Assembly: GCA_003252105.1 (NCBI GenBank)
Contig: QKDL01000010.1
Coordinates: 1-64,000 of the forward strand
From: Arcobacter sp.
GTDB lineage: Bacteria; Campylobacterota; Campylobacteria; Campylobacterales; Arcobacteraceae
Direction: 5' to 3'
Length of the DNA stretch: 64,000 bases
The notes under the pieces were generated by a model. That model had not been told where the DNA came from, did not search any database, and saw only the letters and a program-made list of their open reading frames with translations. The position numbers were made by a program, and so were the translations under genes. Below, one piece after another: positions 1 to 64,000 of the stretch; within the stretch, counting starts at the first letter, position 1, and the number at the start of each line of letters is the position of its first letter.

Positions 1-19
1 AGTTTGTTTGATACTCATA

Positions 20-137
20 TTGCTGGTGGTTATAGCGAGGTGGAAATACCCGGCTCCATTCCGAACCCGGAAGTCAAGCACCTCTGCGCTGATAATACTG
101 CAGGGTCCCCTTGTGGAAACGTAAGCCGCTGCCAGCT
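20..137 (+). rRNA. rrf: 5S ribosomal RNA
   Basis: The segment has the 5S pattern: a terminal helix formed by TGCTGGTGGT near the start and GCCAGC near the end, the conserved loop CCGAACCCGGAAGTCAAGC, and a length of about 118 nt. The flanking ATACTCA and TGAGTAT can pair as a processing stem. It is the last gene of an rRNA operon; the 23S gene would lie left of the window. The ends are approximate to a few bases. Confidence 0.93.
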
Positions 138-151
138 CTTGAGTATTTTAC

Positions 152-204
152 AAAGCTTAGTTATTTATACTTCTTAGAAGTATTCTTAACTAAGCTTTTT
201 TTTT
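152..204 (+). terminator. Intrinsic terminator of the rRNA operon
   Basis: AAGCTTAGTTA and TAACTAAGCTT form a perfect outer stem, with TACTTCTTAGAAGTA as a second inner stem. Nine T residues follow directly. It sits 15 nt after the 5S RNA, where the rRNA transcript should end. Confidence 0.9.
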
Positions 205-277
205 AGCCTTTTTTTAGTATCTTTTAATCATTTTGTAACTTTTCTTTTTTTACGTCTTATTTTAATAAGTAATTTAA

Positions 278-283
278 TATAAT
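278..283 (+). promoter_or_regulatory. Probable -10 box of the transporter gene
   Basis: A TATAAT hexamer lies 31 nt before the transporter start codon, after the rRNA terminator, so the transporter must have its own promoter. No convincing -35 box is visible, which is common in this phylum. Confidence 0.45.
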
Positions 284-314
284 CTGCAATTATTAAATTA
301 AGGGTATTTAAATT

Positions 315-1766
315 ATGTTGGATAGTAGATTTGATCTTAGAAAACTTATGAATCATAAATTGAAGTTTTCTATTACTCATTCTGTGTCGAGATTTATCTT
401 TTCACTTATAATAGCATTTATAATTGCAATTGTACCAGAATATCAATCTTTATCTAATGAAGCGTCATTAATGCTCTTTATATTAACTTTTTCTGCTTTT
501 TTATGGATGACAGAAGCAATTCCCGCTTTTGCTGTTGCTTTTCTTCTAATATCATTAGAAATATTACTATTGGGATTTAAAGATTTTAATTTTGATAGTA
601 ATTCTAAGGAATGGGTAAATTTCTTAAATCCTTGGTCATCTCCTTTGATATTTTTGTTTATTGCAGGATTTATTTTAGCAATTGCAGCATCTAAAACAAA
701 ACTTGATTTGTGGTTAGCAAAAAAAGTTTTATTTTATTTTGGGAATTTACCACATAATGTATTAACGGGATTGATGCTAATTACATTTGTATTATCTATG
801 TTTATTTCAAATACCGCAACAACAGCTATGATGATGACAATGTTAATGCCAATACTTAAAAATATGAATGAGAATAATCCTTTTCAAAAAGGGATATTAC
901 TAGCAATTGTAGTATCTGCAAATATTGGAGGGATGGGAACAATTATTGGGACTCCACCAAATGCAATTGCAATTGGTATTTTAGGAGATAATGCTCCATC
1001 CTTTGTCGAGTGGATGATTATGGCTCTTCCTCCTGCTATATTAATTATGATTTTTTTTAGGTATATAATATTAAAAAGATATAAATCGACAGAAGATGAA
1101 ATTAACATAGATAAGATTAAAAAAGTATCTCACTTTGATGATTCTACAACTACATTTACAAAAGTTCCTACGATTCCTAGTTGGAAAAAGTCCTTAGTTA
1201 TTTTAGTCTTTACAGCTACTATTTTATTGTGGTTAACAGGACCTTTTCATCATATTCCTACTACTGTTGTCTCTTTATTGCCAATTGTGATATTTTCTAT
1301 TTTTGGAATAATTGGAACTGATGATATAAGAGAGATACGATGGGATGTTATTATATTAATAATTGGTGGTTTATCTTTAGGAAATGGTGTAGTAAAAACT
1401 GGACTTGATGTTTGGATCGGAACACAATTTAATTTAGAAGGTCTTAATATATATTTGATAGTTTCTTTGTTTTCATTAATTGTTGTACTTATATCAAATT
1501 TTATGAGTAATACTGCTGCAACAAATATTATTTTACCTCTAGTTGTAGCATTAGTAAGTAGTATGGGTGATAATATTGTATCATTTATGGTAATTAGTGT
1601 TGCCTTGTGTGCATCATGTGCAATGATATTACCAGTATCAACTCCACCAAATGCAATTGCATTTTCATCTGGAAAATTAAATTCAAAAGATTTTTTATTT
1701 ATTGGGAGTTTATCTGCACTTATAGGACCAATATTTATACTTAGTTTATTAAGTATCTATTTATGA
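315..1766 (+). CDS. SLC13/DASS family sodium-coupled carboxylate (or sulfate) transporter
   Basis: The 483-aa protein is an inner-membrane carrier of the divalent anion:Na+ symporter family, which moves C4-dicarboxylates, citrate or sulfate with sodium. The family's internal duplication is visible: each half has a Ser-Asn-Thr motif (SNTATTAMMM near residue 164, SNFMSNTAATN near 397) and a Pro-Pro-Asn-Ala-Ile motif (GTPPNAIAIG near 213, STPPNAIAFSSG near 446). These form the substrate and sodium sites. About eleven hydrophobic segments are present. An AAGGG Shine-Dalgarno precedes the ATG. The family is clear; the substrate cannot be told from sequence alone. The gene stands alone, and its last 10 bases overlap the converging next gene. 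Confidence 0.88.
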   Translation: MLDSRFDLRKLMNHKLKFSITHSVSRFIFSLIIAFIIAIVPEYQSLSNEASLMLFILTFSAFLWMTEAIPAFAVAFLLISLEILLLGFKDFNFDSNSKEWVNFLNPWSSPLIFLFIAGFILAIAASKTKLDLWLAKKVLFYFGNLPHNVLTGLMLITFVLSMFISNTATTAMMMTMLMPILKNMNENNPFQKGILLAIVVSANIGGMGTIIGTPPNAIAIGILGDNAPSFVEWMIMALPPAILIMIFFRYIILKRYKSTEDEINIDKIKKVSHFDDSTTTFTKVPTIPSWKKSLVILVFTATILLWLTGPFHHIPTTVVSLLPIVIFSIFGIIGTDDIREIRWDVIILIIGGLSLGNGVVKTGLDVWIGTQFNLEGLNIYLIVSLFSLIVVLISNFMSNTAATNIILPLVVALVSSMGDNIVSFMVISVALCASCAMILPVSTPPNAIAFSSGKLNSKDFLFIGSLSALIGPIFILSLLSIYL

Positions 1767-2113
1767 TTTAAACTTGTAGATTCTTCTATTATAATTTTTC
1801 CACATACCTCTTTTATTTCACCTATTTTAAATAGTGTTTTTTCTTTTTTGTCTGTTATAAAAATATCAAAACGCATTTGTTTCATTGTAAAAAATCTACA
1901 GGTATCTTCATCATATATAAAAAACATTTTTCCTTTACAGTGTTGTATAAATTGTAAATTTGTATTAAAGCGTGTCAATCCTAAGTGTTTTTGAGATGGT
2001 GTTTTGACAATACAGTATCCCTCTTTTGAATAAAAGTCGGGCTTTAATATATTTTGAGCTAAAAGTGTTTTACTCATAAAAAGTAAAAATAGTATAATGG
2101 ATAAATTTTTCAT
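1757..2113 (-). CDS. Small exported protein of unknown function
   Basis: This 118-aa protein begins with a typical Sec signal peptide (MKNLSIILFLLFMSKTLLAQ), so it should be periplasmic or secreted. The mature part is about 98 residues, basic, with Cys residues near positions 34, 59, 72 and 103 that could form disulfides. I do not recognise the family. It converges on the SLC13 transporter and starts in the AT-rich gap opposite the next small gene, so it is probably a single-gene unit. Confidence 0.6.
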   Translation of the reverse strand: MKNLSIILFLLFMSKTLLAQNILKPDFYSKEGYCIVKTPSQKHLGLTRFNTNLQFIQHCKGKMFFIYDEDTCRFFTMKQMRFDIFITDKKEKTLFKIGEIKEVCGKIIIEESTSLNHK

Positions 2114-2138
2114 AACAAAAATATTTTAGCCTCCTAAA

Positions 2139-2166
2139 TTGATAATAGAATTGTTTATAGTATAAT
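2139..2166 (+). promoter_or_regulatory. Sigma-70-type promoter of the 64-aa membrane protein
   Basis: TTGATA and TATAAT hexamers are separated by 16 bp and lie 27 bp before the start codon. Confidence 0.6.
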
Positions 2167-2192
2167 ACACTTTTTTAATAAGGACTAATTTA

Positions 2193-2387
2193 ATGTTAAT
2201 TCAAGTAATTATATTTTTTATTATAGGATTTGTAATACCAAAGTTTATCGTAGATAAAAAAAAGGCATTTATTTTAATGGCTACAATTGCAATAGTTTGG
2301 GGAGTTGTTTATGCTCCAATGTGGGGGCTTGTAAGTTTAGGTGAAATGTTATTTGGGTATTTTGTATTTAAATTTACTAAAGATTGA
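2193..2387 (+). CDS. Small integral membrane protein of unknown function
   Basis: This 64-aa protein is almost entirely hydrophobic, with two or three membrane segments (residues about 2-18, 25-41 and 46-60). A TTGATA/TATAAT promoter and an AAGGA ribosome-binding site precede the ATG, which supports it as a real gene. It is the last chromosomal gene before the integrative element; on the ancestral chromosome it converged on rpsU. Function unknown. Confidence 0.6.
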   Translation: MLIQVIIFFIIGFVIPKFIVDKKKAFILMATIAIVWGVVYAPMWGLVSLGEMLFGYFVFKFTKD

Positions 2388-2401
2388 AAAAAAGTAGAAA
2401 T

Positions 2402-2430
2402 AAAAAAAGGCCAGTTAAAAAACTGACCTT
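2402..2430 (-). terminator. Stranded ancestral rpsU terminator
   Basis: Read on the minus strand, GGTCAGTT and AACTGGCC pair around a TTTT loop (one G-U pair) and are followed by seven T residues. It lies only 4 bp outside the attL copy of the rpsU 3' end and faces as an rpsU terminator should. The inference is that it ended rpsU transcripts before the element inserted. It now has no cognate gene. Confidence 0.75.
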
Positions 2431-2434
2431 CTGG

Positions 2435-2472
2435 AAATAACGAATTACTACAGTCTAGATTCGTATCTTCTA
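2435..2472. repeat. attL: 38-bp copy of the rpsU 3' end
   Basis: Identical over 38 bp to 28972-29009. It contains the codons for the last residues of S21 (RRYESRL and stop, minus strand) but no gene body continues from it. The flanking bases differ on both sides, which fixes the repeat limits. Confidence 0.95.
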
Positions 2473-2526
2473 GAAGTCCAGTATTTGCAATTTTAAACAA
2501 ACCTTTTTAATCCTTCTCAATGGCCC

Positions 2527-2555
2527 TTGTATTAGGCTTTATAGTATGTTATAAT
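2527..2555 (+). promoter_or_regulatory. Probable integrase promoter
   Basis: TTGTAT and TATAAT hexamers stand 17 bp apart, about 80 bp before the integrase start and just inside attL. The 22-bp repeat at 2598-2619 falls between this promoter and the start codon, so protein bound there could repress the gene. Confidence 0.55.
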
Positions 2556-2597
2556 GTTTCAACATAATTATCAAACTTTTGCAGTTTTTAACATAAA

Positions 2598-2619
2598 TGG
2601 TTATACCGTTAGTTAACTT
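2598..2619 (+). repeat. 22-bp terminal direct repeat, left copy (candidate integrase or Xis arm site)
   Basis: Identical to 28889-28910 at the other end of the element, in the same orientation, and separate from the att core. It lies 125 bp inside attL; the right copy lies 61 bp inside attR. Such paired sub-terminal repeats are typical of arm-type sites for tyrosine integrases; that role is inferred here. Confidence 0.7.
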
Positions 2620-2633
2620 ATTTGGAGATAAAT

Positions 2634-3818
2634 TTGGAAAATATAGATATGTCAAAAAAATTAAACAGTATTAAAAAAAACCCAAAAATAAAAAGTAAAA
2701 AATTTACAGGAGTATACTATCAAAATATTCTTACTAATGGAAGAATAGATAAAAACTTTTTTTTTACATTTAAAGATAAAAATGATTTAAATCAAAATGG
2801 ACAACCAAAATTAAAATGGGTAAAAGTTGGAAAAGAATCTAATGGCATAAATTTAGAAATTACAAATAGAGAAAGAAATTCTCAAATTAGTAAAATGAAT
2901 AGTGGTAAAGATATTACATTAGTTGCAAATAAAAAAAATAAGAAAAAAGAGTTATTAAAGTTTCAAATTCTTGCAGAAAGATATTTTTTAGATAAACAAA
3001 TTACTAAATATAGAGTAAATAGATATAATAATCATATTAAAGGAATTTTTGGACATTTAGATGCTCTAACAATTACAAAAAAACAAATAAAAGATTTTCT
3101 TAATAATTATGCAGTAGTAAATGAACCTGCAACAGTTAATGCAATAAGAGAAATTATAACTGCAATATTTAATCATTCCATAAAAGAGTATGATTTAGTA
3201 ATAAGTAACCCCTGCACAGGAATTCCAAGACTTAAAACAGATAATGAAAGAGAACGATATTTATCATCAGAAGAGATAAAACTACTATTAGATATTTTAA
3301 TGGATAATAAACCAATATGGTTAACAGTTAAACTATCATTATCTACAGGTGCAAGAATAATGAGTATAATTGATTTACAAAAAAAAGATTTAAATTTAAA
3401 TGTAGGGACAGTAACTATTAAGAATTTTAAAACAGGTTCAACTTATAAAGGTTTTTTACAAACAGACTTGATTGAGTTTTTAAAAGAATATACAAGTAAA
3501 ATGAAAATGAATGATTACCTTGTAAGTATCAATTGTGGAGAGAAAGCAACTTTTAAAAATATACAGTGGAGAATTAAACCAATATTAGACAAACTATTTA
3601 ATACAGAACTAGATGCAAATGATAGAAAAAATAGAGTAGTAATTCATACCTTCAGACATACATTTGCTTCTCATTTAGCTATTAATGGTACACCAATTTT
3701 TACAATTCAAAAACTTATGGATCACTCAAAAATAGAACAAACTTTGAGATATGCAAAACTTGCACCAGATAGTGGTAAAGATGATGTTGAAAAACTTTAT
3801 TTAAGAAAGTATAGTTAA
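2634..3818 (+). CDS. int: Tyrosine recombinase (integrase) of the element
   Basis: The protein cuts and rejoins DNA at the att sites to insert or excise the element. The C-terminal catalytic domain has the full set of residues (track numbering): R245 in STGARIMS, a candidate Lys near 267-270, H342-x-x-R345 in HTFRH, H368 in MDHS and the nucleophile Y377. The N-terminal half holds an arm-binding-like region and a core-binding SAM-like region (about 110-190). The track start (TTG 2622) is too early: GGAG at 2624-2627 sits 6 nt before a TTG at 2634, which I take as the start (394 aa). An ATG at 2649 is a weaker alternative. The gene reads inward from attL, and the neighbouring rpsU-derived repeat is its likely target. 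Confidence 0.92.
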   Translation: MENIDMSKKLNSIKKNPKIKSKKFTGVYYQNILTNGRIDKNFFFTFKDKNDLNQNGQPKLKWVKVGKESNGINLEITNRERNSQISKMNSGKDITLVANKKNKKKELLKFQILAERYFLDKQITKYRVNRYNNHIKGIFGHLDALTITKKQIKDFLNNYAVVNEPATVNAIREIITAIFNHSIKEYDLVISNPCTGIPRLKTDNERERYLSSEEIKLLLDILMDNKPIWLTVKLSLSTGARIMSIIDLQKKDLNLNVGTVTIKNFKTGSTYKGFLQTDLIEFLKEYTSKMKMNDYLVSINCGEKATFKNIQWRIKPILDKLFNTELDANDRKNRVVIHTFRHTFASHLAINGTPIFTIQKLMDHSKIEQTLRYAKLAPDSGKDDVEKLYLRKYS

Positions 3819-4414
3819 TTTTTTATCAAAGTTGCTGTGAAACTTAGATTTTCAATTTTTTTATCTTCTGGAACCATAAGTATTGTTGAGTATTTTGTTT
3901 CCTTTTCAGTGATAACTTCAATATTATAAATACCTGGGTAAAGGTCAATATAATTATCTAGGTGAAATTTTTCATTATCAATATCAATTTTATTTCTTTT
4001 AATATCTTTAATTGTTATATTAACTGTTTTTTCTGGAGAACTATCATTTAATTTAAAACTTACACGTTTAATAACACCTAATAAGAAATCAATATTCCTT
4101 TCACTCATACCCATAGCTTGGTAGTTTTTTCTCATTTCTATATCCGAAAAGACTCCTTCTTGTATATAAAGTTTAACTGTTTTTGATGGAAGTTTACTTT
4201 GTTCTTCTTTTGAAAGGTTACTGTAGATTGATAATTTGACTGTTTCTTTTTTAGAATCTTTATATTGGCTAGTAAACTTTTTTACTAGGTCAATTACATT
4301 TCCATAGCCTGTTAAAAAAGGTACTACCGTTGCTAAAAAACTTAATATACTAGTGAATATAATAACTTTTCCAATGATGGTATTAGTAAACTTTTTTATT
4401 TTTTCAAGTATCAT
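3815..4414 (-). CDS. Membrane-anchored protein of unknown function
   Basis: This 199-aa protein has a short basic N-terminus, one clear membrane span (about residues 14-35) and a hydrophilic remainder. Residues about 115-199 are beta-rich and look like a compact extracytoplasmic or cytoplasmic domain; orientation is uncertain. I do not recognise a family. The gene converges on the integrase (4-bp overlap at the ends) and is divergent from the 373-aa gene, so it has its own promoter in the 134-bp gap. It may be cargo or a transfer/immunity factor; this is not supported by any motif. Confidence 0.6.
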   Translation of the reverse strand: MILEKIKKFTNTIIGKVIIFTSILSFLATVVPFLTGYGNVIDLVKKFTSQYKDSKKETVKLSIYSNLSKEEQSKLPSKTVKLYIQEGVFSDIEMRKNYQAMGMSERNIDFLLGVIKRVSFKLNDSSPEKTVNITIKDIKRNKIDIDNEKFHLDNYIDLYPGIYNIEVITEKETKYSTILMVPEDKKIENLSFTATLIKN

Positions 4415-4548
4415 TAGTATCCTTTTTTATTTGATATTTTAGATATAAGATTTAAGTAAATAAATTATAATATTATGATGAAAATTTACTAAGTATTTAG
4501 TTAAGTATATTATAGTAAATAATTTAATTATTAGCCTGGAGATTTATA

Positions 4549-5670
4549 ATGAGTAAATATTTATCTAGAAGTGATGAGATATATAAAGAAATCGAAAGTT
4601 TTGAAAAATATGAATTAACTCATTGTATTGCCTATGAAATGGGAATCAGAAATGAAGAAGTAAAAAAAATCATTAACATATTGGATGATTTAACTTATCT
4701 TAATAAAAATGTTGAAAAGAATAATTTTTTTAATGAGTTTGAAGATAGAAATTTATGGATTAGTATGTTTATTGACATATTAAAAGAATATGATGTATAT
4801 AAATGTTACACATCAGATATAGAGGATATAGATAATATAAATATAAATACATCTTATTCAATAGTTAATAAATTAAAAATGGAATTGGAAGAGAACTATT
4901 TTATTCCGTATGATGGTAGATCAGTTATACTTGAAGGGATGGAAGATGAAATAAATTTAAGTAACTACTTTGAACCTGACAGTTCTCAAAGTCGCCATAT
5001 TAATGAAATTCTTTCAGATAATTCAAAAGACTATTATAAAGATTCTTATAGTGTAGTTGACGGTTATGAAGTATATCAAGGTGCGTATGATGGAGATAAA
5101 AATTTTAACTTCAATAAAATATATCCAAATTTTAAAAGACCTTTGAGAACTTTTAACCAAATGGAATTCCCTATAAACATTTCTTTACCAAAAGAAGAAA
5201 TATTAGCTTATATTGAAAAAATAAAAGATAATTACGATAATAAAAGTTCATCCATTAAAAATATTTTTGAACTATTAGAAGAAGATATCAATATAGATAC
5301 AATCGATTATAAAAATATGTCTGCAAAAGAGTGGGCAGATTGTTTATATATATATGATTACTATAAAGAAAATTTTGAAATATCAAGTAGTATAAAGAAA
5401 GATATTGTAGAAGATATTCAGTTTAAACTTACAAAATATAATGGATTAAAAATAAGAAAAGAAGTAAAAGAAATAAAAAATAAAAAAGATACAAAATATA
5501 AAATAGTTTCTTATGCAGATTATATTAGGAATCATTGTATTGATGACATTGAAGACCTTGATGATGATAAACATTATTATTCATCTAAGACAATTTCTCA
5601 ACGTAATCAATTAATGAAAAAACTTATTGAAGGGAAAAATCCTAAATATAAGGTTTTAGTCTCAAAATAG
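4549..5670 (+). CDS. Hypothetical acidic protein of the element
   Basis: This 373-aa soluble protein is rich in Asp, Glu, Lys, Asn and Tyr. No membrane span, signal peptide or nucleotide-binding motif is visible. A CTGGAG ribosome-binding site lies 10 nt before the ATG, and codon use matches the rest of the element. It precedes the excisionase-like gene by 83 bp in the same direction and could be part of the excision, replication or control module. I cannot name a family. Confidence 0.6.
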   Translation: MSKYLSRSDEIYKEIESFEKYELTHCIAYEMGIRNEEVKKIINILDDLTYLNKNVEKNNFFNEFEDRNLWISMFIDILKEYDVYKCYTSDIEDIDNININTSYSIVNKLKMELEENYFIPYDGRSVILEGMEDEINLSNYFEPDSSQSRHINEILSDNSKDYYKDSYSVVDGYEVYQGAYDGDKNFNFNKIYPNFKRPLRTFNQMEFPINISLPKEEILAYIEKIKDNYDNKSSSIKNIFELLEEDINIDTIDYKNMSAKEWADCLYIYDYYKENFEISSSIKKDIVEDIQFKLTKYNGLKIRKEVKEIKNKKDTKYKIVSYADYIRNHCIDDIEDLDDDKHYYSSKTISQRNQLMKKLIEGKNPKYKVLVSK

Positions 5671-5753
5671 AAAAAACTACCTCTTCTTTTTTTCCAAGCA
5701 CAAAAATTTTCAAAATATTACAATTCTCCTATAACTTTGAAAAGGAGAATCAA

Positions 5754-5954
5754 ATGTCTACAATACTAGAACAATTACAACAAAGACATAAAAAAACATT
5801 GTTATCAAAAAAAGAGGCTGCTAAAGAATTGAGTATTTCAGAAGCAACATTGGATAGAATCAGAAAGACTGGAGAAATAAAAGCTAAAAAAATTGGTGGT
5901 GGTATTTTTTTCACAATAAATGAAATATCTTCATTCTTAGGAGATTTAGGGTGA
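5754..5954 (+). CDS. Excisionase-like helix-turn-helix DNA-binding protein
   Basis: The 66-aa protein has the MerR/excisionase-type winged-helix pattern: LLSKKEAAKELSISEATLDR (residues about 16-35), then a short wing (KAKKIGGGIFF) and a final helix. Such proteins bind att arms and direct excision, or act as small regulators. AAGGAG lies 8 nt before the ATG. Its stop overlaps the GTG start of the ATPase gene by 4 nt, so the two are translationally coupled; it may control the transfer module as well as excision. Confidence 0.75.
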   Translation: MSTILEQLQQRHKKTLLSKKEAAKELSISEATLDRIRKTGEIKAKKIGGGIFFTINEISSFLGDLG

Positions 5955-8425
5955 AAAATACTACTTTGTCATTAAACGAGATTTATATAAATATATTTCC
6001 TCAAATAGGTATAATTTTAGAAGATAATGGTTCAATTTCTATTATTCAAGATAATAAGAAAGAGTTAGTTACTTATAATAAAAAACCATTAATGATGAAA
6101 AACAATGCTATAAATTGTATTTCATTTAATCCTACTACATTAAAGTATAATTGCACTTGTCATATGCTAGAAAATCAAATACTTAAAACTCTTTCATCAA
6201 AAATAAATCTATTATTTATATACTTGATAAAATCTATAATAGATAAGAATCTAATAGAAGAATCTAATACAGAGTTGAATGATCTTGTACTTAGATTATA
6301 TGAGAATAACATTGATTTTGAAGAAGAAAGTATAGATAAAGAAATTTTAGATAAATGGACTGAAATTTATAATATCTTAGAGAATCAAGAATCTAAAAAT
6401 TTATTAATAAAGTTTAATTTTTTTAATACACCAGCCTTTATTAATAGGCCAGAGCATATTAATAATGATGAGTATAATATTGGGGATGATGATATAGTTA
6501 AGTTTTCTTCTCTTCAACCATTTATTAAAGTTACATTTCCACTTTATGAATTATTAGAAGAAGTAAGTGATAATAAATTGTTAGGGCTGACCATTGAAGA
6601 TAAATATACCAGAATATTTAAGTCAATATATGAATATCTTTTTAAAGATATTCATGTAAACAATAGTCATATTTATCCTGAATGTTTTATGTTAAAGGAC
6701 TTTATAAATGATAAGAAATATAAATCAAAAAAGTATACAATTATATCTTGCTATCCAATACGTAGAGCCAAATCATTACTATTATTACGTACATTTGTAA
6801 GTTTAGCAAATAAAATTGATATTTTGTTAAATAGAATTTTATTTCTAGACGAAATAAAAATAGAAAATGAAATGTTTAATTTGTCAATTCCTGAAGAACT
6901 AGTCAAAAACTTTGAAGAAGAAAATGAATATTCAAATGATTGTGAAGATGAAGAAGACTTACGCAATGAGATAAAAAAGATAAATATAGTAAATATTAAG
7001 ATATTGAATAATAACTTGAATAATATAGGCATTAAGAAAAATGATTTAGGATTGCTTTCATATTTGAACAAAAAGAATAGAAATTTTAATAAAAAAAGAA
7101 GACTAACACTTTTTGATGCACCTAATATTGATAATCTAATAACTTTAGATCCTAAAATATTGTTAGATCCTGATAAAGAAGATTTTAATGAATTCATTCC
7201 AAAAGAGGAAAGATTAAATCATACTTTATCTCTAGGAGCATCAGGGACAGGCAAATCTGAACTTATCAAAACATTGCTATACAATGATATTCAAAAAAGT
7301 GAATCAAGTATAGTTCTTTTAGATCCTCATGGAGATTTAGCCTTTGAAGTCAGTAGGATGATTAAAGAAAAGAAAAGATTGATATATATTGACTTAGATA
7401 TTTGTAAAGATAAAATATTTACTATAAATCCTTTTGACATTAAAAGTAAGGATGAAAGTGTTATTTCAACTATGACACAAGAATTGTTAAGTGCTTTAGA
7501 AGTTGGACTTGATATTGAATGGTCAAATAATATGGAGGCAATATTAGAGCCTTGTATTTCAACACTATTAAGAAAAGGTGATACAGATTTATATGAACTT
7601 CAAAGATTTATGGAAGACAGTAAAAATGAAGATTTGGTTGAGTTAGGTAAAAAAAGTCCAATAAAAGGACATAGAGAGTTTTTTTATAGTTATTTTAAAA
7701 AAGAAAAATTTACAGTTTCAAAAGATGCAATTGCTATAAAACTTCAAGTATTATTAAATAATCCAACTTTATCAAATTCAATTACAGGAAAAAGCACTAT
7801 TGATTTGGAAAAAGAGATTAATACTAAAGGGAAAGTTATTATATTTAAATTGTCAAAAGGAAAAATGAAAAAAGCATTTAACCTTTATAATAAATTAATA
7901 ATGGCAACAATCCAAGGGATAGTATTAAGAAGAGCAAATATATCAAAAGATTTAAGAACTAGTACACATCTTTATATAGATGAATTTAAAAATTTTATAG
8001 GTTCTACTATCGAAGAAATTTTAACAGAATCTAGAAAGTATAAACTTTTCCTAACTTTTGCAAATCAATCACTATCTCAAATTGATAAGAGATTAAGAGA
8101 TATTGTTCTAAGTAATACAAACATAAAAATTATTGGTAAAAATTCAAATGAAAACCTTAGATTAATGGGTAAGGAAATACAAGTGGATATTAATAAGTTA
8201 GAAAATTTGAATAGAGGTGAGTTTTTTCTGAAAGTAGGTACTAGTGAATCTATCAAAATACAAAATACAGACAAGTTTATTGGGGATAAAGCAGTTATTA
8301 ATAATAGTTTGTGGGAAGAGTATTTAGAGTATCAGTTTAAAAACTATTATAGAAATATAGCTGATGAGAATAATCAATTAGAGCTTAAGGAAAAAAATCT
8401 GAAGCCATTACTAGAAGACTTTTAG
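5951..8425 (+). CDS. HerA/VirD4-like DNA-pumping ATPase (coupling-protein-like)
   Basis: The 824-aa protein has a large unassigned N-terminal region (about 1-400) and a C-terminal RecA-fold motor of the FtsK/HerA/VirD4 group. It shows Walker A GASGTGKS at residues 429-436, the typical LLDPHGDLA strand just after, Walker B LYIDEFKNF near 675, and a TraG/TraD-like C-terminal part (NQSLSQIDKRLRDIV, then a GEFFLKVG strand). Such hexameric motors move DNA during conjugation or partition. No N-terminal membrane anchor is obvious, so a cytoplasmic HerA-type role is possible. Start: GTG at 5951, with AGGAG 7 nt before it, overlapping the upstream stop. The replication-relaxation-like gene follows 22 bp later. 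Confidence 0.8.
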   Translation: MKNTTLSLNEIYINIFPQIGIILEDNGSISIIQDNKKELVTYNKKPLMMKNNAINCISFNPTTLKYNCTCHMLENQILKTLSSKINLLFIYLIKSIIDKNLIEESNTELNDLVLRLYENNIDFEEESIDKEILDKWTEIYNILENQESKNLLIKFNFFNTPAFINRPEHINNDEYNIGDDDIVKFSSLQPFIKVTFPLYELLEEVSDNKLLGLTIEDKYTRIFKSIYEYLFKDIHVNNSHIYPECFMLKDFINDKKYKSKKYTIISCYPIRRAKSLLLLRTFVSLANKIDILLNRILFLDEIKIENEMFNLSIPEELVKNFEEENEYSNDCEDEEDLRNEIKKINIVNIKILNNNLNNIGIKKNDLGLLSYLNKKNRNFNKKRRLTLFDAPNIDNLITLDPKILLDPDKEDFNEFIPKEERLNHTLSLGASGTGKSELIKTLLYNDIQKSESSIVLLDPHGDLAFEVSRMIKEKKRLIYIDLDICKDKIFTINPFDIKSKDESVISTMTQELLSALEVGLDIEWSNNMEAILEPCISTLLRKGDTDLYELQRFMEDSKNEDLVELGKKSPIKGHREFFYSYFKKEKFTVSKDAIAIKLQVLLNNPTLSNSITGKSTIDLEKEINTKGKVIIFKLSKGKMKKAFNLYNKLIMATIQGIVLRRANISKDLRTSTHLYIDEFKNFIGSTIEEILTESRKYKLFLTFANQSLSQIDKRLRDIVLSNTNIKIIGKNSNENLRLMGKEIQVDINKLENLNRGEFFLKVGTSESIKIQNTDKFIGDKAVINNSLWEEYLEYQFKNYYRNIADENNQLELKEKNLKPLLEDF

Positions 8426-8447
8426 TAGAAGGGGGGATAAAATAAAA

Positions 8448-9299
8448 ATGTATTTAAAAGATAAAGAAATTGAAGTAATTGAATTATTAGCAAAGTTTAA
8501 ATTTTTGACCTCTTCTCAATTTGTAAAATTAGAAGTATATAAAAATAGGGGAGATGTAACAAACTTTTTAAAAGAAATAATAAAACAAAAGCGACCAATA
8601 GTTGATAAAATTGTATTTTCAACAGATCCTCAAAAAGGTAAATTAGAATACATTTATTATTTAACTAAATATGGGGAAAAGGTATTGGTTGAAGATTTAG
8701 ATTATTCTATTGACATGATAAAGAAAATTCCTAAAAGTAAACCAATATCTACAAAAGATTACTTTCATAGAAAAAGTACTATTGATTTCTACATATATTT
8801 AAGTCAGTGGTTAAATAATGTTCAGGGTGAGATTCTTTTTTTGAATTATTATTTTGATAAGGTTGGTAGTACCAAAGGAAAAGAAAATAATTACACCCAA
8901 GGTTTAAATAGACTTTTTCTAGATAATGGCAAATCATTTATTCCAGATATTATTACAAAATTTAAAGTTAACAATGAAGAATATCTTTTTTTATTTGAAC
9001 AACATAATGGAACTGATGTTAAGAGATTAATAGTACAACTATATATTCATCGTCAAGCAATATTAGAAAGAATTGCATCTAAAAAATATGATTTTAATAA
9101 ATCAAATAGAGTTGTTGTTATTTGTGAATTTGGGAAGGTTAAGAACAATGTTATTAAAAAATTACAGAAAATTGATGATTTTAAAGAGTTTTATAATTTC
9201 TTTATTTTTAAAACTAATGAAGAGTTAAAAGAGGACTTTTTTAATAATTGGATGTTGATCAACAATCAGCAAGTTAATTTTATTCAAAAAATGCAATAG
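8448..9299 (+). CDS. Replication-relaxation-like winged-helix protein
   Basis: The 283-aa protein begins with a winged-helix region (IEVIELLAKFKFLTSSQFVK) and a wing containing IYYLTKYGEKVLVED. An alpha/beta domain follows (YFHRKSTIDFYIYL, then FIPDIITKF and YLFLFEQHNGTD), resembling the PD-(D/E)XK-like tail seen in replication-relaxation family proteins. These often sit next to HerA/FtsK-like ATPases in plasmids and integrative elements and are thought to bind the origin or transfer site. Here it follows such an ATPase by 22 bp with a GGGGG-rich ribosome-binding site. The family call rests on pattern recognition. Confidence 0.65.
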   Translation: MYLKDKEIEVIELLAKFKFLTSSQFVKLEVYKNRGDVTNFLKEIIKQKRPIVDKIVFSTDPQKGKLEYIYYLTKYGEKVLVEDLDYSIDMIKKIPKSKPISTKDYFHRKSTIDFYIYLSQWLNNVQGEILFLNYYFDKVGSTKGKENNYTQGLNRLFLDNGKSFIPDIITKFKVNNEEYLFLFEQHNGTDVKRLIVQLYIHRQAILERIASKKYDFNKSNRVVVICEFGKVKNNVIKKLQKIDDFKEFYNFFIFKTNEELKEDFFNNWMLINNQQVNFIQKMQ

Positions 9300-9642
9300 A
9301 TATTTTGGTATCTTACCTTTTTGGGTAAGATACACATTACCTATTTTGTACCACATTTTGAAGACTATTATGTAAACTAGTTGAATATGCAAGTGCACTC
9401 CTAGTACTAGGATATATAGAGGATGTTTTTTAATTCAAATATATTAATCTCTATCTTAAATTTAATTTAGTTTTTTATTAAGTTGCGTTCCAATATTTTT
9501 ACAATGAGACTAAGTTAAGAAATGATAATGATATATTATTAGTGCTTTTGGTTTAGACTTAAAATATTTTATTATAAAATCTTATTTGTTACAAGTTAGA
9601 TTTATAAAAGACTACTAATGCTTGAGGAATTATAATACAATT
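9300..9642. other. Intergenic region between converging genes, with a 10-bp-stem hairpin
   Basis: A perfect inverted repeat, GTATCTTACC and GGTAAGATAC with a 6-nt loop (9308-9333), lies 8 bp after the winged-helix gene. It lacks a T tract, so it is a weak or Rho-independent-like terminator or a 3' end protector. The rest is AT-rich, contains the left copy of the cassette-flanking repeat (9478-9500), and shows no ORF I would defend. Confidence 0.6.
9478..9500 (+). repeat. Left copy of a 23-bp imperfect direct repeat flanking the nuclease/STAND cassette
   Basis: TTAAG, four variable bases, then GTTCCAATATTTTT. The same arrangement recurs at 15768-15790 (19 of 23 identical, same orientation). 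The two copies enclose exactly the two minus-strand genes 9643-15666. Confidence 0.6.
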
Positions 9643-12600
9643 TTAATCTATAGCTGACTTTGTACTATGTCTTAAGTTATCACTTATTAAAAAACTATCG
9701 ATGAGGTCTAAAATTTTCTCTTTCTTTTCATTAGACTTTGTTCTTGTATTAAGTTCCAGAATAAATTCTATTAATGGTTTTGAATCATAATAGCTAACTT
9801 CTTTTTCATTATCTATATTCTCTATTAATCCTTCTAGAAGTTCAAATATTTTATCACTTAGTCCAGTATCTGAATAATACTCATTTTGAAGATACTCAAT
9901 AAAGCTTTTTACTTCTCTTCGAATATGTAAAGATGAAACCAAAGCTTTTATAAAATTAAAATCATCTTGAATAAAATTTAAACCATTCATTTTAGTTAAA
10001 CTTAGAGTATAAAAATAGTCGTTTTTTTCATTGTTTTTAAACTTCAAAATAAACTGTTTTGATATTTCAATTTTACGTTTATCTTTTGAATGTAATTCCT
10101 CTTCAAAGATTTGATGTAATATTCCATGAATTACTTTACTGTTCAAGGATATAGATTCATTAAGTAGTTCTTCAAAAATTATATTTTTCTTTGTTAGATA
10201 ATAATAAAATAAAAACATTCCTAAATTATTAACATAATTAGTATCTTCACCATCATTTACTAGAATGATAAATGATATACATTTTTTAATATATACTATT
10301 AATTGTTCTTCTGATACAAAGTTATTCAAATACAAATAGTGAAAGTTTTGTAAAGAGTAGATTGAGACTTGTCCTACTGTGTCATTATCTATTATTTTTA
10401 ATAAGAATTCAGCAAATTTTCCTTGATTAACTGACTCAATACTTCCTAATGTTCTTAATAATCCAAATATAACAAAGTCAATATTTTTAGTAATTACTTC
10501 ATTTATTAAAAATTCAACTCTATTTTTCAAATTATCATTTATATATACATATTTATAAACTACTGGTAATAATTCAGCAAAGTCACCTTCAAAAGAGTTA
10601 ATAGAACTAGTCATATGATCATGAATTGTTTGAAATTTATTCTCTTCTCTTATGATTCCTTCATAATGAATATTTTTATTATTCTCTAAAAATTCTATAA
10701 GTTTTTCATCAAAAACTTTTTTTTCTAATAAATATTTAATAGCCTTCAATATTGTTCGTTTTAACCAGTTATCGTTTACATGAGAATATTTGTGAATAAT
10801 GTTTAGAATTTTATTTTCATCGTAGTTTGCTGCAAGCAAACCATTCAAACCAGCAGATAGATAATCAGGATGCACTTCCTCTTGTTCCAAAATTAATAGA
10901 AAAGGATAAAATCTATCAGGATTTTTAATGATTTCTTTTTCAAATTGCCTATAATGTTCTGTTTTTCCTCCTCTTAAAAAATCTCTATCATTTTTTCGTG
11001 ATTTTTTACCATCAAAAACTTTCATTGATTGAAGCCAATTATTTAAACTCATTTTTGAATAAACACTACTATCTAAAGGTGTGCCTACCCAACCTCCTTT
11101 AGATTTATGAGGTTTTTCAAATTTATACCAATGAAATTTTCTTTGTAACTCCTGGTACTCTTTAATATAATTAAATTTTTTTATATCTTCCTTATCAATC
11201 TGACATAAAAGTTCATATTTCTTTAATCCTCTATATTTGCCATTATACTTTCCTGCTGACCATCTATTTTGCCATTTTGGACTAACTTGAATTATTGTAT
11301 TAAATACTTCTTTTTGCTCTTGTTCGTCAAAGAACTTAAATGATTTATTTAGAAGTAATGCAAATTCATATCCATTATCATAATCTAAATCTAATTCTTC
11401 TAAAAGCTTTTTATTTGTGAGTAAAGTAAAAATTTCATTTTTATATTCTTTAGGACTTTGTGAATAACCAAATATAAGAAATGTAATCAAAGATGAATGA
11501 TTGATATTTTTATATGGGCTTATTAATTTCAAAAATTCTTCTTTATCATTTAGTGCTAATGCTGTAACTGATTTAAGTGTTTTCCCATACAATGCCCATG
11601 TACTGTTATGTAAGTCATCAAACTGCCACATTAAATAATCAAAGACCTTATCAGTAATTAAAAACTCTTTTTTTGAATATTCATTTTTAAACTTTTTACT
11701 TATTTTATATATTGCTGATAAATTCATTTCTAATATCTTAATATTATTTTGTTTTATCAAAAATTTGAATATTTCATACCAATCATGATTTAATACTTCT
11801 TTTCTATCTGTATCATCAATTTCATTAATTCTTAAATCTAGGAAATTAAAAAATAAATTGATTGCATATTCTTCATCAATTGAATAAACTTTTTTATATA
11901 GTTTCTCTAAACTAAATCTAGCAAAGTTATCTTCATATATTAAACTTTCATATTTTTTAAAAATATTAAAATTATAATCATCCCAACTATCTAATCTTTC
12001 TAAAGAATGCATTATAGCTTCACTTTTAATTTTTATATTACAGCCACAAGTATCTAATATTTCAAATACTAAATTACTTTTTGAATTAACAAATGTCTCT
12101 AATCTATATTGTAAGTTATATTGTTCAAAGTTTTTGTCGGTAAAGAAATTTGCTTTTTTAAAGGAAATTAGCCAGTCAGAAGAAATCCAACTTTCAATAA
12201 AATACCTCTCATATTTCTTGTCATGTTGAAATAAGTTTTGAATAAAATTGAATTCTTTATCAGTTGGGTTATCAAGACTTCCTAAGTAAGATACTAATAG
12301 TAGTTTAATGTGAAACCTGACTTTATCTGAATAAATTATATTCTCTAATTCTAATAAATACTTTTCTTCATCAGTTCCTCTTAAAAACTGAATTATTTGT
12401 TTAAATTGTTCTCTAATACTTAAATCTTGACTTGTAGTTAATATATAGTCATATAAAGACATCTCCTTTTGAGCAAAGTTTCTTGCAAAAGCATAATCAT
12501 AAAAAGTTTGATGGAAAAAAGAAATTTTATTTCCTTCTTTATTTAAAATATTTTTACTTTGGAGAATATTTAATTCATCTTCATATTCATCTTGATAGTG

Positions 12601-13920
12601 TAAAATAGGTACTTCAATTTTTTTAAGACTATTCATTTTTTCAACTATTGAATTTAAAAGTTTAATCATCCTTATTCTTATACTCTTATCAATTTCTTTA
12701 TCTTGAATTTTTTGTTCCCAAAGTTTGTCATATAAATCTTGTAAAGTTTTAATAGATATACAACTATTATCAATTGGATATAACTCAATAAAAATTGAGA
12801 GATGTAAAGGTAATCTCAGTAGTTCAATTAATGTTTTATTTATCTTTTCAGATTCTTTAATAAATAATTTTAATTTTTCATTTACATATTCAAAACTTAA
12901 CAACTGAATGCTAACAATATTTGAATTATCTAAACTTTTAAATAAAGGGTCATTCTTTAAATCATATTCTCTAATTGAAACAATTATTTTGACATTTGAA
13001 ATATATTTTAGTTGTTCTATAAACTCTAATATTATATTGACTGTTTTTTTATTTGATGACATGGTTAATGAAAGAGCATCAAGTTGGTCTATAAGTATAA
13101 TTACTTGTTCTTTTCTTGATAATTGTCTAATAGAATGTAGAATATTTTCTACTGCAAAGAATTTTGAGAAAGAATTTTTATCTTCAATATCAAACTTGTC
13201 ACATTTAATACTTAAGTAAGTGGTCTTATTTTGAATTAAATCATTTTGTATTTTACTAAGGATAGCTGTTTTCCCAATGCCTGGTTTTCCCGTTAATACA
13301 AGTAAATCATCTTCAAAATCATTACTATTAATAAAGTCATTAATATTATTTATTTCAGGCATTTTTATAAAACTATTTTGGATATATAGATTTTGAGAGG
13401 ATAGTAAAGTTAGTGAGTTTTCTTGAAATCTTTCTTTTATATCATTTTCAGACAATATATTTTTATCAAATATTTCGGGATAATACTTCTTTGCAACATT
13501 TAGATGTATTTCAAGGAGCCCTTCAATTTCTTCCCAACTCCAAGAGATAACACTAAATCCATATTTAGTTGATAAATCTACAGCTTTATCTTGTATTACA
13601 GTATCTTGTTTATATGAATTTGCAAAAATAAATGTATCTATATTAGTAAACTTTTTACTTGCAGATATTACTTCATTTTCAATATCTTCAAGAAGTTCTT
13701 TCTTTATTTTTTGTTCATCTCTTATAATAAACTTATTTTTACATTGATAAACAATTTGTTTTTTATTACTTGAAAAAGAAATGCCATCTATACCATTTTG
13801 ATTTTGACCTTTTCTTCCATAAACTTGGAACTCTATACCAAATTTTTCTATACATAAATCATTTACTAAAGATTCAAACTCTTTTTCATCTTTTAAAGGT
13901 GGAAATTGATATTTACTCAT
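9643..13920 (-). CDS. Nuclease-STAND NTPase, Avs-like candidate antiviral sensor
   Basis: The 1425-aa protein has three parts. Residues 1-150 form a Mrr-like PD-(D/E)XK nuclease: E15/E16, GQNQNGIDG with D45, and YQCKN with Q59 and K61. Residues about 200-480 are a STAND/NACHT-like ATPase: Walker A GKPGIGKT at 211-218, Walker B VIILIDQLDAL near 273-283, IIVSIREYD as a sensor strand, RLPLHL, and FFHQTFYDYAFA as the winged-helix signature. The remaining ~900 residues are helical repeats. Nuclease-STAND-repeat order and size match antiviral Avs proteins, which bind a phage protein and then cut DNA. Subtype cannot be set without comparison. The 567-aa gene lies 42 bp upstream in the same operon. 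A ribosome-binding site AGAAGAG precedes the ATG. Confidence 0.75.
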   Translation of the reverse strand: MSKYQFPPLKDEKEFESLVNDLCIEKFGIEFQVYGRKGQNQNGIDGISFSSNKKQIVYQCKNKFIIRDEQKIKKELLEDIENEVISASKKFTNIDTFIFANSYKQDTVIQDKAVDLSTKYGFSVISWSWEEIEGLLEIHLNVAKKYYPEIFDKNILSENDIKERFQENSLTLLSSQNLYIQNSFIKMPEINNINDFINSNDFEDDLLVLTGKPGIGKTAILSKIQNDLIQNKTTYLSIKCDKFDIEDKNSFSKFFAVENILHSIRQLSRKEQVIILIDQLDALSLTMSSNKKTVNIILEFIEQLKYISNVKIIVSIREYDLKNDPLFKSLDNSNIVSIQLLSFEYVNEKLKLFIKESEKINKTLIELLRLPLHLSIFIELYPIDNSCISIKTLQDLYDKLWEQKIQDKEIDKSIRIRMIKLLNSIVEKMNSLKKIEVPILHYQDEYEDELNILQSKNILNKEGNKISFFHQTFYDYAFARNFAQKEMSLYDYILTTSQDLSIREQFKQIIQFLRGTDEEKYLLELENIIYSDKVRFHIKLLLVSYLGSLDNPTDKEFNFIQNLFQHDKKYERYFIESWISSDWLISFKKANFFTDKNFEQYNLQYRLETFVNSKSNLVFEILDTCGCNIKIKSEAIMHSLERLDSWDDYNFNIFKKYESLIYEDNFARFSLEKLYKKVYSIDEEYAINLFFNFLDLRINEIDDTDRKEVLNHDWYEIFKFLIKQNNIKILEMNLSAIYKISKKFKNEYSKKEFLITDKVFDYLMWQFDDLHNSTWALYGKTLKSVTALALNDKEEFLKLISPYKNINHSSLITFLIFGYSQSPKEYKNEIFTLLTNKKLLEELDLDYDNGYEFALLLNKSFKFFDEQEQKEVFNTIIQVSPKWQNRWSAGKYNGKYRGLKKYELLCQIDKEDIKKFNYIKEYQELQRKFHWYKFEKPHKSKGGWVGTPLDSSVYSKMSLNNWLQSMKVFDGKKSRKNDRDFLRGGKTEHYRQFEKEIIKNPDRFYPFLLILEQEEVHPDYLSAGLNGLLAANYDENKILNIIHKYSHVNDNWLKRTILKAIKYLLEKKVFDEKLIEFLENNKNIHYEGIIREENKFQTIHDHMTSSINSFEGDFAELLPVVYKYVYINDNLKNRVEFLINEVITKNIDFVIFGLLRTLGSIESVNQGKFAEFLLKIIDNDTVGQVSIYSLQNFHYLYLNNFVSEEQLIVYIKKCISFIILVNDGEDTNYVNNLGMFLFYYYLTKKNIIFEELLNESISLNSKVIHGILHQIFEEELHSKDKRKIEISKQFILKFKNNEKNDYFYTLSLTKMNGLNFIQDDFNFIKALVSSLHIRREVKSFIEYLQNEYYSDTGLSDKIFELLEGLIENIDNEKEVSYYDSKPLIEFILELNTRTKSNEKKEKILDLIDSFLISDNLRHSTKSAID

Positions 13921-13962
13921 TAACTCTTCTTAATATTTTTTTACTACCATTTATAATGCGAC

Positions 13963-15666
13963 CTAATTAATTATTGTTTCAATTCTATAATTTCTTGTCT
14001 GAATATAATTAGGAACATGTTCAAAAAATGTATAATTATCTTTTAATGTTATTTTTTTATCTTTTTCTATTATAGTTGAATTTAATAAATATTCAATAGT
14101 CTCATCCAGCTTTTCTATTTCTAAAACCTCACTAGATTGTGTAATTGAATCTAATTCATGCAAATTTTGTGCTGTATTAAATCTCAACCCATATTGTAAG
14201 ATATTTCTAAAACTATTCCAATCATATAGAATAACATTTTCTATTTGCTGAAAATCAAATAGAGGCATGGTATGTAGTAAAATAAGATGTGTGTTATCTA
14301 AATTTATTTGGCTTAATCCAATTTGTTCAAGTTCTATCTTTAACTTATTATCCTTGTTGTAGAAATAACTAAATGAGTTTAGTTGTTTAACACCCTTATC
14401 AATCAAGTCTTTACTATTACAATAATGATATACTTCTTCTTTTAAATATGCTTTTGCATAAGTTGAATGTTTTGCTTGTATTAAAAAATATTTCTTTCTA
14501 ACTTTATCTACTAAAATGAAATCAATATCTAACTTAATTTTTTTCTCATCTATTTCATCTGTAAAAGTTTTATCAAATCTATAAATATCATAATTTTCAA
14601 ATTCTTTTTTCTGACTATTAATATAATTAAAAATATATTCTTCAAAAATGAAACCTTTTTTTTGATTAAAAGTGTTCTTATTTTTAGATTTCATATAATC
14701 ATTAAAGTACATTCTCATAACATAATCGTAAGCAGTACCATCTATGAAGGATATATTATTCCCTTTTATTTTAAAACCTTTATTTAGATTAGTTTTTAGA
14801 TTACTTTCATATATTATCAGATTTAAAAAATCATTATCAAGTCCTATTTGAGAGAATCTTTTATTATTTTTTAAATGAATTTTACTTTTTGAATAATATC
14901 CATACAATAGATATGCAAAAAATATGCAAAGATTGTTCATATATATTAATGCCTCTAACTCAAAATTCTTATGGTGAATATAATTTTTATTAAAATAAAA
15001 AACTCTATCAAAAAGGAAAGTACTTAAACTTTTTATATAATCGTTTATGTTATTAACTCCACCTTCCATGAAAATCTTATGATTTAGAACTGAACTATAT
15101 TCAAAACTTGATTTATCCCAATTTATTGCCATCCATCTTTTTTTTAAAAGTGTTTTTAGTTCTGGTGTTGGTAATATTGATATTGTGTTCTTATCCATTT
15201 TTAATTCAGCACTATTTAACAATACATAAAAAATTACTTCTTTCAAGTATACAAAAGCTAAAGCAAGTGAAATATCATCTATATTAATCTTATTATTTCC
15301 ATTAAATATATCAATATTATATTCATCAATTATATAATCTAAACAGTATAAAAGAAATCCAGGAAAATAGTCTTGATTACTCTGAATATACATTTTTAAT
15401 TGTTTTATATTTCCTTCATTTAAGATTTTTATAGTGTTTTTAATATTATGTTTTAATTGTAATTGTAATAGGAATACCTCTTTATATAAAATTCTACGTA
15501 TATATTGTTGTTTCTTTTTGGTTGAGAAAAAACTTAATATTTTGTCTAATGAGTTGTTTTTTTTAGTAGCTTCTGGTAAAAATTTTAATATGTCATCAAG
15601 TATTTTCTCATTTAAAAAAGCTTTTCCTTTTGTAGATAATATTTTTATGTCGGTGTGAAAAAACAT
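13963..15666 (-). CDS. PD-(D/E)XK-like protein paired with the STAND nuclease
   Basis: The 567-aa protein is first in the minus-strand operon. Most of it is helical and unassigned. Residues about 330-430 resemble a PD-(D/E)XK fold: an acidic residue in KLDIDFILVD followed by a strand ending in LIQAKHS (the Q-x-K form of the motif), then helices and DNTHLILLHTMP. The catalytic pattern is suggestive, not proven. The partner 1425-aa gene also carries a nuclease domain with a Q-x-K motif. Together they may be a two-gene defence system; a modulator or second effector role for this protein is inference from position only. Confidence 0.5.
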   Translation of the reverse strand: MFFHTDIKILSTKGKAFLNEKILDDILKFLPEATKKNNSLDKILSFFSTKKKQQYIRRILYKEVFLLQLQLKHNIKNTIKILNEGNIKQLKMYIQSNQDYFPGFLLYCLDYIIDEYNIDIFNGNNKINIDDISLALAFVYLKEVIFYVLLNSAELKMDKNTISILPTPELKTLLKKRWMAINWDKSSFEYSSVLNHKIFMEGGVNNINDYIKSLSTFLFDRVFYFNKNYIHHKNFELEALIYMNNLCIFFAYLLYGYYSKSKIHLKNNKRFSQIGLDNDFLNLIIYESNLKTNLNKGFKIKGNNISFIDGTAYDYVMRMYFNDYMKSKNKNTFNQKKGFIFEEYIFNYINSQKKEFENYDIYRFDKTFTDEIDEKKIKLDIDFILVDKVRKKYFLIQAKHSTYAKAYLKEEVYHYCNSKDLIDKGVKQLNSFSYFYNKDNKLKIELEQIGLSQINLDNTHLILLHTMPLFDFQQIENVILYDWNSFRNILQYGLRFNTAQNLHELDSITQSSEVLEIEKLDETIEYLLNSTIIEKDKKITLKDNYTFFEHVPNYIQTRNYRIETIIN

Positions 15667-15767
15667 TTTATTTCCTTTTTATAATTATAGTAAATAATCA
15701 AAATTTTTTAAAAAAAGTGTCATTTTGTAATATTTTAATTTAATTATTCAACATACTTAATTTTCAA

Positions 15768-15790
15768 TTAAGAGCAGTTCCAATATTTTT
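15768..15790 (+). repeat. Right copy of the 23-bp cassette-flanking repeat
   Basis: Matches 9478-9500 at 19 of 23 positions, including an unbroken 14-bp GTTCCAATATTTTT. It lies 102 bp before the start of the cassette's first gene, inside a 233-bp AT-rich gap that must also contain that gene's promoter. Confidence 0.6.
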
Positions 15791-15899
15791 TTATGTAAAA
15801 ATATGTATCTCAAAAACATTTCATCTACATATCATCAATCCGATAAGAGTCAAGTAGTCTTTTAAAAACAAAAAAGATTAAAAACTAAAAGGAGAAAAA

Positions 15900-16019
15900 A
15901 TGATTGTAGATAAAGAAGCCATCCATTCCAAACCTCAAGAGATAATAAAAAAGCTTTTAAGATGTACTTTTAAACAAAGTGCAAACAATAAAAACTTTCA
16001 ACCATTAAAAGGAGCCTAA
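15900..16019 (+). CDS. Short ORF (39 aa) at the head of the recombination operon
   Basis: Below the track's length limit. It begins ATG ATT GTA GAT after an AAAAGGAG ribosome-binding site and encodes a basic peptide (MIVDKEAIHSKPQEIIKKLL...) without a recognised domain. Its stop abuts the next ATG (TAAATG), so the two short ORFs look translationally linked. It may be a leader peptide or a small regulator. Confidence 0.45.
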   Translation: MIVDKEAIHSKPQEIIKKLLRCTFKQSANNKNFQPLKGA

Positions 16020-16103
16020 ATGATTCCACCTAATGTATTACTAACCATAGTTATTGCAACAGCAACCATAATCAAAGAATCACTAGATAGTGAAGATAAA
16101 TAG
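16020..16103 (+). CDS. Short ORF (27 aa), possible membrane peptide
   Basis: Below the track's length limit. AAAAGGAGCC lies directly before its ATG, which begins one base after the previous stop. The peptide (MIPPNVLLTIVIATATII...) has a 15-residue hydrophobic stretch and an acidic tail, as in small single-span membrane peptides. It precedes the DUF932 gene by 57 bp. Confidence 0.45.
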   Translation: MIPPNVLLTIVIATATIIKESLDSEDK

Positions 16104-16160
16104 CTTTTAAAAAACTACAAAAACTCTTAGTAAAAAAATAAACAATAAAAAGGAAAAACA

Positions 16161-16976
16161 ATGTCAGTAAATGTAAAACCATTAAGTAATGAGAAGTTGT
16201 ATGAAGTTGCACCAACACTTTTTACTCAAAGAGCTCATGGTGATGTAAGTGAAAAATATCACTTTATTCCAACAATAGATGTGATTGAAGAGATAAAAGC
16301 ACATAATTGGCATCCAGTTAGTGTAAGTCAAGCAAATGTTAGAGATTTAGAAAAGGAAGGTTTCCAACAACATTGTGTCAGATTTAGACACTTTGAAGAT
16401 TTTTTAAACCCACAAGATAATGCAGTTGAATTGTTACTGTTTAATTCTCACGATAGAACTAAAGCATTTAGTATAAGTGCAGGTATCTTTAGATTTGTAT
16501 GTAGTAATGGTCTTGTTATCTCAGATAGTGTATTTGAAAGCTATAAGATAAGACACTTAGGTTCTAAAGATAATGATGTAGCAAATGCTATTTTAAAAAT
16601 AACAGCTATAAAAGATAAACTCCTTGAAAAAGTAAATAAATTGTCTTCTATTACACTAAATGAAAAAGAGAAACAATCTTTTGCTAAATCAACTATACCT
16701 TTAAGATTTGAAGAACATTTAGAAGTAGATGCAAATGATTTATTACTTCCACATAGAGATGAAGACTTAAAAGATGATTTATACACAACACTAAATGTTA
16801 TCCAAGAAAATCTAATTAGAGGAAATATTAGTGGAGTAAATAAACAAACTAATAGAAAATTTACTTCTAAACAAATAACTTCAATCTCTACAGATGCAAA
16901 ACTAAATAAATCCTTGTGGGATATGGCTGAAACAATTGCATCTATTAAAGATACTAGTTATGAAATAGCAGCATAA
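16161..16976 (+). CDS. DUF932 domain protein (phage/plasmid-like)
   Basis: The 271-aa protein matches the DUF932 family in layout: an N-terminal region with FIPTIDVIEEIKAHNWHPVSVSQ, a middle region with HCVRFRHFED, a GIFRFVCSNGLVISD core near residue 115, and a helical end. Members are common on plasmids, prophages and integrative elements, often beside recombination genes; their biochemical role is not firmly known. An AAAAGGAA site precedes the ATG. Followed by the Gp157-like gene after 10 bp, so it heads a three-gene operon. Confidence 0.8.
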   Translation: MSVNVKPLSNEKLYEVAPTLFTQRAHGDVSEKYHFIPTIDVIEEIKAHNWHPVSVSQANVRDLEKEGFQQHCVRFRHFEDFLNPQDNAVELLLFNSHDRTKAFSISAGIFRFVCSNGLVISDSVFESYKIRHLGSKDNDVANAILKITAIKDKLLEKVNKLSSITLNEKEKQSFAKSTIPLRFEEHLEVDANDLLLPHRDEDLKDDLYTTLNVIQENLIRGNISGVNKQTNRKFTSKQITSISTDAKLNKSLWDMAETIASIKDTSYEIAA

Positions 16977-16986
16977 GGAGTGAAAA

Positions 16987-17580
16987 ATGAAACTAGTAAA
17001 CTATACCTTACAAAATCAAATAGAGTATTTAGGGGAAAATAAATCAAACTTAAACTTTAAAGAGTATCTTCAATCAATATTAGAAGATACTTCTACTCCA
17101 TACTATCAAAGAGCAGATTATATTGGTTTATCTCTAAATGAGATAAAAACAAAGATTGATTATCTTTCAAAGGATATTCAAGAGCTACAAGCATTTAAGA
17201 AAAAGCTTTCAATAGCATTGGATATAGCAAAAGAGCAAGTAGCTGATATTTTTATATCAAATGGTATAGATAGAATAGATGGAAATATTATCTCATCTTT
17301 AACTCTTTCAAAAGAATCCTCAAAACAAAAAGATGTTCTTAAAATCATTGATGAAAATAAAGTTATGGGCTTAGGGTATGTAAAGTTTGATGTAGATATT
17401 AAAGCAGTTGAAAAAGCACTAAACACAAAAGAGGGTAAAAAAGAGCTTGATGGTTTAGTTGAGATAACAACTATTACTGAAACATCCTCTTCAAAAATTA
17501 AAGTTAATACAAAAAGAACTTCATCAAATAACACAAATGAAACCCAAGAGATTCTAATTGTAGAAGAACAAGTAGCATAA
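16987..17580 (+). CDS. Siphovirus Gp157-like protein
   Basis: The 197-aa protein has the features of the Gp157 family: an N-terminal helical region with SLNEIKTKIDYLSKDIQELQAFKKKL (coiled coil, residues about 48-78), then a GNIISSLTLSKESSK strand pair and a domain ending VEITTITETSS. In phages and plasmids this family sits with single-strand annealing genes, as it does here before the Rad52-like gene. AAGGAG precedes the ATG, and its stop is 9 bp before the next start. It probably assists recombination; no enzymatic motif is visible. Confidence 0.7.
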   Translation: MKLVNYTLQNQIEYLGENKSNLNFKEYLQSILEDTSTPYYQRADYIGLSLNEIKTKIDYLSKDIQELQAFKKKLSIALDIAKEQVADIFISNGIDRIDGNIISSLTLSKESSKQKDVLKIIDENKVMGLGYVKFDVDIKAVEKALNTKEGKKELDGLVEITTITETSSSKIKVNTKRTSSNNTNETQEILIVEEQVA

Positions 17581-17589
17581 GGAGTTAGT

Positions 17590-18312
17590 ATGTTTAATGA
17601 TAATCAAATTAAAACTTTAAATAATGAACTAGATTCATCAAGAATAAAAACAAGAGAAAAAGGAAATATCAATCTTTCATATCTTGAAGGCTTTGATGTA
17701 ATAGAAACAGCTAATAGTATCTTTGGCTTTGGCAACTGGTCTTATAATGTTTCAAAATTAGAACAGGTATCACAAGAGGTAAACTCTAATCAAAACCATG
17801 TAGTATGCTATAAAGCAATAGTTAAAATCCTTGTTGAAAACAATCAACATACACAAAGTATTAGTAGAGAAGATGTAGGGTTTGGAAGTGGTATAGCAAA
17901 GACTTTAGCTGATTGTCATGAAAATGGTGCAAAAGAAGCTATAACAGATGCCCTTAAACGTGCTTTGCGTTCATTTGGTAATCAGTTTGGTAACTCATTG
18001 TATGATAAAACAAGAAATCATAATACTCAAAATCAAGCAAATAACTCAAACTCAAATAAAGTTCCATCTTCTACTAATGTATCTAATACTACAGCTACTT
18101 CTTCAAACAATCGTTCTAATACTCAAAGCTTTAATCAGTATGAGTATCAATCATTGTATAACTTAGGATTAAATATAGTTGAACATAGTGGATTTTTAAT
18201 TGTTGTAGGTGATGATATCTTTTCTAAGAAAGATTCTATAAAAGCTTGTGGGTTTAGATGGGATGGTAAAACTAAACAATGGTATAAGCAAATAGAAGAG
18301 GGTGTTGCATGA
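17590..18312 (+). CDS. Rad52/Rad22-like single-strand annealing protein
   Basis: The 240-aa protein carries the Rad52-type annealing domain in residues about 20-140: YLEGFDVIETANSIFGFGNWSY, EDVGFGSGI and ENGAKEAITDALKRALRSFGNQFG, a highly diagnostic series. Such proteins form rings that anneal complementary single strands. After an Asn/Ser-rich linker (about 145-185) comes a short C-terminal module with KACGFRWDGKTKQWYK, a motif found in DNA-processing proteins of mobile elements. Last gene of the operon; an AAGGAG site precedes the ATG. The role for the element (recombination, circle repair or capture of new cargo) is inferred. Confidence 0.85.
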   Translation: MFNDNQIKTLNNELDSSRIKTREKGNINLSYLEGFDVIETANSIFGFGNWSYNVSKLEQVSQEVNSNQNHVVCYKAIVKILVENNQHTQSISREDVGFGSGIAKTLADCHENGAKEAITDALKRALRSFGNQFGNSLYDKTRNHNTQNQANNSNSNKVPSSTNVSNTTATSSNNRSNTQSFNQYEYQSLYNLGLNIVEHSGFLIVVGDDIFSKKDSIKACGFRWDGKTKQWYKQIEEGVA

Positions 18313-18359
18313 TGAATTGATAGTCAACTACTAGTTATGAATTATTTATGATATTTTAT

Positions 18360-18660
18360 TAAAATCTCTTTCCTTCCCCCTATAGAGGGCCTTCGGCCCT
18401 CTACCCCCATCCTTTCTCAAGAATAGTTATAGATTATGATATATTAGATTGTTACTAGACATAGTTGCTGGTCGTTCGTTATCGCTTGGGGCTAACACTC
18501 ACTAATTGCTTTCTTTTTATGGGTTGTTCTACTTCTCTCCTGAGATGCTGCTCAGGTCATCAAGTTAGCCTAACATTTGTTAGGATATTTTAGTCTCTCC
18601 TTAGTTGGAGAATCTCTTTCTTCTCATTGGGCGTTCTGATAGTTTTTAATCTATCATATA
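18360..18660. other. GC-richer non-coding segment with a chain of hairpins (candidate ncRNA, oriT or origin)
   Basis: The gap between the Rad52 gene and the next gene is richer in G and C than its surroundings and has no credible ORF. Perfect hairpins follow one another: TAGAGGGCC/GGCCCTCTA (18383-18403) set between two CCCCC runs, CCTGAG/CTCAGG (18539-18556), CCTAACA/TGTTAGG (18569-18584), TCTCC/GGAGA (18596-18611), and GATAG/CTATC (about 18638-18655). None has a T tract, so they are not simple terminators. A structured RNA, a transfer origin or a single-strand replication origin are all possible. Confidence 0.6.
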
Positions 18661-18787
18661 ATAGTAAAAATATTTTTTAATATTAAATTCATCTAATTAT
18701 AAAACTAATTCAAGATGTAGATAAAACGACATAACCTTTCGTTTGCTCATGTTAAACTTCTTATATAAAACAAAAAAGGAGTTAATT

Positions 18788-19432
18788 ATGTTACCAATAT
18801 TTATTATAGGTGGAGTAGCATTAGCAGCAACTGGTTATGGATTAAAAAAATATATTCAAGATAATGATAAAGAAGATGACTTAGTAGACGCAGTTCATAA
18901 CTTTACTAATTGGGGAGATGAACTTGGAAGAAAGATAGCTGATTTTGGAGATAGTTTTTTTGAGAATAAAGATGAAGAAGAACCTAAAGATGTAATTGAA
19001 GAGTTTAATCTAATTCATAATGGGTTTTATGAAGAGATTGTACCTTCCTTCCTAGAAACTTATGGAAGTTTACAAAATTTACCTGATTTAGATATGGATA
19101 GTTTCTATAAACTTGAATCAAAAACTGAAACAAATGTCTTTGACATTAATGAGCAAGAAAAAGCTGAATTGGATAAATATGTAGTGAAGTTATCGAAAGG
19201 GATTTGTGCTATTTGGACGGAGTTAAAAGAGATTAGACTATTACAAAAAGAGAATCATGATTTTAACCATTTTTCAAAAAGTACAAAAAGAAAAATTGAA
19301 GATGTCCATGTGTTAATGGATGAACTTATTAAAGTTTATAAACTAAAGGTTATCAATGATAAAGGTGAACTAAGAGAAAAGTTTAAAAAAGCACTTGATT
19401 CTATTGAGTTGGCTGCTGATAAAATAATCTAA
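18788..19432 (+). CDS. Membrane-anchored helical protein of unknown function
   Basis: The track begins at 18743, but AAAAAAGGAG directly precedes the ATG at 18788, which gives a 214-aa protein starting MLPIFIIGGVALAATGYG. This first segment is a single glycine-rich membrane span. The remainder is acidic and helical (EDDLVDAVHNF, ELKEIRLLQKENHD), without known motifs. It converges on the XRE regulator with a 4-bp overlap. I do not recognise the family. Confidence 0.6.
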   Translation: MLPIFIIGGVALAATGYGLKKYIQDNDKEDDLVDAVHNFTNWGDELGRKIADFGDSFFENKDEEEPKDVIEEFNLIHNGFYEEIVPSFLETYGSLQNLPDLDMDSFYKLESKTETNVFDINEQEKAELDKYVVKLSKGICAIWTELKEIRLLQKENHDFNHFSKSTKRKIEDVHVLMDELIKVYKLKVINDKGELREKFKKALDSIELAADKII

Positions 19433-19662
19433 GGTTTAAAAAAATCACAGAGTTCTACATTTAGAATTTTTGAGATTTTTAATAATTGTTCAAGATTAAA
19501 ATGTTTGCCATTATAGTATATCTCAGCACCTGATACTACAGAGACTGATTTATATCCCATTTTTAAAGATAATTCAAGTTGAGATAACTTTTTTTCTTTT
19601 CTATAATTGGCAACATTTTTACCAATAGTTTTATAAAGCTGTTCAGGAGTGATATCTTGCAT
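19429..19662 (-). CDS. XRE/Cro-family helix-turn-helix regulator
   Basis: The 77-aa protein is almost wholly one Cro/CI-type HTH domain: IGKNVANYRKEKKLSQLELS, the recognition-helix region KSVSVVSGAEIYY, then LEQLLKISKILNVELCDFF. It is divergent from the five-gene operon that starts at 19957 and shares its 294-bp intergenic region, so it is a likely repressor of that operon and of itself. Confidence 0.8.
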   Translation of the reverse strand: MQDITPEQLYKTIGKNVANYRKEKKLSQLELSLKMGYKSVSVVSGAEIYYNGKHFNLEQLLKISKILNVELCDFFKP

Positions 19663-19866
19663 ATTAATACAACCTACTATAAGAGATAATAATGGAAGTC
19701 TATCTTATGTGTAAGGATAACACAATCAATACAAATACAATGTATAATAGTAGATAAATAAAATATATATTATAATAATATTTATTTTGTTACTATGTTG
19801 TGATAAAAATAGGTTATAACTATGTATTAAGTTTATTGAAGTTCATAAGAAGAGACTCAATAGGAG

Positions 19867-19912
19867 TTATTGCAATAATTGCATCTTTGTAAATTATTCT
19901 TTAGTAAAGAAT
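19867..19912. promoter_or_regulatory. Two palindromes upstream of the defence operon (candidate operators)
   Basis: TTATTGCAATAA (19867-19878) and ATTCTTTAGTAAAGAAT (19896-19912, perfect around a central G) lie 45-90 bp before the first gene of the operon. Two candidate binders are encoded nearby: the divergent XRE protein and the WYL regulator within the operon. The rest of the 294-bp gap is AT-rich, with no further ORF. Confidence 0.5.
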
Positions 19913-19956
19913 AGTACATAGTTGAATATATATAGGAAATAATACAAAGGAAAATA

Positions 19957-21585
19957 ATGAGTGTAAATGTTTATATAAAAGAAAATGTGAAAAAAATTGC
20001 GGAAAAAGAAAAAAATGTTTTAGTTACTCCAGACATCCCTGAAAACAAACTAAATAATGCAGTAAAAGCATTTAAATGTGAAGATTTTTATGAATCTATT
20101 TTAGCAATTTATGATGACAGTATGTTTAATAATGCCAAATGTGGATTAGTATTTACAGGTGAAAGAGTTATTCATAATTCTTATGGTACTTTTGTCTATG
20201 CTGATATAGAATCTGTTGAACATATAGTAAATATTACGGTGAATGATAAAGGTAAAGAGAATACTGATGAATTTATAGTTATCAAAACCAAGGATGGGAA
20301 AGAACATAAAATCAAAGATGATTTGACTTTTGCAAATAAAAAGAACCTTGCAGAATTTTTAAATACAATAATTACAGATTTTAAAGACTTTAAAGAAGAA
20401 AATCAACTTACTACAATTTCAGAAATGTCAGAAGAATTTAAAAAAGCATATTTAAAAATTATAGTAAATATGACATATGTAGATGATGGAGAAATTGATG
20501 AAAAAGAGCTAGCTGAGATTTTACTTCTTATGACAAGATTGGAATTAAGTAAAGATTCTAGATTTGATATAAGAACATACCTTACTGAAATATCTTATGA
20601 AAACTTAGTAAGTATCGAAGACTTTATAACAATAATTAAAGAACACTCTGAATCAAGTCACTTTCAATCATTAATGATTTCTCTTGCTAAAGATATGATA
20701 AATGTACATTTTAGTACTAATGATTCGATGAGTAGAGATTTTAAATTTTTGACTGAAAATCAAAGTTTATTTAACTTATCAGATGATGAAATCGATTTGG
20801 CATTCAGTGCAGTTGAAAATGATTACAAAATGCTAAAAGAAGACCTAGATGATAATGCAATTAAAAAGAATGCAGAGGATTTAGCTACAAAAGCAGCAGC
20901 TGCAGGTGCTCCACTAGCTGCAGTTTATATTTCAGGTTCTGTAGTCGGTATGTCAGCAGCTGGTATTACATCAGGATTGGCTACTCTAGGAATGGGTATG
21001 GGTATGACTGGTGGTTTAGTTGTGGTAGGATTAATTGGAATCATGACATATAAAGGGTTGAAACACCTTACAGGTGCAAATGAACTAGATAAATATAAAA
21101 CAAGAGAATTAATGTTGCATGAAGTTATTAAACAAACACAAAAAACTATTTCTTTAATAATAGATGATATTAACTTTGTTGTTCAAAAACTAAATGATGT
21201 AACATTAAATCATGCAGAACAAAGTGAAAAGATTAAAAAACTTGTACAAATGATGGCAAAATATCAAAGCGCCATTAAAACAGTAGATAACAAAACAAAT
21301 CATTACCAGAACTCAGCAAATAGATTACAATGTCCAAGAGAATTAGATATATCAAGATTAAAGTCATTGACAGCAGAAGCTACAAAAAAACCACTTTTTA
21401 ATTTTATCATCGAAAATTATAAAGAAGAATCAATTCAAGTTGATGGAAAACAGAGAAATGCATTCCTTCTTAGAGACAATATTGATACAGAAATACTTGA
21501 TAAAATGGGTGAAATATTTAAATCATTAGAATATTTTGATATGGGTAATATTATGAAAGGTAAGGTTAAAGGTATTTTTGGATGA
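19957..21585 (+). CDS. Protein with PH-like, TerB-like and membrane-hairpin regions; unknown system
   Basis: The 542-aa protein seems to have four parts. Residues about 35-145 form a beta-rich PH-like domain (FTGERVIHNSYGTFVYADIESVEHI, DEFIVIKTKDGKEHKI). Residues about 155-215 are helical and acidic, like TerB (VDDGEIDEKELAEILLLMTRL). Residues about 305-365 are a Gly/Ala-rich hydrophobic stretch that could cross the membrane twice. The rest is a coiled-coil-like tail. Domain names are from pattern only. It heads a five-gene operon and overlaps the next gene by 4 bp, so the two products probably act together at the membrane. Function unknown; defence is inferred from ietAS and WYL neighbours. 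Confidence 0.65.
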   Translation: MSVNVYIKENVKKIAEKEKNVLVTPDIPENKLNNAVKAFKCEDFYESILAIYDDSMFNNAKCGLVFTGERVIHNSYGTFVYADIESVEHIVNITVNDKGKENTDEFIVIKTKDGKEHKIKDDLTFANKKNLAEFLNTIITDFKDFKEENQLTTISEMSEEFKKAYLKIIVNMTYVDDGEIDEKELAEILLLMTRLELSKDSRFDIRTYLTEISYENLVSIEDFITIIKEHSESSHFQSLMISLAKDMINVHFSTNDSMSRDFKFLTENQSLFNLSDDEIDLAFSAVENDYKMLKEDLDDNAIKKNAEDLATKAAAAGAPLAAVYISGSVVGMSAAGITSGLATLGMGMGMTGGLVVVGLIGIMTYKGLKHLTGANELDKYKTRELMLHEVIKQTQKTISLIIDDINFVVQKLNDVTLNHAEQSEKIKKLVQMMAKYQSAIKTVDNKTNHYQNSANRLQCPRELDISRLKSLTAEATKKPLFNFIIENYKEESIQVDGKQRNAFLLRDNIDTEILDKMGEIFKSLEYFDMGNIMKGKVKGIFG

Positions 21586-23186
21586 ACAAAGACTATTTAA
21601 AGAACGAGGGAAATGCTTTAAAAGTCCAAAAACACCAATTAAATCAATCTGAAAATAAATTAGCAGAGATTGATAATATATTATCAAATATTCAATCAAG
21701 TCAAGAACAAGATAATCTCTTGTTAGATAATATGTTATTAGATATGGAAGAATTGTTAGGAACTACTGATAACACTGTAGATTCATACTCTCAAGGTGAT
21801 ATATTAAATATTGAGAAACAATTAGAAATAACAGTTGATCCTGAAAATTTAGCTGTTGTTGAAGAATTAGATAAGGTTGATTTTGATGATAATATTTCTT
21901 GGGAAGAATATATGAATTCTATTGAAGAATATAGTTTTAAGAATAATCTTGATTTAACAGAAGACCCTTTTAAATCACTAATGACTAAGTCTCAACAAGT
22001 AGAACTTCAAAAGAAAATTAAAGACGAATTTACTTTAAAAAATGCACAGTGTGATAAATACGACTATATGATTGCAGGAACATGTGGTGTAATAGCTGGT
22101 TTAGTAGATATTTTATTTGTTGGTGCTCCTAGAGATAGTAAACTTGGAGATATTGCAGATGGGCAAGCAAATAAGATTACAGAGAAATTTGCAGGATTTG
22201 TTGGATGGAAGAAAGAACAAGTTGATATTGCTTATCAGAAGCATATTGACAATTTTCAAATGCAAGGAAAAGTACCTCAGTCTTATGAAAACTTTAAAAA
22301 ACATAATATGCTTAATTTCTTAGAAAATAAGTATAAAGTTAATTATGATCAAGTAAGTACTTCACATAAAAACTCAAAATTGGGTACTGGTGGTGCTGTT
22401 GAAGGACTAGAAGCATCAAATCATCACTTAAAAAGCTTAGGACATTCTCCCGATATTATAGGTTTGTTTTTTTCTATTTTAAATCAATTTACTAGTACAT
22501 CAACTTTTATAAGTAATGGACAAATTGTTACTATAGATACTGAAAATTTCAATCTTGAAGGTCATAATTTTATTGCCAAAATATTTTGTGGATTTGCAAA
22601 TTGGTTTGGGCATCTTATGTCTGACTGGGCAGGCTCAAAAACTTCTGCAAAAAAAGGGAATAGAGGTTCAGGTGCTCCTATACCATTTTATAACCTTCTT
22701 CAGCTCTTGAATGTAGGTAGCTTTGGTGAAAAAGAAGAAACCTTTGCACAAATCACAACTAAAGTTTTTGAAAAAGGTTATGATTCGAGGCATGCTATGG
22801 CTATGGCAATTCCCGTATTAATAAATGAATTACTTATTCGATTTATGTACACAATGAAAGCAAGATTTTATCATGAAAAAGAGTGGAGAGATTGTATACC
22901 AAAAGGTAATATTCCTGAAGTAAGAAGAATGTTATTAGTTGGTCATGGTGTATTATGTATAATTGATGGAGCAGATGCATATATTCGTTCAGGTTCTGGT
23001 GCGGATATGGTTACTTTCTTATCAAGAACAAACTTACTTGCTTGGACTAGATTTGGACAACTTGCATTAAAAGAACTATATGCATGGTATAACAGCGGGC
23101 ATATTGATGTTGAAAAAGTTGATGAATATTTAGATGAAGAATTAAAAATGATGCTTAAAAAAAATAATTATGAAAAAATCACATGA
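21582..23186 (+). CDS. 534-aa protein of unknown family, partner of the upstream gene
   Basis: An N-terminal acidic coiled-coil region (about 1-60) leads to a hydrophobic segment (YMIAGTCGVIAGLVDILFVG, near 165-185) with the pattern DSKLGDIADGQANKI just after. Further hydrophobic helices follow (IIGLFFSILNQF, FIAKIFCGFANWFGHLM, LLVGHGVLCIIDGADAY). The repeated short membrane-like stretches suggest a membrane-inserting or membrane-associated protein. No catalytic motif is visible. ATGA overlap with the upstream gene and a 17-bp overlap with the WYL gene show tight co-translation. I recall no named family; a toxin or pore-forming effector is only a guess. Confidence 0.6.
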   Translation: MNKDYLKNEGNALKVQKHQLNQSENKLAEIDNILSNIQSSQEQDNLLLDNMLLDMEELLGTTDNTVDSYSQGDILNIEKQLEITVDPENLAVVEELDKVDFDDNISWEEYMNSIEEYSFKNNLDLTEDPFKSLMTKSQQVELQKKIKDEFTLKNAQCDKYDYMIAGTCGVIAGLVDILFVGAPRDSKLGDIADGQANKITEKFAGFVGWKKEQVDIAYQKHIDNFQMQGKVPQSYENFKKHNMLNFLENKYKVNYDQVSTSHKNSKLGTGGAVEGLEASNHHLKSLGHSPDIIGLFFSILNQFTSTSTFISNGQIVTIDTENFNLEGHNFIAKIFCGFANWFGHLMSDWAGSKTSAKKGNRGSGAPIPFYNLLQLLNVGSFGEKEETFAQITTKVFEKGYDSRHAMAMAIPVLINELLIRFMYTMKARFYHEKEWRDCIPKGNIPEVRRMLLVGHGVLCIIDGADAYIRSGSGADMVTFLSRTNLLAWTRFGQLALKELYAWYNSGHIDVEKVDEYLDEELKMMLKKNNYEKIT

Positions 23187-24069
23187 TAAGATAGCTATAA
23201 GATTGGCTTCAATTCTTACAAAACTTAATAGTGGTGAAAGATTCACTACTATTGAGTTAGCAAAAGAATTTAATGTAACAGAAAGAACAATACAGAGAGA
23301 TATTAAAGAAAGACTTCTGTATATACCACTTGAAAAAAATGGTAACTATTATAGTTTGGCTAGTTATGCTCTAGGAAAACTTACCTTTGAAGATATTAAA
23401 AACTTTGCAACACTTAGTGGTATAAAGTCTCTTTACCCATCTTTATCAAATGAATTTTTAACTGATATTTTAAATAAAAAACTTAATCAATCCTATCTTA
23501 TAAAAAATCAAGGTTTTGAAAATATTAGTGATAAGGAAGAATTATTTGAGATATTAAGTGCAGCTATAGTTAAAAATAGTTCAATAAGTTTTTTTTATTC
23601 AAAGAAGGAAAGAAAAGTTAACCCTTACAAATTAATCAATAATAATGGAATATGGTATTTGTTAGCTGATGAAAGTAATGAATTAAAAACATTTACATTT
23701 TCAAAAATCACAAATTTTAAATGGAAAGATGAAACTAAAAGTTTTAAGCCTAAAAAGAAGTATTTAGAGCAAATTGAAAAAAATGAAAGTATTTGGTTTA
23801 CAGATAGAATTGAAGTTATTTTACAAATAGATAATGAAGCTAAAGAGTATTTTGAAAGAAAAAATAACTTAGCTAATAAAAAGATAGTTGAACAGAATGA
23901 GAAGTATTTAATTGTCTCTACTAAAGTATCTTATGATGATGAGATATTGAAGATCGTTAAGTACTGGTTACCTTATATTAAGATTCTAGAACCTAAGTAT
24001 TTAAAAGAAAAGTTACAAAATGTATTAAAAGAATATATCCTTGAAGAAGTAAATGATTATGAATTATGA
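23170..24069 (+). CDS. WYL-domain transcriptional regulator
   Basis: The 299-aa protein has an N-terminal HTH (residues about 8-50: LASILTKLNSGERFTTIELAKEF, VTERTIQRDIKE) and a WYL domain with INNNGIWYLLADE near residue 157. A C-terminal WCX-like region follows (YLIVSTKVSYDDEI, WLPYIKILEP). WYL regulators bind nucleic-acid or nucleotide ligands and commonly repress defence operons (BrxR/CapW type). Its start lies inside the preceding gene and ietA follows 50 bp later, so it probably controls this operon. Confidence 0.85.
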   Translation: MKKSHDKIAIRLASILTKLNSGERFTTIELAKEFNVTERTIQRDIKERLLYIPLEKNGNYYSLASYALGKLTFEDIKNFATLSGIKSLYPSLSNEFLTDILNKKLNQSYLIKNQGFENISDKEELFEILSAAIVKNSSISFFYSKKERKVNPYKLINNNGIWYLLADESNELKTFTFSKITNFKWKDETKSFKPKKKYLEQIEKNESIWFTDRIEVILQIDNEAKEYFERKNNLANKKIVEQNEKYLIVSTKVSYDDEILKIVKYWLPYIKILEPKYLKEKLQNVLKEYILEEVNDYEL

Positions 24070-24093
24070 TATTTATATAGATTTTGTTATAAT
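24064..24093 (+). promoter_or_regulatory. Possible internal promoter for ietAS
   Basis: A TATAAT hexamer (24088-24093) with TTATGA 18 bp upstream lies in the 50-bp gap between the WYL gene and ietA; AGGAGG follows close to the ietA ATG. If used, it would let ietAS be expressed separately from the three upstream genes. Confidence 0.4.
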
Positions 24094-24119
24094 AGATATA
24101 AATTAATAGGAGGAATAAT

Positions 24120-25106
24120 ATGGCAAAAGCATCACAGCTAAAAGCACTTATCAAGTCACATTATGACAATGATTATACCAGATTTGATACTTTATCATTA
24201 CAATTAGCTGCACATGAAGCTACTTTGGGTCATAATTCCTTAGCATTAGAAGTTAAAAAGCTTGTTGATAAATCAAAAGAGAGTAGAACACCAGAATCAA
24301 TCAACTCTAAAAATATTAGATTATATAATAACACGATAGATGAGTTATTTATTCATTCTAGACCTATTTTAGATATGTATGATATTATTCTTCCTCGTTC
24401 AAACCAAGATAAAATATTGAAGATACTAAGTGAATATAATAATCAAGAAAAGTTAAAAAAACATGGTTTGAAACATAGAAGAAAAATCCTATTGTCTGGA
24501 CACCCTGGTACAGGTAAAACTATGACTGCATCAGTTATAGCTTCAGAACTACATTTACCTTTATATGTAATTCAAATAGATAAAATTATTACAAAGTTCA
24601 TGGGTGAAACAGGTGCAAAATTAAGACAAATATTCAAAATGATAGAAATGCAAAAGGGTGTTTATTTTTTTGATGAATTTGATTCTATAGGTACAGATAG
24701 AAGTAAAGATAATGAAGTTGGAGAAATGAGAAGAGTATTAAACTCATTTTTACAATTTTTAGAAAATGATAACTCTGATAGCTTAATATTAACTGCTACA
24801 AATAATATATCTTTATTGGACAGAGCTTTATTTAGAAGGTTTGACGACATCTTGTACTATGACATACCAACAAAAGATGAAATACTAAAACTTTTAAAAT
24901 TGAGATTTCAAGCATTTACAGTTAAGTTTGATTTATCTGGAGTTTTAGCTAAAGCATCTGGATTAAGCCATGCAGATATCGTGAAATCTTGTGATGATGC
25001 TATTAAAGAAGCTATTATCAATGATAAAAAGTATATTTCTAAAACATCATTGATAAATAATTTTCAAATTATAAAAGAATCATATAAAAAAATCAGTGAG
25101 TCGTAA
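24120..25106 (+). CDS. ietA: IetA-like AAA+ ATPase of an ietAS defence pair
   Basis: The 328-aa protein is a single AAA+ ATPase with a ~115-residue N-terminal region. It has Walker A GHPGTGKT at 127-134, Walker B VYFFDEFDS at about 181-189, sensor-1 Asn in TATNN (228-229) and an arginine-finger pair in ALFRRFDD (239-240). The order is like FtsH/spastin-type ATPases without a fused protease. The gene is followed after 3 bp by an S8 protease gene; this pairing and order is the ietAS system described as antiviral in bacteria. The ATPase probably remodels or presents substrate to IetS. An AGGAGGA site precedes the ATG. Confidence 0.82.
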   Translation: MAKASQLKALIKSHYDNDYTRFDTLSLQLAAHEATLGHNSLALEVKKLVDKSKESRTPESINSKNIRLYNNTIDELFIHSRPILDMYDIILPRSNQDKILKILSEYNNQEKLKKHGLKHRRKILLSGHPGTGKTMTASVIASELHLPLYVIQIDKIITKFMGETGAKLRQIFKMIEMQKGVYFFDEFDSIGTDRSKDNEVGEMRRVLNSFLQFLENDNSDSLILTATNNISLLDRALFRRFDDILYYDIPTKDEILKLLKLRFQAFTVKFDLSGVLAKASGLSHADIVKSCDDAIKEAIINDKKYISKTSLINNFQIIKESYKKISES

Positions 25107-25109
25107 GAT

Positions 25110-27587
25110 ATGCCTGATTTACGACCCATATTTATTAGTGAACAATATAAAACTGACATAAAATTCACATCACCTCAAGGAGGAGGTGGTGACTCATCAT
25201 TACCTTACAGAAATGTAAGTAGTCATGGTAATAAATTATATGGGAAATTAGAAACTCTTTTAAATATCCAAAACAAACAAATAATAGAAAATGACTCTTT
25301 AAATAAAGGTATTTATTTAGAGGTTTCTGGGACACAAGAATGTGAGTTAAATATTGAATCACTTGAAAATATACCAAGAGAGATTAGATTAGCAAATTTT
25401 AAAAATTCTTATCCTCAGAAAGCTACATTTTTTTTACCATTAGAAGAAAGAGATTTTTTAGAAAAGAAAATAATTGAATATACAAATAAAGTAACAGCAA
25501 AAGGAAATCCTAAACATAATAACCTAATAGCTACAATAGAAGATTTTAAAACTGCAACGATTAGTTCATTTTGGAATGGTAAAGAAGACAAAGTACCTAC
25601 CGATATTAAAGTGTGGTGTGAAGTATGGTTAATCAATAATAAAGATACTCATGAGGTAGATGTTATTTCAAGATTTGAAAATATTGCTCAAACTCATGGT
25701 ATAGAAATACAAATAGAATCAAATATAAAGTTTCCTGAGAGAATAATAACTTTAGCAAAATTAAATGCAGAAGATATTTTAAATCTGATTAATTCTTATC
25801 CGTATCTAGCTGAAATTAGACCTTATTCAACTCCTAATATAGCTTACACAAGTATTGAATATAGTGAACAGAAAGAATGGGTTCATGAACTAAAAGATAG
25901 AGTTATTGTAAATTCAGATAGTAATGTTTCTGTATGTATTTTAGATACAGGAGTAAATAATATTCATCCATTACTGGAAGATATTTTACTAGATGAAGAT
26001 AAGCATACGTATTTAACATCATGGGGTATAGATGATCATGATAGTCATGGCACAGAAATGAGTGGAATAGTTGCTTATGGAAATTTAAATGAACATTTAA
26101 CTGGTCTATTAGATATTGAATTGAATCATACTTTATCATCTTATAAAATACTACCTCCAACAGGAAGTACCGAGAAAAGCTTATGGGGATATATTACAGA
26201 ACAAGCTGTTGCAACTAGAGAAATTGAAAAGCCTAATAAAATACATATATATTCGATGTCTGTTACTGCTAAAGATACAGATGGTGATGTATTAGATGGT
26301 ACACCAAGTTCATGGTCATCTGCAATAGATAATATATTATTTAATAGTGATACTAAAAAACTTTTTTGTATTTCAGCAGGTAATGCAGATATAGATGATG
26401 TATCATTTACATATATGGCAAGTAATATAATATCTCCTATAGAAAATCCAGCCCAATCTTGGAACTCTCTAGTCATTGGAGCTTTTACAGAAAAAGATTC
26501 AATAACAGATGAAGATAATGAATATATTGATTATGATGTAATAATGGCAAAAAAAGATGAAGTATCACCATTCACAACAACTTCTCGCCTATGGGATAAG
26601 CAATGGTGTATAAAGCCTGATATTGTATTTGAAGGTGGAAATCTTTTACTAGATACAATGAGAAATGATAAAACTGCTCATGAAGATTTGTCCCTTTTGA
26701 CAACACATTCAGATGTTAGACGAGATTTAATTACTTGGACTTATGCAACTAGTGCAGCAAATGCATTAGGAGCTAATTTTGTAGCAAGATTATATTCTTC
26801 CTTTCCAGAAGCAACACCTGAAACAATTAGAGGATTAGTTATTCATTCTGCTAATTGGACAGATAATATGTTTGAACAATTTAAAGAGAGTTCTGATTCT
26901 GATAAGGATGTGTATAAGAAGCTGTTAAGAAGTTGTGGCTATGGAGTACCTAGTTTTGATAAAGCAGTTAATTGCTACACAAATAGTTTAACATTAATTG
27001 CTGAAGATACTATTCAACCATTTATTAAAGTTGGTAGTGATGTAAAAACAAACGTGATGAATCTTTATGAACTACCATGGCCAAGAGAAGCTCTAGAAGA
27101 GTTAGGCTCTCAAGAAGTAGAAATGAGAGTTACTCTTTCTTATTTTATAGAACCAGCTCCTACAGAAATGATTGTAAGTAATTTTAATCGATATAATTAT
27201 CCCTCTCATGGATTAAGATTTGAAGTAAATCATCCAACTGAAGATATTGAGCAATTTAAAACTAGATGTAATAAACATGGAAGAAATAAGGAATTTAGAC
27301 CCAGTGGACTTAGTACTAGAGATTATTGGAAAATAGGTAAAAATACCAGAGATAGAGGAAGTATGATATCTGATGTATGGAAGGGTACGGCTGTAGATTT
27401 GGCTTCTTGTAATCACATAGCTGTTTTTCCAATAAATGGATGGTGGAGAACAAGAGAATACTTAGGAGCTTATGAGAATGTGGCTCGATATACATTAATT
27501 GTAAGTATATATTCGCCATCACAAGAGACAGATATATATACACCTGTAAAAGTTCAGGTCGAAACGCCAATAGCAATAGAAACATAA
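25110..27587 (+). CDS. ietS: IetS-like subtilisin-family (S8) serine protease
   Basis: The 825-aa protein has an unassigned N-terminal region (about 1-265) and a subtilase domain. The triad is complete: D279 in ILDTGVN, H313 in DSHGTEMSG and S548 in TYATSAAN, with the oxyanion-hole N425 in SAGNAD. There is no signal peptide, so it works in the cytoplasm, consistent with a regulated defence protease. The C-terminal ~250 residues are beta-rich (MRVTLSYFIEP) and may hold a sensing or inhibitory domain. It follows ietA after 3 bp. The serine motif is ATSAA, not the usual GTSMA. Confidence 0.83.
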   Translation: MPDLRPIFISEQYKTDIKFTSPQGGGGDSSLPYRNVSSHGNKLYGKLETLLNIQNKQIIENDSLNKGIYLEVSGTQECELNIESLENIPREIRLANFKNSYPQKATFFLPLEERDFLEKKIIEYTNKVTAKGNPKHNNLIATIEDFKTATISSFWNGKEDKVPTDIKVWCEVWLINNKDTHEVDVISRFENIAQTHGIEIQIESNIKFPERIITLAKLNAEDILNLINSYPYLAEIRPYSTPNIAYTSIEYSEQKEWVHELKDRVIVNSDSNVSVCILDTGVNNIHPLLEDILLDEDKHTYLTSWGIDDHDSHGTEMSGIVAYGNLNEHLTGLLDIELNHTLSSYKILPPTGSTEKSLWGYITEQAVATREIEKPNKIHIYSMSVTAKDTDGDVLDGTPSSWSSAIDNILFNSDTKKLFCISAGNADIDDVSFTYMASNIISPIENPAQSWNSLVIGAFTEKDSITDEDNEYIDYDVIMAKKDEVSPFTTTSRLWDKQWCIKPDIVFEGGNLLLDTMRNDKTAHEDLSLLTTHSDVRRDLITWTYATSAANALGANFVARLYSSFPEATPETIRGLVIHSANWTDNMFEQFKESSDSDKDVYKKLLRSCGYGVPSFDKAVNCYTNSLTLIAEDTIQPFIKVGSDVKTNVMNLYELPWPREALEELGSQEVEMRVTLSYFIEPAPTEMIVSNFNRYNYPSHGLRFEVNHPTEDIEQFKTRCNKHGRNKEFRPSGLSTRDYWKIGKNTRDRGSMISDVWKGTAVDLASCNHIAVFPINGWWRTREYLGAYENVARYTLIVSIYSPSQETDIYTPVKVQVETPIAIET

Positions 27588-27817
27588 AATATTAGAGTAT
27601 ATTTATTTTTTGGTACTTTTTAATACAATATACACTTTTCTTCCTAACTTTACATATAATAAATGATGATATGTTTTTATTTAAAAAGTCTTTACCTAAA
27701 TTTATTAAATTTTACTATATAATAATTTTATTATATATTTTAGAATAATAATGTATATCAATATAATATGGAAGATTCTACTTCAAGACAACTGGCAGCT
27801 TGTATCCTTGATGATGA

Positions 27818-28174
27818 GATATAATATATACTAAAAAACAATTAAATAGTTTTGAATTATTACCAGAACCGCATGTTCTTTATTATTCGAAAATTGATGA
27901 GAATAAAAATACGACTAGTTCAATACATCTTGATTCAAGATTTTATGCAGATTTTAGTATTATTCAAAAGATACAAGGTTTCCCTCTATTATTTTCAAGG
28001 AAAAAGACATTGAAAAAAAATGGTACATGTTTACCTGATTCATGGTTAAAACAGTTAGATAAAATATTTTTAGTATATTCATTTGTAGAAGGACTAGATA
28101 TAGACTTTGCACCAGATATATTTAAATTATTTAATATGAGAATAACTGCATCTAACTATGAGTTTATTAAATAA
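27818..28174 (+). pseudogene. Broken gene fragment, open frame of 118 codons without a start
   Basis: The 602-bp gap after ietS holds an open frame with protein-like composition (FELLPEPHVLYYSKIDE, LPDSWLKQLDKIF, FVEGLDIDFAP) that ends 15 bp before the next gene. No ATG, GTG or TTG lies near its 5' end. In the same frame three TGA codons in a row (27809-27817) separate it from an upstream ATG ORF (27767: MEDSTFKTTGSLYP). The likely reading is a decayed gene; its family is unknown. The rest of the gap (27588-27766) is AT-rich with nothing else visible. Confidence 0.5.
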
Positions 28175-28189
28175 AGAAAAGAAAAAATA

Positions 28190-28825
28190 ATGAGTAAATT
28201 AAAAAATATTACAGATGAAATCATGAGTTTTGCAGAAGAAAATGATTTATTGTTTTCTAATGGGGCAAGTATACTATTTAGTATCTTGGTTGAAGATATA
28301 GAAAAAAAAGGCATAGTTAGAATCTCAAATTCTACACCAATTATCTCATATCCTAAATATAATAAAAAAACTATTCTGTTATATAATGATTATTATAAAT
28401 CAGGTTTTGATAAAACAACATTAGTGCCTTCTGAATACTTTATATATATTTATGATTTGAATTTATTACTTATGAAAGAGGGTGCATCTCATAGATTAGC
28501 TGCTATACATAGATATGTAAATGACAAGAATAACAATAAGTTAGAATTGGAAAGTAGCTTTTTAAGTCCAAGGAAAATTAATATTGAAGAATTAAAAAAG
28601 TATCAAATTAATAAAAAAAAGCAAAAGATATATTATTTTGATAAAAATAACAAAAAAATATTTATAGTAGATAATCTTTTTATATCTCTAATTATATTTC
28701 TCCAAAAAAAATATTTAAACAAAACTAATAATCTTTCTTATCTTGGATATTTAAAATTTAAGTATATATACAAAGAGAGTCAAGATTCATTTTCATTGGC
28801 ACTTATGAAGTTAAGAAACTATTAA
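28190..28825 (+). CDS. Hypothetical protein next to attR
   Basis: The 211-aa protein is basic and rich in Lys, Asn, Tyr and Ile. It may have an N-terminal helical part (about 1-40) and a beta-rich middle. No signal peptide or known motif is visible; residues about 165-180 (FIVDNLFISLIIFLQKK) are hydrophobic. A purine-rich stretch (AAAGAAAAGAAAA) rather than a classical site precedes the ATG. It is the last gene of the element, downstream of a broken gene. Function unknown. Confidence 0.5.
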   Translation: MSKLKNITDEIMSFAEENDLLFSNGASILFSILVEDIEKKGIVRISNSTPIISYPKYNKKTILLYNDYYKSGFDKTTLVPSEYFIYIYDLNLLLMKEGASHRLAAIHRYVNDKNNNKLELESSFLSPRKINIEELKKYQINKKKQKIYYFDKNNKKIFIVDNLFISLIIFLQKKYLNKTNNLSYLGYLKFKYIYKESQDSFSLALMKLRNY

Positions 28826-28888
28826 TATGTATTTAAATAGTAATAAGAGAAGTCTTACTTATAACATAGATTTATTAATATTTTGAAT

Positions 28889-28910
28889 TGGTTATACCGT
28901 TAGTTAACTT
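28889..28910 (+). repeat. 22-bp terminal direct repeat, right copy
   Basis: TGGTTATACCGTTAGTTAAC and two further bases match 2598-2619 exactly. It lies 61 bp inside attR, in the same orientation as the left copy. Candidate binding site for the integrase or the excisionase-like protein. Confidence 0.7.
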
Positions 28911-28933
28911 TTTGGATATTTCAATGTGAGTAT

Positions 28934-28964
28934 AAATAAAAAAAGCCCCGATAAAATCGAGGCT
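28934..28964 (-). terminator. rpsU terminator supplied by the element
   Basis: On the minus strand AGCCTCGAT and ATCGGGGCT pair around TTT (one U-G pair), followed by a run of seven T residues. It lies 20 bp after the rpsU stop codon and just inside the element's right end, so it now ends rpsU transcripts. The spacing from the stop codon resembles that of the stranded terminator at 2402-2430. Confidence 0.85.
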
Positions 28965-28971
28965 CTGGATA

Positions 28972-29009
28972 AAATAACGAATTACTACAGTCTAGATTCG
29001 TATCTTCTA
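28972..29009. repeat. attR: 38-bp repeat containing the rpsU stop codon
   Basis: Identical to attL at 2435-2472. It contains the last eight sense codons and the TAG stop of rpsU plus 13 bp beyond, so insertion leaves S21 unchanged. Confidence 0.95.
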
Positions 29010-29197
29010 AGCATGTACAATCTTTTAAGCATTTTCTTTCTAGCGTTAATTTTTTGCTTCTTTCTTTTTTCAGTCATTGGCTCAAAAAATCTTCTAGCTC
29101 TAGTTTCAGTAACAATAAGATTTCTATCACATTGTTTCTTAAACCTTCTATATGCTTCGTCAAAAGATTCGTTATCTTTAACTTTAATGCCTGGCAC
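28985..29197 (-). CDS. rpsU: 30S ribosomal protein S21
   Basis: This basic 70-aa protein of the small ribosomal subunit helps the ribosome bind mRNA. The sequence [20 protein letters not shown] and the Lys/Arg-rich tail ending RRYESRL are typical of Campylobacterota S21. The track starts at 29206, but the family begins M-P-G-I-K; a GTG codon at 29197 gives this start with GAGGG 8 nt before it. The 3' end serves as the attachment site of the integrative element. moaC is divergent, 116 bp away. Confidence 0.95.
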
Positions 29198-29312
29198 TAA
29201 AATCACCCTCTTTCTTTTAAAATTTGAGCAGTATTATATTTAAAGTTTGCTTAATCCTAATTTAACTGTATTGAAGGTATAATTATTACTATTAAGACTT
29301 TAAAGGATATTT

Positions 29313-29786
29313 GTGCAATTAACTCATTTAGATGAAAAAGATAGACCAAAAATGGTTGACGTATCAGATAAAAATGATACTAAAAGAGTTGCTGTTGCTT
29401 CTGGATTGATTTCGATGTCACAAGAAGCATATAATGCAATTATTGAAAATAATACAAAAAAAGGTCCAGTTCTTCAAACAGCAGTTATTGCAGCAATTAT
29501 GGCCACGAAAAAAACTAGTGATTTAATTCCTATGTGCCATCCACTTCTTTTGACAGGTATCAATTGTGATATTGAAGAGCAACCTGAGTTAGCAGGATTT
29601 AAACTAATTGTTACAGCTAAACTTAATGGACAAACAGGTGTTGAAATGGAAGCTCTTACAGGTGTATCAGTAGGTTTACTTACTATATATGATATGGTAA
29701 AAGCTATTGACAAATCAATGATAATTTCTCAAATTCAATTGGAAGAAAAAAGTGGTGGTAAAAGTGGAGATTTTAAAAGGAACTAA
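29313..29786 (+). CDS. moaC: Cyclic pyranopterin monophosphate synthase
   Basis: MoaC carries out the second step of molybdenum cofactor synthesis, turning the MoaA product into cyclic pyranopterin monophosphate. The 157-aa length is normal. Conserved features include MVDVSDK at the N-terminus, the core IPMCHPLLL (residues about 72-80), and [23 protein letters not shown]. The start is GTG at 29313 with AAAGGA 6 nt before it. The next gene starts 5 bp after its stop, so the two form an operon, though they share no obvious pathway. Confidence 0.95.
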
Positions 29787-29791
29787 AAAAT

Positions 29792-30055
29792 ATGATAGAT
29801 TTAAGTAAAGAAAAACTTCAATTAGATTATCCATGTAATTGGAAATATAAAATTGTAATATTGGAAACTACATCTGTAAAAACTGTGACAAAAGAAGTTT
29901 TTTCTGATAGACCTCATAGTGTAAAAGAATCAAATGTAAGTAAAAAGGGTAAGTTCAAAAGTTATACAATAGAACTTATTGTTGATAATGAAGATGATAG
30001 AAAAGAGTTATACTCTTTGTTAGGTAAACATTCTGAAATAAAGATGGTATTATAA
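29792..30055 (+). CDS. DUF493/YbeD-family protein
   Basis: This 87-aa protein matches the YbeD/HP0495 family of small ACT-like proteins: YPCNWKYKIV near the start and YTIELIVDNEDDRKELYSLLGKH at the end. Members are thought to be small regulatory domains (in E. coli next to lipoate genes); the function here is unknown. It lies 5 bp after moaC and 6 bp before the M15 peptidase gene, within one transcription unit. Confidence 0.8.
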   Translation: MIDLSKEKLQLDYPCNWKYKIVILETTSVKTVTKEVFSDRPHSVKESNVSKKGKFKSYTIELIVDNEDDRKELYSLLGKHSEIKMVL

Positions 30056-30061
30056 AAATAT

Positions 30062-30958
30062 ATGAAAAGAAGAGATTTTTTTAGATATTTAGTTTTATTT
30101 AACAGTATCATCCTTTCACAAAAGATGCATGCTTCTTCTCAAGAAGACAATATTTTTGATTTTTTTAAAAATATATTTAAAGAAGAAAAAGCAATCAATA
30201 AAATTGATGAAATACAAAATACTCAAAATAATGCATTTATTGAAGAGATTGTTGATAATGTACATGAAGAAAAATATATAAGTCCATACAAAGAGATATA
30301 TTTAGATACAAAATATGAAAAAATTTTAGTTTCTACTCAAAATAAATTAAATAAAATACAAAGTCATGTTGGGTATGGAAATTTTAATATAATAAGTTTT
30401 GATGAGATATTAACTCTTTCAAAACAAAATACTTTTATAAAACCTTTTAGTAAAGAAGAATTAGAGTTTTTGGAATATATTTTTTATTATGACCCTGAAT
30501 ATCATGGTTTTTATGGTGAAAGAATTTCCAAAAGTATAACAGAAACAATCGATAAAAGAAGGATAATAAAAGTACCTCATACTGGACATTATCTATTTAA
30601 AGATGGACCTTATCAGACCTATTTAAGAATGTGTGATGATATTGGAAGTTCTTTAGTTTTGACTTCAGGAATAAGAAGCATAGTAAAACAAACAAAACTA
30701 TTTTTAGATAAGTTAGAAAGAGAGAATGGAAATTTATCTATATGTTCTAAATCTATAGCCCCTCCTGCATTTACATATCATACTATCTCAGATTTTGATG
30801 TTGGGAAAAAAGGGTTTGGATATGCAAATTTTACATCAGAGTTTGCTCTTACAGAAGAGTTTTTCCAAATGAAAAAATTAGATTATATTGATATTAGATA
30901 TACAGTAAAAAATTTAGATGGAGTTAGGTATGAGCCTTGGCATGTTAAGATTATTTAA
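30062..30958 (+). CDS. M15-family D-alanyl-D-alanine carboxypeptidase-like protein
   Basis: The 298-aa protein has an N-terminal hydrophobic segment (FFRYLVLFNSIILSQKMHAS, probable signal peptide), a variable region and a C-terminal VanY/M15 zinc peptidase domain. The motifs are LTSGIRS (about 200), YHTISDFDVGK (zinc-binding His and Asp) and EPWHVKII at the very end. It trims stem peptides of peptidoglycan in the periplasm. Its 3' end overlaps the start of the Pgp1/Csd4 gene by about 29 bp, so both wall-shaping peptidases are co-translated. Confidence 0.85.
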   Translation: MKRRDFFRYLVLFNSIILSQKMHASSQEDNIFDFFKNIFKEEKAINKIDEIQNTQNNAFIEEIVDNVHEEKYISPYKEIYLDTKYEKILVSTQNKLNKIQSHVGYGNFNIISFDEILTLSKQNTFIKPFSKEELEFLEYIFYYDPEYHGFYGERISKSITETIDKRRIIKVPHTGHYLFKDGPYQTYLRMCDDIGSSLVLTSGIRSIVKQTKLFLDKLERENGNLSICSKSIAPPAFTYHTISDFDVGKKGFGYANFTSEFALTEEFFQMKKLDYIDIRYTVKNLDGVRYEPWHVKII

Positions 30959-32330
30959 AATTTTTATTTATTTAAGTTTATTTATTACTTTATTAAATGC
31001 ACAAAAAATAAATGAAAGTGATAATCATTTAAAAGATTTTGATTTTATTAAAAAAGGCTTTGAAAGTGATAATACACTTCTTGTAATTGGTGGAATTCAA
31101 GGTGATGAACCAGGTGGATTTATGGCTGCTTCTTTATTGGCAACACATTATGAGATAAAAAAAGGTTCTGTTTGGGTTATCCCTAATTTAAACTTTTATT
31201 CAATAATAAAAAGATCTCGTGGACCATATGGTGATATGAATAGAAAATTTGCTTATATTGAAACCCATGATCCTGATTATAAATCTATAACAAGAATTAA
31301 AAACTATATTACTGATGAAAATGTGAAATTAATTTTAAATCTGCATGATGGAAGTGGTTATTATAGAAAAGAGCATGTAGATTGGCTTCATTCTCCAGAT
31401 AGGTGGGGACAAAGTTCTATAATAGATCAAAAAAATTTAGATATAAAAAAGTATGGAAATTTAGAAGAGATTTCTTCTGAAGTATGTGAATATATCAATA
31501 GTTATCTTATAAGAGAAAAAGATTTTTATACTATAAAAAATACAGAAACAAGGCTTGGTGATAAAGAGATGGAAAAAAGCCTTACTTATTTTGCCATAAA
31601 TAATGGTAAGGCAGCATTTGCAAATGAGGCAAGTAAATCTTTACTTTTACATGAAAGGGTTTATTATCATCTCTTAGCATTAGAAAAATATATGCAAATT
31701 ATGGATATAAAATATGAACGTAAATTTGATTTAGAACCTTTATCTATAAAAGATGTGATAGATAATGATATCTATATCTCTTTTTATGACAATAAAATAC
31801 AACTTCCATTAAGTGAAGTAAGAAGTATATTAAATTATTTTCCTATAAAAAAAGATGGAAGTTTACAATTTAATGTGTCAAATCCATTAATGACTGTGGT
31901 AAAAGAAGAAGAACATTATGTAATCCATTATGGTAATAGAGAGATTGCAAGATTAAGCCCTGATTATATGGATATAATAGAAAAAGAAGATTCTATTAAT
32001 TTGGAAGTTGATGGGGAAAATAAAACGGTACAATTTGGTTCAATTGTTAATGTAAATGATAATTTTATGATTACTTCTATGGAAAATATTAGAGTTAATG
32101 TTATAGGTTTTGTTAAAAAAGGTGCAAAAGATGAGGCTGGAATAAAAATAGAAAAATCTGATATTTTACAAAGATATTCAATAGATAAAAGTGGAAATAT
32201 TTTTAGAATAGAGTTTTATAAAAACGATAAATTTACAGGGATGATTTTAATAAACTTTGATAAGGAATTTGACTATGAAAACTTATCAAAGATTATGAAT
32301 AATTCAACTAAAAAAGAGCTATCTTTGTAG
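30930..32330 (+). CDS. pgp1: Peptidoglycan tripeptide DL-carboxypeptidase (Pgp1/Csd4 type)
   Basis: This M14-like zinc peptidase cleaves the terminal D-residue of tripeptide stems, which controls helical or curved cell shape in Campylobacterota. The metal site reads Q61-x-x-E64 in GGIQGDEPGG and H143 in LNLHDGSG (track numbering), with Gln in place of the usual His, a known mark of Csd4. RGPYGDMNRKF carries the substrate-binding Arg/Asn. The C-terminal half forms the extra beta-rich domains of the family. Track start 30918 is too early: GGAG at 30920 favours ATG 30930, followed by a signal peptide (MLRLFKIFIYLSLFITLLNAQ). Confidence 0.9.
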   Translation: MSLGMLRLFKIFIYLSLFITLLNAQKINESDNHLKDFDFIKKGFESDNTLLVIGGIQGDEPGGFMAASLLATHYEIKKGSVWVIPNLNFYSIIKRSRGPYGDMNRKFAYIETHDPDYKSITRIKNYITDENVKLILNLHDGSGYYRKEHVDWLHSPDRWGQSSIIDQKNLDIKKYGNLEEISSEVCEYINSYLIREKDFYTIKNTETRLGDKEMEKSLTYFAINNGKAAFANEASKSLLLHERVYYHLLALEKYMQIMDIKYERKFDLEPLSIKDVIDNDIYISFYDNKIQLPLSEVRSILNYFPIKKDGSLQFNVSNPLMTVVKEEEHYVIHYGNREIARLSPDYMDIIEKEDSINLEVDGENKTVQFGSIVNVNDNFMITSMENIRVNVIGFVKKGAKDEAGIKIEKSDILQRYSIDKSGNIFRIEFYKNDKFTGMILINFDKEFDYENLSKIMNNSTKKELSL

Positions 32331-32355
32331 ATTAGATATCTACAAGCTCTTTTTT
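32311..32355. terminator. Bidirectional terminator between converging genes
   Basis: AGAGCT, TTGTAGAT and their complements ATCTACAA, AGCTCT form a long stem with an A-run before and a T-run after it, so it works on both strands. It overlaps the last codons of both pgp1 and the 86-aa gene. Confidence 0.85.
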
Positions 32356-32592
32356 AAATAATTCTTGATTTAACTTTTTACAACAGTTATTGTAAAGTTC
32401 TTCAACTCTTTGTTCATCTGTTTTTATATGTGTAGCAATTGTTTTTTTGTCAACTCCACACTCAATGCCAGTGAATACTTTTAATTCTTTTTTTGTAAAT
32501 TTTCTTTTTAAAACCTCTTTTAACTCTTCTTCACTTTTTAAAGTTCCAACAAGTTTTTCAATATGGTTTGTTAATGATTGTGTATAGTTCAT
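32332..32592 (-). CDS. Small helical protein, possible HTH; downstream of surE
   Basis: This 86-aa protein is all-helical by composition. The segment TKKELKVFTGIECGVDKKTIATHIKTDEQRVEELY resembles a sigma-region-4-like HTH. The gene begins 1 bp after the surE stop, at the end of the dnaE-surE operon. Function unknown. Confidence 0.6.
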   Translation of the reverse strand: MNYTQSLTNHIEKLVGTLKSEEELKEVLKRKFTKKELKVFTGIECGVDKKTIATHIKTDEQRVEELYNNCCKKLNQELFKKELVDI

Positions 32593-32593
32593 T

Positions 32594-33382
32594 TTATTTT
32601 TGTATCCAGTTTTCTAATTTTTTTATATCATCATATGCTGTTAAGTCAAGCATTACAGGTGTGATTGAAACATAATTTGCTTTTATTGCTTCAAAGTCAC
32701 AATCTTTATTTGTGCTTTCTTGCCAAATTAGTGGATGTAAACCTATCCAATAATACTCTTCACCTCTAGGATTAAAGTGTCTATGGGTATCATTTCCATA
32801 TTCTCTGTATCCAGCTTTTGTTATTTTAATCCCTTTACACTCCGTTGGAGTTATTGGGGGAATATTTATATTTAAAAATCTTCTTTGTCCCAAAGGAAAT
32901 TTATCTTCTAGAATCAAAGATACAATTTTAGTAATAGTTTCCTTAGCCAAAGCAAAATCCCAGCTACTATTTATATCTTGACATTTATCTTTACATACTT
33001 GTGAAATAGCTATAGAGGGAACACCTTGAAGTACCGCTTCCATTGCAGCAGCAGCTGTTCCACTATAAGTGATATCCTCACCCATATTTGCTCCAATGTT
33101 TATCCCACTTATAACTAAATCGGGCCTAAATCCCTCTTTGAATAGATTATTTAATGAGATAAATACACAATCTGTTGGTGTGCCATCATCAATCTTATAA
33201 TAATCATCATCAACATTTACAAGTCTTAAAGGTCTATCAAGAGTCAAAGAGTGCCCACATGCAGATTTATTTTTTGCAGGAGCTACAACTATTATTTTAG
33301 CAATTGGTTTTAACACTTCTATTAAAGCTTTTAAACCAATAGCCTCAAAACCATCATCATTTGTTAAAAGTATTTGTTTCAT
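32594..33382 (-). CDS. surE: 5'/3'-nucleotidase SurE
   Basis: SurE is a divalent-metal-dependent phosphatase that removes phosphates from nucleoside monophosphates and is linked to stress survival. The 262-aa protein carries ILLTNDDGFEAIGL (metal-binding Asp-Asp), VVAPAKNKSACGHSLT, DGTPTDCVF and SGINIGANMGEDITYSGTAAAAMEA, all diagnostic. It overlaps the dnaE stop by 4 bp and so is translationally coupled to it. Confidence 0.96.
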   Translation of the reverse strand: MKQILLTNDDGFEAIGLKALIEVLKPIAKIIVVAPAKNKSACGHSLTLDRPLRLVNVDDDYYKIDDGTPTDCVFISLNNLFKEGFRPDLVISGINIGANMGEDITYSGTAAAAMEAVLQGVPSIAISQVCKDKCQDINSSWDFALAKETITKIVSLILEDKFPLGQRRFLNINIPPITPTECKGIKITKAGYREYGNDTHRHFNPRGEEYYWIGLHPLIWQESTNKDCDFEAIKANYVSITPVMLDLTAYDDIKKLENWIQK

Positions 33383-36300
33383 GCTACTACATAAGCTCCT
33401 TGAATTTGTTCAATTCTCTCTTCTACTACATTTGAGACTTTAAATCCTGTATCAAGTTCAATATCTCCTAGTTTTGATTTAACTAAAATTTTTAGTTCCC
33501 TTTTCCCTTGGTTATTTGCTACCAAATCAAAAAGTTTGTACATCAATTCATCATTGTCGTTAAATGGTAAGGCTATTGTTATTGGTGGTTCTTGTTTTTC
33601 TACATGTTTTGTTTTTACTTTGTCTTTTTGTGCATCTTTTAATGATTCAAGTTTTAAAAGGTTTAATCTTGTAAAATCTCCATCTTTTGTAACTCTTACT
33701 TTAAAAGCCAACGGCTCATTTAAATCAAAATCATCTTCAAGCTCTTTTAGTCTATTTTCAAAAAGCATAAGTTCAATATTTCCATGTAAATCTAGGATAT
33801 TTGCAATACCAAATTTATTACCTTTTTTAGAAATTTTTTCAGTTATCTCTTCAATTTTTCCTACAAGTAGAGCTTGCGAACCATCAGCAATATCTTCAAG
33901 TTCTGAACTTAATGTACAATTGATTTTTTCAATCTCATCTCTATATCCATCAAGCGGGTGACCTGATACATAAAATCCAAGGGATGCTTTTTCAAACTCT
34001 AAAATCTCTTTTGGTTGAAACTCTTCAAGATTTTCTAGTTCTATTTCAACTCTCATCATCTCTTCATCTTCACCAAATAAAGAAGAGGTAGTTTGTTTTT
34101 TTAATTGCATTGCCTTACCAACAGTATCACCAATCACTTCAATTTGTTCAAGTAATGCTTTTCTACTATAAGCAAAGCAATCCAAAGCACCAGCTTTGAT
34201 TAGTGATTCAATTACTCTTTTATTTACTTTACTTCCATCAATTCTTGAGATAAAATCACTTAAGTCTTTAAAGTCTCCATTTTTTCTTCTCTCATTTAAA
34301 ATAGAATTAATAGCTACATCTCCAGCACCTTTGATGGCACCCATACCAAACATAACTACTTCTTTATCATCAATTTTTGTTGCTGAGAAAACAAGGTCAG
34401 ATTTATTTATATCAGGAGGAAATAGATCTATTCCTAATCTTTTTACTTCATCAACATATTTTACAACTTTATCTGTATTATCTTTCTCAAGTGTTAGTAA
34501 AGCTGCCATAAACTCTGTAGGATAATATTTTTTCAAGAAACTTGTATAGAATGTTACAAGTCCATAGGCTGCTGAGTGAGATTTGTTAAAACCGTATCCG
34601 GCAAATTTAACAATCAGGTCGAAAAGCTCTTCACAATGCTCTTTTACATAACCTTTTTTTACTCCACCTTCTGCAAATTCACCTTTTAGTCTATCCATCT
34701 CTTCTTTAATTTTTTTACCCATAGCCCGTCTAACTAAGTCGGCACCACCAAGTGAAAAACCACCAATAGTTTGTACAATTTGCATAACTTGCTCTTGGTA
34801 AACAATAACCCCATAAGTTGGTTCAAGTATTGGTTTTAAAGGTTCTACAAATTCATCATAGAAGTATGAAATTTCGGCACGTCCATGTTTTCTATCGATA
34901 AAGTCATCAAGCATCCCTGATTCCATTGGCCCTGGTCTATAAAGAGCTAGCATCGCAATAATATCTTCAAAACCAGATGGCTTAAGTCTTTTTGCTAAAT
35001 CTTGCATACCAGCAGATTCTATCTGGAATAATCCAATTGTATTTCCTGATTGGATCAATTCATAAACACCTTTATCATCTACATCTTCTAAGATAAAGTT
35101 GATTCTTTTTCCATGTCTTTTTTCTACAAGTTTATTTGCTTCTTCAATAACTGTTAGGGTCTTAAGACCCAAGAAGTCGAATTTAATTAAGTCAACATCT
35201 TCAACATATTTACCATTGTATTGGGTTGCCAGTGTATCTAATCCACTTGGCTTAAATAAAGGTGTTTTTTTCCATAAAGGTTCATTTGAGATAACAACAC
35301 CTGCTGCATGGGTACCAGCATTTCTATTTAATCCTTCAAGTGCCAAAGCAAATTCCCATACCCTTTTTGCTTGTGGGTCAGTATCACACAACTCTTTTAT
35401 TTTTGGTTCTTTTTCATAAGAACTTGTAAGGTTAATTCCTAATTCATCAGGGATAAGTTTTGCCATTGCATCAGCTTTTGAATAAGGCATATCTAAAACT
35501 CTGGCAACATCTCTAATAACCCCTTTTGCAAGAAGTTTACCAAAAGTGATAATCTGTGCCACGTTTGAACGACCATATTGTTGAACAACATAATCAATAA
35601 TCTCACCCCTTCTACTTTGACAGAAGTCCATATCAATATCGGGCATCGATACCCTTTCTGGATTTAGGAATCTCTCAAAAAGTAAACCATAAGGCATAGG
35701 GTCAATATCTGTAATAAATAAACAATATGCAACTAAACTACCAGCAGCAGAACCCCTTCCAGGTCCTACTGGTATTTTCATCTGTTTTGCAACAATTACG
35801 AAATCCCAAACGATTAACATATATCCTGGGAATTTCATATTATTGATAATAGTTATCTCTGTTTCAAGTCTTTGTCTGTACTCTTCATGTTTCTCTTTTG
35901 GAACTATTTCAAGTCTTTTTTCTAGCCCTTCTCTACATTTAAATTCAAATAGAGCAATATCATTTTCTAAAGAGTATTCCTCTTCTGGTTTAGGAATTTC
36001 AAGATTTACTTCTGTTAATTTTTGTCTTGTAAATTTGAAGTTTGGAGGAGTTGGATTTCCTAGTTTTATCTCCAAATTACATTTATCTGCTATCTCTTGT
36101 GTAGCTGCAATTGCTTCTGGCATATCAGCATATAATTTTGAGATTTGTTCAGGAGATTTTAGATAGAACTCATGAACAGAGTGTCTAAGTCTGTTGGGAT
36201 CATCATAAAGTTTATTCATAGCAATACACATAAAAGCTTCATGTGCATCAGCATCTTTTTGCTCTAGATAGTGTGTATCATTTGTTGCAACTATTTTGAT

Positions 36301-36924
36301 GCCTGTTTCTTTTGATATCTTTAAAATCATATCATCCACAAAAAGTTGATCTGCAATTCCGTGCCTCATTATCTCTAAATAAAAGTCATCACCAAATATC
36401 TCTTTGTATTCTAAGGCTATCTCTTTTGCTCTTTCATACCCTTTTGCACCAAATTTAACATTTCTTTCATTGTTTGTATTTAGGTGCCAGTTTATTTCTC
36501 CTTGCAAACAAGCTGCACTACAAACTAATCCTTCTGAATTTTCTCTAAGAAGTTTTTTATTGATACGAGGGTAATAGTAAAAACCATTCATATATGCTTG
36601 GCTAGATAGATACATAAGGTTTTTATATCCAACTTCATTTTTAGCATAAAGGCATAAGTGAAATCTTTGTTTTGTAGTTTTATCATCTAATTCTTCTGAG
36701 TTGTGAATATATGCTTCCATCCCAATGATTGGTTTTATCCCTTCAGCCTTCATTGTAGTATAGAAGGTGATTGTTCCAAACATATTCCCATGGTCTGTCA
36801 TGGCAACACTTTTCATGCCCATTTTTTTGACTTTTTTTGCTAAGTCTTTTATCTTATTGGCACCATCTAAAAGTGAATATTCTGTATGTAAATGTAAATG
36901 TGTAAATTCTGGTATTTGTGACAT
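33379..36924 (-). CDS. dnaE: DNA polymerase III alpha subunit
   Basis: This is the replicative polymerase catalytic subunit, 1181 aa, a normal size for the phylum. Domains in order: N-terminal PHP (HLHTEYSLLDGANKI, MTDHGNM); the palm with PGRGSAAGSLVAYC and PDIDMDFC (catalytic Asp residues, about 400-420); fingers; tandem HhH; and an OB-fold (QALLVGKIEEITEKISKKG, about 1010). There is no clear Shine-Dalgarno; an 8-bp hairpin (GACTAAAA/TTTTAGTC, 36925-36954) abuts the ATG and also follows the patatin gene's stop. Confidence 0.97.
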   Translation of the reverse strand: MSQIPEFTHLHLHTEYSLLDGANKIKDLAKKVKKMGMKSVAMTDHGNMFGTITFYTTMKAEGIKPIIGMEAYIHNSEELDDKTTKQRFHLCLYAKNEVGYKNLMYLSSQAYMNGFYYYPRINKKLLRENSEGLVCSAACLQGEINWHLNTNNERNVKFGAKGYERAKEIALEYKEIFGDDFYLEIMRHGIADQLFVDDMILKISKETGIKIVATNDTHYLEQKDADAHEAFMCIAMNKLYDDPNRLRHSVHEFYLKSPEQISKLYADMPEAIAATQEIADKCNLEIKLGNPTPPNFKFTRQKLTEVNLEIPKPEEEYSLENDIALFEFKCREGLEKRLEIVPKEKHEEYRQRLETEITIINNMKFPGYMLIVWDFVIVAKQMKIPVGPGRGSAAGSLVAYCLFITDIDPMPYGLLFERFLNPERVSMPDIDMDFCQSRRGEIIDYVVQQYGRSNVAQIITFGKLLAKGVIRDVARVLDMPYSKADAMAKLIPDELGINLTSSYEKEPKIKELCDTDPQAKRVWEFALALEGLNRNAGTHAAGVVISNEPLWKKTPLFKPSGLDTLATQYNGKYVEDVDLIKFDFLGLKTLTVIEEANKLVEKRHGKRINFILEDVDDKGVYELIQSGNTIGLFQIESAGMQDLAKRLKPSGFEDIIAMLALYRPGPMESGMLDDFIDRKHGRAEISYFYDEFVEPLKPILEPTYGVIVYQEQVMQIVQTIGGFSLGGADLVRRAMGKKIKEEMDRLKGEFAEGGVKKGYVKEHCEELFDLIVKFAGYGFNKSHSAAYGLVTFYTSFLKKYYPTEFMAALLTLEKDNTDKVVKYVDEVKRLGIDLFPPDINKSDLVFSATKIDDKEVVMFGMGAIKGAGDVAINSILNERRKNGDFKDLSDFISRIDGSKVNKRVIESLIKAGALDCFAYSRKALLEQIEVIGDTVGKAMQLKKQTTSSLFGEDEEMMRVEIELENLEEFQPKEILEFEKASLGFYVSGHPLDGYRDEIEKINCTLSSELEDIADGSQALLVGKIEEITEKISKKGNKFGIANILDLHGNIELMLFENRLKELEDDFDLNEPLAFKVRVTKDGDFTRLNLLKLESLKDAQKDKVKTKHVEKQEPPITIALPFNDNDELMYKLFDLVANNQGKRELKILVKSKLGDIELDTGFKVSNVVEERIEQIQGAYVVA

Positions 36925-36952
36925 GACTAAAACTTTTTTATTGTGATTTTAG

Positions 36953-37708
36953 TCAGATTATATCTAAAAAATGTTTTTGAACCTCTTTATATCCAAAATT
37001 AAAACACTCATTTAATTCTTTAAAAGTAAACATTTTAAAGTTTAACAAATTTTGATGAGTTATGTATATATTTGAGTGTTGAATAGAATAATTTACATTA
37101 TCAAACCAGTGAGAGAATATCTTCTTTTTTAATTTTTTTATTGGATTAAAGCTTCTTCTTTTTACAAGGTTTATTTTTCTTGGCATTAAATCAATTGTAC
37201 AGATTTTATGCTTACCATCTAAAAAAGGTTTCACAGGAAGATTGTCAATTAAACCCCCATCAACCAAATACATATGTTCGCAAGATATAGGTTTAAATAT
37301 GGGAATTAAAGCACTAGATGCCATACAAAGCTGATGAGTTAAACCTTGATCAAAATAGTGTAGTTGTTTTTTCTTTAAGTCATAAGCATTTACATAAACT
37401 TTTGTTGGTATATCTTCTAGTTTTCCTATTGGTAAAAGTTGATTTAAAATTGGATTATTTGCATCAATTTTTATCAAACCATTTTTAAAATAGTTAAATT
37501 TCAAAGTTTTTTTTAAATCTTTTGAAGAGAAAATTTTTAATTGCTCTTTTGCACTTACTCCACTTGCATGAGATGTTGCAATAATTGCTCCTATGGAACT
37601 TCCTGAGTAAGCATCAATTTTAATATTTTGTTCTTCAAAGAACTGTAAGGCTCCCAAGTGAAAAGCACCTCTTGCAGCACCTCCACCTAAAACTAAAGCA
37701 AATTTCAT
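36953..37708 (-). CDS. Patatin-like phospholipase
   Basis: The 251-aa protein has the patatin Ser-Asp dyad: oxyanion loop GGGAARGAFH (residues about 8-17), nucleophile Ser in GSSIG (about 38-42) and Asp in VDGGLID (about 150). It is of the short RssA/YjjU kind and should hydrolyse acyl esters of membrane lipids in the cytoplasm. Its start overlaps the stop of the metallophosphoesterase gene by 4 bp, so the pair is one operon with a lipid theme. Confidence 0.9.
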   Translation of the reverse strand: MKFALVLGGGAARGAFHLGALQFFEEQNIKIDAYSGSSIGAIIATSHASGVSAKEQLKIFSSKDLKKTLKFNYFKNGLIKIDANNPILNQLLPIGKLEDIPTKVYVNAYDLKKKQLHYFDQGLTHQLCMASSALIPIFKPISCEHMYLVDGGLIDNLPVKPFLDGKHKICTIDLMPRKINLVKRRSFNPIKKLKKKIFSHWFDNVNYSIQHSNIYITHQNLLNFKMFTFKELNECFNFGYKEVQKHFLDII

Positions 37709-38442
37709 CTATCTAACCAATTAATTATTTTAAATTCTCCATCATAAGTTTCAACTATAGCAGTACAAGATTCTACCCAATCTCCACAGTTTAGGTATTC
37801 GATTGAGTCTATCTTTTTTATTTCTGCTTTATGAATATGTCCACATATTATGCCATCATATCCTTTATGTTTTGCATGACTAGATAGGATAGCTTCAAAA
37901 TCTGTAATAAAAGATACAGAAGATTTTACATTATCTTTTACATATTTTGATAGTGACCATTTTGATTTAATACCTAATCTAATTCTAATATTGTTTAAAA
38001 GCTGATTTATATTTAATAGCAAATCATATCCATAATCCCCTAAAATGGCAAGCCATCGTTTAGTCATGGTAATAGAATCAAAAAAATCTCCATGGGTTAT
38101 AAGATATTTTTTACCTGTAACAGAGGTATATTCAATTTCGTTTTTAATATCTAAAGAGTTACCAAGAACTAAAGGAACAAAGGGTCTTAAAAATTCATCA
38201 TGGTTACCTGTTATAAATACAACACTACAACCTTTTCTAGCTTTTTTTAAAATCTTTTGAATAACATCAGAGTGGGATTGTGGCCAAACAAGTTTTCTTT
38301 TGATGGCCCAACCATCAATTATATCTCCAACTAAATATAGATTATCACTCTCATTGTGTTTAAAAAAATCAAGAAGTTTTTTTGTGTTCGAAAACTTTGT
38401 TCCTAGATGAACATCTGATATAAAAATGCTTTTGTATTTCAT
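37705..38442 (-). CDS. LpxH-like UDP-2,3-diacylglucosamine diphosphatase/metallophosphoesterase
   Basis: The 245-aa protein is a calcineurin-like phosphoesterase: ISDVHLGTK, LVGDIIDGW, ITGNHDEF, ITHGDFFD and ICGHIHKAEI are in order and give the full dinuclear metal site. Closest by pattern to the UDP-2,3-diacylglucosamine diphosphatase (LpxH) family, which hydrolyses the pyrophosphate in lipid A synthesis. It is not next to the lpxA/fabZ/lpxB cluster at 59-62 kb, so the exact substrate is not certain. Confidence 0.8.
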   Translation of the reverse strand: MKYKSIFISDVHLGTKFSNTKKLLDFFKHNESDNLYLVGDIIDGWAIKRKLVWPQSHSDVIQKILKKARKGCSVVFITGNHDEFLRPFVPLVLGNSLDIKNEIEYTSVTGKKYLITHGDFFDSITMTKRWLAILGDYGYDLLLNINQLLNNIRIRLGIKSKWSLSKYVKDNVKSSVSFITDFEAILSSHAKHKGYDGIICGHIHKAEIKKIDSIEYLNCGDWVESCTAIVETYDGEFKIINWLDR

Positions 38443-38464
38443 AAAAGAGATTTTATTTTAATAT

Positions 38465-38500
38465 GATTACAACTTAATGACATGTAATACAGTTGTAATC
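38465..38500. promoter_or_regulatory. Inverted repeat in a divergent promoter region
   Basis: GATTACAACT and AGTTGTAATC are perfect complements 16 bp apart, in the 78-bp gap between the divergent metallophosphoesterase and glycosyltransferase genes. There is no T tract and both genes start here, so a regulator site is more likely than a terminator. Confidence 0.45.
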
Positions 38501-38520
38501 ACTCTTATATAAAATCAGTC

Positions 38521-39660
38521 ATGGAAAATTTAAAGATATGTTTAATTAGTGATACAGTTTATGATGTAAATGGAGTTTCAAGATTTATTCAAGATTTTGC
38601 AAAGGAAGCATTGGCTTTTGAAAAACCTTTTTTTGTGATAACTTCAACAAAAAAAGAGCATTATGAAAAAATTGAAAATGTTATAAATCTTAAGCCTTTA
38701 TTTGTCATGAAAATGCCATTTTACAAATCTTTAGATTTAGTAATACCTAATTTTTTTAAAATCTATAAAAAAATAAAAGAGATAAATCCTTCACTACTAC
38801 ATATTTCAACACCTGGTACAGTAGGTCTTTGTGCTTTAATTAGTGCAAAAATATTAAAAATACCTGTTGTAGGAATTTATCATACTGACTTTCCTTCATA
38901 TTTATATAAAAATACAAAAAGTAAATTTGTTAAAAATGGCACAGTTTTATTTTTAAAGCTTTTTTATAAAGGCTATAAAGCAATTTTTTTAAGATCCGAA
39001 GAGTATTCTAATATAGTTCAAGAGCAATTAAACTTTAAAAAAGAGAATTTGTATTTAGTTAAAGCCGGTATAAATATAAAAAGTTTTGATAAGTCATTTA
39101 ACGATGAGACCATTTGGGATGGATACCAAGTACAAAAAGATAAATTCAAAGTTTTGTATGTGGGAAGGTTATCTGTAGAAAAAGGGGTTGATACCCTTAT
39201 ATCTTATTGGAATGAGTTTAATTTAAGTGATTGTGAACTTATTTTAGTGGGAGATTTAGAGTTTGAGCTAAATCAAAAAGAGTTAAAGAATATTAAAATA
39301 ATAGGTAGAAAACAAAAAGAGGATTTATCAAAACTATATGCTTCAAGTGATTGTTTTATATTTCCCTCTACGACTGATACTTTAGGACAAGTTGTAATGG
39401 AAGCTTTGTCTTCTGCACTTCCTGTAATAGTTACTAATCAAGGTGGGCCAAAAACTTTTGTATCCCAAGAATTTGGATATATTTTAGATTTTAAACAAAA
39501 AGATGAGGTGAAAAAAGCAATTTTAGAGTTGAAAAATCATAAAGAGATATATGATTATAAATCTTCAAAAGCTTATGAATTTATGAGAGATATGTCAATC
39601 TCTCATAGTTTTTTAGATTTCTGGTCGAAAAATGAACAGTTCTCAAAGGTTTGCAAGTAA
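38521..39660 (+). CDS. GT4-family glycosyltransferase
   Basis: The 379-aa protein has the two Rossmann-like domains of GT-B enzymes. The acceptor half contains DTVYDVNGVSRFIQDF and HISTPGTVGLCA. The donor half contains KVLYVGRLSVEKGVDTLI (about residue 212-229), LILVGD and the glycosyltransferase signature SDCFIFPSTTDTLGQVVMEAL (about 280-300). It resembles the mannosyltransferases that modify glycolipids (MgtA-like), but the sugar is unknown. No Shine-Dalgarno is visible before the ATG, and a TATAAA box lies 8 nt upstream, so the mRNA may be nearly leaderless. Confidence 0.88.
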   Translation: MENLKICLISDTVYDVNGVSRFIQDFAKEALAFEKPFFVITSTKKEHYEKIENVINLKPLFVMKMPFYKSLDLVIPNFFKIYKKIKEINPSLLHISTPGTVGLCALISAKILKIPVVGIYHTDFPSYLYKNTKSKFVKNGTVLFLKLFYKGYKAIFLRSEEYSNIVQEQLNFKKENLYLVKAGINIKSFDKSFNDETIWDGYQVQKDKFKVLYVGRLSVEKGVDTLISYWNEFNLSDCELILVGDLEFELNQKELKNIKIIGRKQKEDLSKLYASSDCFIFPSTTDTLGQVVMEALSSALPVIVTNQGGPKTFVSQEFGYILDFKQKDEVKKAILELKNHKEIYDYKSSKAYEFMRDMSISHSFLDFWSKNEQFSKVCK

Positions 39661-40191
39661 ACCGTTTCTAACCTCTTGGTAAATTGATTCACCTTGTAGT
39701 TGTTTAACAAGTTCTAAAGCAAAAGTCATAGCAGTTGCTGGTCCTTGAGAGGTGATAACTTTGTCATCTATTACAACTTTGTCATCTTTTTTATAAGTTG
39801 CTGAATCAATTTTTTTCTCAAAACTTGGATAACAAGTATAATTTTGATTTAATACGCCAGCACAGTGTAAAGCATAAGGAGCTGCACATATAGCCGCAAC
39901 ATATTTATTTGTTTGTTTAAACTTTTTTAAAGTCTCTTGAGTTAATTCATCTTTAGCTAAATTAAAAGTATTTTCAGCTCCACCTGGTAAGACTACCATC
40001 TCGTAATCCTCAACTTTTACATCTTTTAAGAATATATCAGAATCAATACCTATTTGATGTGCCCCTTTTGTCAACTTTTCCGAAATAGTTGAAATAGTAA
40101 TTTCAATATTTGCCCTTCTTAATATATCAATAATTGTAATTGCTTCAATCTCTTCAAATCCTGTAGATAAAATAATAAGTACTTTAGTCAT
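39643..40191 (-). CDS. DJ-1/PfpI family protein (YajL-like)
   Basis: The 182-aa protein has the DJ-1 fold signature: ILSTGFEEIEAITIIDILRRA at the N-terminus (with the conserved Glu), VLPGGAENTF, and the nucleophile Cys in AAICAAPYAL near residue 106, followed by TSQGPATAMTFALEL. Family members act as glyoxalase/deglycase-like or chaperone-like stress proteins; which activity applies here is open. Its 3' end overlaps the glycosyltransferase gene by 18 bp on the other strand. Confidence 0.9.
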   Translation of the reverse strand: MTKVLIILSTGFEEIEAITIIDILRRANIEITISTISEKLTKGAHQIGIDSDIFLKDVKVEDYEMVVLPGGAENTFNLAKDELTQETLKKFKQTNKYVAAICAAPYALHCAGVLNQNYTCYPSFEKKIDSATYKKDDKVVIDDKVITSQGPATAMTFALELVKQLQGESIYQEVRNGLLANL

Positions 40192-40321
40192 GGATAATCC
40201 TTTTTTATTTTTTATAATTTTAACATATTAAACATCCTAATTATGATTATTTGTAGGTACTTTTAAGGATATATAAGTTATTTTTAAATAAAATTTAAGC
40301 AATTATTAAAAGGGGAAATAT

Positions 40322-41005
40322 ATGATTAAATCAATTTCTAAGATAGGTTTAATAGGTACTTTGTTATTTGGTCTTTCAGGTTGCTATACTAAACAAGTTG
40401 TTGAAAATGATAGTAGCTATAATAAAGAAAACAAAGTAGCTGCAGATATAGAAAAATCTATTGCCGATGTTCAAGTAACAAAAGAATATATGGAGATAGC
40501 TAGAGATCAAGAGTATAATGTAAATACTCAAAGAACTTTAGAAGGGACAATCAATTCTTTAGCAACTCAAATGATGAGAAATAATAAAATGGTTACTAGA
40601 AAACCTGTATTAATTACTTCATTTGTTAGACTTGATAATTTCAAAAAAACAACTGAATTTGGTAGAATCGTTAGTGAAAGTTTGATTAATGAGATGTCAA
40701 ATAGAGGATTTAATATTATTGAATACAGAGGTCAATTAGCTGTATCAATAAATGAAAAAGGGGAATATTTTATTAGTAGAGACCCTTATAAAATCAAAGA
40801 TGAAATTCCAAATACTTACGTTGTAGTAGGTACTTATTCTAGACAATATGGTAAAATCATTTTAAATGCAAGAGTTATAGATAATGTTACAGGTAGAATT
40901 ATATCTACGGCTAGAGTTACTTATTTACATAGTATGAAAGATGATTGTACACTATTTAAAGATTGTAAACCAGCAAGAAAAATAAAAATCATTAAAGAAA
41001 AATAA
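40322..41005 (+). CDS. FlgO-like outer-membrane lipoprotein 1
   Basis: The 227-aa protein has a lipoprotein signal ending LFGLSGC (Cys at about 22). Its C-terminal domain resembles FlgO: RKPVLITSFVRLDNFKKTTEFGRIVSESLINEMSNRGFNIIEYR, then ISRDP, TYVVVGTYSRQYGKIILNARVIDNVTGRIISTARVTY. FlgO proteins are outer-membrane lipoproteins tied to flagella in Vibrio; the link to motility here is inferred. AAAGGGG precedes the ATG. The first of three tandem paralogues. Confidence 0.82.
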   Translation: MIKSISKIGLIGTLLFGLSGCYTKQVVENDSSYNKENKVAADIEKSIADVQVTKEYMEIARDQEYNVNTQRTLEGTINSLATQMMRNNKMVTRKPVLITSFVRLDNFKKTTEFGRIVSESLINEMSNRGFNIIEYRGQLAVSINEKGEYFISRDPYKIKDEIPNTYVVVGTYSRQYGKIILNARVIDNVTGRIISTARVTYLHSMKDDCTLFKDCKPARKIKIIKEK

Positions 41006-41007
41006 TA

Positions 41008-41631
41008 TTGAATACAAAATATTTCACCTTTAAATTAGTTTTTTATTTTTTACTAATTTTATCATTTTCTGGATGTTCTTTAAAATCAATTATTGATGAT
41101 ACTCCAAGATATAATGATGAAACAATAATGTATAAAGTAAATGAGAATAAAATTTATGATAATTTAAATGGTGCAATAAACTCTTTGTCAAATCAATTAT
41201 TTTTAAATAATAGCAAAGATTTAAATAAATCTTATGAAAAAATAGCAATTTCCACTTTTACAAACAATGACAATATCAAAAAGACCTCTACTTTAGGTAG
41301 AGTTCTTTCTGAAAGTCTAATAAATGACCTTCACACAAAAGGTTTTAGAATAATTGACCTTACTACAAAAAATGACCTTTCTATCAATGATAAAGGGATA
41401 TTTTATTTATCAAGAGAGTTAAAAGAATTAAAAGAAAAAAATGGAGATATTTTAGTTCTTACAGGGACTTATTCTAAATTTGATTATGATTCAATTGTTC
41501 TTAATGCAAGACTATTAGATGTTCAAACAAGTGATGTAATATCTACGGCTAGAGTTATTTATACATATAAAGATTGTTCTTTAGTAGATTTGTGTGATGA
41601 TGAAAAAATCAGGGTTATAAAAGATAGATGA
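41008..41631 (+). CDS. FlgO-like lipoprotein 2
   Basis: The 207-aa protein begins at a TTG 2 bp after the preceding stop, with a weak ribosome-binding site, so it probably depends on coupled translation. The lipobox is LSFSGC (Cys at about 23). The FlgO-like core repeats the pattern of the first gene: KTSTLGRVLSESLINDLHTKG, GTYSKFDYDSIVLNARLLD and VISTARVIY. It clearly arose by tandem duplication. Confidence 0.8.
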   Translation: MNTKYFTFKLVFYFLLILSFSGCSLKSIIDDTPRYNDETIMYKVNENKIYDNLNGAINSLSNQLFLNNSKDLNKSYEKIAISTFTNNDNIKKTSTLGRVLSESLINDLHTKGFRIIDLTTKNDLSINDKGIFYLSRELKELKEKNGDILVLTGTYSKFDYDSIVLNARLLDVQTSDVISTARVIYTYKDCSLVDLCDDEKIRVIKDR

Positions 41632-42212
41632 TGAGAATATTTAATATCTTTTTGTTACTAAGTGCAATGTTTTTATTAAATGGTTGTATTCCAAAAGCAA
41701 ATATACCATTTTTAGATATTGATGAATCTACTGATTTTAAAAAAGCAACTAAAGAGTTGGTTTCTGATATGCATGATGAGATTACACTAATAATTCCTCG
41801 TTCAAATAATCTTATATATGTGTCAGATTTTGTGAATATAAAGAATTTGAAAGTTACTTCTCAATTAGGTTTATTTCTTGCATCAGAAATCAAATCTCAT
41901 GTTACAACACACTTCAATGTAAAAATTAAAGAGATTGAATATTCAAAATATTTTAAAATAGATAATTCAGGAACTAAAATTTTATCAAGAGATATTGATG
42001 ATTTAAATGGATTGTCTTCTAAAAAGACCTTTATTTTAGCGGGAAGTTATGCACTAACATCAAGACAGTTAATGATGTATTTAAAACTTATTGATATGAA
42101 AACAGGAGAGCTTCTTCAATCTACTTCTACTAGTATCCCCCTAAACAGTGAAATAATAGATTTAGAAAATGAAAGAAATACTCCTTTTGTTATACCTCAC
42201 GTAGTACTATAA
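41628..42212 (+). CDS. FlgO-like lipoprotein 3 (divergent)
   Basis: The 194-aa protein overlaps the previous gene by 4 bp (ATGA). Signal and lipobox are MFLLNGC (Cys near 20). The FlgO-like pattern is weaker but present: LIYVSDFVNIKNLKVTSQLGLFLASEIKS, ILSRDIDDLNG, ILAGSYALTSRQLMMYLKLIDMKTGELL. It is the most diverged of the three, which suggests an older copy with a changed role in the same complex. Confidence 0.75.
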   Translation: MMRIFNIFLLLSAMFLLNGCIPKANIPFLDIDESTDFKKATKELVSDMHDEITLIIPRSNNLIYVSDFVNIKNLKVTSQLGLFLASEIKSHVTTHFNVKIKEIEYSKYFKIDNSGTKILSRDIDDLNGLSSKKTFILAGSYALTSRQLMMYLKLIDMKTGELLQSTSTSIPLNSEIIDLENERNTPFVIPHVVL

Positions 42213-42214
42213 TC

Positions 42215-42394
42215 TTAATAACCACATTGATTTGAATAATCACAATATACACTTCGAGGTTTTATTAATATAAGTTCCTTCGAATAGTTTGGATGATAAT
42301 ATCCATGCTGATAATACCCATGATGATAATCATGATAATAACAACCTGAGAATAAAAATACTGTAACTATTAGAGCAAACAATAATTTAAACAT
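42215..42394 (-). CDS. His/Tyr-rich small lipoprotein (59 aa), missed by the track
   Basis: Just below the track's length limit. AAAAAGGGAAACT precedes the ATG on the minus strand. The peptide has a perfect lipoprotein signal (MFKLLFALIVTVFLFSGC) followed by a His/Tyr/Gly-rich stretch (YYHDYHHGYYQHGYYH) and two Cys near the end. The His cluster suggests metal binding at the cell surface or in the periplasm; this is inference. Its stop lies 3 bp from the end of the third FlgO-like gene, which converges on it. Confidence 0.75.
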   Translation of the reverse strand: MFKLLFALIVTVFLFSGCYYHDYHHGYYQHGYYHPNYSKELILIKPRSVYCDYSNQCGY

Positions 42395-42471
42395 AGTTTC
42401 CCTTTTTGATTTTATAACCTTAGTTTATCATTTTCTTAATAAATTTAAAATTTCAATCAAATTTTTATACC

Positions 42472-44037
42472 TTAAAGTATCTCTTGGATTAAAAATTGTG
42501 GGGAAATCTCACCTCTAAATTCATTTTTGTTTACAGAAACAATAATATCAATTGTATTAGATTGAATATTTTCATCAGCATGAAATTTTAAAGCTTCAAA
42601 TACAACCCCATCATTATCAAGAACAAGTTTTAAATGGTTTTTATCTTTTCCAAAAAATTGTGTTTTAATAATATTTGAATTTGATATTTTAAATACCGGA
42701 CGGTTGTTTTCTAATCCATATGGTTCAAATTTTTCAATGATATTTAAAAACTCTATATCAACACTAGCAATATCAAGTTCTCCTAAAACATTTAAATCAA
42801 TATGAAGTTCTTCCGGAGCTATATTTAATAACTGGTTAATTCTTTTTTTAAACTCTTCCAGATTTGATGCTTTTAATGATAATCCAGCAGCATTTTTATG
42901 CCCTCCAAAACCTATTAATAAATCAGAAGTTTTTTCAATGATTGAATGAAGATTTATATTTGCATTTGCCCTTGCACTACCTTTTGCTATTCCATTGTTT
43001 ATTGAAAAAATAAATGCAGGTTTTTTATAGCTATTTGACAGTTTAGATGCAACAATCCCTATAACTCCCTCATGCCAATTTTCTCCCCAAACTACTACAG
43101 CATTGTCTTGGGCATTTGAAGCTTCATTTGCTTTTTTTGAGATATCTTCTTGTAAAGTTTTCCTATAACAATTTAATTCTTCTAATAGTTGAAGTGTTTC
43201 ATTAGCTTCATATTCATTTGAAGCCAATAAAAATGATAAAGCAATAGAAGCATCATCCATCCTTCCTGCACTATTTATTTTTGGAGCAATTGTAAAACCA
43301 ACATCATCAGATACAAAAATATTTTTTTGCATCATATCATTGATTTTTTTAAATGCAGGTCTTGATGAGGTTTTAATCATCTTTAAGCCATGTTTTACCA
43401 TAGTATAATTTAGATTCTTCATAGGCATTATATCAGCTATGATTGCCACACATAAAAGGTCAAAATAGCTTTGAAGGCTTATATCAAAATTCAACTCTTT
43501 TTTTATAGCTGCACATAAATACCAAGCAACTTGCGCTCCACAAATATCTTTGAATGGAAATGTACAATCTTTTTGTTTTGGATTTATTATAGCTAAGGCT
43601 TGTGGTATTTCAAGACCTACTGTATGATGATCTGTTATGATTAAATCAATATTTTTTTCTTTTAATTTTTTAGAAGCTTCGACTGCTGAAATTCCATTGT
43701 CAACTGTAATTACAAGTCCTGAATCAATCATATCAACTATTTTTGCAGATAAGCCATAACCATGTTCAAATCTATTTGGAATAATGTGTTTGACTTTTTT
43801 CCCAACTTTTGAAAAGAAATCAACAATAATTGCTGTTGATACAACTCCATCAACATCATAATCTCCAACAATAGTAATAGGTTCATTATCTAAAATAGCT
43901 TTTTTAATTCTTTGAGTAGCAATTTGTATATCTTTAAAACTATCAGGTGTAGGAATATTTGCCAATCGAGAGTATTTATTGCTCTCGTGGCGTTTTGAAA
44001 GTATTTTATATAACTCTTCTTTTGTAATTTTATTCAT
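42472..44037 (-). CDS. recJ: Single-strand-DNA-specific 5'-3' exonuclease RecJ
   Basis: RecJ degrades single strands during recombinational and mismatch repair. The 521-aa protein is a little shorter than many RecJ proteins. The DHH-family motifs are in order: VGDYDVDGVVSTAI (about 58-71), VITVDNGIS, IITDHHTVG (about 134-142), then the DHHA1 part with FGGHKNAAGLSL and the C-terminal OB domain. It lies 3 bp after the pyrG stop in the same direction. Confidence 0.94.
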   Translation of the reverse strand: MNKITKEELYKILSKRHESNKYSRLANIPTPDSFKDIQIATQRIKKAILDNEPITIVGDYDVDGVVSTAIIVDFFSKVGKKVKHIIPNRFEHGYGLSAKIVDMIDSGLVITVDNGISAVEASKKLKEKNIDLIITDHHTVGLEIPQALAIINPKQKDCTFPFKDICGAQVAWYLCAAIKKELNFDISLQSYFDLLCVAIIADIMPMKNLNYTMVKHGLKMIKTSSRPAFKKINDMMQKNIFVSDDVGFTIAPKINSAGRMDDASIALSFLLASNEYEANETLQLLEELNCYRKTLQEDISKKANEASNAQDNAVVVWGENWHEGVIGIVASKLSNSYKKPAFIFSINNGIAKGSARANANINLHSIIEKTSDLLIGFGGHKNAAGLSLKASNLEEFKKRINQLLNIAPEELHIDLNVLGELDIASVDIEFLNIIEKFEPYGLENNRPVFKISNSNIIKTQFFGKDKNHLKLVLDNDGVVFEALKFHADENIQSNTIDIIVSVNKNEFRGEISPQFLIQEIL

Positions 44038-44040
44038 TAA

Positions 44041-45654
44041 TTACTTTTTATTAGATTGTTTTACAAACTCTAAAATAATTGGATTTGGTGTTTCAAGGTG
44101 AGAAGTAAACTCAGGGTGAAATTGTACACCAACAAACCAAGGATGTTCTTTTAGTTCAATTGCTTCAATTAGACCATTTGATTGTCCAGAGATTATCATC
44201 CCTGCTTCTTCTAATCTATCTTTATATGCAGGATTAGCTTCATATCTGTGTCTATGTCTTTCATAATACACTTCTTCTTTTCCATAAGCTATTTGAAGTT
44301 TCGAACCTTTTAATGGTTCAAAAGGGTATTCACCTAATCTCATAGTACCACCCATTGGAGATTCATGTGTTCTTAATTGTTTATTTCCACTTTGGTCTAT
44401 AAATTCATCAATTAAATAGATAATTGGTTCTTCACAGTTTTCTTCAAACTCAATTGAGTTAGCTTTTTCTATACCTAATACATTTCTAGCAAACTCTACA
44501 ATAGCTAACTGCATACCTAAACAGATACCAAGATATGGGATATTGTTTTCTCTTGCGTATTTAATTGCTTGAAGTTTTCCATCAACTCCTCTGTGCCCAA
44601 AACCACCTGCTACTAGAATACCATCAGCATTTCCAATAATATCATATGCTCCTACATCTTCAATTCTTTCACTATCACACCAGTGGATATTTACTTTTGT
44701 ATTTAGATGTGCTCCTGCATGAACTAGAGCTTCGATTAGAGATTTATAAGATTCTTTTAAATCTAAATATTTACCAACAAATGCAATAGTTACTTCATCT
44801 TGTGGTACTAAAATATTTTTTACCAATGTATCCCATTTTTCCATATTTGGCTTAATCTTGATATAAAAATGCTCTGATAAAGCGTTTAATATTCCCTCTT
44901 TGATAAAGTGTAAAGGAACTTGGTAGATTGATTGTGCATCACCTGCTTCAATAACTGCATTTTTATCAATATCACAAGATAAAGCTAATTTATCTTTTAA
45001 ATTTTTTGGAAGAGGTTTTTCTGTTCTACAAACTAACATATGTGGAGTAATACCAATTCTTCTTAACTCTTGAACTGAGTGTTGAGTTGGTTTTGTTTTT
45101 AATTCACCTGCAGCTCTAATATAAGGAACTAATGTAACATGGATATTCATAGTATTTGTTTTTGGAAGTTCATGTCTTATAGCTCTTATTGCTTCCATAA
45201 AAGGTAAACCTTCAATATCTCCTACTGTTCCACCAAGTTCAATGATTAAAAAATCATTATCATCTGCTGCTGCGTAGATTCTGTCTTTAATCTCATCTAC
45301 AACATGGGGAATAATTTGGATAGTTTTACCTAAATAACCACCTTCTCTTTCTCTTTTAATTACACTTTGGTAAACTTGCCCAGTAGTAAAAGAGTTTTTT
45401 GCTGTTAGTGTTTGGTCTATAAATCTTTCATAGTTTCCTAAATCTAAGTCTGTTTCTGCTCCATCGGCTGTAACAAAAACCTCTCCATGTTCAAGTGGAC
45501 TCATTGTTCCTGGGTCTACATTTAAATAAGGGTCTATTTTTAACATAGATACTTTAAACCCTGATTGTTTTAATATTGTCGCAATAGAAGCTGAGGTAAT
45601 ACCTTTACCAAGTGAACTTAAAACTCCACCTGTTACAAATATAAATTTAGTCAT
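44041..45654 (-). CDS. pyrG: CTP synthase
   Basis: PyrG makes CTP from UTP, ATP and glutamine. The 537-aa protein has the synthetase domain ([47 protein letters not shown]) and the glutamine amidotransferase domain with the catalytic Cys in GICLGMQLA and the His-Glu pair in FHPEFTSH. The length is normal. Upstream gene of the pyrG-recJ pair. Confidence 0.98.
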
Positions 45655-45740
45655 TATGAAAAACTCCGTAATATGTAATAGTTATGATTGTATATGAATT
45701 ATTCGGCGATTATAGCTAATCGATGGTTAATATGTTGTTA

Positions 45741-45768
45741 AATAAAGAAGAGAGTTCTCTTCTTTATT
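45741..45768 (-). terminator. Hairpin directly after ccoG
   Basis: AATAAAGAAGAGA and TCTCTTCTTTATT are perfect 13-bp complements with a 2-nt spacer, starting at the base after the ccoG stop. On the minus strand the hairpin ends in TTTATTTAA. A weak but plausible terminator that also separates ccoG from pyrG. Confidence 0.6.
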
Positions 45769-47154
45769 TTATTTCTTTAATTTATCTGCTCTAGGATAGA
45801 TAAATACTGCTTCTCTTAAAACAGATACTCTTTGAGGCTCATCCTCTGCATAAGCTCTAATTGTAACAGTGATTGGTGTATCTTTTGTTACATCATTTAC
45901 TAATAATTTATCAGTAGTTAAAATTACAACTTGTTTAGAAAGTTTTTTTGGAGCCAATGTAAATGGTTTAAATCTCTCAATTTTAATATCTGGATGATCA
46001 ACAACCTCTAAATTATATTTATGTGGTTTTGAATCAGTATTTTGGAAAAGGAATAAGAAGTTATTTGAAACAACATTTCCCTCTTTGATTTTGTATAATT
46101 GAGTAGTTTTATTTACATTTAACAACATATGCTCTTTTTCTCCACCCATAACAAATAATAAAGCTAAAATTAAAATCAATGCTGCACTATACATAATTGT
46201 AGATTTTCTTACAACTTTAGTAGGAATATCTTTTTCTATTTTGTTTGTACTTGACCATTGAACAAGAGATTCTTTTCCTAGTTTTCCCATAACTTGAGTA
46301 CAGGCATCAACACACTCTAAACAGTTTATACATTCAAGTTGTAAACCTTTTCTAATATCAATATGAGTAGGACATACAGTCACACAACTTTCACAAGTAG
46401 TACACTCATTTGCAGCATCTGGTAAATCTTTTTGTTTGAAAATAATTTTTTCTCTACTATCATTATAGATATTACCACCTCTTTTAGTTGAGTAGATAGC
46501 TTGATATGTATTGTCATCATATAATACTGATTGAACCCTTGAATATGGACATACATAAACGCAGAAGTTTTCTTTCATCCAAACAACATCATATACTAGA
46601 AAACCTGCAATTGCTAAAACAAAACCAATTAAAAACCAGTGCTCTGCTGGGTCTTGAAGATATGCAAAGAAATCTTCAGGAGGTACAAAATACCACATAA
46701 AATCCGCTGCTGCGATTAGTGATAAAGCTGTCCAAATCAAAATTGCAACTACTTTTTTAGATGCATTTTCTGCTTTTTTCCAGTCAGGTTCTTTTTGTTT
46801 ATTTTTAATTCTTCTAAGACCTAATAGTTTACTCTCTATAAAATCTCTATAAATCACCCTAAATATTGTTTGTGGACATGCCCATCCACACCAAGCTCTT
46901 CCTCCAATTGCAGTAACTGCAAAAATACCTAAAAAAAGCAGCATTAATAAAAATGGCATTAGATATAATTCTTGCATATCAAATGCTACTCCCATTAGAT
47001 GCAGTTGCTTTTTATCAAATGATAATAAGAAAATATGGTTACCATCAATTCTTATAAAAGGCAATGCCAAAGATATTATCGTTGCAAGTGCATATGCATA
47101 ATATCTTTTTATTCTGTAAGGAGTTTGTTTTACTGCTGTAGTAGTTCCTTCCAT
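45769..47154 (-). CDS. ccoG: Cytochrome c oxidase accessory protein CcoG
   Basis: CcoG is a membrane iron-sulfur protein that reduces copper for assembly of cbb3 oxidase. The 461-aa protein has five or so membrane spans, the motif GGRAWCGWACPQTIFR near residue 85-100, and two ferredoxin-type 4Fe-4S clusters (CTTCESCVTVCP and CINCLECVDACTQVM, near 250-290). The C-terminal part is an Ig-like periplasmic domain. No cbb3 genes are in the window. The 206-bp upstream gap holds its promoter region; nothing else is seen there. Confidence 0.95.
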   Translation of the reverse strand: MEGTTTAVKQTPYRIKRYYAYALATIISLALPFIRIDGNHIFLLSFDKKQLHLMGVAFDMQELYLMPFLLMLLFLGIFAVTAIGGRAWCGWACPQTIFRVIYRDFIESKLLGLRRIKNKQKEPDWKKAENASKKVVAILIWTALSLIAAADFMWYFVPPEDFFAYLQDPAEHWFLIGFVLAIAGFLVYDVVWMKENFCVYVCPYSRVQSVLYDDNTYQAIYSTKRGGNIYNDSREKIIFKQKDLPDAANECTTCESCVTVCPTHIDIRKGLQLECINCLECVDACTQVMGKLGKESLVQWSSTNKIEKDIPTKVVRKSTIMYSAALILILALLFVMGGEKEHMLLNVNKTTQLYKIKEGNVVSNNFLFLFQNTDSKPHKYNLEVVDHPDIKIERFKPFTLAPKKLSKQVVILTTDKLLVNDVTKDTPITVTIRAYAEDEPQRVSVLREAVFIYPRADKLKK

Positions 47155-47360
47155 TTTCTCGTCCTATATTAATTTTTCTAATTTTATATAAATTAACCTT
47201 ATAATAAGCATAAACTATTATAAGTTTAAATTATGATAAAAAGTATGCTTATTTTTTAAATTGCTTTATTTTTCAAGACTTTTTAATTCTTAAATTAGAA
47301 TAAGTTTAAAATTCATTAATATCTTTTTTAATAATCATAAGTTATAAAAAGATGGGTATT

Positions 47361-48431
47361 TTATATTAAATCAGATAATTTAGATACCATATATAATAAC
47401 TCTTCTTTTTCATTTAATCCATCAATAAATCTTTGTGGGATATTTTCAAAACCAACTTGCGCACCAATAAGTGCTCCTGTTAGAATAGCTCTTGCTTGGT
47501 TTTGTCCACCGCCATTTATAGCGTGTAAAACTCCACTTTCAAAATCATCTTTAAATCTAGCTGCTAGATAATAACTAGCTGGTAGTATATGATAAATAGC
47601 ACAAGGCATTCCATATACAAGTGATACCTTCCATGCAGGTTCTATTTTTATATCTTTATCCTCAGCTGCTTGTGCCATAAATGAGGGTGAAAGTAGGGCA
47701 TCTGGAGATGCAAAAAGTCCAATATTTGAAGGGTCTTTACTTCCTACTTTTGGTGGTTGGAAGTTATCAGAGGTAACAGCATGAAATGGCAAATCTCCAT
47801 TTTTAACTAGTTTCATTAGTTTTGCAGAGATTTTTTTATCTAATTTTTTCCCTTGGATAAGTTGAGCTAAAACAGCTCCATATGCTACAGTCATGGAACC
47901 TATTATATCATCTACTTGAGTTAAAAAAGTATTATGAGAGATAGATTTTGCAAGTTCTTTTGGCTCATATGCATATCTTATAGCAAGAGCAAGTGTTCTC
48001 TCAATTGCTTCTGTTGTATCTGCTCGACTTCCAACTTTATCCCATGGAAGGTTTTGCTCAACCCTTTGTCTATAAACTTCCCTAATAGATTGGGAAGTAT
48101 ATCCACCAACTCCATGGGTAGGAATACCATCAATTTTGGTAAACAAATCCTCATCAAGTTTTTTACAAAAATCCTCTTGATTGTATCCATTGTTATCTAG
48201 TATAGATTGAACCATAAGTTTGAGTATATATCCAGCTTGAGATAAATCACCTGCTTTTTGATTTTCATGGTATCTTCCTTTTTTAGGATTTGTATAATCA
48301 TTTATCCACGTACTATAATCTTTGTGTTGTTCCTCTAAATCATAATACCAATGACACCCCAAAGCCAAAGCATCTCCAATAAATGCTCCAATAAGTGCCC
48401 CTTTAGCTCTATCTTGTTTTGAAATACTCAT
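47361..48431 (-). CDS. ADP-ribosylglycohydrolase family protein
   Basis: The 356-aa protein belongs to the DraG/ARH-like family, which removes ADP-ribose from proteins or small molecules. It has the start motif KGALIGAFIGDALALGCHWYYD (residues about 10-31) with metal-binding acidic residues, the central DDIIGSMTVAYGAV and the C-terminal GGGQNQARAILTGALIGAQVG. There is no toxin-like ADP-ribosyltransferase gene nearby, so its target is unknown. Gene lies 29 bp after the Kef-like gene, in the same direction. Confidence 0.85.
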   Translation of the reverse strand: MSISKQDRAKGALIGAFIGDALALGCHWYYDLEEQHKDYSTWINDYTNPKKGRYHENQKAGDLSQAGYILKLMVQSILDNNGYNQEDFCKKLDEDLFTKIDGIPTHGVGGYTSQSIREVYRQRVEQNLPWDKVGSRADTTEAIERTLALAIRYAYEPKELAKSISHNTFLTQVDDIIGSMTVAYGAVLAQLIQGKKLDKKISAKLMKLVKNGDLPFHAVTSDNFQPPKVGSKDPSNIGLFASPDALLSPSFMAQAAEDKDIKIEPAWKVSLVYGMPCAIYHILPASYYLAARFKDDFESGVLHAINGGGQNQARAILTGALIGAQVGFENIPQRFIDGLNEKEELLYMVSKLSDLI

Positions 48432-48460
48432 AATAACTCCTTGGTAATTTTTATAAAATA

Positions 48461-50179
48461 TTAATCCTCATTATTCAAACCATTATGAAGTTTCCTTATT
48501 GTTTCATAATCATCTTTTCTAAAATAGGTTAATATCTCTATAACTTCTTCTCTTGTTCTTCCTAGATTTAGAAGAGTTTCAGCTCCTAACCTTAGACTTC
48601 CTTCTGATGATTCTGGCATAGCCCACGAAGCACCATGACTTAAGAGTGCATCTCTTGTTTTCATATTTTTTGTTCTTGATAGGATTCTTAAACTTGGAAA
48701 TTGATTTCTTATATGTGAAACAATTTTTGATGAAGTATGATGGCTATCAACAGTGACAATAACTGCTTGCGCTTTTTCCAAACCTATTTGGGATAGAAAG
48801 TCAAGATTACTTAACTCTCCATAATAAACAGCTCTTCCCTCTTTTTGACCAAGTTCTACTCTTTGGGGGTCTATATCAAAAGCTACAAATGGTACATTTG
48901 CATGGTTTAACATCGTTGCAACAAGTCTTCCTACTCTTCCGTAACCTGCTATTATAACACCTTCCCATTCATCATTTGGAACATAAGCAGACTTAATCTC
49001 AATAGGAGTTGTATCAAATTTTATTGATAGTTTCTCACTTATATTTACAACAATAGGAGTGATTAACATACTAAATGAAATGATTGTAACAGCTGCAACA
49101 AACATCTCATCTGAGATAACACCTAAAGCTTTAGCTGCTCCAAAAACAACAAATCCAAACTCTCCACTTTGGGCTAATAAAAAAGAAACAGAGATAGCAG
49201 TTGAACGTTTATAACCCATAAAAAGCATAATTGAAAATAAAACTACAATTTTTATACCCATAATCACAACTAAATGTTGAACCAAAATCAAAGGGTCGTT
49301 TAACATAGCTTTTAAGTCAATTGACATCCCCACTGCTACAAAAAACAGTGTCATTAAAAGACCTTTATACGGTTCTACATGCGCTTGTATTTGATAATGG
49401 TATCTAGAACTTGACAAAATCATACCCATAATAAATGCACCCAATGCCATAGATAAACCTGCATGTTCCATTGCCCAAGCTGCAAATACAACTGATAAAA
49501 TTACAGAGAAAAAGAATGCATCTTTGTTTTGATTTCTTGCTAAATAGTCTAATACTTTAGGTATCACAAATTTTCCAAGAACAAGTAATAGTAAAATAAG
49601 TGCTACAGCTATTAAAATTTGTTGCCATAAAGGATGGCCATCTGTTAGATTTCCTTTATCAGCCAAAATTGGAACAAGTGCCAATAGCGGTACAACTGCT
49701 AAATCTTGCATCAATAAAATGGAAAAACTACTTTTACCCATAGGGGAATAAAGCTCCCCTTTCTCTTGTAAAATCTGCATAACAAAAGCAGTTGAAGAAA
49801 GGGCGAAGGTTAAACCAACCAATATTGCAACTTGCCATGAGCTAGAATAAAAAACAGAGTATAAAAATATAAAAAATCCAGAAACTAAAATCTGAGCACT
49901 ACCAAGACCAAAAACCTCTTTTCTCATACTCCATAATTTTTTTGGTTGCATCTCTAAACCAATTACAAAAAGTAGTAATACCACTCCAAACTCAGTGATA
50001 TGACGAACCGCTTCAACTTTATCAGTTAAAATTGGTCCAGGTGAATAAGGTCCTACAATAACCCCTGCAACTAACAATCCTAATATACTACCCAAACCTA
50101 AATATTTTGATAGGGTGATTAAGACTGTAGCAACAACAATTAAATACAAGGTTGAATTTAGTAGTTCTGCATTTGTCAT
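48461..50179 (-). CDS. KefB/KefC-type monovalent cation:proton antiporter
   Basis: The 572-aa protein has a CPA2 membrane domain of about 12-13 spans (LGLGSILGLLVAGVIVGPYSPGP at the N-terminus, FALSSTAFVMQIL, and the conserved FLLAQSGEFGFVV). A cytosolic TrkA-N (RCK) domain follows, with the dinucleotide-binding GVIIAGYGRVGRLVATML near residue 405. It probably exchanges K+ or Na+ for H+ and senses NAD(H) or thiol adducts. The precise ion is not set by sequence. Confidence 0.9.
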   Translation of the reverse strand: MTNAELLNSTLYLIVVATVLITLSKYLGLGSILGLLVAGVIVGPYSPGPILTDKVEAVRHITEFGVVLLLFVIGLEMQPKKLWSMRKEVFGLGSAQILVSGFFIFLYSVFYSSSWQVAILVGLTFALSSTAFVMQILQEKGELYSPMGKSSFSILLMQDLAVVPLLALVPILADKGNLTDGHPLWQQILIAVALILLLLVLGKFVIPKVLDYLARNQNKDAFFFSVILSVVFAAWAMEHAGLSMALGAFIMGMILSSSRYHYQIQAHVEPYKGLLMTLFFVAVGMSIDLKAMLNDPLILVQHLVVIMGIKIVVLFSIMLFMGYKRSTAISVSFLLAQSGEFGFVVFGAAKALGVISDEMFVAAVTIISFSMLITPIVVNISEKLSIKFDTTPIEIKSAYVPNDEWEGVIIAGYGRVGRLVATMLNHANVPFVAFDIDPQRVELGQKEGRAVYYGELSNLDFLSQIGLEKAQAVIVTVDSHHTSSKIVSHIRNQFPSLRILSRTKNMKTRDALLSHGASWAMPESSEGSLRLGAETLLNLGRTREEVIEILTYFRKDDYETIRKLHNGLNNED

Positions 50180-50576
50180 TGTAATCCTTGAATAAAGTAA
50201 TTTATAATTAATATCAATATTATATTTTACTGAATAATATTAAAGAAATGATTAGAGATGTTTTAAAATATATAAGAAACTTTAAAATAATAATATTGGT
50301 ATATTATCAGATTAACTGCTAATATAATGAAAGTCAGAATTTATTTTTTATTAATGTAAGATACATTAGTTATTGAGAATATGAAATAATTGTTGAAATT
50401 TCACCTCAATTAGGAACTTGATTTTTAATTCTATATATACTTCAAAGTCAATTTTTAATTAATAATATAAGTTTACTTACTAATCCAATCAATGCAATTA
50501 TAATAGAAGCCAACATTGTTTTTTGAATTGGTTTTTGATAGTTATAGTTAGATTAACTTAAATATTTAAAGGCACC
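50180..50576. other. AT-rich intergenic region with a possible gene remnant
   Basis: This 397-bp gap has no track ORF. On the minus strand, 50448-50516 encodes a 22-aa hydrophobic peptide (MLASIIIALIGLVSKLILLIKN). The same frame is open for 12 more codons upstream of the ATG, so it looks like the tail of a lost membrane protein or a tiny membrane peptide. The remainder holds the Kef-like gene's promoter; nothing else is visible. Confidence 0.3.
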
Positions 50577-51134
50577 TTATTTTTCTAAAATTCCATATCC
50601 TAAATTTTCATTACTTAATTTTTTTATAGTTTTCCAACCATTTTTTGAAAGCCCATTAACAATAAATCTATTAATCAAACCACTTCCAACTAAAATAATA
50701 GAGTTGTATTGATTCGACATCTCAATTAGTTCATTCACAGAAAGTTGGACTCTAATTTTAGACTCTTTGAATGATTCTGAATATTTTGAAAAACCTAAAA
50801 ACCATAAAACTCTATAAATTACCAACCACATTTTAGGTTTTAATCTTAGTAGTTTATTTTTACTATATGGAATCTCAAACTCATTAAATATAGAGTTCTC
50901 TTCAAAAATGTCTTTATTAAAAAGTTTGATAGTGTCTTTACTTCTTTGTAATTTACTACTTAACACAATGTCACTATTATTAAAAATTTCAATTAAATCA
51001 TCATTGATATGGTTTGGTATGTTAATTTTAGTATTGTTGTATTCTTCAATCCATTTACCAAATTCATATGATGTAATATTATTATGATAATCTATATCCA
51101 CTTCACTATGCCTAACTAAAATAATTTGCTTCAT
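50577..51134 (-). CDS. Histidine-phosphatase-fold protein lacking the second catalytic His
   Basis: The 185-aa protein starts with IILVRHSEVD, the phosphohistidine motif of phosphoglycerate-mutase-like enzymes (RHS for the usual RHG), and contains SSKLQRSKDTIKLF, typical of the family. At the position of the second His (normally VGHG or VSHG) it reads ILVGSGLINR, so that His is Ser. Activity may be lost or changed. It is the third gene of the fabF-like/TetR operon, 47 bp after TetR. Confidence 0.8.
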   Translation of the reverse strand: MKQIILVRHSEVDIDYHNNITSYEFGKWIEEYNNTKINIPNHINDDLIEIFNNSDIVLSSKLQRSKDTIKLFNKDIFEENSIFNEFEIPYSKNKLLRLKPKMWLVIYRVLWFLGFSKYSESFKESKIRVQLSVNELIEMSNQYNSIILVGSGLINRFIVNGLSKNGWKTIKKLSNENLGYGILEK

Positions 51135-51181
51135 CTTATCTCTTTATATTTACTCTAGAATTTATAGAATTAAGTCTAGAG

Positions 51182-51769
51182 TTATTTAACCTTTTCATAG
51201 CTTTTTAATAAAAACAATAATTGTTTAGTGTGATTAATAAAGTTTTCTTTTGTAGCAATTGTAGGTGATAAAGATATTTCACCCCAAGTAGAAGTAATAA
51301 AAAACCTTGCAAGTGCACGTGTATTAAAACCTTCTACTTCCCCTTTATCAATTGCTGTTTGTAATAATGATGAAAGATTGTTTACAAAGGTTTCAAATTT
51401 ACTTATAACCAATGTATCAAAATCTTTATCCAAAGAAGACATCTCAACCATAATTCTATGTAAAGGGCAACCATGAGTTATTAATAACTCATGATCAGTC
51501 ATTTTTTGGAATATATTCTCTAGTGTTTTAAAAACACTACAATCTCTTTCTTCTTGAAAATTGAAAAACTTATCCATCTTTGGTGAAATTCGCTCATTTA
51601 TTACGGCAAGACTTAACTCTTTTTTTGACTTAAAAAAATGATATAAACTTCCTTTTGGAACACCTGCATTTTTTAAAATAGATGAAATTGATGCTCCATG
51701 ATAACCATTTGTATAAATCTCTAAAAATGCAGCATCAATTAATTTATCTCGTGTATCATTTATCATCAT
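51182..51769 (-). CDS. TetR/AcrR-family transcriptional regulator
   Basis: The 195-aa protein has the TetR HTH at its N-terminus: RDKLIDAAFLEIYTNGYHGASISSILKNAGVPKGSLYHFFKSKKEL (residues 6-51). The C-terminal ligand domain contains HGCPLHRIMVEMSSLD, a pattern seen in TetR proteins of the AcuR/YxaF type. It lies 28 bp downstream of the fabF-like gene and probably represses this operon through the two matching palindromes at 53053-53116. Confidence 0.9.
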   Translation of the reverse strand: MMINDTRDKLIDAAFLEIYTNGYHGASISSILKNAGVPKGSLYHFFKSKKELSLAVINERISPKMDKFFNFQEERDCSVFKTLENIFQKMTDHELLITHGCPLHRIMVEMSSLDKDFDTLVISKFETFVNNLSSLLQTAIDKGEVEGFNTRALARFFITSTWGEISLSPTIATKENFINHTKQLLFLLKSYEKVK

Positions 51770-51797
51770 TCTAATAAAACCTTTTTATGTAAGTATA

Positions 51798-52991
51798 TTA
51801 AAGTTTTGCAAAAATGATTGCCCCATTTGTTCCTCCAAATCCATAATTAGTACTCATAACACAATTTAATTCTTTTTTTCTAGGTTTATTAGGAATATAG
51901 TCTAAATCACTAGTAAATTGGTTAATTGTAGGAGGCATTATATTTTTATTAAGTGCCATAATAGAAACAACTGCTTCTATTACACCTGTTGCTCCTAAGC
52001 AATGCCCAGTGCTACCTTTTATTGAACTAAGTGGAGGAACTTCTCCAAATACTTCTTTAAAAGCTTTTGTTTCATTTGCATCTCCCAATGGAGTACTTGT
52101 ACCATGAGCATTAATATAATCAATTTTTACATTACCAGACATAGATAATGCAGCGTTCATTGCACGTACTGGTCCATCAGTAGAAGGAGAAGTAATATGC
52201 TCTGCATCTGCACTTTCACCAAAGCCAGAAATTTTTGCATATATTTTTGCTCCTCTTGCTTGTGCATGTTCCAATGTTTCCAATACTAAAGCAGCTGCAC
52301 CTTCACCCATTACAAAACCATCTCTATCTTTATCAAAAGGGCGAGATGCAGTTTTTGGATCATCATTCCTTGTAGATAGAGCTTTCATTACACTAAATCC
52401 ACGTATCCCCATAGATGATATGGTTGATTCACTACCAAGAGCTATCATCACATCTGCCCCATTAGTCATAATTGTTTTTGCAGCCTGTGTTATAGCATGT
52501 AGTCCAGCAGTACATGCTGTAGTTGATGATAAATTAGGTCCTTTAAAATTATGATAAATTGATGCATATCCTGCTAGTAAATTTGTGATAGTTCCAGGTA
52601 TAAAAAATGGAGAAATTTTCTTACCTTGAAAGTTGTTTTCAGTATTTTGTTGAATCATTGGAAGGCCTCCAATACCTGTTGCAGCACTTACTCCAACACG
52701 AGTTGGATTAAAATTATTTGAGTTTAGGTCTGCATCTTTAACTGCTTCATTTAATGCATGCATACCTAAATGTATAAACCTATCTGTTTTTTTAATATCT
52801 TTAGGTCTCATTGAGTTTTCAGGAGAAAACCCTTTTACTTCACTTGCTATTTGTACAATATCTTTAGAAGCATCAAACTGAGTTATAAAATCAACTCCAC
52901 TTATTCCATTTAACATAGCTTGAAATGACTCTTCCGCAGTATTTCCTACTCCTGTTATCATTCCAATTCCTGTAATAACAACTGTTTTCAT
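51798..52991 (-). CDS. 3-oxoacyl-ACP synthase, FabF-like (KAS II)
   Basis: The 397-aa protein is a condensing enzyme of fatty acid or related synthesis. The Cys-His-His triad is present: Cys in SSTTACTAGLHA (about 160), His in INAHGTSTPLGD (about 295) and His in KGSTGHCLGATG (about 330). Its place with a TetR gene, away from fabD/fabG/acpP, suggests a second, regulated synthase rather than the housekeeping FabF. It is the first gene of the three-gene operon. Confidence 0.88.
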   Translation of the reverse strand: MKTVVITGIGMITGVGNTAEESFQAMLNGISGVDFITQFDASKDIVQIASEVKGFSPENSMRPKDIKKTDRFIHLGMHALNEAVKDADLNSNNFNPTRVGVSAATGIGGLPMIQQNTENNFQGKKISPFFIPGTITNLLAGYASIYHNFKGPNLSSTTACTAGLHAITQAAKTIMTNGADVMIALGSESTISSMGIRGFSVMKALSTRNDDPKTASRPFDKDRDGFVMGEGAAALVLETLEHAQARGAKIYAKISGFGESADAEHITSPSTDGPVRAMNAALSMSGNVKIDYINAHGTSTPLGDANETKAFKEVFGEVPPLSSIKGSTGHCLGATGVIEAVVSIMALNKNIMPPTINQFTSDLDYIPNKPRKKELNCVMSTNYGFGGTNGAIIFAKL

Positions 52992-53052
52992 AATTTCTCC
53001 CTGTAAAATTAATTTTGGGTTAGTACGAAAAATATAGTATTATATCCATTTT

Positions 53053-53116
53053 ACTAAACCAAATAGTCTAGTTAATTTTACATTTGAAATCCTTTCACTA
53101 GACTTAATGGTCTAGT
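53053..53116. promoter_or_regulatory. Pair of TetR-type operators upstream of the fabF-like gene
   Basis: Two sites share the form ACTARAC-N6-GTCTAGT: ACTAAAC..GTCTAGT at 53053-53072 and ACTAGAC..GTCTAGT at 53097-53116. They have identical 6-bp spacers and lie 44 bp apart. They are 60-125 bp upstream of the operon that encodes the TetR protein, so autoregulation is the simplest explanation. Confidence 0.75.
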
Positions 53117-53486
53117 GTAATGTAAAAGATGTGAATATACATTAAGTTTTAATAGATAAATGTAGACAAATAATAAATCTCTTCATCTACTGTAAAAACA
53201 GTTCTTTCATATGTTCATATTTTATGTAATTTATTAGTAAAAGATTAGTATGTTTTTTTCTAGTTTTAGTTGAAGAACCTAAATATAAAGAGGTAAGAAG
53301 ATATGATTATTCGGGGTTATATACTTGATAAAGGAAGAAAAAATAATAGTTTACTTTTTATAGTTCTATTCTTCCTATCAACTCTACAATAGCATTTAAT
53401 TTAAAACTAGAAAATTGACCTTTTGAAGTTTGCATAAAATTAAGGGTCAAATTTCTAGTTGAAGTTGGCATTTAAATTCTCATTAA
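53117..53486. other. Intergenic region with an imperfect inverted repeat after mnmG
   Basis: Between the operators and the mnmG stop there is a long hairpin: AACTAGAAA-TTGACC pairs with GGTCAA-TTTCTAGTT (53405-53460). It lies 26 bp after mnmG and may be its terminator, though no T tract follows. A 29-aa ORF (53303-53392, plus) has an AGAGG site but no other support. The rest is AT-rich, with nothing visible. Confidence 0.4.
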
Positions 53487-55355
53487 TTAATGTTTCTTAC
53501 AATTAATGTTTAAGTACATATGAATAATATCAAGTGAGGCTGGTGTAATACCCGAAATTTCACTTGCATTAAATAATGTAGGTGGTCTAAATTTTTCTAG
53601 CTTTTCTACTACTTCATTTGATAATCCAGGGATTGATTTGAAATCAAAATTTTCTGGGATTTTCATTTGAAGCATTTTTTTCATTTTTTCTATTTGTTTT
53701 AGTTGTTTTGCTACATATCTATAATATTTCGCTTCTATAATAATTTGCTCTTTTAGATAATCTTCTATGTCTGCTAAACTAGAAACTAGTTTATCAAACT
53801 TGTATTTATCTACTGTGCTTCTTCCAACAATGTCTATTAAAAGAGATCTGTCTTTGATTCTTTCTTCACCTAAGCTTTCTAGTAGTTCTAGATTCTCTTT
53901 TTTTGAAGTAAACCATTCATTTGCCATAAAATCAACTGCTTCTTGAATTACTTGCTTTTTATGTTCCACTTTTGCCATTTGTTCATCATCTATTAGTCCA
54001 AACTCATGACCATAGTGCGAAAGTCTCATATCAGCGCTTTCTTCTCTTAGAAGTAGTCTGTATTCAGCTCGGCTTGTAAACATTCTATATGGTTCATTTG
54101 TACCTTTTGTTACTAAATCATCAATTAAAACACCAATATATGCTTCATCTCGTCTAAGTACAAATGGTTCTTTTCCATCTATTGCTAAACAAGCATTTAT
54201 CCCTGCCATAAGTCCTTGTGATGCTGCTTCTTCATAACCTGTTGTTGCATTTATTTGACCTGCATTGTAAAGGTTATTTATCTTTTTTGTTTCTAAGGTA
54301 TGTTTTAATTCTGTTGGGTCTACATAATCATACTCGATAGCATATCCATATCTTATGATTTTTGCATTTTCAAGTCCCTCAATTGAGTGTATCATCTCTT
54401 TTTGAACATCTATTGGTAGTGAAGTTGAAAGTCCATTTATATAGTATTCTGTTTTCATAGCTGTTTGTGGTTCTAAAAATAGTTGGTGTCTTTCTCTTTC
54501 ACTAAATCTATTGATTTTATCTTCAATACTTGGACAATATCTTGGACCTCTACCTTCTATTTGACCTGTAAACATTGGAGCTCTATGGAAGTTGCTAGAG
54601 ATTTTATCATGTGTTTTTAGATTTGTATATGTTATATAACAAGGGTGTTGTGTAGGGTTAAAATTACTTTTATCTGTTCTAAATGAAAAAGGTGTAGGTT
54701 TTTCATCTCCACCATGCTCTTCCATAACATCAAAGTTAATAGAACTTGCGTCTATTCTTGCTGGCGTTCCTGTTTTAAGTCTCCCAACATTTAGTCCTAA
54801 CTCTTTTAATTGTATTGATAGAGTTGAAGAGGGTAATTCCCATGCACGACCAGCATCATATTTGTTTTCACCAATATGAATAAGTCCTCTCATAAAAGTA
54901 CCCGTTGTAAGGATAACTTTTTTTGCTTTGAACTCCTCACCTAGTTTCGTTTTAACACCATAAACTGTGTTGTCTTCAACTATTAGAGAACTTACTTCAT
55001 CTTGGTAAACTTCAAAGTTTGGTGTGTTGTGACAAACTTTTCTCATATACGTTCTATATTTGTCCATATCTATTTGCGCACGGCTTCCTTGTACTGCTGC
55101 ACCTTTTGAAGCATTTAATACTCTAAATTGAATACCAGCTTCATCAGTACAAAGTCCCATCTCTCCACCAATTGCATCAAGTTCTCTTACTAAGTGACCT
55201 TTAGCAAGTCCACCAATAGCAGGGTTACAACTTGCAGCTCCTATTTGCTCTACTAACATAGTTATAAGTAGGGTTTTTTTACCCATTCTTGCAGCAGCTA
55301 ATGAGGCTTCTATACCTGCATGACCACCACCTACGACTATTACATCATATTCCAT
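53487..55355 (-). CDS. mnmG: tRNA uridine-5-carboxymethylaminomethyl modification enzyme
   Basis: MnmG (GidA) is the FAD enzyme that with MnmE modifies U34 of several tRNAs. The 622-aa protein has the FAD-binding [20 protein letters not shown] at the start, [18 protein letters not shown] (with the conserved Cys), [12 protein letters not shown], and a helical C-terminal domain with [17 protein letters not shown]. The length is normal. No mnmE is in the window. Confidence 0.98.
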
Positions 55356-55435
55356 TAATTTCCTTTTTTAAAAACCTATATTTTAAGTTTTGCAATATAT
55401 TTAAAATGATTGGCTTTTTTTATTTTTTTAAGAGG

Positions 55436-55479
55436 AAATTTCTTAGATAAATGTTTTCTTCCACTTATCTAAGAAATTT
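55436..55479. promoter_or_regulatory. 15-bp inverted repeat between divergent mnmG and ribE
   Basis: AAATTTCTTAGATAA and TTATCTAAGAAATTT are perfect complements 14 bp apart. A second hairpin (AATAATTT..GGTA/TACC..AAATTATT) follows at about 55504-55533. Both lie upstream of two divergent genes, so they cannot be ordinary terminators of either; an operator or leader RNA structure is possible. No FMN-riboswitch sequence elements are visible before ribE. Confidence 0.45.
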
Positions 55480-55648
55480 ACAGATTCGTTAAAATTAGCT
55501 TCTTAATAATTTTTCGGTATTATACCAAATTATTAAAAAATTACAAAGAACAATTCATTGTTATTTTTAGCAAAATTTAATTTTTGTGCTAAAAAAAAGA
55601 TATAACAACAAAGTCCCTTTTTAAATGGGACATTTTAAAAGGAATTTT

Positions 55649-56260
55649 TTGTTTACAGGTTTGATTCGAGAGATGGCTGAGGTAATCAGTTTTAAAAACA
55701 ATTTTCTTACACTAAAAGCGAAATATAAAGCTAAAATTGGAGACTCTATTGCTGTAAATGGAGCTTGTTTAACTGTTGTTAGATTTACAAGTGATACTTT
55801 TACTGTGGAGCTTTCACCAGAATCTCAAAAAATTCTTGCAATGGAAAACTATAGAGGTAAGGTTCATATAGAACCAGCTATGATGATGGGTGATAGATTT
55901 GAAGGACATATTGTCCAAGGTCATGTGGATTGTTTAGGTACAATAAAGTCTATAAAAAACAATGGAAATTCAACTGATTATATTATCTCAATTCCTAGTG
56001 AGTATGCAAAATATATTATTCCAAAAGGAAGTGTCACTATAGATGGAGTATCATTAACTGTAAATGAGGTTATGAAAGATTCATTTAGACTTACAATTAT
56101 TCCCCACACTATTGATAACACTTTATTTAAAACTTACAAAGTGGGTTCAAAAGTAAATCTAGAAACAGATATGTTTGCTAGATATATTTATAATATGTTT
56201 AAAGGAAAAGATGAAGGATTGACTTGGGATAAAGTTGATTCAATTATGGCTTCGTATTAA
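55649..56260 (+). CDS. ribE: Riboflavin synthase alpha chain
   Basis: The enzyme dismutates two 6,7-dimethyl-8-ribityllumazine molecules to form riboflavin. The track start at 55625 adds eight residues. A TTG at 55649 gives the family's invariant N-terminus M-F-T-G-L-I and has AAAAGGA 6 nt before it, so the protein is 203 aa. The two repeated lumazine-binding barrels are seen: AVNGACLTVV...GHIVQGHVDCLGTI and TIDGVSLTVNEV...DMFARYIYN. Its 3' end overlaps mreC by 17 bp on the other strand. Confidence 0.95.
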   Translation: MFTGLIREMAEVISFKNNFLTLKAKYKAKIGDSIAVNGACLTVVRFTSDTFTVELSPESQKILAMENYRGKVHIEPAMMMGDRFEGHIVQGHVDCLGTIKSIKNNGNSTDYIISIPSEYAKYIIPKGSVTIDGVSLTVNEVMKDSFRLTIIPHTIDNTLFKTYKVGSKVNLETDMFARYIYNMFKGKDEGLTWDKVDSIMASY

Positions 56261-57014
56261 TATCATTTTTTCTATAAATAAAAAAATTTTCCTCTTTTAG
56301 TACATGTGCATAGGGTTGGATTAGAGCTTCTTGCATATCTTGCATTTTTGTTATGGATAATACTTTCCCAACTTTAAGCCCTTCAAAGAAGATATTATCC
56401 ATACCTGAAGTTATAACTTCATCCCCTTCATTTACTTCATAAATTATAGGGATGTATTTTATTTTTAAAAGACCTTGTTTTCCTGATGCATGGATGATTC
56501 CAGGGGCTTTATTATTTCCTATAAAAACTGCATAGTTACATTTTTCATTTCCATTTAATAAAGCTTTTGCTTTGTTATTGTCATTTACTACGATACCCGC
56601 AGCATAGTTTTTAGAAATAAGACCTAAAATCTTACTATCTTCCATCGTGTAATCTAACCATACTTTGGTAAAATCATCAAAAGAGATATAAGAAAGTACA
56701 TGTGAAAAAGTAACTTTTTCTTCATACTCTTTTTCTACACCAAGATTTTCTTTTATATTATTTAGTCTATTATTTGCTGATTGGTATAAAATTTTATAAG
56801 TTTTTAAATCAGCATTCTCTTTCTGAAGATTTTGAATTGTTGTTACTTGATAAAAATATTTTTGAGTTGTATTTACAATCGATATTGAAGTGTCTATATA
56901 AAACTTTTTTATCGATGTAAATGGATTAAAATTTGTTGCAATTACTTTGTCTAATTCAAAAATATACCCTAAGCTAATTGCAACAAAAACAAGAAAAAAA
57001 ATGAATTTATTCAT
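56244..57014 (-). CDS. mreC: Rod shape-determining protein MreC
   Basis: MreC links the MreB cytoskeleton to the periplasmic wall-synthesis machine. The 256-aa protein has an N-terminal membrane anchor (residues about 2-20), a periplasmic coiled coil (TTIQNLQKENADLKTYKILY) and a beta-barrel domain with AAGIVVNDNNKAKALL, GDEVITSGMDNIFFEGLKVGKV. The start overlaps mreB by 8 bp, forming the mreB-mreC pair. No mreD follows. Confidence 0.92.
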   Translation of the reverse strand: MNKFIFFLVFVAISLGYIFELDKVIATNFNPFTSIKKFYIDTSISIVNTTQKYFYQVTTIQNLQKENADLKTYKILYQSANNRLNNIKENLGVEKEYEEKVTFSHVLSYISFDDFTKVWLDYTMEDSKILGLISKNYAAGIVVNDNNKAKALLNGNEKCNYAVFIGNNKAPGIIHASGKQGLLKIKYIPIIYEVNEGDEVITSGMDNIFFEGLKVGKVLSITKMQDMQEALIQPYAHVLKEENFFIYRKNDINTKP

Positions 57015-58038
57015 TTGTAATTAATTTTAGTAAATCATCCTGATCTAAAACATTACTTGTACCATAAGCAACAGCTAATAATGGCTCTTCGGCAACTTTT
57101 ACAGGTAATTTGATAATATCTGATAGATATTTGTCTAAACCTCTAATTAAAGCACCACCACCAGTTAGGATAACACCATTATCTACAATATCTCCTGCTA
57201 AATCAGGTGGCATATCTTCTAACACTGATCTTACTGCTGATACAATCTCTCGTAAAGGTTCTTTGATAGCTGTTCTAACTCCTTCACTTCCTAGTTCAAT
57301 TGTTGAAAGTAAACCAGAGTTATCTCTACCTTTTACTTTGATTTTTAATTCTTGGTCTTGTTTGATAGCTGAACCAATTTCGATTTTGATATTTTCTGCT
57401 GTTCTTTCCCCAATGTATAGGTTATAGTTTTGTCTTACATATTCCATAATTGATTTGTCAAATTTATCACCAGCTACTTTAATTGATTTAGATAATACAA
57501 GTCCCCCAAGAGAAGTTACACCAATCTCAGTTGTACCACCACCAATATCAACAACAACATAACCAGATGGATCAGCAACAGGAATACCAGCACCAATAGC
57601 AGCTGCCATTGGTTCTTCTACAAGAAATACTTCTCTTGCTCCTGCACTTAAAGCTGATTCTTTTACCGCTTTTCTTTCAACTTGAGTAATACCAAAAGGG
57701 ATACAGATAATTATTCTTGGTCTGATAAACGATTTTCTAGCGTGAGCTTTTTCGATAAAATATCTAATCATCATCTCTGTCATTTCAAAGTCAGCAATAA
57801 CTCCATCTTTCATAGGACGTACCGCTTGAATATTAAGTGGCGTTTTACCAATCATTTGTTTAGCTTCTTGCCCAACTGCTAAAATCTTATCTTTTCCATA
57901 TCTATTACTTTGTACTGCTACAACTGAAGGTTCATTTATAATGATACCTTTTCCTTTTACTGACACAATTGTATTTGCAGTACCTAAATCTATCGCCATA
58001 TCATTAGAAAATAGACCAATTAATTTATCAAACAACAT
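57007..58038 (-). CDS. mreB: Rod shape-determining actin-like protein MreB
   Basis: MreB polymerises under the inner membrane and directs sidewall growth. The 343-aa protein has phosphate-1 motif DLGTANTIVSVKGKGI, KDGVIADFEMTEMMIRYF, phosphate-2 VVDIGGGTTEIGV and the adenosine motif GVILTGGGALIRGLDKYL. The order fabZ-lpxA-clpX-mreB-mreC matches that in other Campylobacterota; clpX ends 12 bp before its start. Confidence 0.98.
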   Translation of the reverse strand: MLFDKLIGLFSNDMAIDLGTANTIVSVKGKGIIINEPSVVAVQSNRYGKDKILAVGQEAKQMIGKTPLNIQAVRPMKDGVIADFEMTEMMIRYFIEKAHARKSFIRPRIIICIPFGITQVERKAVKESALSAGAREVFLVEEPMAAAIGAGIPVADPSGYVVVDIGGGTTEIGVTSLGGLVLSKSIKVAGDKFDKSIMEYVRQNYNLYIGERTAENIKIEIGSAIKQDQELKIKVKGRDNSGLLSTIELGSEGVRTAIKEPLREIVSAVRSVLEDMPPDLAGDIVDNGVILTGGGALIRGLDKYLSDIIKLPVKVAEEPLLAVAYGTSNVLDQDDLLKLITNE

Positions 58039-58050
58039 ATCAAATCCTCT

Positions 58051-59271
58051 TTAAGCTATTTTAGGTTCTTTTTTTAGTGTAACTACCTCTTTCGTGATTG
58101 TTACAGTTTTATCTTTATACGATGGAAGATCATACATAATATCAAGCATAATATCTTCTAAAATTGATCTTAATCCTCTTGCTCCAGTTTTTCTTTCAAT
58201 TGCTAGTTTTGCAACTTCTTTTAGAGCATCTTTTTCAAATTCTAATTTTACACCATCAAGATTGAAAAGTTTGATGTATTGTTTAACTAAAGCATTTTTA
58301 GGTTCAGTTAAAATATGTACCATATCATCTTCACTAATTTCATTTAATGTTGCTATCATATGAAGTCTTCCTATAAGTTCAGGAATAAGTCCATATTTAA
58401 CTAAGTCATGAGCTTCAACATCAGAGATTATGGCATCATCAGTTTTGCTTTTTTTCTCTTGATTAAAACCTAAAACATTTCCACCTTTTTTCTTTTTGAT
58501 GATATCTTCAAGACCATCAAAAGCACCACCACAAATAAATAAAATATTTGTTGTATCAACTTGGATAGCATCTTGACCAGGGTGTTTTCTTCCCCCTTTA
58601 GGTGGAACATTTACCAAAGAACCCTCTACTATTTTAAGTAGTGCTTGCTGTACACCTTCACCTGATACATCTCTCGTGATTGATCTGTTTTCACTCATAC
58701 GTGCTACTTTATCAACTTCATCTATAAAGATAATACCAGTTTCAGCTTTTTTTACATCACCATTTGCAGCTTGTAAAAGTCTTGTTACCACATTTTCAAC
58801 ATCATCACCAACATATCCAGCTTCTGTTAAACTTGTAGCATCTGCAATTGCTAAAGGAACATCAAGATATTTTGCTATTGTTTGAGCCAGTAGTGTTTTA
58901 CCAGAACCAGTAGGTCCTATTAAAAGAACATTTGATTTATTGATTTCTGTATCATCATCTTCAAGTTCATCTTTTCTAAAAATTCTTTTATAGTGGTTAT
59001 ATACTGCAACAGATAAAACTTTTTTTGCTCTGTTCTGACCAACTACATAATCATCTAAAATCTCTTTTAATTGTGCAGGCGTTCTTAACTCTAATTCTTT
59101 TGTTATCTCTTCAGAAGAATACTCTTCCTCATCATCGTCAGATTTTGCTCCTGTCATAATTTCGTAAGCTGCATTTACGCAAGCTTTACAAATACAAGCA
59201 TTGTCTCCTGATATTATCGGGTTCTCATTAGAGTCAGGAGATCCACAAAAATCACATTCTAATTTACTCAT
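58051..59271 (-). CDS. clpX: ATP-dependent protease specificity subunit ClpX
   Basis: ClpX unfolds tagged proteins and feeds them to ClpP. The 406-aa protein has an N-terminal zinc domain (CDFCG near 6-10, CICKAC near 27-32), Walker [16 protein letters not shown] (about 112-126), Walker [13 protein letters not shown], the pore motif GYVGDDVE and the IGF-type ClpP contact, here [10 protein letters not shown] nearby. An acidic insert ([15 protein letters not shown]) follows the zinc domain. lpxA lies 14 bp upstream. Confidence 0.97.
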
Positions 59272-59285
59272 ATAAAAAAATTCTC

Positions 59286-60068
59286 CTATTTTCTATTAAA
59301 AGGTATGCCTCTTTTAGTATTTAGCACAAAATTTGCTAACTCTAAAACATATCTATTGTCATTTGTTTCAATAAGCTTTTTTGCTATATCTGAAATAGGA
59401 TACCCTGATTCAAAAATAGCTTTATATGCTTTTTTAATCTCATCTATGTCACTTCTATTCTCAAGTCTTCTTCTAAGACCGTTTAAGTTTAGACCTCTTA
59501 AAACAGCACGATTTCCTTCTGCTAAACAAAAAGGTGGAATATCTTGGGTAATTACTGAACCTCCAGCAATCATAACATTTGAACCAATTTTACAAAATTG
59601 ATGAACAGGTGTTAATCCACCTACAACTACATGGTCATCTATTTCTACATGACCAGCAAGTGTTGCTACATTTGCAAAAATACAATTATTTCCAACTATT
59701 ACATCGTGAGCAACGTGGGTATATCCCATGAATAGGTTGTTATCTCCTATTTTAGTTATAGAACCACCACCTTGTGTTCCTGGATTAAACAAAGTATATT
59801 CTCTGATTTTATTATTGTTCCCAATAACTAGTTCTACATCTTCTCCACCAAACTTTAAATCTTGTGGAATTGAACCAAGTGTTGCATGAGAAAAAATTTG
59901 GTTATTTTCTCCAATAGTCGTTTTCCCTTCGATAAGAGTGTGACTTGCAATTGTAGTACCATTGCCAATTTTTACATCTTTGCCAATAACCGTATAAGCA
60001 CCAATTGTGATATCATCACCAAGTTGTGCTCCATCTTCAATAATAGCTGTTTTGTGAATATTATTCAT
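59286..60068 (-). CDS. lpxA: UDP-N-acetylglucosamine acyltransferase
   Basis: LpxA performs the first step of lipid A synthesis. The 260-aa protein is a left-handed beta-helix of hexapeptide repeats ([30 protein letters not shown]) with the catalytic His in [14 protein letters not shown] (about 120) and a helical C-terminal cap with [16 protein letters not shown]. It lies 11 bp after fabZ. Confidence 0.97.
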
Positions 60069-60079
60069 TCGATTAAACT

Positions 60080-60523
60080 TTATTTATCTACTATCATAGC
60101 TTTTAGTTCTGCTTCAGCAACTAAAGCATCATCTACATAAGCTTTACCATCAAGAACGATTAGCGTTCCTCTTAATTTTTTGATTTCAATTCTATATTCT
60201 AATTTGTCACCAGGTTTAACAGGACTTCTAAATTTAGCTTTATCAATACTCATAAAATATATAACTTTTTTAGCTAATTCCTCTTTTGATAGGTCATTGC
60301 TTTTTAGTGCTAAAACTCCACCAGCTTGTGCCATACCTTCAAGGATTAATACTCCTGGATAGATTGGATGACCTGGGAAGTGCCCCATAAATGCAGGCTC
60401 ACTAATTGAGATATTTTTGTATCCAGTAACTGATTTTCCTTTTTCCATCTCAGTGATTCTATCTACTAATAAAAAAGGGTATCTATGTGGTAAAATATCT
60501 TGAATTTCCATTACATCTAACAT
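60080..60523 (-). CDS. fabZ: 3-hydroxyacyl-ACP dehydratase
   Basis: FabZ dehydrates hydroxyacyl-ACP in fatty acid elongation and competes with LpxA for the same substrate pool. The 147-aa hot-dog protein has the catalytic His in [13 protein letters not shown] (about 48-60) and Glu in [10 protein letters not shown] (about 63-72), with the N-terminal [13 protein letters not shown]. First in the fabZ-lpxA-clpX-mreB-mreC series. Confidence 0.97.
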
Positions 60524-60575
60524 TCTTATATTCCTATGTCTGTTTTAAAAATCATATATTTTATCCAAAACAAAA

Positions 60576-61619
60576 TTAGTTTTGAATTATTTTTGCAACA
60601 TTTTTAGAGCTGCCATATTTTAAATACTCTCTTAACACTGAAACCTTTTTTGAAAACTCTTTTCTATCCATGTTTTGATACTCTTCGTATAAGTTCTCTA
60701 CGGTAACATCTTCTTGTAAAAATTCTTTATGAATAATATCCTTACCCATTTTTTCAAAAAAGATATTAGATAGACCAATATATGGAAGTTTTACAAACTT
60801 CCTACCTATAAAATAATCAAGTTTTTTTGCTATATAACATAAGGTAAAAGGTGTACCAATAAGAGCAGTTTCAAGTGTAGCAGTTCCTGAACAAATAAAT
60901 CCAAATTCTGCTTCATAAATCTCTTTATGTGTATCATTTGAAATTTTAAAATTTTCTAAATTTCCATAAGTTTTTTTTATATATTCTTTATCAAACTTTG
61001 ATGGAATAATCAAAACATGTTCTTTATCTTTTATTTTAGAGCTTAGTTCTCTAAAAATTGGCATAAGATTTGTAATTTCTGTTTTTCTGCTCCCTGGCAT
61101 ATAAACTATTTTGCCACTATTTATAAGTTCTTGTTTGAAATTTTTTATCTCATCTAAAAGTGGATGTCCTACATATGTGATTTTATTTTTATCATTGTAG
61201 ATTTCACTTTCAAAAGGGATGATAGAACAAAGTTTATCACAATACTTTTCTAGTTTTTCAACTCTTTTTCTTTTCCAAGCCCAAGCTTGAGGTAAAATAT
61301 AATAAATAATCTCTTTATTTGGATATGTTTGTCGAAGTTTTTTTGCTAAGGGCAGATTAAATCCTGAGCTATCCATTAGTAAAACCTTATCGCAGTCCCT
61401 AGCAAGTTCTACTAACTCATCTCTTAGTTTAAAAAAGAATCGTATTTTTTTTATAGCATCAACAAATCCCATAATAGCAAGGTGTGAAAGGTCATAAAGG
61501 GGAATTCCTAACTCTTTGTCAAAAACCCCTTTTAGTTCTATATTTTGATCTAAATGTTTTACAAGTTCTTTTAAATGGATATTTGATGAAGTTTCAAGTG
61601 CACTTACTAAAAGCTTCAT
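60576..61619 (-). CDS. lpxB: Lipid-A-disaccharide synthase
   Basis: LpxB joins UDP-2,3-diacylglucosamine and lipid X. The 347-aa protein is of GT19 type: DSSGFNLPLAKKLRQTYP, YYILPQAWAWKRKRVEKLEKYCDKLCSIIPFE (highly diagnostic), TYVGHPLLDE, YMPGSRKTEI and CSGTATLETALIGTPFTLCY. It is slightly shorter than the ~380-aa norm. It is encoded 52 bp upstream of fabZ, and its start overlaps queH by 4 bp. Confidence 0.96.
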   Translation of the reverse strand: MKLLVSALETSSNIHLKELVKHLDQNIELKGVFDKELGIPLYDLSHLAIMGFVDAIKKIRFFFKLRDELVELARDCDKVLLMDSSGFNLPLAKKLRQTYPNKEIIYYILPQAWAWKRKRVEKLEKYCDKLCSIIPFESEIYNDKNKITYVGHPLLDEIKNFKQELINSGKIVYMPGSRKTEITNLMPIFRELSSKIKDKEHVLIIPSKFDKEYIKKTYGNLENFKISNDTHKEIYEAEFGFICSGTATLETALIGTPFTLCYIAKKLDYFIGRKFVKLPYIGLSNIFFEKMGKDIIHKEFLQEDVTVENLYEEYQNMDRKEFSKKVSVLREYLKYGSSKNVAKIIQN

Positions 61620-62689
61620 ATAATCACTTCTTTTACATCTTCATAAACTATAGAATCTATTTCAAATTCATATTTTCCATCTATTACTTCATCTACTACA
61701 ACTATTGTAGATAAGCCATAAGGATTGTTTGTAACTTTATCTCTAATGTTTAGTTCCGATTCAAAAGTAGGGGGATTAAACATCAAATCTTTTACACTTC
61801 TATATGTACTATTTCCTATCTCATTAAATCTTGTTAGAGGTAAAATTTTTACTTCATCTCTATTTAGATAATAAATTTCATCTTTATCATAGATGATTCT
61901 TCCATTTGTTTTATGTTTACCCAACACTGAATAACATAAAAAATAAGAGGGAATGATTTTCCTATCAATTTTTGTAAGACCACTTAACAATCTATAGTTT
62001 AAAAATCTTTGTTTGATTATTTTAAATGGTATATCTTTTGCTTCTAAATCATCTCTTTTTCTATATAGTTCTAATCTACTTTCAATTGATTCAGGAACAA
62101 TTTGATTTGAAATTGGGGAAAACATCTCATCCATAATTTTATCTTGGTGCTCTCTTTGTGCAGTTAGTGCATAGATACAACCACAATAGTTTTGTCTATA
62201 TAGTGAGTTTTCTTTTACAACTTCACCTTGTTCTTGTGTACCATTTCCGCTTCTATAATCTTTGAAAATAAATTGGCAGTTGTATTTTTCTTCTAGTTCT
62301 TTTCCTATTTTTTCTAATTTATCTTGAGATTTTTTAGGAGAAATAAGTAATGAAGTAGTAAATTTGTTATGTCCTAATTTTAAAGCTTTTTTTACACTAA
62401 CTTCAAGTCTATCATCAAAACACACAGTGCATCTGTCACCTTTTTCCGGTTCGTTTTCTAGTCCTTTTACTTTTTTTAGCCATTCTTTTAGGTTATATGG
62501 TCCTTCAAGTAAAGTTATTCCAAGTTTTTTACAAGAGTATTCAACGTCTAAATATCGTAATCTATACTCCTCATAAGGATGTATATTTGGATCGTAAAAG
62601 AAACCTACAAGCTCTTCATTAGGAAAATCTTCCCTAAGCTTTTCTAAAAAATAATGAGAATCAACTGCACAGCAAATATGAACTAACAA
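61616..62689 (-). CDS. queH: Epoxyqueuosine reductase QueH, with C-terminal extension
   Basis: QueH reduces epoxyqueuosine to queuosine in tRNA and replaces QueG in some bacteria. The 357-aa protein has the metal-binding motif LVHICCAVDSHYF at the very start (two adjacent Cys), GDRCTVCFDDRL (Cys-x-x-Cys), TTSLLISPKKSQD and YRQNYCGCIYA. The core ends near residue 190. The ~160-residue C-terminal region is typical of the longer Campylobacterota proteins; its role is unknown to me. Confidence 0.9.
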   Translation of the reverse strand: MLVHICCAVDSHYFLEKLREDFPNEELVGFFYDPNIHPYEEYRLRYLDVEYSCKKLGITLLEGPYNLKEWLKKVKGLENEPEKGDRCTVCFDDRLEVSVKKALKLGHNKFTTSLLISPKKSQDKLEKIGKELEEKYNCQFIFKDYRSGNGTQEQGEVVKENSLYRQNYCGCIYALTAQREHQDKIMDEMFSPISNQIVPESIESRLELYRKRDDLEAKDIPFKIIKQRFLNYRLLSGLTKIDRKIIPSYFLCYSVLGKHKTNGRIIYDKDEIYYLNRDEVKILPLTRFNEIGNSTYRSVKDLMFNPPTFESELNIRDKVTNNPYGLSTIVVVDEVIDGKYEFEIDSIVYEDVKEVII

Positions 62690-62750
62690 AAACTACCTTT
62701 GATGATTTTTTTTGTATTATAGTGAAATTTTTTATAACAAAGGATTAGGT

Positions 62751-63134
62751 ATAAAAACTATATTTGCAATTATAATTACAATTTTTATATTTTTTGGCTG
62801 TGCAAATAGACAACCGAAACTGGTTTCGAGTGCAACAATTTTGATAAAAACACCCACTATGAAGTTTTATGATAAAGGTTTCATCTCAAAATATAGTGAC
62901 CATATTAATGTACAAATCTTTTCTGCAGGAAGTGTTATTTTAAATTTAGATATTTTTGATAATAGGGTTTGTAAAGATACTTTTAGTTGTGAGATAAATA
63001 GCTCTTTTAATAAAAAGTATCTTGATAAAAGTTACAAAGATAGTTTTTTAAAAGAACTATTCAGTCAAAATAAAAAACAAATTATCCATAGGGACAAAAA
63101 GAATAATATTTTAATAAAAATCTTAAAAGATTAA
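62751..63134 (+). CDS. Putative lipoprotein, possible ATA start
   Basis: The track starts at a TTG (62712) that has no ribosome-binding site and would put a hydrophilic stretch before the signal peptide. AAAGGA at 62739-62744 lies 6 nt before an ATA at 62751, and the frame from there reads as a model lipoprotein signal (KTIFAIIITIFIFFGC). Either ATA is the start codon or the ATG was mutated. The mature 112 residues are basic (IIHRDKKNNILIKILKD at the end) and of unknown function. The 3' end overlaps the oxidoreductase by 4 bp. Confidence 0.55.
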   Translation: MKTIFAIIITIFIFFGCANRQPKLVSSATILIKTPTMKFYDKGFISKYSDHINVQIFSAGSVILNLDIFDNRVCKDTFSCEINSSFNKKYLDKSYKDSFLKELFSQNKKQIIHRDKKNNILIKILKD

Positions 63135-64000
63135 ATACCTTTTTTTAGTTTTGAATAACCTGTTTTGATCAGTTTTAATAAAGGTTTTCTATATGAACTA
63201 AAAACATAATGTTTTATTTCATATGCAAGTCTTCCTTTTACATGGAATAAGTCATAAATACTTCCTGCTGCATATTTCCCACCAAGAGCAATTAATATAC
63301 CTTCAAGTTTTGGATCACAAGGGATTAGTTTTTTATTTTTTATCATATTTAAAACATTTTTACCTGCATTTGTTCCACTGATTCTCGCAATTGTTACATT
63401 TGGAGGCATTAGTTCACCTTTTTGATTTCTAATCTCTGCTGCATCACCGATAGCAAAAATGTGGTCATCTTTGTCACTTTGCATAAATTCATTTACAATG
63501 ATTTGACCTTTTGGATTTAGGCTTACATCTAACTCTTCAGTGATTTTATTTGCTTCTACCCCACCAGTAAAGATTAAAAATGAGTTGTAGATTTTTGTAC
63601 CATTTGAAAGATAAGCAAAACCATCTTCACATTTTTGAAGTTTTGTATTAGTAATAACATTGATTCCTAACTCTTTTAATCTGTTATGGGAAATCTCAAT
63701 AAGTTTTGAATGTAGTCCCGGTAAGATTGTATCCGAACTACTAATCAATGAGATTTTTAAGTTATCACAACTGAAATTTCCTCTTTTGAAAAACATTTTA
63801 GAGTTGTATGCCATCTCTGCTGCTATTTCAACTCCCGATAAACCAGCACCTACAACTACGATGTGAGTATCGTCACATTTTTTTGCTTCATCTTGAATTT
63901 TTTTAAATAATTGATTCTCAAAACTTTGTTTAAAATACATTGCCCAGTGAAGTTTTTTGATATCGTGGGCATTATTTAAACCTGGAATTTGTGGTGGGAA
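63131..64000 (-). CDS. NDH-2-like NAD(P)/FAD-dependent oxidoreductase (partial, 5' end beyond window)
   Basis: The track gives 269 aa from an internal ATG, but the frame stays open to the window edge (FPPQIPGLNNAHDIKK...), so this is the C-terminal 289 residues of a larger protein. It contains the NAD-binding GAGLSGVEIAAEMA, TGGVEANKI, and the FAD-binding HIFAIGDAAEIRN, as in type II NADH dehydrogenases. The C-terminal part has a membrane-contact-like basic helix. It likely passes electrons from NADH to quinone; sulfide-quinone-like relatives cannot be excluded. Confidence 0.85.
   Translation of the reverse strand, partial: FPPQIPGLNNAHDIKKLHWAMYFKQSFENQLFKKIQDEAKKCDDTHIVVVGAGLSGVEIAAEMAYNSKMFFKRGNFSCDNLKISLISSSDTILPGLHSKLIEISHNRLKELGINVITNTKLQKCEDGFAYLSNGTKIYNSFLIFTGGVEANKITEELDVSLNPKGQIIVNEFMQSDKDDHIFAIGDAAEIRNQKGELMPPNVTIARISGTNAGKNVLNMIKNKKLIPCDPKLEGILIALGGKYAAGSIYDLFHVKGRLAYEIKHYVFSSYRKPLLKLIKTGYSKLKKGI

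Follow-up and report, generated by a model that had tools for sequence, protein, structure and literature searches.

An Avs4-like nuclease-STAND protein and a neighboring orphan gene in a cargo slot of an Arcobacter mobile element

A mobile element of Arcobacter sp. (contig QKDL01000010.1; the 64,000-nucleotide stretch analyzed here is called the window) holds two adjacent genes, one encoding a 1425-aa nuclease-STAND-helical-repeat protein and the other a 567-aa orphan protein. Judged by its sequence and predicted structure, the 1425-aa protein is an undescribed but ordinary Avs4-like single-gene defense protein. We consider it likely that this protein works by itself as an Avs4-like immune sensor and that the 567-aa gene is separate cargo, the two sharing at most a transcript.

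The 1425-aa gene (9643..13920) and the 567-aa gene (13963..15666) match the list of open reading frames exactly, lie on the minus strand, and are separated by 42 nt. No terminator-like site was found in 9200-16300, including between the two genes. Because of this spacing and the lack of a terminator-like site, the cotranscription asserted by the initial annotation is likely. The GC contents of the 1425-aa gene (23.3%) and the 567-aa gene (21.6%) resemble those of the surrounding element genes.

The Mrr-like nuclease, STAND, and repeat layout first proposed for the 1425-aa protein holds, with conserved residues, Pfam matches, and a structure model all contributing. The N-terminal Mrr-like PD-(D/E)XK nuclease domain covers residues 1-160 (13441..13920, minus strand). 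In an alignment of homologous nuclease domains, D45 (within a GIDG motif) and Q59-C60-K61 are invariant in 8/8 sequences, and K61, the residue singled out earlier for mutation, is the lysine of this invariant triplet. The Pfam Mrr_cat model matches four of the eight homologues (best, 1.6e-4) and does not match the window's own protein; a nuclease-domain profile compared with PDB sequences gave chance matches only. The STAND NTPase and winged-helix region extends over about residues 206-570 (12210..13305, minus strand) and is recognized by the Pfam models AAA (2e-8), nSTAND3 (2.9e-8), and NPHP3_N, all above the cutoff, with NACHT falling slightly under it. Within this region, the Walker A lysine K217, D278, D281, R317, and H470 are invariant throughout a STAND alignment of 24 homologues. 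The C-terminal helical-repeat region, about residues 571-1425 (9643..12209, minus strand), is the presumed ligand sensor, and helices are present in the structure model up to residue 1190. Neither Pfam nor PADLOC gave a match to an MBL or protease domain in the 1425-aa or the 567-aa protein.

An AlphaFold model of residues 1-1190 was built on the 24-member alignment and has a mean pLDDT of 84. Its N terminus is predicted to adopt the helix-strand order of PD-(D/E)XK nucleases, and the helical repeats come after the STAND domain. In the PDB, the fold comes closest to the complex of Avs4 with phage portal (8dgf_B, E value of 9.5e-19; 8dgf_A, 2.3e-18), followed by animal NLRs (NLRP9 at 4e-8, others weaker); the match to Avs5 (9nc9) is weaker, at 3.2e-5. 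Global superposition of the multidomain Avs4 on the model is poor (TM score of 0.25, root mean square deviation of >30 Å, 13% identity), and the Avs4 match therefore lies in how the domains are ordered and in local structure; it does not indicate close similarity. When viral structures were searched by fold, the matches were all of AAA or helicase type except for one NLR-like protein encoded by a phage. The reading of this protein as an Avs-type sensor, which the initial annotation had offered, is supported by the Avs4 fold match and by the presence of a known defense system, IetAS, on the same element.

Other Campylobacterota yielded six close orthologues of the 1425-aa protein (65-69% identity): G096; G272 (L025/L036, Sulfurovum); G185 (L026/L038, Sulfurovaceae); G301 (Sulfurospirillaceae), where one gene is split over two contigs (L027 and L028); L035 (Sulfurimonas); and L040 (Arcobacter). 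Each sits amid different neighbor genes. Two further homologues at 38-43% identity (L039 and G004, the latter identical to L041) are either disrupted or truncated at the end of a contig. The G004 homologue (38% identity; L029, 12512-16587) contains several stop codons and is apparently a decaying copy. Distant relatives at 20-35% identity occur in Bacteroidota, and in six of these (L049, L052, L053, L066, L068, and L072) an LmuA-like nuclease domain replaces the Mrr-like one, with E values down to 6.5e-23. The STAND cores of L072 and L076 match Avs4 models (3.3e-10 and 7e-10), that of some Bacteroidota relatives matches the Avs2 model (1.5e-6), and Hachiman and Septu-like genes adjoin some relatives. 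As read from these sequences, the swapping of effectors on one STAND core is typical of defense STANDs; together with the defense genes that neighbor the relatives, it fits what a defense family shows.

The 567-aa protein contains the Q-x-K motif reported in the initial annotation, as IQAK at residues 396-399, preceded by LDID at 379-382. Q-x-K alone is weak evidence because the protein contains five such motifs. A putative PD-(D/E)XK core near residues 337-400 is fitted by E342/E343, D380-x-D382, and Q397-A-K399. Shuffling the 567-aa sequence reproduces the complete D-x-D...(E/Q)-x-K pattern with its hydrophobic context in 0.3% of cases, and among the other open reading frames that were checked, only a truncated copy of this gene contains it; the pattern was defined post hoc, with the 567-aa sequence already in view. 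Searches of Pfam, NCBIfam, and PHROGs returned no match, the PADLOC match was marginal (typeIV_Cas11, 0.022), and a single-sequence AlphaFold prediction was uninformative (pLDDT of 32). No relatives were found in plasmids, phages, or viral contigs, in genome contigs of close relatives or 16 genomes of the genus, or, beyond short chance matches, across the order or the phylum (397-399 genomes). Two sets of candidates with E values of 5e-5 to 5e-3 were judged to be chance matches: short TPR-like/AAA matches in G299, G329, G395, G520, and G210 and C-terminal matches of ~75 residues in 180-aa frames of G310, G316, and G460. Of the earlier PD-(D/E)XK reading, then, the motif is upheld, a family match is lacking, and the fold prediction is silent; that the orphan is a PD-(D/E)XK nuclease is plausible on its sequence but unproven.

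The element that carries the two genes encodes, in order, an integrase (2622-3818 in the window), a TraD-like protein, a Replic_Relax protein, the segment with the 1425- and 567-aa genes, a DUF932 protein, a Gp157-like protein, and Rad52. The Pfam-identified Replic_Relax (8448..9299, plus strand) and DUF932 (16161..16976, plus strand) genes are backbone genes that form the left and right borders of a cargo slot, and the backbone order is kept in two related elements, L089 (in G345) and L091 (in G217). In both of these, the distance from Replic_Relax to DUF932 is only ~640 bp and neither gene is present; the slot is empty, and both genes therefore lie in an inserted cargo segment. In another related element, L090, the slot after Replic_Relax holds a 413-aa AAA_14 ATPase instead (2902-4143, minus strand). 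Sequence comparison revealed an imperfect direct repeat at the cargo edges, with the left copy at 9467..9500 and the right copy at 15757..15790 (plus strand), including 14 exact nt (GTTCCAATATTTTT at 9487-9500 and again at 15777-15790). An exact 14-mer common to both flanks occurred in 0.9% of Markov null pairs. The repeat was not seen in the empty sites of L089 and L091 and is therefore not used as proof of joint entry. Going by their 42-nt spacing, shared orientation, and joint flanking by the short direct repeat, the two genes may have come in together.

A second slot lies behind a WYL regulator. In the window's element, it holds IetAS (24120-27587, plus strand), a known two-gene defense system, with an IetA ATPase (4.3e-69) and an IetS subtilase (5.9e-32). 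In L091, the corresponding slot contains methylase and specificity genes. In L089, a nuclease-protease pair (an LmuA-type MBL nuclease with a protease of the trypsin-like kind) and LmuB follow the WYL regulator (2881-7511, minus strand), a Lamassu-like setting. By its gene content, the window's mobile element is a carrier of defense cargo.

Whether the two genes form one system was weighed on the homologous loci. The initial annotation had put forward a two-gene defense system with the 567-aa protein as partner and had named the gene's absence from homologous loci as the refuting check. The gene was missing beside all of the readable orthologues (6/6, a small sample); upstream of each of the six lies something else, often on the opposite strand. 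A search of their genomes (12 entries, some of which represent the same genome) yielded no relative of the 567-aa protein either, and such an empty answer is weak evidence when no positive control accompanies it. Since the 567-aa gene is absent beside every orthologue examined, the loci do not support a new two-gene system, and the gene is probably cargo separate from the 1425-aa gene. A true two-gene system, in which one lineage gained the 567-aa nuclease as an additional effector, or as a regulator, that the STAND protein activates, would account for the shared orientation, the 42-nt gap without a terminator, and the enclosure of both genes in one inserted segment flanked by the 14-nt direct repeat (0.9% in the null). 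It also has a precedent in the MBL nuclease upstream of protease-fused Avs1, LmuA, or HamA (PMC12799240), although the partner in that precedent belongs to protease-fused, not nuclease-fused, proteins. Set against these points are the solo orthologues and the STAND protein's own nuclease domain, which is intact and keeps its catalytic residues invariant, and we regard such a system as unlikely. It is similarly improbable that the Avs4-like sensor, with its own nuclease, switches on the 567-aa protein as a further nuclease specific to this lineage, or as a regulator, which would make the locus a dual-nuclease STAND system.

Separate cargo leaves room for a finer claim, that the 567-aa protein serves as a single-gene defense nuclease in its own right, functionally unrelated to its neighbor and stored in the same slot. 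The PD-(D/E)XK-like motif, the location in a slot of a defense-carrying element, and the want of any link to the STAND family speak for it; the failure of every collection searched to yield a homologue, and the unusable fold, speak against it. We give it somewhat less than an even chance. That the 1425-aa protein is instead a STAND regulator with no role in phage defense appears very unlikely: it carries a nuclease effector domain, effectors are swapped among its relatives, its fold matches Avs4, and its element is rich in defense genes.

Under the preferred reading of a self-contained sensor beside separate cargo, a mechanism can be proposed by analogy with Avs4. Avs1-4 cut phage and host DNA upon recognizing phage terminase or portal (PMC12931631). 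The C-terminal helical repeats of the 1425-aa protein would bind a phage protein, and its STAND domain would bind ATP and oligomerize. Oligomerization would bring the N-terminal Mrr-like domains together, and the resulting DNA cutting would kill or arrest the infected cell. The 567-aa gene, possibly encoding a nuclease, would have entered the same slot separately. The domain layout, the conserved catalytic residues, the resemblance to the Avs4 fold, the solo orthologues, and the empty slots are observed; phage sensing, oligomerization, and DNA cutting, as well as the independence of the 567-aa gene, are what we infer.

These results extend Avs4-like nuclease sensors to the Campylobacterota, where the gene is rare and has differing surroundings in different families. 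They also tie PDC-M54, a candidate family, to the fold of Avs4 and show that one STAND core swaps Mrr-type and LmuA-type nucleases. For annotation, they counsel caution, in that operon neighbors in a defense cargo slot are not to be taken as system partners.

Among known systems, the 1425-aa protein is most like Avs4 (AVAST type 4; 8dgf), with which it shares the fold order of N-terminal nuclease, STAND ATPase, and C-terminal helical repeats and which outranks every other PDB match by some ten orders of magnitude in E value. Avs4 systems consist of a single gene. The two proteins differ in sequence (about 13% identity), and none of the PADLOC Avs models, Avs4 included, matched the 1425-aa protein at an E value of ≤1; we therefore file it as Avs4-like, not as Avs4. 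Its best PADLOC match is component A of the candidate family PDC-M54 (1.8e-14), a match confined to the STAND core (profile positions 318-610 of 1621). The same model matches 22/24 members of the STAND family alignment, and a literature search for PDC-M54 found no paper naming it. The best sequence relative in the PDB is a solved "AAA family ATPase" of 1523 aa (9n00/9n01/9yix; phmmer, 2e-14 over residues 193-569), which the family profile matches at 2.5e-38; a literature search found no paper describing 9n00, and the resemblance to the 1425-aa protein lies mainly within the STAND core.

Avs5 (AVAST type 5) has an nSTAND3 domain and C-terminal repeats (PMC12931631), as does the 1425-aa protein, but its effector is a Sir2 NADase in place of the Mrr-like nuclease. 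In Avs1 and the Lamassu/Hachiman nuclease-protease pairs, an MBL nuclease is encoded just upstream of the protease-fused Avs1, LmuA, or HamA protein (PMC12799240), and the putative nuclease of 567 aa recalls this arrangement, in which a nuclease with a gene of its own lies upstream of a defense gene. In those pairs, however, the partner is a nuclease of the MBL fold that acts together with a trypsin-like protease, whereas the 567-aa neighbor has PD-(D/E)XK-like character, and the STAND protein in the window bears a nuclease of its own.

Follow-up and report, generated by a model that had tools for sequence, protein, structure and literature searches.

Covariation between its copies demonstrates that a conserved folded element is common to one bacterial island and several phages. 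The bacterial copy lies in a non-coding segment of an integrative element of Arcobacter sp., within the 64,000-nucleotide stretch of DNA that was analysed (the window). The folded molecule is likely a transcribed plus-strand RNA, and we judge the chances about even that the segment specifies a ~300-nt structured non-coding RNA that belongs to an undescribed family of uncultivated phages and is predicted to act in trans. The initial annotation had listed a structured RNA among its suggestions, and conserved compensatory base pairs, found in the window as well as in uncultivated phage contigs, support it.

Positions 18360-18660 are the densest GC-paired hairpin stretch in the window. The initial annotation had described them as a GC-richer chain of at least five perfect hairpins in 300 bp, one with CCCCC runs on both sides, with no ORF and placed after a Rad52-like operon, and this description held up throughout. 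With a stem of at least 5 and a loop of 3-8, five perfect hairpins are found (Table 1), compared with a mean of 1.30 in dinucleotide shuffles (P=0.0055), and four of the stems reach at least 6, compared with a shuffle mean of 0.36, with 0 of 2000 shuffles reaching four. The GC content is 0.39, as opposed to 0.21-0.32 per kb across the element, and no stop-to-stop frame within the segment exceeds 42 codons. The CCCCC runs occupy 18376-18380 and 18404-18408, on either side of the first hairpin, and the segment begins at 18313, directly after the Rad52-like gene ends at 18312. Among 300-nt windows from the related loci retrieved for comparison with a GC content of at most 0.42 (6756 windows, maximum 15), none is as hairpin-dense. 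Folding of the whole segment is mildly better than that of shuffled sequences (z of -1.6 for the plus strand and -2.5 for the minus strand). The further statement that none of the hairpins is a standard terminator was nearly true: the strongest hairpin of the segment is not followed by a T run, but on the plus strand weak T-rich tails follow two of the hairpins, with 0.3 terminator-like hairpins expected.

Table 1 Features of the hairpin segment and its neighbours.
Feature	Position	Strand	Basis
Segment specific to this element (410 bp)	18313..18722	.	G005 homology break and gene maps
Probable extent of structured RNA	18363..18670	+	Inferred from first and last features common with phage contig L212; ends not mapped
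H1 module: CCCCC, hairpin TAGAGGGCC-TTC-GGCCCTCTA (18383-18403), CCCCC, ATCCTTTC	18376..18415	+	Kept in L212
P1 5′ strand GGGCTAAC	18489..18496	+	8-bp helix including one G-U, P=0.0075 (window alone)
P2 hairpin CCTGAG-ATGCTG-CTCAGG, invariant-type loop	18539..18556	+	Covariation over 7 members
Unpaired invariant TCATCA after P2	18557..18562	+	Motif comparison
P1 3′ strand GTTAGCCT	18564..18571	+	8-bp helix test
Hairpin CCTAAC-ATTT-GTTAGG, weak terminator-like tail	18569..18584	+	Hairpin scan
Hairpin TCTCC-TTAGTT-GGAGA	18596..18611	+	Hairpin scan
Hairpin TGATAG-TTTTTAAT-CTATCA, then ATATAATAG as in L212	18637..18656	+	Hairpin scan, L212 comparison
Rad52-like single-strand annealing protein, last gene of DUF932-Gp157-Rad52 operon	17590..18312	+	Pfam Rad52_Rad22 6e-33
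Conserved small protein of element family, downstream neighbour	18788..19432	+	Relatives in 8 other Arcobacteraceae genomes
attL of integrative element	2435..2472	.	38-bp perfect direct repeat
attR, overlaps rpsU 3′ end	28972..29009	.	38-bp perfect direct repeat
rpsU	28985-29206	-	Recognised from translation

Sequence searches with the hairpin core found no true relative in its own genome, 16 genomes of the genus, 399 Campylobacterales genomes, 397 genomes of the phylum, phages or plasmids, and no relative of the 410-bp segment turned up in the roughly 800 genomes searched from its order and phylum. A transposon-like repeat was rejected because the segment is present in a single copy. A covariance model built from the single sequence of 18526-18660 gave three weak matches at chance level in 104 genomes of the family, the best of them inside a coding frame. 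In IMG/VR, an exact search with the second hairpin returned one match, on a 206-kb contig (L206), where the identity extends to 26 of 26 nt and the site is likewise a non-coding chain of hairpins. A looser pattern, in which YCTC, the loop ATGCTG, and GTCATCA were the only fixed parts and no pairing was demanded beyond the outermost C-G, returned eleven loci. Besides the seed L206, the loci L211, L212, L215, and L216 (with its duplicate L217) pair at 6 of 6 positions with differing stems (CCTAGG/CCTAGG, CCGAGA/TCTCGG, CCGAAG/CTTCGG, and CCTAGA/TCTAGG), and the chance of at least four of nine loci pairing fully is about 4e-7. The stems of L209, L210, L213, L214, and L218, which match the pattern, are not fully paired, and L208 lies in a terminase gene. 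With the seed contig counted, five phage lineages carry the motif. One of them, the L212 phage, has a divergent second copy (G594:84092-84126; L246, L260) that reads CCAGGA-ATCCTG-TCCTGG-TCATCA, comes after a strongly pyrimidine-rich tract, and lies near a likely orthologue, judged from translations, of the baseplate gene that flanks the motif in G595. The motif family as treated here comprises the seven members from the two pattern searches. A BLAST search of the L206, L211, L212, L215, and L216 motif regions against cultured phages gave nothing convincing.

The core motif is YCU-CCNNNN-AUGCUG-NNNNGG-UCAUCA, in which the loop becomes AUSCUG when the second G594 copy is included. The inner hairpin, P2, is 100% paired across the seven members with 12 double changes, and its covariation score is 0.79, where shuffled controls give 0.33 and slid controls 0.20 or less. 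This covariation is not circular, because the search pattern left every pair but the outermost C-G free. Members of the family have a covarying P2 of 6 bp, the AUSCUG loop, and the UCAUCA tail. There is partial support for an outer helix, P1, whose 5′ linker varies in length. P1 closes 0-2 nt after UCAUCA, with its partner strand 4-62 nt before P2, and is individually significant in four of six members (the window, L211, L212, and L216). It is weak and not significant in L206 and L215 (P of 0.10 and 0.14) and not clearly discernible in the second G594 copy. With the linkers removed by hand, double-sided changes are seen in 10 of 12 pairs. For P1 this count is in part circular, since pairing was the ground on which P1 had been picked. 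P1 contains G-U pairs, which are compatible with the plus strand only and so favour an RNA of that strand; P2 contains none. The last 3 nt of the P1 3′ strand overlap the hairpin at 18569-18584 (H3), which competes with P1, such that both cannot form fully. The hairpin H1, situated between the CCCCC runs and followed by CCTTTC, is retained in the 138-kb contig L212 (0 of 200 shuffles). Outside P1/P2 and H1 the segment is poorly conserved. The lack of G-U pairs in P2, the weak or indistinct P1 of some members, its competition with H3, and the poor conservation of the remainder count against the RNA reading. In 6 of 6 loci tested, the 130 nt that precede P2 contain more pyrimidine than the sequence around them.

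The motif can be searched for with a clean gap, with members scoring 42-44.5 bits with model R2 and the best genomic non-member 29. Among 363 Campylobacterales genomes, the window was the only member, and the next eight matches by score (23-29 bits) were all in open frames. The motif is not in Rfam 15, where the segment had no match at E≤5 and the phage members had none at E≤1, except for sub-threshold chance matches on L206. An integron attC was rejected by eye, as its core motifs and spacing do not fit, and so was a minus-strand hammerhead ribozyme (UGAUGA-stem-AGR), for which GAAA is missing and the stem II loop is invariant.

The segment is contained in a 26.5-kb integrative element at the rpsU 3′ end, bounded by a 38-bp direct repeat. 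The element core consists of a tyrosine integrase, a T4SS coupling protein, a Replic_Relax protein, and the DUF932-Gp157-Rad52 operon, and the cargo includes an nSTAND3-type NTPase, BnzAB (Bunzi), and IetAS. A WYL regulator is also found in the element (2435-29009), beside the Bunzi (BnzAB) and IetAS genes. Two minus-strand cargo genes at 9643-15666, encoding the nSTAND3-type NTPase and a 567-aa protein without a Pfam match, are inserted between the Replic_Relax and DUF932 modules. A 22-bp direct repeat, TGGTTATACCGTTAGTTAACTT, located at 2598-2619 and 28889-28910 inside both element ends, perhaps represents integrase arm sites.

Sister elements in other genomes of the same family (G005, G026, and G038) share parts of the element core. 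Downstream of Rad52, these elements have a DUF2958-like gene (so named by eye from its sequence), small genes, and AT-rich DNA, together with a Rep that belongs to the REP_ORF2-G2P / YagK_YfjJ type. DNA homology to G005 breaks at the Rad52 stop codon and restarts sharply at 18723. By this break and the gene maps, the hairpin segment replaces the DUF2958 - ori - Rep block. The segment contains no Rep gene, and a Rep of the sister type (HUH Rep) was not found in the genome, which is about 92% complete. The suggestion of an origin in the initial annotation is of indirect interest: Rep and ori sit exactly here in the sisters, but the segment has only weak AT-rich similarity to their rep-upstream region and no convincing similarity to that origin. 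The suggested transfer site found no support. The hairpin segment is absent from every sister element seen, including those that keep the coupling and relaxation genes with which an oriT should be conserved. Absence of conservation among related elements had also been named as the observation that would overturn the initial annotation. Taken literally it applies to the sister elements, and the conservation was found in phages instead.

Several other observations concern this region and its counterparts. A conserved box, AACGACAYRACC (18723-18740), which may be an operator, is located upstream of 18788-type genes (loci L089, L090, L084, L176, L178, and L179) and in L179 also precedes a WYL-type regulator gene. 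A candidate Rep-like protein of a different kind is encoded before DUF932 in L032 (2369-3316) and after Rad52 in L039, which suggests that the replication module is swapped between elements. The AT-rich stretch 18422-18468 resembles the 16S-tRNA-Ile spacer of another Campylobacterales genome (L256) and, reversed, the rep-upstream DNA of sister G005 (L034 3043-3077). Either resemblance may be due to chance, in the case of the spacer, seen in G526, because about 400 genomes were searched.

In an RNA encoded by the segment, the P1-P2 core would serve as a binding module with an invariant loop and tail and variable stems, and the remaining hairpins would form a scaffold. The pyrimidine-rich linkers CUCUUUCCUUCCCCC, CCCCCAUCCUUUCUC, CUUCUCUCCU, and CUCUUUCUUCUC may be single-stranded seeds. 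Judged from composition only, these seeds could pair with purine-rich Shine-Dalgarno regions, allowing the RNA to act in trans on mRNAs. A phage is the probable source from which the island would have acquired the RNA, with the loss of its Rep/ori block in exchange.

The main rival to a trans-acting RNA is a cis-acting site, either a DNA hairpin or an RNA, for a phage replication or packaging protein, with the island replicated or packaged by a helper as a phage satellite. Among everything searched, the motif is shared with phages alone. It is mostly present once per phage contig, is found near portal and terminase genes in L211 and near terminase genes in L216, and in the island occupies the place of ori and Rep in the sister elements. 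Mobilisation of tyrosine-integrase islands by a jumbo phage has been reported (PMC12595487). However, the position of the motif in phage genomes is not constant (other neighbours are SbcD-like, HNH, and baseplate genes), G594 has two copies, the G-U pairs in P1 favour RNA, and no packaging-type genes were identified in the island. We regard such a site as unlikely. There is also a small chance that the motif is a signal that large tailed phages use to replicate, package, or regulate their genomes and that the copy in the defence island hijacks it, which would make a structured nucleic acid the basis of a satellite strategy directed at large phages. A passive relic, meaning a captured phage fragment with no function in the island, would account for a single copy that is missing from all sister elements seen and stands where the Rep block was lost, but decay is not evident: the window copy keeps 6 of 6 P2 pairs, an 8-bp P1, the H1 module, and the exact loop and tail, making a relic quite improbable.

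Two further explanations would tie the segment to adjacent genes. As a terminator and insulator placed directly after the Rad52 operon, it would combine a Rho utilisation site, formed by C-rich tracts flanking a stable hairpin, with the weak intrinsic terminators described above, of which there are two where 0.3 are expected. The H1 module lies in the YC-dimer-richest stretch of the window (18341-18418, with 22 YC dimers in 78 nt, the highest count on either strand), and this stretch has the C-rich, G-poor, YC-containing composition of a Rho site and could also serve as one. A role in termination nevertheless leaves the conserved P1/P2 core unexplained, and the phage copies have no preceding operon on the same strand, with the left gene divergent in 5 of 5 phage loci; we consider it improbable. 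A cis-regulatory leader RNA for the downstream gene 18788-19432 would be on the same strand, about 130 bp upstream of that gene. In contrast, 18788-type genes elsewhere lack the segment and are preceded by a conserved box of their own, at 18723. In two phage loci the next gene on the motif strand is convergent, which is at odds with a leader for that gene, and we consider a leader RNA very improbable. A structured RNA with the predicted trans activity is the reading that we prefer.

The motif connects a bacterial defence island to large phages known from uncultivated material, and it raises the question of why a mobile element without the replication genes of its family carries a phage-type RNA in their place. 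Pyrimidine-rich trans-acting small RNAs of bacteria combine stable hairpins with C/U-rich single strands able to face Shine-Dalgarno sequences. The segment resembles them in form, in its hairpins and C/U-rich stretches, and is predicted to act in trans as they do. In Rho utilisation sites such as lambda tR1, a stable hairpin close behind an operon is flanked by C-rich tracts. H1 is similar, but it makes up only part of the segment and does not include the conserved P1/P2 core. Phage satellites with defence cargo, among them PICI, PICMI, and the islands that jumbo phages mobilise (PMC12595487), resemble the island described here, a tyrosine-integrase island with att repeats and defence genes that has a sequence feature in common with large phages. 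It has the gene content of a phage satellite, with an integrase, att sites, cargo, and no full phage gene set, and on the satellite reading it would be packaged by a helper. In contrast to those satellites, no packaging genes or helper phage were identified, and coupling-protein and Replic_Relax genes are present instead. The orphan structured RNAs GOLLD and ROOL are also non-coding, multi-hairpin, encoded in phage genomes, and of unknown function. Compared with them, the segment is far smaller, matches no Rfam 15 model, and is built around a different conserved motif.
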